Shown here piece after piece: positions 1 to 30,990 of a stretch of 30,990 bases of DNA (the first letter of the stretch is position 1; every line of letters begins with the position of its first letter). Made by a program: the position numbers and the translations under genes. The DNA comes from a virus, in the IMG/VR virus record IMGVR_UViG_3300030090_000661, positions 1 to 30,990 of that record; one strand, written 5' to 3'. The notes under the pieces are model-generated. The model saw nothing but the letters and a program-made list of their open reading frames with translations. It searched no databases and was not told the DNA's origin.

Positions 1-2
1 TT

Positions 3-419
3 AACACACTGAAGAAAGGCATACAGGTTGGCAAAGACCTGCAAGACATGGGTGGCACTATGGCTAAGTGGGCTGGTGCGATAGCTGATCTAGATTTTGC
101 AGATAAACAAAACCAGAAACCCCCATGGTACAAGGCTCTAGGTGGTGGTGTAGAGGCACAAGCAATGGAGATCTTTGCAGCAAAACAGAAGGCTGCATCT
201 ATGAGAGCAGAGTTAAAAGACTTTATATCTGTGGTGTATGGACCATCTAAATGGCAAGAGATATTAGAAATAGAAGCAAAACTTAGAAAGCAAAAGAGAG
301 AACATGAATACAGACAAATGGAAATCAAACAAACAATCATCGAATGGGCTACAGGTATTTTACTCTTTATTATTTCCGTTGGCCTTTTGTTCGGTTTTGT
401 ATGGATAGGAACTAGATAA
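3..419 (+). CDS. C-terminally membrane-anchored phage protein, 5' cut by window
   Basis: The reading frame is open from the window edge, so the true start may lie outside; internal ATG codons occur at 48 and 60. The visible part has a charged helical middle rich in Lys, Arg, Glu and Gln (a likely coiled coil, about 30 to 45 residues before the membrane segment) and one strong hydrophobic segment next to the C-terminus, followed by a short basic tail. This is a tail-anchored inner-membrane or virion topology. The stop codon overlaps the next start by one base (TAATG), so it is co-translated with the large virion protein. I do not recognise a family; position suggests a structural or assembly role, which is inference. 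Confidence 0.75.
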   Translation, partial: NTLKKGIQVGKDLQDMGGTMAKWAGAIADLDFADKQNQKPPWYKALGGGVEAQAMEIFAAKQKAASMRAELKDFISVVYGPSKWQEILEIEAKLRKQKREHEYRQMEIKQTIIEWATGILLFIISVGLLFGFVWIGTR

Positions 420-3400
420 TGGCAAACCCAATCTTTCAAGAAATAACTGGTCCAACTTCTGAGGGGTTTACTACCTATTACAAAGTTGGTGACTCTACGT
501 TTCAAAATAGATCAGATGCTGAAAGACACGCTAGAGAGATAGGTGCAACTATCCCTAGTGATCAACCTGTTGAGGAAGCACCACCTCCAGCAGAGGAACC
601 ACCAGTAGATAGTGGTCCTCCAAATTTGCCACCAATGCCAGACAGGACTGATGTATTTTTAAATGGTAATAATAGAAATCCCATAGGAGATGCTAGTTTT
701 AACCTAGCTAAGTTCTCTGAAGACTTTATGCAAAAGTTTTCTACTGTTGGTGCAAGAACAGGAAAGTCTAGTCTTGATCTTGGTAAATTAAGAGATGCAA
801 CTCCTCAAGATATAGCTTTGTATGACTTAAATAAAGATGGAAAAATAGATGTTACTGATGCACTAGATATACAAACTGCTGGTGGAGCAACTCGAATAGG
901 GGGAGAAAAACTACAATCAATATATAATGCAATTCACGATAACTCTGCTTTGATGGAAGAATTAGGTTATAGGTCTGACCCTAAAACATTCTTACTGGAT
1001 GATGGCAGAACATTTACAGTTGACAACCCTACGTTAGACTCTTCTTACGAACAGACTGGTTTCTCAAATGCTTTCTTAAATGAAAACGCAGTATACTCTG
1101 GGTTTGATCAACAGGATGTATTTGATTATAGAGATCAAGATAAACCTAAAGACGATTTAACATTAGAACCACAGGTTGTTGTTCATTATGTAATGCCTGG
1201 ATCAAATAGAATTGAAATGGCAAACACACCATCTCAAGTACCTAATGGGGCGGCTTTTTCAAGTATGAGTAGGCAAGAGGTAGAAAACTGGCTTAAACAA
1301 AACCCTCCTCAACCTGTGTTGTTTGAGTCACCTGTTGAAGAAGCACCTGCACAAGAGGAAGTAGTTACTTATGCTGACACTACACCACAGACTGCAGTAC
1401 CAGAAGCAACTCAGACTCAGACAGAAGAAGTATTTAGTCAGCCAGTTACAACTGGTTATGATCCAACACCAACTACCACCACACCAGTAGAAACAACACC
1501 TACTACAACTGACACAGGACTTACTACTGCTGCTCCACCCCCACCAACTACAGACTACACCCCAGTAAGTGCTACAGTCGCTAAACCAGTATCTACTGCT
1601 GGTTTGGGTTCTGTGCCTACGTTTGGTGGTGGGTATCAACCAGGTTCTACTTTTCAACCACCTGAGTTAGATATTGGAGACAGTGGTGTACAAACTGTAA
1701 CATATCGTAATGAAAGAGGGCAGCAAATTCCTGTTACTCTTAAGAATGGTCAACCTATTACTTATGTGCCACCAGGTTATGTTAGGCTAATGTCTGAGGG
1801 TGGTGCTGTTATGCCGCTAGAGTCAGAGCATAATTTAGCTAATAAGTTTCTCGGATACACTGGTGAGAAGTCTAGACCTGCCCTTGATAGTTTTTACAAG
1901 TCTAATCCTGGAGCAGCAGCACGTATGGGTGAATACCAAAAGGCTGTAACTGGTATGTCTTACGGTGGTTATACTGGTGGACCTGCAGAGAGAGGTAGAG
2001 GAGCACCTGCAGCTAGTCCTGCCCCTAGATCACAACCTGCAGCAGGTGTGGAGAGAGGTAGAACACAACAACCCAGAGTATCTACTCCTGCACCACAGGC
2101 GGCTACTCAAAGACCTAGTGCGCCTAAACCAAGAGATAGAGATGATAAACCCTCTCAGTCACAACAAATGCAACAGGCATTTGCAAAGTCTACTCCAACT
2201 ACTCAAACTAAACCCTTACAATATTCTGACACACCTAGTAATAGAACAGAGGCACAACGCACTTCTAGCCGCATGAAAGAAAAAGGTGTAGAGTATACTT
2301 ACACTGATGATAAAGGATCTGTTCTTGGTGAGGGAGACAGTCAAAAGTCTATCTTTGATGTGGGTAACCCTTGGGTAGATGCTTTTAAAACAGAATTAGA
2401 TAATAAAAATTTATCTTATGATTATGTGGGTGATAAAATTATTGTACCTAATAGTTACATTGAAGAATCTAAAAATACAAAGTTTGGTATTTATCAAGGT
2501 AAATTTTTTATTAAAGGTAGAGATCCAATCTACGGTAATAAATTTGAAGTTGGTTTAAAGTATGATCCAATGAGTAATGAAACTCAGGGTTCTTTTGATT
2601 ACTCTGTACCTTTTGATATAAAAAGTGTAATGGGTATGAACCAAGGTGGAATGGTTACTGGCTATCAAGAGGGAGGAGAAACCACAGATCCAGTAGAGGT
2701 TACAGATGAGGATGTTAGTGGCATAGGATATCAGGAAGACATAGTGCCAATGTTTCAAGATGTGGTGGCGCAGACTATGCAACCTATACAAGCACCTGTA
2801 TCTTACCTATCACCTACTGCAGATCAGGACATAGGTTCTGGTGCTGGTCAGGTGAGTGATGTAGCACCGTATGCAAGTGCAGCAACTGTTGGAACAGTAG
2901 AAACAGCAATGACCCCTGGTGTAGCAGATACAGCTACCTATGGTGCTACTACTGCTGCTGACGCTGTAGGAGAATCACTAGAGGGTGCAGAAGCAGCAAC
3001 AGGTGCAGTAAGTGAGGGTGCTCAGGTAGATGCGGCACAAGGCACTGTGTCTGATGCAGCTATGGTTGATGCGGCACAGTTTGATCCTGACTACATTAAT
3101 AGAGTTAATGCAGGTGAGATGAATGTTACCTCTAGTCAACTTATAAATGCAGCAGGTCAGGATGAGGTAGCACCAGCAGTTAAGATAGCACAGTCCTCTG
3201 GTATTGATCCTGCAATAGCTCAACAAGCAACAGTGTCCGTAAATGAACTGCCAGAGGCTGCAACTATAGCAGAGTCTAATATGGCTCAAGCTAAGGTAGC
3301 ACAGTCTGGTGGTTTACTTAGAGAAGAAGCTACAGCATATGCTGCAAAGTTAGATACCTTTAGTGTTGACAATGGCACACTAGCTAAAGCCATACAGGGT

Positions 3401-4903
3401 GAGGTGGGTGCTCTAGGGACTGTACAAGGTCAGCTAGAGAACTTGATGAGTCAGTTTGATGATGGTACACCAGCATGGGCTGCAGGGGCTATGAGAGCCG
3501 CTAATGCTGCTATGGCTGCAAGAGGGTTAGGTGGTAGCTCTATGGCTGGTGCAGCTATCCTACAGGCTGCTATGGAGTCTGCACTACCTATTGCACAACA
3601 GGATGCTCAAACGTTTAACCAGATGAACATGGGTAACCTTAACAGGAGACAACAGGTTGCTCTGACTAATGCTGCTGCACAACAGGGACTTGCTCTACAG
3701 AACTTGTCTAATGAACAACAGGTAGCATTGCAGAATAGTACAAATGCTTTTGCTCTGCAGACACAAGACTTGTCTAATATGCAGCAAACATTCTTGGCTA
3801 ACGCACAGATAAAAGCGTCTTTGCAAGGGCAAAACCTTAGCAATCAACAACAAGCTAATTTAGTTACAGCAGCTAGGTACGCTGAAGTTGCTAACATGAA
3901 CCTCAACAATAGGCAACAAACTGCCCTTGTTAATAATGCTAACAATCTGCAGATTGAGTTATCAAATCTGTCTAATAAACAACAGGCTTACTTGTCTAAT
4001 GCACAACTTTCTGCAGCATTGCAGGGTAAGCAAATTGATAACCAACAACAAGCAGCAATACAAAATGCAGCTAGATTTTCTGAGGCTGCTAATATAAACT
4101 TTAATGCCCAACAGCAAGAACAGCTACACAACTCAGAGCTTATGAAAACTATTGGTTTAGCCAATCTAACTAATACTCAGGCTGGTGTATTGCAGAATGC
4201 TGCTACCATTGCTGGCATGGATATGGCTAACCTAAATAACAGGCAACAGGCTGCAGTGCAGAATGCTCAGAGTTTCTTGCAGATGGATATGGCTAATCTT
4301 TCTAATGAACAGCAGACTGCGATGTTCAAGGCACAACAGAATGTACAAGCATTGTTTACTGACCAGGCTGCTATGAATGCTGCATCACAGTTTAATGCAA
4401 CCAGCGAGAACCAAACCAATCAGTTCTTTGCTTCATTGGCTTCACAAACTTCACAGTTTAATGCAACACAAACAAATGCTATCAATCAGGCTAATGTTAG
4501 TGCGGTAAATTCTGTTCGTCAGTTTAACTCTAACCTACAGAACCAAAGGGATCAGTTTAATGCTAACAATGGTTTGGTGGTGGCACAAGCTAACGCACAG
4601 TGGAGACAAAATCTTGCTACTATTAATACTGCTACACAGAATGAAAGTAACAGGGATTTTGCTAAGACGATGAATGCGATGACATCTAAGAATATAGATG
4701 CTGTATGGCAAAGAGAAAGAGACATTATGTCGTTAGCCTTTCAAACTGCTGAAAGCAATGCAGACAATGCAACGTCAATTATATTACAACAGATGGCTGC
4801 AGAGGCGACACTAACAGCAGCAGAACTTCAGGCCAAAATAGAAGCAACACAAAGCACTGGTAACTTTTTGTCTGAAGTGTTCTTAAAAATTATAGACTTG
4901 TAA
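419..4903 (+). CDS. Giant Gln/Asn-rich virion protein with 22-residue repeats
   Basis: 1494 residues, probably a tail or internal virion protein by position and composition. Order of regions: an N-terminal domain; an EF-hand/dockerin-like calcium loop at residues 136-147 (D-x-N-x-D-G-x-I-D-x-x-D); a Pro/Thr-rich linker around residues 300-420; a Gly/Pro/Gln-rich linker around 505-620; short Gly-Gly motifs of the kind EGGAV and QGGMV; an Ala-rich part around 790-1060; eleven exact 22-residue repeats at residues 1073-1314; then several QFNA-type repeats and a helical C-terminus. No enzymatic motif was seen. The low-complexity composition suggests a long, mostly helical rod. It begins on the stop codon of the preceding gene and is followed after 11 bases by the lysozyme gene. 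The exact role (fibre, stopper, internal core) is not determined by sequence alone. Confidence 0.88.
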   Translation: MANPIFQEITGPTSEGFTTYYKVGDSTFQNRSDAERHAREIGATIPSDQPVEEAPPPAEEPPVDSGPPNLPPMPDRTDVFLNGNNRNPIGDASFNLAKFSEDFMQKFSTVGARTGKSSLDLGKLRDATPQDIALYDLNKDGKIDVTDALDIQTAGGATRIGGEKLQSIYNAIHDNSALMEELGYRSDPKTFLLDDGRTFTVDNPTLDSSYEQTGFSNAFLNENAVYSGFDQQDVFDYRDQDKPKDDLTLEPQVVVHYVMPGSNRIEMANTPSQVPNGAAFSSMSRQEVENWLKQNPPQPVLFESPVEEAPAQEEVVTYADTTPQTAVPEATQTQTEEVFSQPVTTGYDPTPTTTTPVETTPTTTDTGLTTAAPPPPTTDYTPVSATVAKPVSTAGLGSVPTFGGGYQPGSTFQPPELDIGDSGVQTVTYRNERGQQIPVTLKNGQPITYVPPGYVRLMSEGGAVMPLESEHNLANKFLGYTGEKSRPALDSFYKSNPGAAARMGEYQKAVTGMSYGGYTGGPAERGRGAPAASPAPRSQPAAGVERGRTQQPRVSTPAPQAATQRPSAPKPRDRDDKPSQSQQMQQAFAKSTPTTQTKPLQYSDTPSNRTEAQRTSSRMKEKGVEYTYTDDKGSVLGEGDSQKSIFDVGNPWVDAFKTELDNKNLSYDYVGDKIIVPNSYIEESKNTKFGIYQGKFFIKGRDPIYGNKFEVGLKYDPMSNETQGSFDYSVPFDIKSVMGMNQGGMVTGYQEGGETTDPVEVTDEDVSGIGYQEDIVPMFQDVVAQTMQPIQAPVSYLSPTADQDIGSGAGQVSDVAPYASAATVGTVETAMTPGVADTATYGATTAADAVGESLEGAEAATGAVSEGAQVDAAQGTVSDAAMVDAAQFDPDYINRVNAGEMNVTSSQLINAAGQDEVAPAVKIAQSSGIDPAIAQQATVSVNELPEAATIAESNMAQAKVAQSGGLLREEATAYAAKLDTFSVDNGTLAKAIQGEVGALGTVQGQLENLMSQFDDGTPAWAAGAMRAANAAMAARGLGGSSMAGAAILQAAMESALPIAQQDAQTFNQMNMGNLNRRQQVALTNAAAQQGLALQNLSNEQQVALQNSTNAFALQTQDLSNMQQTFLANAQIKASLQGQNLSNQQQANLVTAARYAEVANMNLNNRQQTALVNNANNLQIELSNLSNKQQAYLSNAQLSAALQGKQIDNQQQAAIQNAARFSEAANINFNAQQQEQLHNSELMKTIGLANLTNTQAGVLQNAATIAGMDMANLNNRQQAAVQNAQSFLQMDMANLSNEQQTAMFKAQQNVQALFTDQAAMNAASQFNATSENQTNQFFASLASQTSQFNATQTNAINQANVSAVNSVRQFNSNLQNQRDQFNANNGLVVAQANAQWRQNLATINTATQNESNRDFAKTMNAMTSKNIDAVWQRERDIMSLAFQTAESNADNATSIILQQMAAEATLTAAELQAKIEATQSTGNFLSEVFLKIIDL
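824..859 (+). other. EF-hand/dockerin-like calcium-binding loop
   Basis: Twelve codons encode D-L-N-K-D-G-K-I-D-V-T-D, which satisfies the canonical EF-hand/dockerin loop with acidic or Asn ligands at positions 1, 3, 5, 9 and 12 and Gly at 6. Calcium binding is inferred from the motif; only one loop is seen. Confidence 0.6.
3635..4360 (+). repeat. Eleven tandem 66-bp (22-residue) coding repeats
   Basis: Eleven consecutive units, each exactly 66 bp, encode 22-residue repeats with the consensus N-L-x-N-x-Q-Q-x-x-L followed by an Ala/Asn/Gln-rich half. The phase holds without insertion: the first unit starts at 3635 and the eleventh at 4295, exactly ten periods later. A 22-residue period equals two hendecads, a spacing known from long alpha-helical coiled coils. 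DNA identity between units is low, so the repeat is kept at protein level. Confidence 0.88.
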
Positions 4904-4914
4904 AGAGGTAAACT

Positions 4915-5640
4915 ATGGCAAGATTAAGTGATGCATTAGATATTGCAGAGCCAGGTAGAAAAACTGGGGGTTTGGGTACAAAACCAAAACCATTGGACGT
5001 AGGGTCTATGATGGAAGGTGAGATGAGTAAAGTAAAAAGATCTGCCCAAGAAAACTCTTTAAAGAACACCAGAAAAAAATTAGCTCAGTGGGAAAACAAC
5101 TGGGAGACTTCGATAGATGATTCCTTTGAACAAGAGGTTCCAGAATTAACAAAAAAGAAAAGTGAGTTATTTGGTTCTACAAATATGAAGGCCAGTGGTA
5201 AAGTGCCTGGAGATAATCTTGTAGATTTTGTTAAATCGTTTGAAGGTTTTTCTGCTACTCCTTATAAGGATGTTGACAGGTTGACCATAGGTTATGGCAG
5301 TAAAGCAAGTGGACCCAATCAAAAGATTGATGAGGATAAAGCAGTAGAGATGTTAAAGGCAGACTTATCTACAGCCAGAGGTTTTGTTGAGTCAGCTAAT
5401 AAAAAATATAATTTAAATCTAAATGAAAATCAGATACAAGCCCTCACCAGTTTTACTCAGAATGGTGGACCAGGTATGTTAAATAAATTACTTGACAACG
5501 GCAACAGGGGTGTTGAGGAAATAGGGGAATCAATAGAACTGTATAATCAATCTGCTGGTAAAGTTTTAGAGGGTTTAAAAAAGAGAAGAAACGCAGAATA
5601 TAATTTATTTAACTATGGTTTTAATAAGGAAGAAGAATAA
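4915..5640 (+). CDS. Virion-associated lysozyme, GH24 (T4/lambdoid type)
   Basis: Cleaves peptidoglycan glycan strands. Residues 101-235 form a GH24 lysozyme domain with the catalytic triad pattern Glu110 (S-F-E-G-F), Asp119 (Y-K-D) and Thr124 (L-T-I-G-Y-G), plus the family motif around 172-185 (N-Q-I-Q-A-L-T-S-F-T-Q-N-G-G). The first 100 residues are a charged, low-complexity extension not found in free endolysins. It lies among structural genes and far from the holin genes, so it most likely travels in the virion and opens the cell wall at DNA entry; that placement is inference. Start ATG has an AGAGGT ribosome site. A second peptidoglycan hydrolase (M15 type) lies in the lysis cassette. 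Confidence 0.9.
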   Translation: MARLSDALDIAEPGRKTGGLGTKPKPLDVGSMMEGEMSKVKRSAQENSLKNTRKKLAQWENNWETSIDDSFEQEVPELTKKKSELFGSTNMKASGKVPGDNLVDFVKSFEGFSATPYKDVDRLTIGYGSKASGPNQKIDEDKAVEMLKADLSTARGFVESANKKYNLNLNENQIQALTSFTQNGGPGMLNKLLDNGNRGVEEIGESIELYNQSAGKVLEGLKKRRNAEYNLFNYGFNKEEE

Positions 5641-6176
5641 TGAGAGCATTACAAGCGGCAATTCCTGGGCAGTCTTTAACAGATGAACCTAGAAACTTTC
5701 CTTGGGAAAGGCCACCTGAAATTGTTGATCCAGATGAGGCAATACGTTATCACATTGATAGGGTATCTAAGGAAGATGTAATAGATAATATCTTTTTTGC
5801 ACTGGAGTTTGGTGTGCCAGTAAAAAACTTGACTGATTCTTTGATGACTGGTGCTGTAGCAAAAGGTATACACAGTATTGATGTTAGTATCATTGCTGCA
5901 CCTATTGTAAGAAAGTTTATTAGCAAGGCTGCTGATACTGCTGGTATAGAGTACAAAGAAGAATTTGAAGTTGATGATAAGACAAGTCCTATGGATAGGG
6001 CAGCAATACTTGTTAGTGCAGCTATGGCTACTCCAAAAGAAGAACAAGATGAAGGTTTTGAACTAATAAAAGAAGCAGGTGAGGCTGCTCAACAACAAGC
6101 AGAACCACAAGAAGAAGTAGTGGAGGGGACTAAAGACATGGCTCCACCAAAGCAAGGTTTAATGGCGAGGGTATAA
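5640..6176 (+). CDS. Conserved-looking phage virion protein, function unknown
   Basis: 178 residues. The middle (about 30-110) alternates acidic helices with hydrophobic stretches; the C-terminus (about 125-178) is Glu/Gln/Ala-rich and probably unstructured. No catalytic motif or signal peptide is visible. The start codon overlaps the lysozyme stop by one base (TAATG), and the next gene begins one base after its stop, so translation is coupled through this block. By position between the virion lysozyme and the two long virion-type proteins it is probably a structural or internal virion component; I cannot name the family. Confidence 0.8.
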   Translation: MRALQAAIPGQSLTDEPRNFPWERPPEIVDPDEAIRYHIDRVSKEDVIDNIFFALEFGVPVKNLTDSLMTGAVAKGIHSIDVSIIAAPIVRKFISKAADTAGIEYKEEFEVDDKTSPMDRAAILVSAAMATPKEEQDEGFELIKEAGEAAQQQAEPQEEVVEGTKDMAPPKQGLMARV

Positions 6177-6177
6177 G

Positions 6178-7350
6178 ATGTTAGGTGCAGTTTTAGCAGG
6201 AGGTTTTCTGGGTGGTCTAGCAGAGAACATGAGAGAGAACAGAGAGTATGTCAGGCAGAAGTCTGATGCTATGCAGGAGTACTTGTGGAAAGCTGGGCTT
6301 GAAAGGCAACAAGAAGTAAAAAAACAAAGAAGTGCTTTAACAACAGCAGTTGACTATTTAGATTCAAAGGGCATGAGTAAAAATAAAATAAGTGCTTTGC
6401 TTGAAAATGATCCTAGAGAACTATTAAGATTAACTAACATTGCGATGACTGCAGAAAAAACTGGCCCTGTAACTGGAGATATGCTAGATAGTTCTGTCGA
6501 TCTTTCTGCAGACTATAAAGAATCTGGCATGACGCCATCTGAATTAATTAAGTCTGCTACAGTAGAATTTGTAGAGGCTGGTGAACTAAGAAAACCAGAG
6601 GAAGTGCAGAAAAATATGTTGCAAAAAATATTTGGAACAACTGGCACAGAAGAAATAATGTATGATGTATACTCTTCAGATATTATGGGCAGAAAAGGTG
6701 CAGACATACAAGCAAGCATTAGTGCTCCTATATTAAAGAGAAGAGTGGGAGATACAGTTACAACAGATTTAAGTAAATTTCAACAGCTAGAGGGATCAGA
6801 TGTTTTAAAAGTTCAAAGAGAACTTATTAATGAATATGATACACTTTTAGAAAATAATATAACGAAACTCAGAACACAGGCAAGTAAAGCACAAGCAGAT
6901 CAAAATACTGCAGAGGTAATTCGTTTGCAAAAAGAAATAGATAAACTACAAGAGATACAAGATATTGATAGTTCAAAAGAAAGATTTAATAAAATGTTAG
7001 TTGAACAAAGTGTTGGTTTTGATATTGCACAACAATACTTTGATCAGTACCCAGAAATTTTTAGAGATCAACCTATATTTATAGATCAAAATCTTTTACC
7101 TTTTGTATCTGGTGAAGAAGAGTATGATTTTACTACAACATCTCCCTCTCCTAATATACCTGAACCACCTGAAAATCAGGTAAGTTATCCAGATATCACC
7201 ATACAGCAGGGGCAAGATCCCTTGACACAGGCAAAAAAGTTTTTTAGTAAAAGAGGTAACAGGGGTAAAAATATTGTTGATGTGATCATGCCTGATGGGT
7301 CTAGAAAAACATTTATTAAAAAAGATGGTACAGTAAAAGAAAAGCCATAA
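6178..7350 (+). CDS. Probable internal virion protein with coiled coil
   Basis: 390 residues. The N-terminus has a short Gly/Ala-rich hydrophobic stretch (residues 2-14) followed by a long charged helix rich in Glu, Arg and Gln. A second coiled coil occurs near residues 215-270 with Leu/Ile spaced among Gln, Lys and Glu. The C-terminus is Pro-rich and then basic, ending in Lys-Glu-Lys-Pro. It sits directly upstream of the very large ejection-type protein, the arrangement seen for internal virion proteins of podoviruses; this is an inference from position and composition, as no family motif was recognised. Confidence 0.78.
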   Translation: MLGAVLAGGFLGGLAENMRENREYVRQKSDAMQEYLWKAGLERQQEVKKQRSALTTAVDYLDSKGMSKNKISALLENDPRELLRLTNIAMTAEKTGPVTGDMLDSSVDLSADYKESGMTPSELIKSATVEFVEAGELRKPEEVQKNMLQKIFGTTGTEEIMYDVYSSDIMGRKGADIQASISAPILKRRVGDTVTTDLSKFQQLEGSDVLKVQRELINEYDTLLENNITKLRTQASKAQADQNTAEVIRLQKEIDKLQEIQDIDSSKERFNKMLVEQSVGFDIAQQYFDQYPEIFRDQPIFIDQNLLPFVSGEEEYDFTTTSPSPNIPEPPENQVSYPDITIQQGQDPLTQAKKFFSKRGNRGKNIVDVIMPDGSRKTFIKKDGTVKEKP

Positions 7351-7360
7351 AGGTAAAATA

Positions 7361-10300
7361 ATGGGTAAAATATCTCAATCAGAATATGATGCACTGTTTA
7401 CTGAAGATGACTCTGGTTCTTTGAGAGATCAGTTAAGTCGGCAGGATAACTATAAAAAAATTCAAGCCTATATGGAAGATCGTTTTAGTATGACTGAACA
7501 GGATTACGAAAAAGACGAGATAATAGATTCTTTTGTAAACAACATGCGTAAATTTAATTTTGGTCAATCTGTTGTGACAGTCACTGAACTATCTTACTTA
7601 AATAAAGGTGATGGTCCATCTCTTGCAAAAAGACGTAAGATAGCAGGAGATGCTTACAACGTATTTGATAGTTTAGATGGTGCGTTTAGTAAAGATAGAA
7701 CTCTTGGTGAGAAAGTAGATGCCGTTGGTGATTATGCTCGTGCTTTAATTGTAGACCCAGTAAATATTTTAAGTCTTGGTGTTGGAAAATTATTTGCATC
7801 TGGTGCTACAAAGGCTGCGACACAGATTGCAAAAAAGGCTGCAATAGAAGCTGCAGAGGCTGCTAGTAAATCTCTTGGTGTCAAGGCTGTATCTAAAAAA
7901 GGACAAGAAGAGATTGCAAGACAGGCACGTAAGGCTTACACAGAAAAGATATTAAAAGATGCTAGTTATAAGACTGCTGCAAATAAGGCATTACAAAAAG
8001 AGGTGATTTATTCTGCTGGATTTGATGCTGCTGCTGGTGTCGGTTTAGAGGCCATGAATCAAAAGGCTCGTATGAAGGCAGATACTTTAAAAGAGTATGA
8101 CCCTTTAGCAATGTTCCTTAGTGCTGCTGGTGGTTTAACTGGTGGTGGTCTAGCTTTTGCTTTGAATAAAACAAGGGGGGTATCTAAACTTCCTTTATAT
8201 TCTCAGCTAGTAGACAGATCAGAACAGATTGTTTTGACCACTAGACAAGCAGAGATGGATGAAGCTGCCAGAGTTTTTGATGCTGCAAAAGCAGTAGAGG
8301 CAGTAGATGTAAAAATTGTTCAAGACGGTGCTACTAAACTTTCATCTTTTGCTGAACAGTGGGCAGAAAGAACTGCAGAGGGACTTAATTTAAAAATAGC
8401 TAATGAAGAAATAAAGGCAGATACTTATGATGCAGCCTATGATTATAATTTATTACGTTATTTTTATCTGGGAGATGGTAGTGAAGTAGGTGGATTAAAA
8501 GATATTTTATATCAAGCTGGAGTAAAACAATGGACTCCCCGTGGAAAAGATGATAGATTTAATCTATACCTTGGGGATATATATGATGAATTAGATAAAT
8601 CAACAAAAGATTCTATACAAGAGTCCTATGATAGTGTGTTTAAAAATGCCATAGGATCTGAGTTTAAAAATTTATCTGTGGAAGAATTTTTAAAAAGAAT
8701 GTCTGGAAAGGCAAAAAGGGCTGGTGAAACTTTAACATTATCTAGGCAACTAAATGCAGGTCTTGATGCATCGGCAAAGGCAGGTTTAAAAGGTAAGACT
8801 TTACCAGAACTTACTAGTGAACAAGCCGTAGATATTATTCTTGATCCTAGTAAAAAGGGTGTGTGGAAAAACACAAAAGAATTTACAAGCAATTTTCAAA
8901 AGAATTTTATTAAATATCTCGTTATGCATCCTGGAACTACGGCATTAAATATAAAAGGTTGGGTACAAGCATCAACAATGCAATCATTTTCTGATATGAT
9001 ACAAGCTACTTTATATGGTGGTGGTGCTTTTATATCTGATGTGGTTGGTGGTAAAACTACTGCTAATGTTTATAGAAACAAATCTAAACAACTTGTTAAA
9101 TTACAATTTCAGAAATTTAAGAATATAGTTGACCCTTACTCAACTTATGAAGCGGCAATGGATTATTTAACTTTTAGACCAGAAGCACGTAAAGAATTAT
9201 TTAGGTACATTTATGGTGGTGTTGAAGTTAATGATGTACTAAAAGAATTAGAATTAAACCCTGGCGAAAAACTTTCTAGAACTGGCTTTGAAACACTGAC
9301 TAATAGTTTACAGACTTTATATGGTGTTAAAGTACAAGACTTTTTATCTAAAACACAAGAATTTATGTACGCTTTAGATAAACAAGTTAGGTTAGAATAT
9401 GATATGTCCTTGAATGATTTTATGGCTCAAGACAATGTTTGGGAATATTTATCTGATGCCAAGTCTGACTCATATAAAAAGTTTTTAAAGATAGAAACTA
9501 CGGCTGTTACAGATGCATTAGATAATTCTTTCTCAAGATCTTTTACTGATCCTGCCAGAGCTAGGAGAGGAAATCCAGTAGCAATATTTGCAGGTGCGGT
9601 AGAATCTATGAGATTAATACCTATTGTAGGTGCAGTTGCTCCTTTTGGACAGTTTTTTAATAATACTCTTGCATTTACTGCTAGACACACTGGGGCAACC
9701 ATGTTGTACAGAGCAGCCATAGGTAAAGAGCAGGATGTATTTGAAGGGATATCAAGAGCAGCAGCAGGGTATATGGCGCTGGGGGCCATAACCTACAGAG
9801 AGATGGACAATCTAGAGAAAAATCTTGCTTGGCATGAAGAAAGGCAATCTGACGGACAGATAGTCAGTAGGCAGTATGACTTTCCATATAGTCATTTTAA
9901 AATAGCTGCTAGAATAGGTGCTCACATGATCAGAGATGGTAAGATACCTAATGATTTAAAAACTGTGTTTTTTGAGCAGGTTGGTCTTGAAGGTTTCATC
10001 CGTAATCTTGGGGATCAAGGACGCATACTTAGTAACTTAGTGGGTAACATGGTAGAACTTGATGGAACTGAAGCGGTAAAAGGTTTTGGTGAACTTCTAG
10101 GTAGTGCCTTTTCAATGTATAGCTCTGGTTTTACTAGATTTGCTGACCCTGTTAATCAAGCTGTTGGCCTTTACAAAGGTGAAGATTATGTTTACGCAGA
10201 TAAAAGACAAGGTAGTAAGGCTTGGAATGATTCATTAAGATACGTAGATCAAATCTTTGGAAAACTTGCAGGTGTTTCTCAAGAAGAAAAAAAGTTTGCT

Positions 10301-10816
10301 ACACAAGAGGATTCTCCCTCTGCTCCAATAGGTAGGGTTGTGGGATTTAGAGCAGTTGAAGCACCATCTACAATAGAAAAGTTATTTAATGATATTGGTA
10401 AATCAAATTGGAAAACTGGTATATACTCAGAACCTGAGGCCGTTAATATAATTAACGACTATATCTTTCCCTACTTGGAGCTTTACGCAGATGCTGCTGT
10501 TGCTAACAGGTGGGATGAATTACCTTTGGAGCAAAAAGAAGAAAGTATAAGTATTATCCTTAGGGAAGCTAAAAAAGATGTGAAAGAAATACTAAAATAT
10601 AGTGATAAAGATGAGCCTAGAAAAGCAGGAGTTATTTTTGATATAACAAACAGTGGTGTAAAAAAAGAAAAGTTAAGAGAATATTACGAAACTTTTGGAA
10701 CGTCAGAAGGTAATCTGTGGGAATTAGACACACCACAGTTAGAACTAATATTATCTTTTATAAAGGATGAATCATTTAGAAAGAAACTATTTGAAAAATC
10801 TAGGGGGTTAGATTAA
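7361..10816 (+). CDS. Large internal virion / DNA ejection-type protein
   Basis: 1151 residues. It starts at an ATG with an AAAGGT ribosome site ten bases after the previous stop. An Ala/Lys-rich helical region (about 135-230) is followed by a Gly/Ala-rich hydrophobic stretch near residues 250-270, and a second hydrophobic, Gly-containing region lies near 745-815. The rest is mostly helical and charged. Size, last position in the structural block and membrane-compatible segments match the ejected internal proteins of T7-like phages, although no lytic transglycosylase motif is seen; the lytic activity is provided by a separate lysozyme gene upstream. Its stop codon overlaps the stop codon of the converging leftward gene. 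Function is inferred from context. Confidence 0.82.
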   Translation: MGKISQSEYDALFTEDDSGSLRDQLSRQDNYKKIQAYMEDRFSMTEQDYEKDEIIDSFVNNMRKFNFGQSVVTVTELSYLNKGDGPSLAKRRKIAGDAYNVFDSLDGAFSKDRTLGEKVDAVGDYARALIVDPVNILSLGVGKLFASGATKAATQIAKKAAIEAAEAASKSLGVKAVSKKGQEEIARQARKAYTEKILKDASYKTAANKALQKEVIYSAGFDAAAGVGLEAMNQKARMKADTLKEYDPLAMFLSAAGGLTGGGLAFALNKTRGVSKLPLYSQLVDRSEQIVLTTRQAEMDEAARVFDAAKAVEAVDVKIVQDGATKLSSFAEQWAERTAEGLNLKIANEEIKADTYDAAYDYNLLRYFYLGDGSEVGGLKDILYQAGVKQWTPRGKDDRFNLYLGDIYDELDKSTKDSIQESYDSVFKNAIGSEFKNLSVEEFLKRMSGKAKRAGETLTLSRQLNAGLDASAKAGLKGKTLPELTSEQAVDIILDPSKKGVWKNTKEFTSNFQKNFIKYLVMHPGTTALNIKGWVQASTMQSFSDMIQATLYGGGAFISDVVGGKTTANVYRNKSKQLVKLQFQKFKNIVDPYSTYEAAMDYLTFRPEARKELFRYIYGGVEVNDVLKELELNPGEKLSRTGFETLTNSLQTLYGVKVQDFLSKTQEFMYALDKQVRLEYDMSLNDFMAQDNVWEYLSDAKSDSYKKFLKIETTAVTDALDNSFSRSFTDPARARRGNPVAIFAGAVESMRLIPIVGAVAPFGQFFNNTLAFTARHTGATMLYRAAIGKEQDVFEGISRAAAGYMALGAITYREMDNLEKNLAWHEERQSDGQIVSRQYDFPYSHFKIAARIGAHMIRDGKIPNDLKTVFFEQVGLEGFIRNLGDQGRILSNLVGNMVELDGTEAVKGFGELLGSAFSMYSSGFTRFADPVNQAVGLYKGEDYVYADKRQGSKAWNDSLRYVDQIFGKLAGVSQEEKKFATQEDSPSAPIGRVVGFRAVEAPSTIEKLFNDIGKSNWKTGIYSEPEAVNIINDYIFPYLELYADAAVANRWDELPLEQKEESISIILREAKKDVKEILKYSDKDEPRKAGVIFDITNSGVKKEKLREYYETFGTSEGNLWELDTPQLELILSFIKDESFRKKLFEKSRGLD

Positions 10817-10825
10817 TCCTCTAAC
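10807..10825. terminator. Small hairpin at convergent overlapping stops
   Basis: The inverted repeat GTTAGA / TCTAAC, with a seven-base loop, is centred on the shared TTAA that supplies stop codons to both converging genes. There is no T-run on either side, so it would be a weak or factor-assisted bidirectional terminator at best. It is the only dyad I see at the junction between the rightward and leftward blocks. Confidence 0.3.
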
Positions 10826-11025
10826 ATGTAGTCAGCCCACTCGTATGCTTCTCTTTTTATGTCAGCCTTTCGTACACCACCATGAGACTTAATAATCAAT
10901 GCAGCCATAGCCTGTCCTGCAAAGTATCTGCGAACACTAAGATTGTTAGCTTGTCTCGTTGGCTTCTTATTATTTAGTTCCTGATATGCCTTGGCTTCTG
11001 CCTCTAATTTCGTCAACTTTTTCAC
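10813..11025 (-). CDS. Small phage protein of unknown function
   Basis: 70 residues with a GTG start supported by an AAAGGTGA ribosome site eight bases upstream; it overlaps the preceding gene by 56 bases. The C-terminal half (F-A-G-Q-A-M-A-A-L-I, then A-Y-E-W-A-D-Y-M-L-E) resembles a widespread family of small phage proteins without known function that carry the same AGQA and AYExADxML signatures. It is the last gene of the leftward block, and its stop overlaps that of the converging virion gene. Confidence 0.75.
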   Translation of the reverse strand: MKKLTKLEAEAKAYQELNNKKPTRQANNLSVRRYFAGQAMAALIIKSHGGVRKADIKREAYEWADYMLED

Positions 11026-11173
11026 GTTGCTTCACCTTTTTTAAATTATCAAAGTAGGCTTGGTTAAAACCAAATTGCCAGTCTCTGTGTCTTTTAAAAC
11101 TGTAGTGATGATGATAGGGGTTGTTTAACCTACCATCACCAAAGTCACTTTTACCCTGATCATATGGAGTCAT
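10970..11173 (-). CDS. Ribosome modulation factor-like small protein
   Basis: 67 residues from the ATG at 11173, chosen because it makes an ATGA overlap with the preceding stop. The first 45 residues follow the RMF/CrpP pattern: G-x3-G-x2-G (here G-K-S-D-F-G-D-G-R), then N-P-Y, then W-x2-G-F/W-x2-A (here D-W-Q-F-G-F-N-Q-A). Bacterial RMF binds 30S subunits and forms hibernating 100S dimers. Whether this protein acts on ribosomes is unknown, since the small domain also occurs in other phage proteins. The C-terminal 20 residues are basic and may be flexible. It overlaps the downstream gene by 56 bases. Confidence 0.72.
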   Translation of the reverse strand: MTPYDQGKSDFGDGRLNNPYHHHYSFKRHRDWQFGFNQAYFDNLKKVKQREKVDEIRGRSQGISGTK

Positions 11174-11448
11174 TTTCTTATTTCTTTCATTGTTTCTATC
11201 ATTTTTTCTAGATACCATTTTGCTTTCTCCATGTCCTCTACTGGGTTACCTTTGTATTGGTGTCTGTGTTGATACTTGATTACATTACCATGACAATACC
11301 CTTTGAACTCCTCTTTTGTTAGCACCTGTTTAATGTAGTCGATACACTCCACCCCATCTCTCAAAGTATAATGGGGTGGGCTATTGACAGTATCAAACTT
11401 CTTGTTAGTCTTCTCCTCAAAGATTTCTTTAGCAGTCTTACGTGGCAC
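11170..11448 (-). CDS. DUF3310 family phage protein
   Basis: 92 residues. The signatures of DUF3310 are clear: V-N-x-P-x-H-Y near the N-terminus, V-E-C-I-D-x-I, then G-Y-C-x-G-N-x-I-K-Y, R, Y-K-G-N and finally E-D-x-x-K-A-x-W-Y-L. The family is common near nucleotide metabolism and replication genes of phages, and its function is unknown. Start is GTG, supported by an AGAGGTG ribosome site; the ATG two bases upstream is in another frame. It overlaps the next gene by four bases. Confidence 0.9.
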   Translation of the reverse strand: MPRKTAKEIFEEKTNKKFDTVNSPPHYTLRDGVECIDYIKQVLTKEEFKGYCHGNVIKYQHRHQYKGNPVEDMEKAKWYLEKMIETMKEIRK

Positions 11449-11449
11449 A

Positions 11450-11938
11450 TCACACCTCTAATAATTCTGCTTCAGTGTAGGGTATATGATAGAAAGTTTC
11501 GGACTCATGCACCCTAGCAAAGTCTGGTTTACGCATAGTGTCATCTGTCATCTGTGTAGCTTTAACTTTCCATGCCTTGTCATACTCAAAGTTAAAAACA
11601 TAGAAGGAGAGATTTTCTATTTCGTCTTTATACTTTTCTATAAGTCTTTTCTTTCTACCTGGTATCCTAAGTTCTTTCCAAGAAAAAGGCCAGCCACTTT
11701 CAGGTGTGACTTTGTATTTCTTTTTCTTTAGGTAGTCCTTCCCCCACTGTGCTTTACGCTCTACTTCATGATAGTATGTAGCCCCATCTTTTTGAGATAC
11801 AATATCAGCATAATAGTTTTCGTGTGATGAAACAATCTCATGTCCTTCTGACTTAAGCATCTTTACTAAGGCTTTTTTGGATGGTGCATCAACTTCATCA
11901 TACACATTTTTTTGAAACGGTCTAACGTAAGGTTTCAT
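11450..11938 (-). CDS. Unknown protein, possible PD-(D/E)XK-type nuclease fold
   Basis: 162 residues, ATG start with an AGGAG ribosome site embedded in the last codons of the reductase gene. An N-terminal helix (residues 19-33) is followed by A-D45-I-V and then Y-H-E58-V-E60-R-K62, an order like the D...(E)xK core of PD-(D/E)XK nucleases, but the usual ExK is ExE with Lys two residues later. Several aromatic beta strands follow. The match is only suggestive; it may equally be an unrelated small phage protein. Its place directly after the ribonucleotide reductase fits a DNA metabolism role. Confidence 0.75.
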   Translation of the reverse strand: MKPYVRPFQKNVYDEVDAPSKKALVKMLKSEGHEIVSSHENYYADIVSQKDGATYYHEVERKAQWGKDYLKKKKYKVTPESGWPFSWKELRIPGRKKRLIEKYKDEIENLSFYVFNFEYDKAWKVKATQMTDDTMRKPDFARVHESETFYHIPYTEAELLEV

Positions 11939-11941
11939 TTA

Positions 11942-13921
11942 TTAGGCTCCTATGTCCACTACTTCACAAACGTCACCAGTACAAGCTAGGTGCTGACTAG
12001 ACTTGGTGGTGTCCTCTTCTTCATACTCTGAAAGTTTACTCCAGTCAATAGTTTTTGGCATACAACTGTACAAAGTTTTGTAATCTGTTGCAGATATGTC
12101 CTGATATGGAGCCTGTTGGTAGGTGTGTTCATTGTATGGTAGGAAGGATACACCTGACATTTCATCGAAGTGTTTGTGTACAAATGCACCGACCTCAAAC
12201 CATTCATCAGGTTTTACATTGACAGTAATACTTGGTTTGTGACAACACCAGTGTCTTTGATAAATTAACCAAGTCTCTAACTGTTCGATAGCCGTAAGAT
12301 TTTCTGTAACTATAGCACCATCAGGGGCTTTGATAGGAAAGCTAAACACAGTTGTTACATCAGGCTTCATTATATCAGGTTCACTAGGGATACCCTGATC
12401 CTTCATAAAGGTGGTAAGAGGGTCTTTGTTATCTCCCCTAACGGTTCTAATGTAATGACGTGAATAACGTGGATGTATCCCAGAGGCACTATCAACTAAT
12501 TGGGATACTGTTCCACTGGGTTTGACACAGGTAATAGCTGTTGACTGGGGAATATCCAAGCGATCAGCCCACATAGCATTAGAATTAACAGCAATTTCAC
12601 GTAGATGTTCAAGTGTTTTATCAAGACCTTTGTTCCTTCTTGTCAATAGTTTATTATCCATTATCCCCGTGAGTGACACACCCAACAGTCGCTCTTCTTC
12701 TGTATTACGCTTCCACACTTTTCGCAGGTATGGGAACTTGGTGTAGGTGGATTGAATTGTTCCCAGAATTGTTGCAACACGTACCTTTCTCTCAAGATCG
12801 TCAATGTTATCTGTAGACCTAACAACAACTTCTGTAAGGTTGCAGAACTGATACGGCCTAAGTATGATTTCACTGCATGGATTAGTACCAAAATCCCAGT
12901 TAGCATCACGTCTACCATACTTGTTAGCTTGTTTCTTAGCTGCTTCACGGTTGAATATCCCACGTTCTCCACTCCCTGATTCTACCAGAGAAGTCCATTC
13001 ACGCATGAAAGACATAGCATCTGGTTTTTCTGTGTACGCTACAGAGTTGTTAGCTAATGCTCTGTGAGGATCATTCTCCCACCATGCACCTGACTTAGCA
13101 TGACGCATACGATCATCAGACAAGTTAGACAAACTAATCATTGCTGACCTACGTACACCACCCATTACAATTACTTCACCAATCTTACACATGATATCGT
13201 GGCACTGCATACTAGATAGCTTGTGACCCTGTGCCTCTTTGAACGTGTGTATAGTAAAGTTAAATAGATCCACCAGTGGTCCAGGGCCAGAGGCTCTACC
13301 ACCAAAGGTCTTTAGTCTTGCACCAGCAGGACGAACTTGGGAGACATCCCACTGAGGTATCTCCCCACTATAGAGGAGTGCTATCAATTGTCTGAACGCT
13401 TTTGCCCAACCTTCTTTACTGTCCTTGACGACAATGGTTGTTTCACTGTTGAAGAGGTCTGGTATGTCGGGGAGCTTGCTGATGAACTGTCTCTCAACGG
13501 AGAACCCGACACCAGTGCCACACAAGAGGATGAACATAGCCTCATCAAAACTTTTTGGATCGTCAACAGGTAGATAGCTGCAGTTGTAGCCAGCAGTATT
13601 ATCACGGCTCAAAGCTGGTCCTGCAGTCATCATAGCCCTCATAGAAGGCATAACTTCTAATCCAAGTATTGCATCACGTATTTGATTTACGTAACTATCA
13701 TCGCCTATTACTGGTCTGATGACATTATCCATATACCTCTCAACTGTCTCAGACCACTCTTCTCTTCGCTTCTCTTTATCAAGCCAACGTGCATACCGTG
13801 ACTTATGTATGAAGGCTTGATACTCTGTAGGTAAATAATTATTCATAGCTTTCCCTGTTCTGCTATCTATCATCGGTAAGTTTTCTTTATCCCAGTTCTC
13901 TATCTCTTCAAGAGTCAGCAC
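11942..13921 (-). CDS. nrdJ: Adenosylcobalamin-dependent (class II) ribonucleotide reductase
   Basis: 659 residues of the monomeric RTPR type, which reduces ribonucleoside triphosphates to deoxynucleotides using adenosylcobalamin. The active-site cysteines are all in place: Cys114 (Y-N-C-S-Y) and Cys360 (F-C-N-L-T-E) as the redox pair, Cys349 with Glu351 in N-P-C-S-E as thiyl-radical site and general base, and a C-terminal Cys647-x4-Cys652 pair matching the shuttle cysteines of Lactobacillus RTPR. Other family segments are G-T-G-V-G-F (135-140), G-G-V-R-R-S-A (254-260) and L-L-G-V-S-L-T-G (412-419). It is somewhat shorter than RTPR (about 739). GTG start with an AGGGAG ribosome site, overlapping the upstream gene by 14 bases. 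It needs host or environmental B12, since no cobalamin gene is seen. Confidence 0.97.
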   Translation of the reverse strand: MLTLEEIENWDKENLPMIDSRTGKAMNNYLPTEYQAFIHKSRYARWLDKEKRREEWSETVERYMDNVIRPVIGDDSYVNQIRDAILGLEVMPSMRAMMTAGPALSRDNTAGYNCSYLPVDDPKSFDEAMFILLCGTGVGFSVERQFISKLPDIPDLFNSETTIVVKDSKEGWAKAFRQLIALLYSGEIPQWDVSQVRPAGARLKTFGGRASGPGPLVDLFNFTIHTFKEAQGHKLSSMQCHDIMCKIGEVIVMGGVRRSAMISLSNLSDDRMRHAKSGAWWENDPHRALANNSVAYTEKPDAMSFMREWTSLVESGSGERGIFNREAAKKQANKYGRRDANWDFGTNPCSEIILRPYQFCNLTEVVVRSTDNIDDLERKVRVATILGTIQSTYTKFPYLRKVWKRNTEEERLLGVSLTGIMDNKLLTRRNKGLDKTLEHLREIAVNSNAMWADRLDIPQSTAITCVKPSGTVSQLVDSASGIHPRYSRHYIRTVRGDNKDPLTTFMKDQGIPSEPDIMKPDVTTVFSFPIKAPDGAIVTENLTAIEQLETWLIYQRHWCCHKPSITVNVKPDEWFEVGAFVHKHFDEMSGVSFLPYNEHTYQQAPYQDISATDYKTLYSCMPKTIDWSKLSEYEEEDTTKSSQHLACTGDVCEVVDIGA

Positions 13922-14114
13922 TATCTTCTCCCTGATCTAGAGAACCTTTTAAACGATTAACAATTATCTCCCCCCTAGTTTTTACAGAACTGAGTTGATA
14001 ATTTAATTGTTGTTGGATGTTGGTGTTGTATTGTAACTCCATTACCCAAGAGTTTTGTTCTTCCGAGAAATCAGAAGTGTCGTATTCTACATCATCAATA
14101 GTTAGTTTAGTCAT
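13908..14114 (-). CDS. Small DUF6447-like protein
   Basis: 68 residues. It opens with M-T-K-L-T-I-D-D-V-E-Y-D and continues with an acidic turn (S-E-E) and two amphipathic helices rich in Gln and Asn. This layout resembles the DUF6447 family of small phage proteins of unknown function. The C-terminal tail is acidic. It overlaps both neighbours by a few bases (8 upstream, 14 downstream) and so is translated with the reductase. Confidence 0.72.
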   Translation of the reverse strand: MTKLTIDDVEYDTSDFSEEQNSWVMELQYNTNIQQQLNYQLSSVKTRGEIIVNRLKGSLDQGEDSADS

Positions 14115-14295
14115 GTTTTATTACCTCACATTTTGTTATTGTAACATCGTCTATATCATATAATGCAGACTTAATCAAGTCTTTTATTACATCACAGTTG
14201 TCTCCAGATACTTCTAAAAAGTTAGCATCTTTATCTATCATTAGGTTCATTGTAATCTCATAGGGAAAACCTAAGTTATACTCCTTTTTCTGCAT
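14107..14295 (-). CDS. Small unknown phage protein
   Basis: 62 residues, ATG start with an AAAGGA ribosome site. The sequence alternates short beta-like segments with a helix (D-V-I-K-D-L-I-K-S-A-L), a compact alpha/beta pattern. No family recognised. It overlaps the next gene by eight bases and follows the upstream gene after 22 bases. Confidence 0.65.
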   Translation of the reverse strand: MQKKEYNLGFPYEITMNLMIDKDANFLEVSGDNCDVIKDLIKSALYDIDDVTITKCEVIKHD

Positions 14296-14317
14296 TAGTC
14301 AATCCTTTATTATAACT

Positions 14318-14560
14318 TTACGTCATATACTCCTTATACTTATCTTCAACAATTAAAGGCTCTATAGATTTAGAGAAATGTTTTTGCCACTCGTAAGCAT
14401 GATCCATAGTTTCAAACCAAAAGTTAACAGGTTGTATTTTACCATCTATCTCTGTTTTACAAACCATAAACCAACCTGCATCCTCTGGCAGATTATCTTC
14501 TTCATCTACTTCTTTTATGTCTACTGGTCCTTCTAGTATTCCCCACACTTTTATTGACAT
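14318..14560 (-). CDS. Small acidic unknown protein
   Basis: 80 residues. ATG start with a near-perfect AAGGAG ribosome site located inside the 3' end of the preceding nuclease gene, giving a 59-base overlap. Acidic, with several Trp/Phe/Tyr residues and a probable alpha/beta fold (I-K-V-W-G at the start, N-F-W-F-E in the middle, then a helix). Function unknown. Confidence 0.7.
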   Translation of the reverse strand: MSIKVWGILEGPVDIKEVDEEDNLPEDAGWFMVCKTEIDGKIQPVNFWFETMDHAYEWQKHFSKSIEPLIVEDKYKEYMT

Positions 14561-14897
14561 TCCAACTCCTTAATAGTTGGGCATAGTGATCTAGTCCTAC
14601 CATCACCAGCCAAGGTTTACGATCTGATCTGTAGCATACAACTGGCTCACCCTTATTATGGGAGGACGCTTGTTCCATGTAATTGTATGCTGTTTGTAGT
14701 CCTGTCTTTCTTCTCTTTACTTCTATTGATAGCGGTAACATTTTTCTAGCTGCAGGTGATAGCTGTATGTCCTCACCAGTATCACCCATAACACATCCCT
14801 TAATATCATCTGGTTCTAACTCAGGAAAAGTCTCCAGCAGCTTGTCTCGTATTTCATTTTGACCAAGCCTACCTTTTTGTTTTGCTGCCTTGCTCAT
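14502..14897 (-). CDS. PD-(D/E)XK nuclease, Holliday-junction-resolvase-like
   Basis: 131 residues from the ATG at 14897, which forms an ATGA overlap with the exonuclease gene upstream; an in-frame GTG six bases earlier is less likely. The core of the PD-(D/E)XK superfamily is visible: Glu15 in the first helix (G-Q-N-E), Asp43 (G-E-D-I), and Glu59-x-Lys61 (I-E-V-K), followed by a helix with Y-M-E-Q-A and a strand (P-V-V-C-Y). This arrangement matches small resolvase-like or restriction-like phage nucleases. Its probable role is resolving branched replication or packaging intermediates, which is inference. The C-terminal 20 residues are Arg/Lys-rich. Confidence 0.8.
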   Translation of the reverse strand: MSKAAKQKGRLGQNEIRDKLLETFPELEPDDIKGCVMGDTGEDIQLSPAARKMLPLSIEVKRRKTGLQTAYNYMEQASSHNKGEPVVCYRSDRKPWLVMVGLDHYAQLLRSWNVNKSVGNTRRTSRHKRSR

Positions 14898-15679
14898 AAC
14901 CACTTAGGTTTTTCAATGATGGTGTAATCACCCCAGCCTGTGTCATACTCCATTGCATCCTCTGCTTTTGCAATAATGGCTAGTGTCTTGTGTAATTTAT
15001 CAGTAGCCCACTCCATGATTTCTGGACCCATAACATGTACATGAGCTATGTATGGGGCTGACTTTTCACAGGCTATGAAATTAAACTCAGTCACATCATA
15101 GCCAGCTAACTGACAAGTATAGACATAATGAGCACCCTGTAAAAAGTATCCATACTTTACACAATCTTTTAGGAAACCAGATGGACTTGCATCCTGTGTA
15201 GTTTTAATATCAAATACTGTGTCTCCCAGTAAACGATCTGGTCTTGTCTTGAGAAGTAGTTTTGATACTGGGTCTTCTACAAATATACTAGCCTCATTCA
15301 TCCCATCTGGGTCATTCAAGATACTAGCACATAGAGGATTATCTAATACACCATTAGTGATACAGTTAGCCACATTAAACTCCACCTCAGTAAGTAACAC
15401 CTGATCCTCAGTTAGTTTTTCTTTCATCTCCCTAAATGCTACACTGTTCTTAGTCTTTGGACCTTTGACCACCAAGTTACGATCTTTCTCTAAAAGATTA
15501 GCGTGTACTGCATTACCCATGGCAAAAGCTGGGTTGTCAGGATTACGCTTCTCGCCCTTCCAATGGGCGACAGACTTCTTGTATACAGACTTGACTGCAC
15601 TAGAAGAGATACCAGCCGCCAGGTGGTATTCTTTGTTGGACATTGTTTTTGTGTATTTGTTTCCGTCTGGTTCTAACAT
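14894..15679 (-). CDS. RecE/RecB-like PD-(D/E)XK exonuclease
   Basis: 261 residues from the ATG at 15679 (TAGGA ribosome site); the longer frame starts at TTG. It fits the exodeoxyribonuclease VIII / RecB-nuclease type: an N-terminal G-I-S-S-S-A-V-K segment, G-N-A-V-H (His59), T-R-P-D (Asp148), F-D-I-K-T-T (Asp157, Lys159), and a following Y-x2-Q-x3-Y helix. Such enzymes resect double-stranded DNA ends for single-strand annealing recombination or degrade host DNA. It lies between the SSB gene and the small nuclease, so a recombination/repair unit is plausible. No annealing protein (RecT/Beta type) is recognised nearby. It has the usual length for the isolated nuclease domain. Confidence 0.85.
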   Translation of the reverse strand: MLEPDGNKYTKTMSNKEYHLAAGISSSAVKSVYKKSVAHWKGEKRNPDNPAFAMGNAVHANLLEKDRNLVVKGPKTKNSVAFREMKEKLTEDQVLLTEVEFNVANCITNGVLDNPLCASILNDPDGMNEASIFVEDPVSKLLLKTRPDRLLGDTVFDIKTTQDASPSGFLKDCVKYGYFLQGAHYVYTCQLAGYDVTEFNFIACEKSAPYIAHVHVMGPEIMEWATDKLHKTLAIIAKAEDAMEYDTGWGDYTIIEKPKWL

Positions 15680-15698
15680 ATTTAATCCTATCAAAGTT

Positions 15699-15726
15699 GG
15701 GGGTGAGCGATAAGGAACCCACCCCC
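15699..15726 (-). other. GC-rich hairpin between SSB and exonuclease genes
   Basis: A seven-base perfect inverted repeat, GGGGGTG and CACCCCC, with a 14-base loop, lies in the 57-base gap just upstream of the exonuclease start at 15679. No T-run follows on the leftward strand, so it is more likely an RNA-processing or translation-control hairpin, or an mRNA-stabilising end for the SSB message, than a classical terminator. Confidence 0.45.
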
Positions 15727-15736
15727 TAGTTGGCGC

Positions 15737-16252
15737 TTAGAAGAGTATCTGTTCTTCTACTGGCGCTGGGTCAGGCTTAATTGTAGAGGGAGGAGCACCA
15801 CCACTTGCCTGTTGGGGTTGGGTGTTGTATTCAACATGATCCAACACCATCACCCTGTCTAATCGTGAGCCAGCATGTTTTCTTTTTGTATCAAAGAAAG
15901 TAATGTCTGCCTCCACCATAGATCCATTACCTATAACACCATCCTCTTGTAGGCTCCAAGGTGTTCCGTCTGCCTTAGTAACCACAGGTGGTCCACTGTT
16001 GAAGTCGTAAGCTGTTTTAAACCTACGTTCAAACCTAATCTTCTTACCCCTACCCTGTGGATCAGGCTTAGGGTTTCTTCCACAACCTGCTGCAGCCAAT
16101 CGGTTTATATCCTCGTCCTGCATAATTAAATCAATAGTACAAGCACCATCAAACTCTCTGAAGGCTCCATCGTATCCTTCCATATCACGGTTTTCAGGGA
16201 AGACTTTAGCCCACTCTGCGATACCTCTCACTGTCACTAATCTTGATCCCAT
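15737..16252 (-). CDS. Single-stranded DNA-binding protein, T7 gp2.5-like
   Basis: 171 residues from the ATG at 16252, chosen for its AAGGAG ribosome site seven bases upstream; a longer frame would run 55 bases into the polymerase gene. The body is beta-rich with many basic and aromatic residues (for example K-K-I-R-F-E-R-R-F-K and a later I-T-F-F-D), as in an OB-fold. It ends in a Pro/Gln/Ser-rich linker and a short tip (P-V-E-E-Q-I-L-F) with acidic residues and a terminal Phe, like the partner-binding tails of gp2.5 and bacterial SSB. It is next to DNA polymerase, as in T7-like phages. The assignment rests on context plus the tail; sequence similarity to known SSBs was not tested. Confidence 0.75.
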   Translation of the reverse strand: MGSRLVTVRGIAEWAKVFPENRDMEGYDGAFREFDGACTIDLIMQDEDINRLAAAGCGRNPKPDPQGRGKKIRFERRFKTAYDFNSGPPVVTKADGTPWSLQEDGVIGNGSMVEADITFFDTKRKHAGSRLDRVMVLDHVEYNTQPQQASGGAPPSTIKPDPAPVEEQILF

Positions 16253-16265
16253 CTTATTCTCCTTT

Positions 16266-18098
16266 CTAATGTATTTCAGAATAGTTGTTACCGTATTGCA
16301 CATCAATACCCAGTGTAACATTTAACTTAAGATCTTCATTTAGCTTTTCAATAGCTGCTTGAAGATAATTTGTGTGTAAGTTCTCTTCTCCTTTTTTAAC
16401 TACGTTGATTGATTCATCGTGGAATTGTCCTACGATATTAGGTCTTGCTGCCCTGTAGTATGCAACCCACTTATCAAAACAATAAGCACCAGTGCTTTGA
16501 TTGATAGTTGAGAATGCATCCTTCTCATATCGTAGGCTATGCCAAAACTTACTGACTGGATTTTGTACCCACTTATCATTACCAATACTACGTATCTCTT
16601 GGTTATCTACAAACTCCTTTACTGACCAGTTACGGTTCCAGTAGGCACACAATAAATCTTGTGCATCATCCTTAGACATACCTGTTTCTCTGGATAGTTT
16701 GGCAGAACCAATACCATAAGTAGCAGAGTAGTTTACTACCTTAAAGTGCTTACGTAATTCTTTTAGTTGTGGCATGTCACCCCTGTTGTATCTGTCTATA
16801 TCACTCTGTGTAACATATCCTGAGTGTCTTGCCAAGTCTAAATGTGGATCAAATTCAGGTTGTGACATTTCTGCCACATAGTCAGGATCGTAGTCATACA
16901 TATAGTGACGCTTACATGTATCCTCTAAAGATGTCATGTCTGCCCCACATAATACACTACCCTCTGGTGCAATCAAACATCCACGTATCTCTTTACCCCA
17001 AGGCTTGTCCACGCTAGGCAGATTAACCAGGGGCTTGTTGTGTTTAAATCGTAGAGTATTAGTGAGTCCACTAATTTCTGCCTTAACATATCCATCACGT
17101 TCACAGGATACAAAACCCTCAAGGATACCAAGTCTGTGTTGTATTATAGTTAGTCCCTCAAGAACATTTACCACTGGCTCTTTTTGTGCCAACCGTATTA
17201 CAGATGGTGTGAGTTCTCCATTCTTTCTGACTTGCGGTATTGCCCTGTCACCATCATACTTGTGATAGCATGGCTCCCAGCCAAGGGAAGTCAACCACTC
17301 CTTAACTTGATCTGAGGAGTTTGGGTTAGCTGGTTCAACACCCTTAACTACAGTTACGTTCTTATCATAGTCATGGGGTAAGTCATTGGCATCTAAAAGA
17401 TCATACCACTTCTTACCATTAGCTGACAAGGAACCATCCTTCTTTGTTAGTACTTTGGGTTTAGACTTCTCAGTCATAACCTTACGCATTGGCATAACCT
17501 CAGTAAGTTCTGCAACCTTTTGCTCTTGCAGAACCTTTAGTTGTGATATACAACTTTTTGCCTTGCTAACATCTAGTCTCCAACCCTGCATCTCTGCCTC
17601 TCTAGCGCAGTCCATCTTAAACGACAGGTAACGAAAGAACCTGTTTAGTTCTGCCTTGTTATTCTTATAAAGAAACATAAACTTCTTAAGTAAATCCTGC
17701 CACAAGATCCAATTTATTTTTACATCCTGTTCGCAACGGTGTGTGTATTCTTCTAGTGTCAGGTTTCTCCAGTCATTAATCTCTGGCTTGGGTATGCCAT
17801 AGTCATCACCAAAGTATTCAAGACCATGACGTGACCTATCAAAGTTTACCACCCATGACATAGGTAGGGTGTCAAACAGTTGAGCCTCTATCTTAATGCC
17901 AAGTATCTTCTCAAGAACTGGTATGTCATAACGGATAATATTGTGACCAATCAAACCCTTCTCCCTGCATAGTATCCTACGCATGTAGTCATAGTCATCA
18001 GTAGTCATAACCTCTGATCCATTACGAGTGTATGACAGGCAGTGTATCTTTGTCACATCCTCTAGTAAACCATCAGTCTCAATATCAAAAAGTATCAT
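16266..18098 (-). CDS. polA: Family A DNA polymerase with 3'-5' exonuclease, T7 gp5-like
   Basis: 610 residues; replicative polymerase. The proofreading domain has ExoI D5-I-E7, ExoII N53-x4-D58 and ExoIII D125; the Tyr usual four residues before the ExoIII Asp is Arg121. The polymerase domain has motif A around Asp388 (G-A-D-M-T-S-L-E392), motif B R449-x3-K453-x3-Y457-x3-Y461-G, and motif C H560-D561-E562. Tyr457 sits at the position of T7 Tyr526 and E. coli Phe762, a residue used in marine viral surveys, where Tyr or Phe is associated with virulent and Leu with temperate lifestyles. There is no 5'-3' exonuclease domain. It overlaps the primase-helicase gene by ATGA and precedes SSB, a typical T7-like module. 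The residue 210-290 region is a lineage-specific insert with no motif seen. Confidence 0.96.
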   Translation of the reverse strand: MILFDIETDGLLEDVTKIHCLSYTRNGSEVMTTDDYDYMRRILCREKGLIGHNIIRYDIPVLEKILGIKIEAQLFDTLPMSWVVNFDRSRHGLEYFGDDYGIPKPEINDWRNLTLEEYTHRCEQDVKINWILWQDLLKKFMFLYKNNKAELNRFFRYLSFKMDCAREAEMQGWRLDVSKAKSCISQLKVLQEQKVAELTEVMPMRKVMTEKSKPKVLTKKDGSLSANGKKWYDLLDANDLPHDYDKNVTVVKGVEPANPNSSDQVKEWLTSLGWEPCYHKYDGDRAIPQVRKNGELTPSVIRLAQKEPVVNVLEGLTIIQHRLGILEGFVSCERDGYVKAEISGLTNTLRFKHNKPLVNLPSVDKPWGKEIRGCLIAPEGSVLCGADMTSLEDTCKRHYMYDYDPDYVAEMSQPEFDPHLDLARHSGYVTQSDIDRYNRGDMPQLKELRKHFKVVNYSATYGIGSAKLSRETGMSKDDAQDLLCAYWNRNWSVKEFVDNQEIRSIGNDKWVQNPVSKFWHSLRYEKDAFSTINQSTGAYCFDKWVAYYRAARPNIVGQFHDESINVVKKGEENLHTNYLQAAIEKLNEDLKLNVTLGIDVQYGNNYSEIH

Positions 18099-19699
18099 GC
18101 AGCGTCCTTCACATTATATGGTGCATCCTCAGTCAGGATGGTCGTCTGTGGATTGTAGTATAGTGACCCTGCCATACCTAACTTGGCAAAGGGTCTGTTC
18201 TTATCCACAATAAAGTTAGTAGTGTTCTGTATTATTTCATCCTCTGATTCAACATCCCTTTGTATCTTTAAACATATTATTGCTTCCTCTTCAAGAGAAG
18301 ATGCATACTTAGTTCTACCATCATCATTAACCTGTGATATAAATATCACACCAATGTTTAGTTCTTTGGCTAATTGTGCCATGCGTGATGCTAGTGTGGT
18401 CAGTGTACTGGTAGCACCATCAACACCAGTATTAGATAAGTATGCAAGGCGCTGGGCATGGTCTACGAATATATAGTCAGCACCAAACACAGTAGCAGCA
18501 GTCCTAGTGTGATCAAGAAGTTTAAGCGGGTCATCGTGGCTCCTCATCTCAAAGATTATTGTCCTGTTGTTTTCTGTATCAGCAGCAGTCTGTGCGGCCT
18601 TCACCACATCATCTAAACTAACATTGTTTGTTTCTGCATCATCATTGGTACGCACATTGCAGCCTAGATGGTATGTCGCCATTGCACGATAGGTGGTCGA
18701 TTTCATTTCTTCCATGTGTAGCAGGGCTATGCGTGTGTCTGGTGTGCGTAGTAACCCATTCTCAAAGTATCGTATCACCTCAGTCTTACCTGTACCCCTA
18801 GGGGCTTTGATGAATGTTAAACCACCCTTTACCAACCCTCTTATCTTTTCATCAATACCACTGTGTCCTGTGGGTGTGTAAGAGTATGGGTTCTCTGTTC
18901 GTATAGCTGCATCCACATCTTCATCACTAATAAAGAAGTTATCAGGAGAATACTTCTGAGCCTTACGTGCAGCCCACATTAACTCTTCACCATCACCAGC
19001 AGTCAGAAAGTCATTAGCATCCTTGTGTTTAGACATTGGCACATAGTAGAACTTGTCTGGTATTACAGCATACAATTTATCTGCTGCTGCCCTACCTGCT
19101 GCATCAAGTTCTCCTGCATATATTACCATCTTATAAGAACTTAAGTAGTCTAGATTATTTTGCAAGAACTTGTTGCTGATTGATGCACTAGGTAGAGACT
19201 TAACAGGAAACTTCTCACCTAAAATCTGATACAAACTTGCTGCATCAAACTCACCCTCAGTAAGATACAATCGTTCACTTGTGCCAGCATTAAACTCAGG
19301 GCCAAAGAGGTAGGCCATACCTGCACCCACATCCTTCTGCCAAGTTTTCTTTTTGTCATCATAGGATCTGTACTTGGTGGTGTGTGGATACTTGTAGGCA
19401 TAACGAACAGGCTTACCATCCTCTCCCAACTGTAGTTGTATCTGGTACAACTGACAGACCTCTGGTTTGATACCCCTTATACCCTCATAAGTCATACTCT
19501 TTATGGGTATATCCATAATATTTCTCCTCTCTTTTACTGGGTATTCTTCTTTTGCCCAATCGAATGTGGGTTCCTTACTTGGATACGAGTTACCACAGGA
19601 GTGACAGTAGCCGTAGCCATCCTCATTCCAGTTGAAAGCATCACTAGAACCGCACTCTTCAAACGGACAGGCTAAGTGTGGTGTATCACCTTCTGCCAT
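18095..19699 (-). CDS. Bifunctional primase-helicase, T7 gp4-like
   Basis: 534 residues. Makes RNA primers and unwinds DNA ahead of the polymerase as a ring. Order: N-terminal zinc ribbon with Cys11, Cys16, Cys32 and Cys35; TOPRIM primase core with T-E148-G-E and Y-A-G-E197-L-D199-x2-G; RecA-like helicase of the DnaB/Twinkle type with Walker A A-P-R-G-T-G-K305-T (299-306), Walker B ending in Asp413 (Y-I-F-V-D-H), and I-S-Q456 as the polymerising sensor motif. In T7 gp4 the second TOPRIM site is D-x-D (Asp207/Asp209); here it is E-L-D. ATG start; the ATGA at its end starts the polymerase gene. Length is close to T7 gp4 (566). Confidence 0.95.
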   Translation of the reverse strand: MAEGDTPHLACPFEECGSSDAFNWNEDGYGYCHSCGNSYPSKEPTFDWAKEEYPVKERRNIMDIPIKSMTYEGIRGIKPEVCQLYQIQLQLGEDGKPVRYAYKYPHTTKYRSYDDKKKTWQKDVGAGMAYLFGPEFNAGTSERLYLTEGEFDAASLYQILGEKFPVKSLPSASISNKFLQNNLDYLSSYKMVIYAGELDAAGRAAADKLYAVIPDKFYYVPMSKHKDANDFLTAGDGEELMWAARKAQKYSPDNFFISDEDVDAAIRTENPYSYTPTGHSGIDEKIRGLVKGGLTFIKAPRGTGKTEVIRYFENGLLRTPDTRIALLHMEEMKSTTYRAMATYHLGCNVRTNDDAETNNVSLDDVVKAAQTAADTENNRTIIFEMRSHDDPLKLLDHTRTAATVFGADYIFVDHAQRLAYLSNTGVDGATSTLTTLASRMAQLAKELNIGVIFISQVNDDGRTKYASSLEEEAIICLKIQRDVESEDEIIQNTTNFIVDKNRPFAKLGMAGSLYYNPQTTILTEDAPYNVKDAA

Positions 19700-19733
19700 A
19701 AATAAATCTCCTTATCTTTACTAACACAACCAG

Positions 19734-20525
19734 TTACTCGTATAGTTCCCCACCGTCCCCATCATACCACATCTGATTTAAATCTTGTGGTTGCACTCTC
19801 TCATGTGCGAGTTTGTTTGCTTTTGATTTTTCTTTAGCCCTGTTACGTTCTGATTTATCAAAGGGTCTGATCTTTGTTAACACCTCCGCTTGGTGTCCAC
19901 TAATTTTAACAAGAGCAGCCCATGAAACAGGAAATAGTTTTTGCATCTCGTCACTAATTTGTGTGGCAACCAATCGTGTTTCATATTGTGTGTCACTGGC
20001 ACAACGCAGGTTACACATATCAGCAAAGGCATCAAGGCTACCAGACCAGTACCACTCAGTCATGGTAGACTGTGGCAACACCATACGTGCTTGTTCTGGA
20101 CAGACCTTTTGATGTAAAAGGTATTCGTATTTATGCTTTGCACTTACCATATCTCTTTCAAAGCGAATACGTAAGTTTTCAGAGTTTATAACCTCCCCTG
20201 ACCCTTGTTTTTTATTTTTAACTGCTTTGCGAAACTCAGGGATATAGAACTCAGGCTCACTGTCCACATACCTACGACTAATCTCATTCCATCGTAGGAA
20301 CTTATGCTTTACTAACTGCCTAGCGACAAAGATAGGAGCCTTAACGTGGAAAGAAGCAAAGCAGTGACCAAAGGGTGATGTGTGTCCATGCTCTGCAAGA
20401 TAGTGTATCAATCTGTAATCCTCTTGCTCTTGGTACACATCACGCTTTTTACCAAAGGATACCCTAGCAGCATTTACCACAGTCAGGTCTTCACCCATGT
20501 GATCTATGTATGTTGCCTTAATCAT
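19734..20525 (-). CDS. thyX: Flavin-dependent thymidylate synthase
   Basis: 263 residues from the ATG at 20525, chosen because a GGTGG ribosome site precedes it and overlap with the upstream gene is then eight bases. Converts dUMP to dTMP using methylene-tetrahydrofolate, FAD and NADPH. The ThyX signature R-H-R-x2-S-x-N-E-x-S-x-R is present in altered form at residues 73-85 as K-H-K-x2-R-x-N-E-x-S-R-R, so both signature Arg are Lys, while the downstream Asn-Glu, Ser83 and Arg85 are kept. The N-terminal H-x-S-P-F-x-H (48-54) and R-M-V-L-P segments also fit. The C-terminal 40 residues are Lys-rich, then acidic. Together with the reductase it supplies dNTPs for viral replication. Confidence 0.93.
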   Translation of the reverse strand: MIKATYIDHMGEDLTVVNAARVSFGKKRDVYQEQEDYRLIHYLAEHGHTSPFGHCFASFHVKAPIFVARQLVKHKFLRWNEISRRYVDSEPEFYIPEFRKAVKNKKQGSGEVINSENLRIRFERDMVSAKHKYEYLLHQKVCPEQARMVLPQSTMTEWYWSGSLDAFADMCNLRCASDTQYETRLVATQISDEMQKLFPVSWAALVKISGHQAEVLTKIRPFDKSERNRAKEKSKANKLAHERVQPQDLNQMWYDGDGGELYE

Positions 20526-20871
20526 GTTCACCACCAAACATTCTGCCACTAGTTACATTGTCGGTAGGATCTATTTTAGATTTTTTCTCAGCCTCTTTGT
20601 AAACCATTGCGGTAATAAATATACCTCCAATCAGTAGAGAATGTCCCATACCACTGATAGCAAACCAGAACATATTACCAATCCACAGTGCGAATATTGC
20701 ACTCCACATGTACGCCAGTATCTGAAAGACTGCATGTGCAGCCATTGGGTCTAGTCTTTGAATGTGACGCAACGGAGAATCCTGTATTGTCATCACACTG
20801 TTCCATGTCTCTTTGAATAAATCAAAGATACTAACAATGCTCAAAGGTACAACCTTTAATTTGTCACTCAT
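20518..20871 (-). CDS. Small inner-membrane protein, two TM helices
   Basis: 117 residues. A 45-residue amphipathic N-terminal part (residues 11-40 include helices and H-I-Q-R-L-D-P-M) precedes two hydrophobic helices at about 46-71 and 75-91, then a charged cytosolic tail. No family name can be assigned. It is coupled by an ATGA overlap to the gene upstream and overlaps ThyX by eight bases. It belongs to a run of seven small membrane or zinc genes between ThyX and the integrase. Confidence 0.8.
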   Translation of the reverse strand: MSDKLKVVPLSIVSIFDLFKETWNSVMTIQDSPLRHIQRLDPMAAHAVFQILAYMWSAIFALWIGNMFWFAISGMGHSLLIGGIFITAMVYKEAEKKSKIDPTDNVTSGRMFGGEHD

Positions 20872-21083
20872 TTTTTACCCTTTGTATTTAAGTTCATTGG
20901 TGAGTATGCTTCACCGTTATACTGAGAGCCTGATTTATCTGGCCCTGTTTCAACACCACTATTACAACCAAATACAACCACCATCAAAAATATAGTGCTG
21001 TAAATGAAAGCCCTCTTAGACCACAGAATAAACAGATCAAAAGTTTTTTCTGCTTCTATCTGTGCTGCTTCTCTAGGCGTCAA
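20868..21083 (-). CDS. Small single-TM protein with lipobox-like cysteine
   Basis: 71 residues. A charged 23-residue N-terminus is followed by one hydrophobic helix (about 24-39) that ends in V-F-G-Cys40, which resembles a lipobox although the leader is longer than usual. After it comes a hydrophilic Gly/Ser/Asn-rich tail. It could be a lipoprotein or a simple type II membrane protein. It starts 11 bases inside the preceding gene. No family recognised. Confidence 0.75.
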   Translation of the reverse strand: MTPREAAQIEAEKTFDLFILWSKRAFIYSTIFLMVVVFGCNSGVETGPDKSGSQYNGEAYSPMNLNTKGKK

Positions 21084-21345
21084 CTTTACCCTCCTGTTTG
21101 TTTTTCAATCCCTGTAATTTATTAAACTCATTTTGATCTATGCAGTTAACCATCTCTACTGCACCAGGTAGCATACCATTGTACGCCATCATAAGACCGT
21201 GAACGTAATTCATTATACTTGTTCTGTCAGTCAGTGTGACCCTACATTCAGCTTCAGTATTATAAACTGGGTTTGTAAAAACAAACGTGTCTCTTGTTCC
21301 ATCTTCATTCCAAGATAAAAAGAATACTATTGCATACCACTTCAT
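21073..21345 (-). CDS. Small probable secreted or membrane-associated protein
   Basis: 90 residues from the ATG at 21345, which has GGAG nine bases upstream and forms ATGA with the preceding small gene; the longer frame begins with TTG. A hydrophobic N-terminus (K-W-Y-A-I-V-F-F-L) is followed by a domain with two cysteines (near residues 34 and 68), compatible with export and one disulfide. A similar layout (hydrophobic start, Tyr-Pro/Asn-Pro, two cysteines) is seen in the gene at 29250. Function unknown. Confidence 0.7.
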   Translation of the reverse strand: MKWYAIVFFLSWNEDGTRDTFVFTNPVYNTEAECRVTLTDRTSIMNYVHGLMMAYNGMLPGAVEMVNCIDQNEFNKLQGLKNKQEGKVDA

Positions 21346-21476
21346 CGTAAGAAACTCCAAACACCTATATCAGGCCAAAATAAAAGGTTAATTATTATTG
21401 GCACACCTAAAATTAAAAAGGCACACACTAGGAAGGCACCAAAGGCACCCTTTATGTGGTATTGTTCACTCATCAT
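21342..21476 (-). CDS. 44-residue membrane peptide
   Basis: ATG at 21476 overlaps the preceding stop as ATGA, and its own TGA overlaps the next ATG the same way, which strongly supports a real coupled gene. The product is almost entirely hydrophobic from residue 11 to 34 (one TM helix with Gly, Phe, Leu, Ile), with a short polar N-terminus and a Trp-rich C-terminus. Unknown function; part of the membrane-gene run. Confidence 0.72.
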   Translation of the reverse strand: MMSEQYHIKGAFGAFLVCAFLILGVPIIINLLFWPDIGVWSFLR

Positions 21477-21631
21477 TCTTCCTCCAAACAAAAACTGCAC
21501 CATGTATTCTTAGTTGGTGCTCCACAACTAACACACTGGTATTTATCCTTGCAGTGTGGGCAAGTCTGATGCTTTTTCCAGTTAAATATTTCTTTACACC
21601 AAGGGCATTCAACAATGTCAAACCTTCTCAT
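21473..21631 (-). CDS. Small zinc-ribbon protein with four CxxC pairs
   Basis: 52 residues from the ATG at 21631 (ATGA overlap with the DoxX-like gene); a longer start 14 codons earlier would run into that gene. Eight cysteines form four CxxC knuckles at 9/12, 24/27, 33/36 and 45/48, consistent with two zinc ribbons in a tiny protein. It could bind nucleic acid or a protein partner, or act as a redox or metal chaperone. The tight linkage to membrane proteins on both sides is unusual for such a protein. Confidence 0.8.
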   Translation of the reverse strand: MRRFDIVECPWCKEIFNWKKHQTCPHCKDKYQCVSCGAPTKNTWCSFCLEEE

Positions 21632-22038
21632 GCTCGTCTGCCTCTGAGTGCAAAGAACAAACCACCCACCCACAGTAACACATGTAAGTTATCATACAGC
21701 AAAACATCCAACAGGCTATCGGGTTCACCTATCCATATTACACCTGTCATAATACAACAAATAACTATACCACTAAACCTTGTTATTACATCCTCTACCC
21801 AAGGGTGGTCTAGGTGTAGGTAAGTAAAAGCTACCAGCCCACCTACCAGTAATCCTATACCTGCTCCTAGTTCTCCATATGCAGCGAACCACCACACGAT
21901 ATATGGTAAATCAAAAGCACTAGCATCGTCAACACTAATCGGAAACTTAGACAAACCCTGTTGTATAAATACAATAGCCAAGGGTATCCTCAGTAACCAG
22001 TGACTAAGACAAAACTCTGGTATTTTATTTATCAACAT
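21628..22038 (-). CDS. DoxX-like four-helix membrane protein
   Basis: 136 residues with four predicted TM helices (about 13-30, 48-72, 86-103, 116-131). Signatures of the DoxX/DoxX-like superfamily are seen: an N-terminal helix of the form L-L-R-I-P-L-A-I-V-F-I followed by Q-Q-G-L-S-K-F, then A-A-Y-G-E-L-G-A-G-I-G-L-L-V-G in helix two, and R-F-S-G at the start of helix three. Bacterial members are linked to thiol/quinone redox and oxidative-stress membrane complexes. A role in a phage is not established; it may be an auxiliary gene acting at the host membrane. ATG with an AAAGGAG ribosome site. Confidence 0.75.
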   Translation of the reverse strand: MLINKIPEFCLSHWLLRIPLAIVFIQQGLSKFPISVDDASAFDLPYIVWWFAAYGELGAGIGLLVGGLVAFTYLHLDHPWVEDVITRFSGIVICCIMTGVIWIGEPDSLLDVLLYDNLHVLLWVGGLFFALRGRRA

Positions 22039-22153
22039 TCTTATCTCCTTTGTGCTTTTGTTTTCGTATTGGTTTAGGTTTCTTCTTGTCTGGTATAGAC
22101 TGGGGCTTGTACTTTGGTTGCCGCAAGTCTTTAGCCATTGGGTTCTTAATCAT
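22025..22153 (-). CDS. Very basic 42-residue protein
   Basis: Runs from the ATG at 22153 (overlapping the preceding stop) or the in-frame ATG at 22138, and ends 14 bases inside the DoxX-like gene. About a third of its residues are Lys or Arg, interspersed with Pro and Gln, so it is probably disordered and may bind nucleic acid or lipid. It fills an otherwise empty 107-base gap. No homology recognised; the evidence is position and reading frame only. Confidence 0.5.
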   Translation of the reverse strand: MIKNPMAKDLRQPKYKPQSIPDKKKPKPIRKQKHKGDKNVDK

Positions 22154-22376
22154 CAGCTTCTTGCCTTTTTTTTCTTTCTTTATATGTTATCCAGTCTATA
22201 AAATTCCAAGCCTCATCATAGTCTGCATCCTCTGAGTAATACTCATATAAATCATGCATTACATACTCTCTTAGTCCATCTATATCTAAACTTTCGGCAA
22301 ACTTTTTTACGGCTTCTTCAAGTCCATCCTCAAAAGCTATATCTTCTTCATCATAGTCATTCTCTACTAGTGGCAT
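22146..22376 (-). CDS. Small acidic protein of unknown function
   Basis: 76 residues, ATG with AGGAG six bases upstream. Very acidic N-terminal half (D-Y-D-E-E-D, E-D-G-L-E-E) with helical patterns, then a Tyr/Trp-containing segment and a short Lys/Arg-rich tail. No known motif. The start overlaps the integrase stop by ten bases. Acidic mimicry of DNA is conceivable but not supported beyond charge. Confidence 0.72.
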   Translation of the reverse strand: MPLVENDYDEEDIAFEDGLEEAVKKFAESLDIDGLREYVMHDLYEYYSEDADYDEAWNFIDWITYKERKKRQEADD

Positions 22377-23254
22377 TTAACTCTCCTATCTAGTGCAGAT
22401 TTTGCTGTTTCCAAATTAAATTTATTGTACGGATTAAGACTGCTAACATTCTTGTGTCCTGTTACAGACTGAATAGCTAAGTGATCCACCTGCCCTTCAA
22501 TCATTTGTACTATACCAGTCTTACGTAGGTCACCCACCTGTAGATCATCAGGAAGCCCAGCAGTAGCCTTGACCTCTTTCAGTAAGGTGGTCATCTGTAA
22601 AACTGTTAGCGGTCTGTAAGCCCCATCAGAGGCCCTGTGGTGCGGTACTACGTATTGTTGAAACCCCCAATCCTTCTCTTGCTGCTCTAGCATAGGGTAA
22701 AGTTCATCTGTTATAGGCAACTCAACCGTAGCACCACGTTTAGTTTGTTTTATAGTTACTGATCTGTCCTCCCAATTGATATTGTTGAATGTTAGATTAC
22801 GTATGTCCACTGGTCTTTGGCTCCACTCATAGCACATAAGGACTATCAACCCAATGTTTCTCCACTTAAAGTCTGTGAATGCTGTATCCAGAAACGACAT
22901 AACCTGTTCATGTTTCCATATCACTGATCTAGGTTCACTGGTTCTTTTCTTTACTCTCTTCATAGGATTTCTTGGTATCACTTCCCTATCGACATAGTAA
23001 TTCATCAACACAGAGAATACCCTAGCTAAGTGATTAGCGTTTGCTGTACTGTTTTCAAACTCCCAAGTATCATACAACTCATTGCATATATCAAAGTCTA
23101 TCCTTTCTAGTATTTTCCTAGCCATAGGTATACCATATACTTTAGTATCATTAATACTAAGTAAGTTATATCTATAAGTTCTCTTAGTATTATAACTAAG
23201 AGAATTATAAGTCTTACTATCTAAATAATTAATGATAGACTTGTTGAACCTCAT
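22367..23254 (-). CDS. int: Tyrosine site-specific integrase
   Basis: 295 residues. N-terminal SAM-like core-binding domain (about 1-105) and C-terminal catalytic domain with Arg147 (S-Q-R-P), Lys172 (T-K-R-G), Arg244 (G-D-L-R-K-T), His267 (T-G-H-K-N) and nucleophile Tyr276 (N-P-Y-N-K-F). The first His of the usual H-x2-R box is Gly241, a substitution tolerated in many phage integrases. It integrates or excises phage DNA by recombination between attP and attB. It has its own strong promoter with an overlapping dyad and an HTH protein encoded just upstream. ATG with an AAAGG ribosome site. No tRNA fragment or obvious attP core was found beside it. Confidence 0.94.
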   Translation of the reverse strand: MRFNKSIINYLDSKTYNSLSYNTKRTYRYNLLSINDTKVYGIPMARKILERIDFDICNELYDTWEFENSTANANHLARVFSVLMNYYVDREVIPRNPMKRVKKRTSEPRSVIWKHEQVMSFLDTAFTDFKWRNIGLIVLMCYEWSQRPVDIRNLTFNNINWEDRSVTIKQTKRGATVELPITDELYPMLEQQEKDWGFQQYVVPHHRASDGAYRPLTVLQMTTLLKEVKATAGLPDDLQVGDLRKTGIVQMIEGQVDHLAIQSVTGHKNVSSLNPYNKFNLETAKSALDRRVKCH

Positions 23255-23270
23255 AGTTTTACCTTTCGTT

Positions 23271-23285
23271 TTAACTTACAGTTAA
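23271..23285. promoter_or_regulatory. Candidate operator over the integrase transcription start
   Basis: Perfect dyad TTAACT-TAC-AGTTAA, six-base arms with a three-base centre. It touches the -10 box and covers the predicted start point of the integrase promoter, so a bound dimer would block initiation. The nearby HTH protein is a candidate binder; no binding data. Confidence 0.5.
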
Positions 23286-23312
23286 TTATACTCAAGTAGT
23301 TTTTATAGTCAA
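23285..23312 (-). promoter_or_regulatory. Sigma70-type promoter of the integrase gene
   Basis: On the leftward strand TTGACT (23307-23312), a 16-base spacer, and TATAAT (23285-23290). The predicted start point near 23278 leaves a short leader of about 24 bases before the integrase ATG. It is the best-matching leftward promoter in the window. Confidence 0.72.
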
Positions 23313-23345
23313 CCCCTACAATTATCTTTGTAAATCATAGGGGTT
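23311..23345 (+). terminator. Hairpin with T-run upstream of the integrase promoter
   Basis: Perfect 8-base arms AACCCCTA and TAGGGGTT with a 19-base loop, followed on the rightward strand by further T residues. It may terminate rightward (antisense) transcription, or be a protein-binding site, since the left arm overlaps the promoter -35 box by two bases. Long loop and only four G-C pairs lower confidence. Confidence 0.4.
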
Positions 23346-23357
23346 TTTGTGCAACAG

Positions 23358-23627
23358 TTATTCGCACATACACTTTACTTGACAAAGTGCTGGAAAGGCA
23401 TCACACATTTTAAACTGAAGTAAGGATAGCTGACGTGCATGACGCATATCTAGGTCAAAACATTCTCTGATGTTTCCTTCCATTTCATCCAACAGGTTCC
23501 ACACATTAGTGATTACCTCACGTTGTTTTTTTGTCAGATGACTAGCGGCATCATCAAGTGCCTTGTCTCTTGCGTCACGTACCTCCTGCCACTTTGCCAT
23601 TCTTACTTCTGATTCTGTCATTGTCAT
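23358..23627 (-). CDS. Small helical unknown protein
   Basis: 89 residues, ATG with GAGGAG upstream. Mostly helical with many Arg, Asp and Glu residues and four cysteines at the C-terminal side (including C-Q-V-K-C-M-C at the end). No known motif. It is the last gene before the integrase promoter, so it belongs to the HTH-regulator unit rather than to the integrase unit. Confidence 0.7.
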   Translation of the reverse strand: MTMTESEVRMAKWQEVRDARDKALDDAASHLTKKQREVITNVWNLLDEMEGNIRECFDLDMRHARQLSLLQFKMCDAFPALCQVKCMCE

Positions 23628-23631
23628 GTTC

Positions 23632-23949
23632 TTACTCCTCTCCTAAAAGATTTAACATCTTTAAAGACTGTTCATGCAATTTTTTGTATCCTTCAACTTG
23701 AACCTCAAGTTTAATTATTTGTTGTGCTAATTCTATCTTTGCATAGAAGTCACACAAATCCCCTACTCTATCCTCATTTACCCAACTAAACACCTCAGGA
23801 TAAACCCTTTTTATTTCTGATACATTTATTTTATAACTCCCATCTGGATTAATACTATGGTTAATGCGCCCATCCTTACACGCCTTTGATATGGTGGGCT
23901 TTGATTTACCTGTGAGCTTAGATGCTTCACCTAGTGTTAAAGTTTTCAT
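23632..23949 (-). CDS. Excisionase/MerR-like HTH protein with C-terminal coiled coil
   Basis: 105 residues from the ATG at 23949, which has a very strong AAGGAGGT ribosome site; upstream codons belong to another gene in a different frame. Residues 5-25 form a helix-turn-helix of the HTH_17/MerR-like type (L-G-E-A-S-K-L-T-G-K-S-K-P-T-I-S-K), followed by a wing (about 35-46) and a long coiled coil (about 68-102). Such proteins serve as excisionases (directionality factors) or small repressors. Its place immediately upstream of the integrase promoter and its candidate operator suggests a control role in integration or excision. The long coiled coil, giving dimers, is more repressor-like. Confidence 0.8.
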   Translation of the reverse strand: MKTLTLGEASKLTGKSKPTISKACKDGRINHSINPDGSYKINVSEIKRVYPEVFSWVNEDRVGDLCDFYAKIELAQQIIKLEVQVEGYKKLHEQSLKMLNLLGEE

Positions 23950-23965
23950 GCGTAGTCTACCTCCT

Positions 23966-24136
23966 TCAAAACATTGGATACCAAATCGCACCATCATCAA
24001 TCATTTCTTTTACGTGTTCTAGCTCACTGCTTGCTACGTCAGCCCTTTGAATATCTCCCAGCCATTCAGCATCAGATATTTCTTTCTGCAAGTCTATGCA
24101 GTATTGGTGTATCGGTATTACATCTTCATATGTCAT
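23966..24136 (-). CDS. 56-residue unknown protein
   Basis: The ATG at 24136 overlaps the preceding TGA (ATGA), and the stop lies just upstream of the HTH gene ribosome site. The product is acidic and helical (one long helix about 10-46 with D, E and L/I spacing) and ends in I-W-Y-P-M-F. It fills an otherwise gene-free gap of about 180 bases. Function unknown. Confidence 0.72.
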   Translation of the reverse strand: MTYEDVIPIHQYCIDLQKEISDAEWLGDIQRADVASSELEHVKEMIDDGAIWYPMF

Positions 24137-24348
24137 GGTATGTCTACCTCCTCTAGTGTGATTACGTATTCTCTGATAACCAAACCATCAGAGTTTGTGA
24201 CTATGATATTGTCAGGCAGGTCAGGTAGTTCACCTGAGAATAGTCTGTCTCGCAGATCTTTTCTATCCTTAAAAGTTACCATCGACAAGTGTTCCTTGTC
24301 ATCTGACTTCTGTTTCCATATAGCTATGTGCATTGTGTTACCCTTCAT
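24133..24348 (-). CDS. Small unknown protein
   Basis: 71 residues from 24348, or 66 from the ATG at 24333; both starts have comparable ribosome sites (AAAGG at six bases, AAGGG at seven). Alternating beta strands and one charged helix (D-R-K-D-L-R-D-R-L), ending in an acidic strand (V-I-T-L-E-E-V-D). No family recognised. Confidence 0.68.
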   Translation of the reverse strand: MKGNTMHIAIWKQKSDDKEHLSMVTFKDRKDLRDRLFSGELPDLPDNIIVTNSDGLVIREYVITLEEVDIP

Positions 24349-24490
24349 TTGTTACCTTTGGTGTATCAATAAGGACAACCTCTTCTTGTCCCTCAAGGTA
24401 GTTTTCTATTGCTTCACGTACCCACCAAAGTTCTTTTGCATTTTCTTCGTACTCAACTCTAAATACTACTCTTGTTTCTACATAATACAT
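24338..24490 (-). CDS. 50-residue unknown protein
   Basis: ATG at 24490 shares one base with the preceding stop (TGATG). The product has an N-terminal beta strand (Y-Y-V-E-T-R-V-V-F-R-V), an amphipathic helix (E-E-N-A-K-E-L-W-W-V-R-E-A-I) and a C-terminal strand, a compact alpha/beta pattern. It fills a 141-base gap between two coupled genes. Function unknown. Confidence 0.7.
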   Translation of the reverse strand: MYYVETRVVFRVEYEENAKELWWVREAIENYLEGQEEVVLIDTPKVTNEG

Positions 24491-24852
24491 CAGTCCATCC
24501 TTGTTATAAAGTATGTTTCATTAGGCATAGGCAAGGCAACAATTGCACTTTCATAAAAGTACACAGTACCCCAACAGCATTGCATCTTACCTACCCAAGG
24601 CATCACAGGGTCATCATCATATTTAGACTGATAGTCGCCATTAGCCAACACTTCACCACTAAACTCATACAGACCACCAAATCCATAGGCTACTTCCATA
24701 AAGTCTTTTAGCGTTTGTGTTTCCCTGCCAAACATATCATAGTCAGCAACCCAGTAAGGAAGTATACCCAACATTTCCTTGAGGTGTTCTTCTGGCACAT
24801 CAGGAAATGCGCCAGTGTTGATAGTAAGTGGTAAAATATTATTAAGCATCAT
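24490..24852 (-). CDS. Unknown phage protein
   Basis: 120 residues, ATG overlapping the preceding stop (ATGA). Rich in aromatic residues and Gly, with Cys-Cys near residue 92; acidic in the middle (Y-D-D-D-P). No signal peptide or TM helix. Domain not recognised; it may be an alpha/beta enzyme-like fold but no catalytic set is evident. Confidence 0.75.
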   Translation of the reverse strand: MMLNNILPLTINTGAFPDVPEEHLKEMLGILPYWVADYDMFGRETQTLKDFMEVAYGFGGLYEFSGEVLANGDYQSKYDDDPVMPWVGKMQCCWGTVYFYESAIVALPMPNETYFITRMD

Positions 24853-25229
24853 GATACCTCCGCTACTGTGCCAAACAAAAGCTTGGCTGTATAATCATCA
24901 ATCACGTAGCGTTGTCCTTTAGGTGACTGTGCTACAATCCAAGGACGCTTACGTGCCTTTGTGTTGTACCCTACAAGGTATACCATCATGCCTTGCAAAG
25001 ATGCAACCTTTTCTGTGTCAAGGTCACTAAGCTGCGCCATCTGTTTTAGGTGCTTTTCTTCTGAGGTTTTAGCACCGTCAATAAGCACCTTGAGTTTAAA
25101 GGTAGCCTCGCCACCGTCATAGCTACAGTTGCCTATCTCAAAGGTGTAGCCATCAATACCGTTGTTGTTAAGCACGTCATTAAGTTGATTTCGTAGCTCA
25201 CGCAGTACTGGTTTTGTAAAGGTTGTCAT
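24849..25229 (-). CDS. Conserved-type small phage protein, function unknown
   Basis: 126 residues, ATG by ATGA overlap. The N-terminal part (L-R-E-L-R-N-Q-L-N-D-V-L, then G-x4-I-G-N-C-S-Y) resembles a family of phage proteins of unknown function that begin with such a helix and continue with beta strands. The C-terminal part has Y-N-x-K-A-R-K-R-P-W-I-V, a basic patch, and a final helix. No catalytic motif seen. Confidence 0.76.
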   Translation of the reverse strand: MTTFTKPVLRELRNQLNDVLNNNGIDGYTFEIGNCSYDGGEATFKLKVLIDGAKTSEEKHLKQMAQLSDLDTEKVASLQGMMVYLVGYNTKARKRPWIVAQSPKGQRYVIDDYTAKLLFGTVAEVS

Positions 25230-25444
25230 CTGTCTTTCCTTTCTATCTCTACAATGTCGTGCATGATGTTTTGCACTGTGTCAAAGATTTCATTAAACCT
25301 GTCTTGTGCGTCTTCTGTAAAGACTTCATCACCGTTTTTATCTAATGTCCAAGGGCTACCTAGACGAGCATTAAAATCGTGTATGTCTTCTAGCCAAGCA
25401 CCTGCAATAGTTTCTGATAGTTCTACGAGTTGTTCTTCTGTCAT
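25226..25444 (-). CDS. Small acidic helical protein
   Basis: 72 residues from the ATG at 25444 (AGGG ribosome site); the longer frame would overlap the upstream gene. Helical and acidic, with no motif beyond a short central Asp/Gly-rich turn (D-K-N-G-D-E). It is coupled to the next gene by ATGA. Function unknown. Confidence 0.7.
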   Translation of the reverse strand: MTEEQLVELSETIAGAWLEDIHDFNARLGSPWTLDKNGDEVFTEDAQDRFNEIFDTVQNIMHDIVEIERKDR

Positions 25445-25448
25445 TGTT

Positions 25449-25676
25449 TTACCCTGCGAAGTGGCAAAGTTTACGCTTGGTGTCACGGTTTGCTTTGTGT
25501 TCCATGTATAGGCTGCGCTTCCCTAAGTGAATAGCAGTCATACAACCGTTACGATCAATCTTGAAATTACGCTTCACATTCTTACGCTTGCGGTACAATC
25601 CCTTGTTACCTGCAAAGTTAAAACGAAAACCTTTTGTGCCATCATTCAGGGGCTTTGTTGCGAAAAGTACAAACAT
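25449..25676 (-). CDS. Basic small protein, first gene after a leftward control element
   Basis: 75 residues, ATG with GAGGAG. Strongly basic (many Arg/Lys, plus several Asn and His), probably nucleic-acid binding or structured by few secondary elements; no zinc motif. Its start lies about 62 bases downstream (leftward) of the 17-bp dyad at 25739-25755, so it is probably the first gene of a separately controlled leftward unit. Confidence 0.68.
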   Translation of the reverse strand: MFVLFATKPLNDGTKGFRFNFAGNKGLYRKRKNVKRNFKIDRNGCMTAIHLGKRSLYMEHKANRDTKRKLCHFAG

Positions 25677-25708
25677 TTTTTTCTCCTCTTTGTTTGTGTT
25701 CTGTCCTA

Positions 25709-25755
25709 AGTCTATTTCATGTTTCCCAGTATTGCAAATGTTACGTTACGTCACA
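25709..25755 (-). promoter_or_regulatory. Candidate activated promoter with 17-bp dyad (copy 1)
   Basis: On the leftward strand, the near-palindrome TGTGACGTAACGTAACA (25739-25755) is followed after one base by TTGCAA (25732-25737), a 17-base spacer and TAGACT (25709-25714). The start codon at 25676 is about 26 bases beyond the predicted start point. The identical 17-mer lies in the same position relative to a TTG hexamer at 28059. Weak core boxes plus an adjacent dyad suggest activator dependence. Confidence 0.5.
25739..25755. repeat. 17-bp direct repeat, copy 1 of 2
   Basis: TGTTACGTTACGTCACA on the given strand, identical to 28059-28075. It overlaps the 3' end of the methyltransferase-like gene by five bases. 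It is itself almost a dyad (14 of 16 non-central positions match its own reverse complement). Confidence 0.85.
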
Positions 25756-26479
25756 TTGGTAGTGGTGAAGTATGGGCAGCCCAAACAGCCCTAGCGAAAC
25801 CTCTAGGCGTAGCACTACGAATGTTTTTAGTCTTCATAGACTTACCACCTAGCTTGAGGTGCTGCCTACTGTATCCCTCTTCTGGCGATACTCTTTCCTT
25901 GTATGGCATACGAAAACCACCACCAGTCCACAGGCAAGTTTTCTTTGGGTAGGCATCCCTTGGCGCTATATAATCAGGCCATTTAGGATGATCTGCTTTC
26001 TCTTTGGGTATGTATCCACCATACTCGTATGGGTGAAAACTATAGTCAGGTTTACGCCAGATTGTAGCCAGTACAGAAACAGGATTTTCTATAAAATAAG
26101 GGCATCCAAAGTCCTCAAATAGGTCAGCACAATTGCTTGCGTGTTTACTTGCTTTGATTTGAAAAGCAGGGTCAAGCTCTGCCTTACGCTTGAAGTGTGC
26201 CGCACCAGAAACAGCCAAGTCTGTGCATACAGGAAATGCCATACCAAATGCGACACGCTTTCCATTGAAACGGTTAAAGATATCCTTGTGTGTATCAAAG
26301 TCGTGTAAATCAGCATGTATGTAGGTTACACTACCACCACCAGCGAAACGGTCAACTATCTCGCCAGTATGTTGTATGTCAAAGGCATAGCACGTATAGC
26401 CAGCTTCAGCCCATGGTGTTAGTGCTTCCCCTGTATAATCATACAGACTTAATACTATTTTATTTTTATTTACGTTCAT
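25751..26479 (-). CDS. C5-cytosine methyltransferase-like protein
   Basis: 242 residues from the ATG at 26479 with GAGGTG upstream; the longer frame begins with TTG. It fits a phage branch of the C5-cytosine methyltransferase superfamily: SAM-binding motif I L-S-L-Y-D-Y-T-G (10-17) and acidic Asp34, the catalytic-loop motif F-P-V-Cys85-T with the nucleophile Cys, and E131-N-P in place of the usual E-N-V. No partner restriction enzyme was found, so protection of viral DNA, or a first step in base modification, is more likely than restriction. The target-recognition part is short. Target and product are not predictable from sequence. Confidence 0.78.
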   Translation of the reverse strand: MNVNKNKIVLSLYDYTGEALTPWAEAGYTCYAFDIQHTGEIVDRFAGGGSVTYIHADLHDFDTHKDIFNRFNGKRVAFGMAFPVCTDLAVSGAAHFKRKAELDPAFQIKASKHASNCADLFEDFGCPYFIENPVSVLATIWRKPDYSFHPYEYGGYIPKEKADHPKWPDYIAPRDAYPKKTCLWTGGGFRMPYKERVSPEEGYSRQHLKLGGKSMKTKNIRSATPRGFARAVWAAHTSPLPM

Positions 26480-26487
26480 TTTACACC

Positions 26488-26574
26488 TCACCAATTTATG
26501 ACCATAAGATAACAGAACACCACCACCACCAAAGTAATAACGGCACCAATCAGCATTGAACCTAGTAAACTCAT
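26488..26574 (-). CDS. 28-residue single-TM peptide
   Basis: ATG with a strong GGAGG ribosome site at seven bases; the stop lies nine bases before the methyltransferase-like start. Almost the whole peptide is one hydrophobic helix with a run of Val. It is shorter than most gene callers accept. Only the ribosome site, spacing and composition support it. Confidence 0.55.
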   Translation of the reverse strand: MSLLGSMLIGAVITLVVVVFCYLMVINW

Positions 26575-26575
26575 G

Positions 26576-26776
26576 TTAAAACCTCCAATCTGTATATAGG
26601 TTTTCTGCTTTTCGTTTATCTTCTAAAATATCTCTGATAGCCTTGTGTCTATCCTTCCTACGTTTTCTAGTTTTGGCATCATCACTGAGGTAACTTTTCC
26701 AAATGATACGAATAAAATCAATATCACTTGCACCTAGACCGCCAGCATCATTTTCAACCATAGTATACAAACTCAT
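26576..26776 (-). CDS. Small basic/acidic unknown protein
   Basis: 66 residues, ATG by ATGA overlap. An acidic, Gly-containing N-terminal third is followed by a strongly basic helical region (T-R-K-R-R-K-D-R-H-K). Could contact nucleic acid; no motif. Function unknown. Confidence 0.68.
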   Translation of the reverse strand: MSLYTMVENDAGGLGASDIDFIRIIWKSYLSDDAKTRKRRKDRHKAIRDILEDKRKAENLYTDWRF

Positions 26777-27027
26777 TTGTAGAACCTTTCATATAGATAT
26801 TTTAGTTTCTCTTTTTCTGGGTGTTTGTGTATCCACATCCCACTGTCAGCAACAAAATGCTTTTCAAAAAACTTGTCTAGCGTTTCATTACCAGTTTTCT
26901 TTTTGGTGTCTATCTGTTGTGACAATGCGTCAAAATCACCATCAGACATAATAGGTGCGTCAAGATATTCATAGGCATAAGCTGCGACAGAAATCTTGAT
27001 ACGGTTTCTTGTCTCTTCATTAATCAT
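26773..27027 (-). CDS. Small protein resembling the Ia region of bacterial DNA ligase
   Basis: 84 residues. Residues 16-40 (A-Y-A-Y-E-Y-L-D-A-P-I-M-S-D then G-D-F-D-A-L) match the pattern of the LigA N-terminal Ia domain (tyrosines, then S-D-x-x-Y/F-D-x-L), which in LigA binds NMN. There is no adenylation domain, so it cannot be a ligase by itself. Similar stand-alone helical hairpins may occur in other phage proteins. The rest is helical and basic. Assignment by motif only. Confidence 0.65.
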   Translation of the reverse strand: MINEETRNRIKISVAAYAYEYLDAPIMSDGDFDALSQQIDTKKKTGNETLDKFFEKHFVADSGMWIHKHPEKEKLKYLYERFYK

Positions 27028-27039
27028 TTTGTTTCATCC

Positions 27040-27183
27040 CTAAACATTAATAGTTTTTACTACGCAACGACAACCAGTCTCATGCTGTGCATTAAAGGAT
27101 GATAGCATAGCATCATTGTGACAAGTATAATCAGCATAAACATAAGGTTCGTCATCATAACAAATTACGACATATATTTTCAT
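27040..27183 (-). CDS. 47-residue cysteine-containing unknown protein
   Basis: ATG at 27183 with GGAG nine bases upstream. Four cysteines (residues 8, 21, 38, 40), a strand-rich N-terminus (K-I-Y-V-V-I-C-Y) and a strand-like C-terminus. It fills a 220-base gap together with a hairpin upstream. Could be a small metal- or nucleic-acid-binding protein; no family recognised. Confidence 0.62.
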   Translation of the reverse strand: MKIYVVICYDDEPYVYADYTCHNDAMLSSFNAQHETGCRCVVKTINV

Positions 27184-27211
27184 TTTGTTTTACTCCGCTT
27201 GATTGATTAGC

Positions 27212-27241
27212 AATTAGCATCAGTCTAAACCGATGCTAATT
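27212..27241 (-). promoter_or_regulatory. Perfect 10-bp hairpin between small gene and HhH gene
   Basis: AATTAGCATC and GATGCTAATT, perfect ten-base arms with a ten-base loop. No T-run follows on the leftward strand, so it may be an RNA-processing or protein-binding site. Near-duplicate units ATTAGCA also occur just beside it. Confidence 0.5.
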
Positions 27242-27250
27242 AGAAAGCAA

Positions 27251-27886
27251 TCATTTTTTGCAAGCGTCAACCGCAAGTGTCCAAATATTTATGCACTCAA
27301 CATGAAACCTTGAAACAATATCACCAGTAACTAGTGATCTATTTGCCTGATTACCAGCAACATAATCACACCAGCTATTCCACCAGTATTCACTACCCTT
27401 TTGCTGGCATAATTCAATGTAAGTAGCTATCTTTTTACGCTTGCCCTTGTCTGACATGGTGGCAGGAATTTTTGTGAAGTTTGCATTCATGCCAAGTCTT
27501 TTAAGATTGTGACTATCCAAACAAGCGATATTAAAACCTAGCATCTGGCAAACGAAAGACGCTTTAACCATGCCTAAATTAGGAACATTCATGAATAATA
27601 GGATAGCTTCCGTTATCCCTTCAACGCTATCATATCCAAACTTATCAGCTATATGCATTGCCTTACCATATAGCCAAGCATCGTTTTTGATTGCATATTC
27701 TAAACCCTCAGCTTTCAAGCCCCAAAGACAATTAGCTTTGTACTTGTCCTTAATTACTTTTTCAGCCTGTCCTGTGCAAGTTTGCAGTCCAGATTGAATT
27801 GTTGAAAGTGTAAAACCTATAATAGGCGCTACGCTGTTTTGATACTTTGCTAAGTTTGCAATTTCTATACAATCTCTTTTATACAT
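27251..27886 (-). CDS. HhH-GPD-like (DNA glycosylase fold) protein
   Basis: 211 residues from the ATG at 27886, with an AAGGA ribosome site; a small gene ends two bases upstream. Residues 99-131 follow the helix-hairpin-helix and catalytic-Asp pattern of the endonuclease III superfamily: V-P102-N-L-G105-M-V-K108-A, then a short strand with C-L-D124-S-H126. The family Lys of bifunctional enzymes is replaced by Val, with Lys one position later, while the Asp is kept, as in monofunctional glycosylases. No iron-sulfur Cys cluster is seen. It could remove damaged or host-specific bases, but substrate is unknown and the identification is by motif. The second gene of the leftward block, it is likely expressed early. 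Confidence 0.72.
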   Translation of the reverse strand: MYKRDCIEIANLAKYQNSVAPIIGFTLSTIQSGLQTCTGQAEKVIKDKYKANCLWGLKAEGLEYAIKNDAWLYGKAMHIADKFGYDSVEGITEAILLFMNVPNLGMVKASFVCQMLGFNIACLDSHNLKRLGMNANFTKIPATMSDKGKRKKIATYIELCQQKGSEYWWNSWCDYVAGNQANRSLVTGDIVSRFHVECINIWTLAVDACKK

Positions 27887-27887
27887 T

Positions 27888-27992
27888 TTATTGTCCTTTC
27901 TTGTTTGTTTGGTAGTCATGCCACAGTTTTAAAATATAGTCAACCAAGTCTTTTTCTATTTGGTCATGATATGCGTTATTTGATAGTTTCAT
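27888..27992 (-). CDS. 34-residue leader-position small protein
   Basis: ATG at 27992; the upstream bases AAAGGACTAATAAA closely repeat those before the HhH gene (AAAGGACAATAAA), so the same kind of initiation signal is used twice. The stop is one base from the HhH start codon. Helical and amphipathic (Y-I-L-K-L-W-H-D-Y) with no motif. It is the first gene of the leftward block. Confidence 0.62.
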   Translation of the reverse strand: MKLSNNAYHDQIEKDLVDYILKLWHDYQTNKKGQ

Positions 27993-28028
27993 TTTATTAG
28001 TCCTTTTATTTATGTTGCGTCTGAAAAC

Positions 28029-28075
28029 CAGAGACACCAAAACCAAAAGATAGTCAATTGTTACGTTACGTCACA
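28029..28075 (-). promoter_or_regulatory. Candidate activated promoter with 17-bp dyad (copy 2)
   Basis: On the leftward strand, the dyad at 28059-28075 is followed after one base by TTGACT (28052-28057). The region that would hold the -10 (about 28029-28034) is a poor match to TATAAT, so activity would depend on the dyad-binding factor. The first leftward ATG lies 66 bases beyond the dyad, almost the same as at copy 1. Confidence 0.5.
28059..28075. repeat. 17-bp direct repeat, copy 2 of 2
   Basis: TGTTACGTTACGTCACA on the given strand, identical to 25739-25755 over 17 bases, with different flanks, so selection rather than recent duplication is likely. Confidence 0.85.
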
Positions 28076-28528
28076 AATAGTAATGACCATAAAAATATAG
28101 GGGTGGTATTCTGGAATAGGCGAAAAAGAATGGGGGATATAGTTTTTAATGTTGTTATATTCTCTTTTTATTTTGGCTGGGAATTATGCATCACTTTCAA
28201 AATCCTGGCCAACTGGTTAAAATATCTGCTATTTTTACTGTCAGATGCAGATAAACAATAAAATATTGTGTATAACTGTCAGTAATAACAGATAGTTACA
28301 TAAAAAAAGTCTAGCAATTCTAGAAACTGGCAGAAATAAGACCCCTCATCTATACCGTGCATGGGCCACCCCCCGGTAGTACGTAGCGTATGTACACCCA
28401 ATGACAGAGATGGGCATTTTAACTTTGGTAATATTTTGTAACAAAACGTGATAATTAATAATTTTTAAGTGTAAGGAATAATATTAAGAAAAATTAAAAG
28501 AAAAATGAATATTTTTTAAAAAAACCTC

Positions 28529-28556
28529 TTGACATGGCGGGTGAAGGTGGTATAAT
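28529..28556 (+). promoter_or_regulatory. Consensus sigma70 promoter, rightward
   Basis: TTGACA (28529-28534), a 16-base spacer and TATAAT (28551-28556), both hexamers identical to consensus, preceded by an AT-rich stretch that could act as UP element. Predicted start near 28563. It faces the lysis genes, with about 230 bases of repeat-containing leader. Confidence 0.85.
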
Positions 28557-28565
28557 ATAAAGTAT

Positions 28566-28656
28566 ACTATAGATTATAACTTATATTTATACTAAAAGTA
28601 TAACACCAACATCAAGTTTAGTAAGTTATTAGTCTAACTATAGATTAATCTATAGT
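28566..28656. promoter_or_regulatory. Operator-like palindrome and half-site downstream of the promoter
   Basis: A perfect 20-bp palindrome at 28637-28656 has half-sites of ACTATAGATT. The same half-site also occurs alone at 28566-28575, a few bases after the predicted transcription start. AAAGTATA-type repeats lie between and after. Arrangement and symmetry fit repressor binding sites controlling the strong promoter. Confidence 0.5.
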
Positions 28657-28719
28657 ATATACTAATAGATATACTTAAAGTATGTCTTAAAGAACATCTT
28701 TTTCTGTCGTCATTTTTGA

Positions 28720-28726
28720 GCGAAGC
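28720..28726 (+). other. GCGAAGC mini-hairpin motif
   Basis: The heptamer GCGAAGC, whose single strand is known to form an exceptionally stable mini-hairpin and which occurs in some phage origins, lies in the control region between A/T runs. A single short match, so chance is possible. Confidence 0.25.
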
Positions 28727-28756
28727 GAAAAAAATATAAAATTGGTGATAAAGGTG

Positions 28757-28785
28757 TTGACATTCAGAATAATATAGAGTATAAC
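28757..28785 (+). promoter_or_regulatory. Promoter overlapping the first rightward start codon
   Basis: TTGACA (28757-28762), a 17-base spacer and TATAAC (28780-28785). The predicted transcription start (about 28791-28793) coincides with the ATG at 28791, and no ribosome site precedes that ATG, so this promoter would give a leaderless mRNA. Confidence 0.7.
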
Positions 28786-28790
28786 TACGC

Positions 28791-29042
28791 ATGTCTAAAC
28801 CAAAATTATATTCTTCAGACAAAGTTATAGAAGAATTTTATGAAGCTCTTGCAAGTGAAGACGAAGGAAGAGTGCGAAGAGTGCATATTCCTAGATCTGA
28901 TGTATTTTATGTTAGAGAAAAGATCTTCCAGGACACAGGAGTCAGATATTCTTTAGATCATGTAGAGCGTGCAATGTATTTAGAAGGTATGTTGGACGCT
29001 AAAGACGTTTTAGATCCTAAAAGAAAGAGAAAGTATGGCTAG
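28791..29042 (+). CDS. Conserved-type small phage protein, first rightward gene
   Basis: 83 residues. Helical, with a basic C-terminus (P-K-R-K-R-K-Y-G); the middle (D-V-F-Y-V-R-E-K-I-F-Q-D-T-G then S-L-D-H-V-E-R-A-M-Y-L-E-G-M-L) looks like a small DNA- or protein-binding helical domain. It resembles unnamed proteins I associate with marine phages; function unknown. It overlaps the holin-like gene by eight bases. No ribosome site lies before the ATG (see the promoter at 28757). Confidence 0.78.
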   Translation: MSKPKLYSSDKVIEEFYEALASEDEGRVRRVHIPRSDVFYVREKIFQDTGVRYSLDHVERAMYLEGMLDAKDVLDPKRKRKYG

Positions 29043-29250
29043 TACAATTATTGATGACTACAAAATCTTCCCAAGGTTGATGATGTTGGTAGTGACTATC
29101 CTAACTTACCAGTCTGTACACTGGTATATGTCTTTACCTGATCCCACCAACGGTCAAGCAGGGCTTGTTTCAGTCTGTATGGGAGCATTAACAGGTTGTT
29201 TTGGCATATGGATGAATAAAGAAGCTAAGACAGATAGAGGCACTAAGTAA
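29035..29250 (+). CDS. Holin-like protein, two TM helices
   Basis: 71 residues. Two hydrophobic helices (about 14-31 and 42-58) separated by a short loop with L-P-D-P-T, and a charged C-terminus, a class II holin layout. The segment Y-K-I-F-P-R-L-M-M-L-V-V followed by L-P-D-P-T and Q-A-G-L-V-S-V resembles putative holins annotated in marine phages. It forms pores that let the endolysin reach the wall. Located with the M15 endolysin and a second holin-like gene, which supports this. The stop and next start share one base. Confidence 0.75.
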   Translation: MASTIIDDYKIFPRLMMLVVTILTYQSVHWYMSLPDPTNGQAGLVSVCMGALTGCFGIWMNKEAKTDRGTK

Positions 29251-29459
29251 TGTATATAATTGTTTTATTAATGTTTGCAGGTGGAGGTCACAAGGTAGCT
29301 TCAGATCAAATATTGTACCCAAATCAAGAGATGTGTGAAGTTGCAGAAGCAGTATTACTGCAGAAACTAGAGGCTTCTAAGCCCACTCCAGACTCTTTTG
29401 TAATTACTAAGTGTGTAGAGATGTCTTTTGCTAAAGAATCAAAAGGAATATCACTATGA
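29250..29459 (+). CDS. Small exported-looking protein in the lysis cassette
   Basis: 69 residues. Hydrophobic N-terminus (Y-I-I-V-L-L-M-F-A-G-G-G) that may be a signal or anchor, then a polar domain with two cysteines (near residues 29 and 55). Between two holin-like genes, so a spanin or lysis accessory is possible, but no typical spanin coiled coil or lipobox is seen. Coupled to both neighbours by TAATG and ATGA overlaps. Its layout recalls the product encoded at 21073-21345. Confidence 0.7.
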   Translation: MYIIVLLMFAGGGHKVASDQILYPNQEMCEVAEAVLLQKLEASKPTPDSFVITKCVEMSFAKESKGISL

Positions 29460-29842
29460 TCCAAGCATTAATAGGACCGATAGCAGAACTGGCTGGTGGA
29501 TGGCTAAAGGGAAAAGCTAGTGCACAGGCTGCAGCATCCAATCTTAAACTTGTAGAGGCAGAAGCAAAAGCTACCATTATGAAGTCTGCTGCTACCTCAG
29601 AAGCCGACTGGGAAAAAGTTATGGCCCAGGGAAGTCAGTCCTCATGGAAAGATGAGTGGCTGACAATTTTATTTTCAATTCCATTAATTTTAGTATTTAC
29701 TGGAGACTGGGGCAGAGAGATAGTAGCAAATGGGTTTGTTGCTTTGGAAACAATGCCTGAGTGGTATCAGTACACACTGGGTGTAATTGTAGCTGCTAGC
29801 TTTGGTGTTAGATCAGCCACTAAGTTTTTTGGGAGAAAGTAA
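29456..29842 (+). CDS. Holin of the GTA/3-TM type
   Basis: 128 residues. The N-terminal half is an amphipathic helical segment with Ala, Lys and Glu; then S-W-K-D-E-W-L-T-I-L-F-S-I-P-L-I-L-V starts the first TM, followed by a central segment with N-G-F-V-A-L and P-E-W-Y-Q-Y, and a final helix with A-A-S-F-G-V-R. This matches the phage holin family known from gene transfer agents (GTA_holin_3TM). It would permeabilise the inner membrane in concert with the M15 peptidase; a second holin-like gene lies upstream. ATGA overlap at its start. Confidence 0.88.
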   Translation: MIQALIGPIAELAGGWLKGKASAQAAASNLKLVEAEAKATIMKSAATSEADWEKVMAQGSQSSWKDEWLTILFSIPLILVFTGDWGREIVANGFVALETMPEWYQYTLGVIVAASFGVRSATKFFGRK

Positions 29843-29968
29843 ATGGCAGCACGTAAAAAACCTGCAGCTAAAAAAGGTATGGCTATTGTAATATCTGTTG
29901 GTGCTGTTCCTATAAAAAAGAAAGCACCACCAAAAAAGAAAAAACCTGTGAGAAGGAAAAAGAAATAA
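29843..29968 (+). CDS. 41-residue Lys-rich protein
   Basis: ATG directly follows the holin stop (TAA then ATG) and its own TAA overlaps the next ATG by one base, so it is tightly coupled. Nearly half of the residues are Lys or Arg, with Ala and Pro, like a histone H1 tail, around one short hydrophobic stretch (A-I-V-I-S-V-G-A-V). It may bind DNA or the cell envelope; unknown. It fills the otherwise empty 125-base gap. Confidence 0.72.
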   Translation: MAARKKPAAKKGMAIVISVGAVPIKKKAPPKKKKPVRRKKK

Positions 29969-30420
29969 TGGCATTCAAGTTGAGTGAGAGAAGTCTTCGT
30001 AAGTTAGAGGGTGTAGAAAAAGACCTGGTTAATGTAGTTATGGAAGCCATCAAGTTAACTAAGGTGGACTTTGGTGTTACCTATGGACTACGCACACTAG
30101 AACAACAAAAAGAATTATTTAACTCTGGCAGATCACAAACTATGAAGAGTAAACACTTGGATGGTAGGGCCGTAGATGTTGTAGCGTATTTTGGTTCTGA
30201 TATTTCTTGGGAGTTAAATGTTTATGATGATATTTGTGATGCCTTTGCAGAAGCTGCTAGAAGAAATTCTGTTCCTATTAAATGGGGAGCAGCATGGAGT
30301 GAGGGAGATATTAGGATGTATCAAGGCACTGCAGAGGATGCCATGAATGCGTACATTGACCTTCGTAGGTCGCAGGGACGTAGACCATTTATTGATGCAC
30401 CACACTTTGAAATGATTTGA
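29968..30420 (+). CDS. Endolysin, M15 D-Ala/L-Ala-D-Glu peptidase
   Basis: 150 residues. Zinc peptidase of the M15 (VanY/L-alanyl-D-glutamate type) family cleaving peptidoglycan stem peptides. The zinc ligands are visible: His63 in S-K-H-L-D-G, Asp70 in A-V-D, and His146 in A-P-H-F-E; Asp143 is a candidate catalytic residue. The N-terminal helical part (S-E-R-S-L-R-K-L) and Y-G-L-R42 substrate Arg also match. No signal peptide, so it needs the holins encoded upstream. Together with the GH24 virion lysozyme, this phage has two separate wall-cutting activities. Confidence 0.92.
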   Translation: MAFKLSERSLRKLEGVEKDLVNVVMEAIKLTKVDFGVTYGLRTLEQQKELFNSGRSQTMKSKHLDGRAVDVVAYFGSDISWELNVYDDICDAFAEAARRNSVPIKWGAAWSEGDIRMYQGTAEDAMNAYIDLRRSQGRRPFIDAPHFEMI

Positions 30421-30479
30421 CGGTAAAAGTTTTTTTAGTATGAGTAATAATATATAGTGGGGGAGTAAAAAGAACCGTC
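30417..30479 (+). promoter_or_regulatory. Weak promoter and inverted repeat after the endolysin gene
   Basis: The 87-base gap contains TTGACG (30417-30422) 16 bases before TATGAG (30439-30444), and distant inverted arms GACGGT (30419-30424) and ACCGTC (30474-30479). Each signal is weak; a promoter for the basic protein and transporter genes is possible. Confidence 0.25.
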
Positions 30480-30507
30480 CTTGTTTTCCCCACAGATTAG
30501 GATTAGC

Positions 30508-30819
30508 ATGGCTGAGAAAAAGAACCGTATAGGCAAACGCAAAGGCACAGGGATGAAAGGGTTGACCATTAAGGGTGGTCATAAACGTCCTACAGAGTCT
30601 GGTGCTGGCATGACAGAGAAAGGTGTTAGGGCGTATAGACGTAAGAACCCTGGATCTAAATTAAAAACTGCAGTAACAGAAAAAAGCCCTTCTAAAGCTA
30701 GAGCTAAAAGACGTAAATCCTTTTGTGCTAGATCTGCAGGACAGATGAAAAAGTTTCCTAAAGCAGCTAAAGATCCTAACAGTAGATTACGTCAAGCAAG
30801 AAGAAGGTGGAGATGTTAA
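30508..30819 (+). CDS. DUF6321-like basic phage protein
   Basis: 103 residues from the ATG at 30508 (AGGA ribosome site); the longer frame begins with TTG. Very rich in Lys/Arg. The C-terminal half matches the DUF6321 pattern: G-x-R-A-Y-R-R-K-N-P-G-S-K-L-K, then V-T-E-K, then R-K-S-F-C-A-R, followed by D-P-N-S-R and a C-terminal R-R-W-R-C. Function unknown; proteins of this group occur in many phages and may bind nucleic acid. One base before the next start. Confidence 0.85.
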   Translation: MAEKKNRIGKRKGTGMKGLTIKGGHKRPTESGAGMTEKGVRAYRRKNPGSKLKTAVTEKSPSKARAKRRKSFCARSAGQMKKFPKAAKDPNSRLRQARRRWRC

Positions 30820-30990
30820 ATGCTATCACCACCAATACAAGCGTTAGGCGGTTTACTTGTTTTTTATGTAGGACTAAAGTTATTTAGTGGTGGCATGAAA
30901 AACATGGGTAATATAGAACACCTGCAATGGTTTCTAGGCAACCCTATCTATATGTTCATAGGTGGGATAGCAATGACCCTAGCTTGGCAG
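30820..30990 (+). CDS. Na+/phosphate cotransporter-like protein (3' cut by window)
   Basis: Only the first 57 residues are visible. The start directly follows the upstream stop. A hydrophobic helix with G-G-L-L-V-F-Y-V-G-L-K-L-F-S-G-G-M, a short polar linker, then N-P-I-Y-M-F-I-G-G-I-A-M-T-L-A-W-Q fits the repeat start of the Na/Pi cotransporter (NptA/PF02690) family, in which the next residues are usually S-S-S. The window ends right after Gln57. If complete, it would import phosphate, supporting nucleotide synthesis in infected cells. The fragment is too short for certainty. Confidence 0.6.
   Translation, partial: MLSPPIQALGGLLVFYVGLKLFSGGMKNMGNIEHLQWFLGNPIYMFIGGIAMTLAWQ

Follow-up and report, generated by a model that had tools for sequence, protein, structure and literature searches.

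A single-repeat, half-size relative of SLC34/NptA Na+/phosphate cotransporters encoded by phages

Introduction

Does a gene cut off by the end of a viral contig encode a phosphate transporter, and if so, a whole transporter or half of one? Inverted-repeat transporters are thought to descend from dual-topology half-size proteins via duplication and fusion, and cellular Na+/phosphate cotransporters of the NptA/SLC34 type hold two repeats of inverted topology in one chain, with a QSSS motif in each. The stretch of DNA analyzed here (the window) is the entire IMG/VR virus record IMGVR_UViG_3300030090_000661 of 30,990 bases, and the record itself offers no further sequence past position 30990. The frame at its end (Table 1) is open up to the last base, and its 57 residues end in W-Q, where PF02690 proteins go on with S-S-S.

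A PF02690 gene has been described in eight HMO-2011-type subgroup I phage genomes, with a proposed function in phosphate uptake during infection (PMC9038755, ISME J 2022). The likeness to the gene studied here lies in the Pfam family and the kind of marine phage, and one of our loci (L002) is itself HMO-2011-type. In the accessible part of that report the gene is treated as an ordinary Na/Pi cotransporter, and this part makes no mention of its length, of a single repeat, or of a spread into T4-like phages.

Table 1. Features at the 3' end of the window
Feature	Position	Strand	Remarks
Truncated gene for a half-size PF02690 Na+/Pi cotransporter-like membrane protein	30820..30990	+	First 57 codons of ~143; ends at the Q of QSSS
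GGTGGAG, Shine-Dalgarno-like	30806..30812	+	7 bases 5' of the ATG; read from the sequence
DUF6321 protein gene	30508..30819	+	PF19846, 3e-14; directly upstream, stop codon adjoins the ATG of the half-size gene
Endolysin-like gene	29968..30420	+	phrog_465; two genes upstream of the half-size gene; context only

A phage gene of the PF02690 family

When searched alone, the 57-residue fragment does not match any Pfam family and finds only phrog_3075 (E=0.014). Calling PF02690 from these residues, as the original prediction did, was a good guess below the level of detection. A scan of viral contigs identified relatives encoded in 154 of them, and in two loci (L001 and L002) the gene is nearly identical to that of the window, with one synonymous base difference in 171 and all 57 residues the same (window 30820-30990 against L001:4314-4484 and L002:4154-4324). 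Past residue 57 these copies read QSSSLSTTAIIALVASGALPLPAAIAAVLGANIGTTGT..., that is QSSSLSTTAIIALVASGALPLPAAIAAVLGANIGTTGTIWLAGFFVSDGMPKGDTLRIAIIHTGANLMMAIALLPFCSQIAKYVERF-stop, which includes Q-S-S-S and G-A-N-I-G-T-T and places the stop after residue 143. From these near-identical genes, the window copy would be expected to continue into QSSS as well.

The full 143-residue protein of L001 matches PF02690 (Na_Pi_cotrans; curated cut-off 29.1 bits) at 1.5e-16 and 61.1 bits. A sequence search with the viral protein retrieves the solved vertebrate SLC34A2a (9z60) with E=1.7e-17, and both repeats of SLC34A2a align to one and the same viral stretch (36 bits each; 44 and 37 bits with a profile). 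Models of the whole protein, NF037997 (NCBIfam Na/Pi symporter) and TIGR00704, score the viral protein at 41-44 and 46-51 bits, under their cut-offs of 50 and 210, and these matches are restricted to the N-terminal third. Judged by homology, the truncated gene is a phage-borne member of the PF02690 (Na/Pi cotransporter) family with a QSSS motif. Much of the original prediction is borne out: the 57 residues are the start of the NptA/PF02690 repeat, with VGLKLFSGGM and NP present; the final Q directly precedes the position of the expected Ser-Ser-Ser; and in L001 and L002 Q-S-S-S follows and the frame stays open for far more than a few codons.

One repeat instead of two

The viral proteins correspond to one of the two inverted repeats of a cellular Na+/Pi cotransporter, with a single QSSS. 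A frame with the motifs was recovered from 78 of the 80 loci in a first set; every one of the 78 had a single QSSS, and those that were complete measured 139-149 aa with few exceptions. A second set, retrieved with a different query, again showed one QSSS in 78/78 and a length of 143-144 from residue 1. No second homologous frame was present among all frames of the 160 loci, and PF02690 matched only once in each of 10 virus records (51-204 kb) and 2 MAGs. The original prediction named a second inverted repeat as a check, and this repeat is absent in every viral homologue examined. What stands is a PF02690 phage gene with QSSS; a complete two-repeat cotransporter it is not.

Cellular genomes show a different pattern. 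Among 296 Bacteroidota genomes used as a control, 117 match PF02690, and 115 of these do so two or more times; the single-match genomes are the MAG that is the source of L082 (168 aa) and a genome with a stop-interrupted frame of 252 aa, and the remaining frames among the matches listed are at least 322 aa. In a Chloroflexota class sample, PF02690 matches lie in frames of 389-562 aa, the contig of L081 excepted. When two conserved patterns were searched for in 84,980 species genomes, only the MAG contigs L081 and L082 matched; both are probably viral, and the L082 protein is 85% identical to viral contigs. On this contig, from a Flavobacteriales MAG, the half-size gene occurs with an ammonium-transporter-like gene and a BMP-family-like lipoprotein gene, a possible nutrient-uptake cluster.

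Pseudomonadota entered the cellular comparison through plasmid-borne examples only, and no half-size form was found on plasmids. Among the 50,697 INPHARED records no cultured phage carries the half, the only matches being two weak ones to Staphylococcus contigs. Full-length INPHARED matches were rejected as phage genes, as they look like host sequence in unverified records. Within the genomes and records searched, the half-size form looks virus-specific.

Selection and conserved residues

Half of a known gene in a record that ends inside it could be what decay or truncation has left of a host transporter, or an artefact at the contig end. The roughly 150 homologues share the same length and stop, and the complete genes lie inside long contigs with both flanks present. 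The viral gene has a median dN/dS of 0.08 (28 of 60 sampled pairs usable, with dS near saturation) and is thus under purifying selection, which together with the constant length rules out a pseudogene. A fragment or artefact is refuted for the family and is very improbable as an account of the locus.

Across 77 diverse sequences, Q57, S58, S59, S60, N88, T91, T92, T94, P76-L77-P78, W56, H118 and N122 are invariant, and position 89 of the GxNIGTT segment is I or L. The viral QSSS and GANIGTT align with QSSS and GSNIGTTTT of SLC34, and the two viral motifs can be aligned with either SLC34 repeat. In a model of human NaPi-IIa, the Na3 site is built from Q417, S418, S419, T451 and T454 and Na2 from the symmetric elements in repeat 1; phosphate is placed between the Na2 and Na3 elements (PMC6325988). 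By alignment, the viral counterparts of the Na3 residues are Q57, S58, S59, T91 and T94, and the invariance of both motifs suggests the same chemistry as in SLC34. The Na1 residues (human T200, Q206, D209 and S447) fall on viral W96, F101, D104 and A87 in an indirect mapping with inferred numbering, with only D104 kept.

Predicted topology and charge bias

An AlphaFold2 model based on 77 sequences (pLDDT 87, pTM 0.75) has helices at residues 4-28, 77-102 and 110-141, a short helix at 33-39, and a hairpin at 42-56/59-71 with QSSS at its tip. The model gives the viral half three predicted crossings and a re-entrant hairpin, the odd topology of one inverted repeat. Foldseek searches with models of pLDDT 80 and 87 returned no match at E<=0.001, and the SLC34A2a chains (9z60 and others) found by sequence are absent from the fold-search results. 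VIA-align of the viral model gave weak alignments, with YdaH at Z 4.7 (133 residues, rmsd 6.1) among unrelated rows. In the absence of a convincing PDB match for the model, the viral fold rests on sequence homology.

Among 98 distinct sequences, the short form carries a K+R bias of -1 in 61 cases and of -2 in 28 (89/98 together). Dual-topology proteins are listed with a bias of -2 to +1, a range that includes these values, and fixed pairs with plus or minus 6 to 7 (PMC3962082). EmrE, SugE, CrcB/Fluc, YdgC and YnfA are, like the viral half, small proteins from one gene with a bias near zero (PMC3962082); the comparison concerns how they work, and they are unrelated to the viral half as far as compared. 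In cellular proteins the two repeats (RU1 and RU2) are opposite in K+R sign in nearly all of 50 proteins, at roughly +4/-6 for SLC34-type proteins and roughly -3/+3 for PhoU-type proteins. As the N-terminal repeat of the PhoU type, presumably of fixed orientation, has a bias of -1 to -3 that overlaps the viral values, the charge argument is permissive and not decisive. The opposite signs of the SLC34-type and PhoU-type two-repeat proteins (L161-L213) look as if the two types had opposite overall orientations in the membrane.

How might one repeat function? We put the probability at about 0.5 that the viral protein forms an antiparallel, dual-topology homodimer that rebuilds an inverted-repeat Na+/Pi transporter. 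Because the SLC34 transport core needs two inverted repeats, the single repeat would have to insert both ways. Two copies, inserted in opposite directions, would associate antiparallel to recreate the two-repeat core; the binding site for Na+ and phosphate would lie between the hairpins and TM2 segments of both copies, and the dimer would import phosphate with Na+ during infection. Phosphate import by the viral half is plausible and would need such dimerization. In the lineage of the window, a single short form with a near-neutral charge bias would insert both ways.

A putative second start in other lineages

The window gene has neither a basic N-terminal extension nor an in-frame start further upstream and therefore allows only the short form, as its lineage has the short start only. 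T4-like and other, deep-branching marine relatives carry an in-frame basic N-terminal extension (MKVSKKAKLIKKVQKM, MKSKHKKLWKKVAKM, MKKKDRKLYDSWKYKSRNFM). Synonymous changes, together with conservation that begins exactly at the ATG, indicate that this extension is coding. It shifts the K+R bias to +3 to +6 in most cases, which gives the long form a strong bias towards N-in.

The ATG after the extension has a Shine-Dalgarno (SD) energy of -5.3 kcal/mol, against -5.2 for real gene starts, and the upstream ATG of the long form one of -2.9 kcal/mol, against -3.0 for random internal ATGs. In a separate clade the internal start reaches -5.7, compared to -1.3 kcal/mol for the upstream ATG. In 30 of 36 sequence clusters, which are not fully independent, the codon that forms the AAGGT of the SD has G as its last base, versus 42% elsewhere; three amino-acid changes occur at this codon (K to R, E or Q), and AGG is retained in each. 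The simplest reading is that the long-form gene would yield two products with different topological preference. The pattern is not universal, since some members have no internal ATG (L349, L353) and some no AAGG. A TATATA-TTG-like sequence that resembles a T4 late promoter precedes the long-form starts (e.g., L010, L032, L044), at no more than about 6-12 bases from the upstream ATG, and the long-form message may be nearly leaderless.

For the antiparallel dimer, these T4-like and deep-branching marine relatives would hold the long form N-in and leave the short form free to go N-out. The more specific proposal, of a virus-specific half-size Na+/Pi transporter that acts as an antiparallel dimer from one gene, is oriented in some lineages via two translation starts and represents a present-day, single-repeat version of an inverted-repeat elevator transporter, is one we hold tentatively. 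The N-in bias of the long-form lineages and the loss of most Na1-site residues argue against the dual-topology dimer. Both, like the lack of an internal start in some members, would fit a transporter or channel that forms a parallel oligomer or handles another substrate or ion, the half fold sufficing for some conductance. This is rather unlikely, given that SLC34 models place the substrate between two inverted repeats (PMC6325988) and that the invariant QSSS and GANIGTT point to shared chemistry.

Origin and spread

A tree of the repeats unites the viral proteins (100/100), with a long branch (2.1), and places them on the RU1 side of the split that isolates RU2 (93/76), between the RU1 repeats of the SLC34 and PhoU types. 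RU1 also scores higher than RU2 in 37 of 51 cellular proteins. Derivation of the viral half from the N-terminal repeat is favoured, with long-branch effects and the small number of columns leaving room for an older origin.

This affinity to RU1, which may mean an N-terminal half of fixed orientation, bears on a further alternative, namely that the half is not self-sufficient and pairs with, replaces half of, or inhibits a two-repeat Na/Pi transporter of the host. As a dominant-negative protein or regulator it might, for example, keep hosts with exporters of the YjbB type from releasing phosphate; the annotation of E. coli YjbB is that of a putative phosphate exporter, and each virus encodes one half only. 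We regard a host partner as unlikely, because the transport core retains all of its ion-binding motifs and the gene occurs in podoviruses as well as larger, T4-like phages (62-98% identity to the window type) with probably diverse hosts, which is hard to match with tuning to one partner.

The DNA polymerase of the window is closest to that of Roseobacter phage CRP-6 (54%); the terminase that identifies L002 as HMO-2011-type is 80-82% identical to those of CRP-603, CRP-2 and CRP-207. The 60 bases upstream of the half-size gene are unrelated between the window and L001/L002, and the gene moves between phages. A near-identical gene in two phage groups behind unrelated upstream sequence indicates a recent transfer, which is possibly why the assembly stops at 30990.

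Relation to known systems

Bacterial SLC34-type NptA (369-416 aa, L198-L210, no PhoU) agrees with the viral half in the order and spacing of QSSS and G-x-N-I-G-T-T, and its RU1 aligns along the greater part of the viral protein, with 42-53 bits in the majority; it differs from the one viral repeat in having two fused inverted repeats of clearly opposite charge bias. In bacterial NptA/YjbB with a C-terminal PhoU, both repeats match the viral profile, but these proteins are 545-723 aa long, with two repeats plus PhoU, and their charge bias suggests an orientation opposite to that of the SLC34 type. Both repeats of vertebrate SLC34A2 (9z60) also match the viral sequence; unlike the viral half, this protein of 646 aa has two repeats, a large extracellular loop and the Na1 site.

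A half-size or single-repeat SLC34/NptA member, the second-start pattern and the spread into T4-like phages were not found in the open-access papers searched, supplements excluded. Judging from the accessible part of the earlier report, the phage PF02690 gene and the proposal of phosphate uptake are already known (PMC9038755), and these three features appear to be new. The published phage Na/Pi cotransporter would then be read differently, as annotation by PF02690 alone would label halves as complete cotransporters. A half-size SLC34 relative that is conserved, abundant and intact in its core motifs would also allow a direct test of single-repeat transport and of insertion into the membrane in two directions.

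Genomic context

The endolysin-like gene two genes upstream raises the possibility that the half-size protein was recruited for lysis or membrane takeover, as a holin-like protein and not for transport. Dual-start arrangements are also known from holins, and some lineages of the half-size gene have a similar arrangement. We consider this improbable, as the transporter motifs are invariant, the small membrane proteins next to the endolysin (29035-29247 and 29456-29839) are better holin candidates, and in L084 the half-size gene sits among other genes upstream of the terminase. The two small membrane proteins belong to phrog_10198 and phrog_2524, and L004, another locus with a half-size gene, is 85% identical over the block that contains them (29032-29848).

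The DUF6321 gene likely starts at the ATG at 30508, inside the listed open reading frame 30481-30819. Its product is basic and present in at least 599 viral stretches; no half-size gene was found near the best 80 of its relatives within the DNA examined around each.

PhoH is encoded in the four larger records (88-204 kb) and absent from the window, and PstS was found neither in 13 records nor in the window; the window thus shows no phosphate programme. The same phage encodes ThyX and ribonucleotide reductase, as well as a phage integrase on the minus strand (22370-23254), and is possibly temperate.
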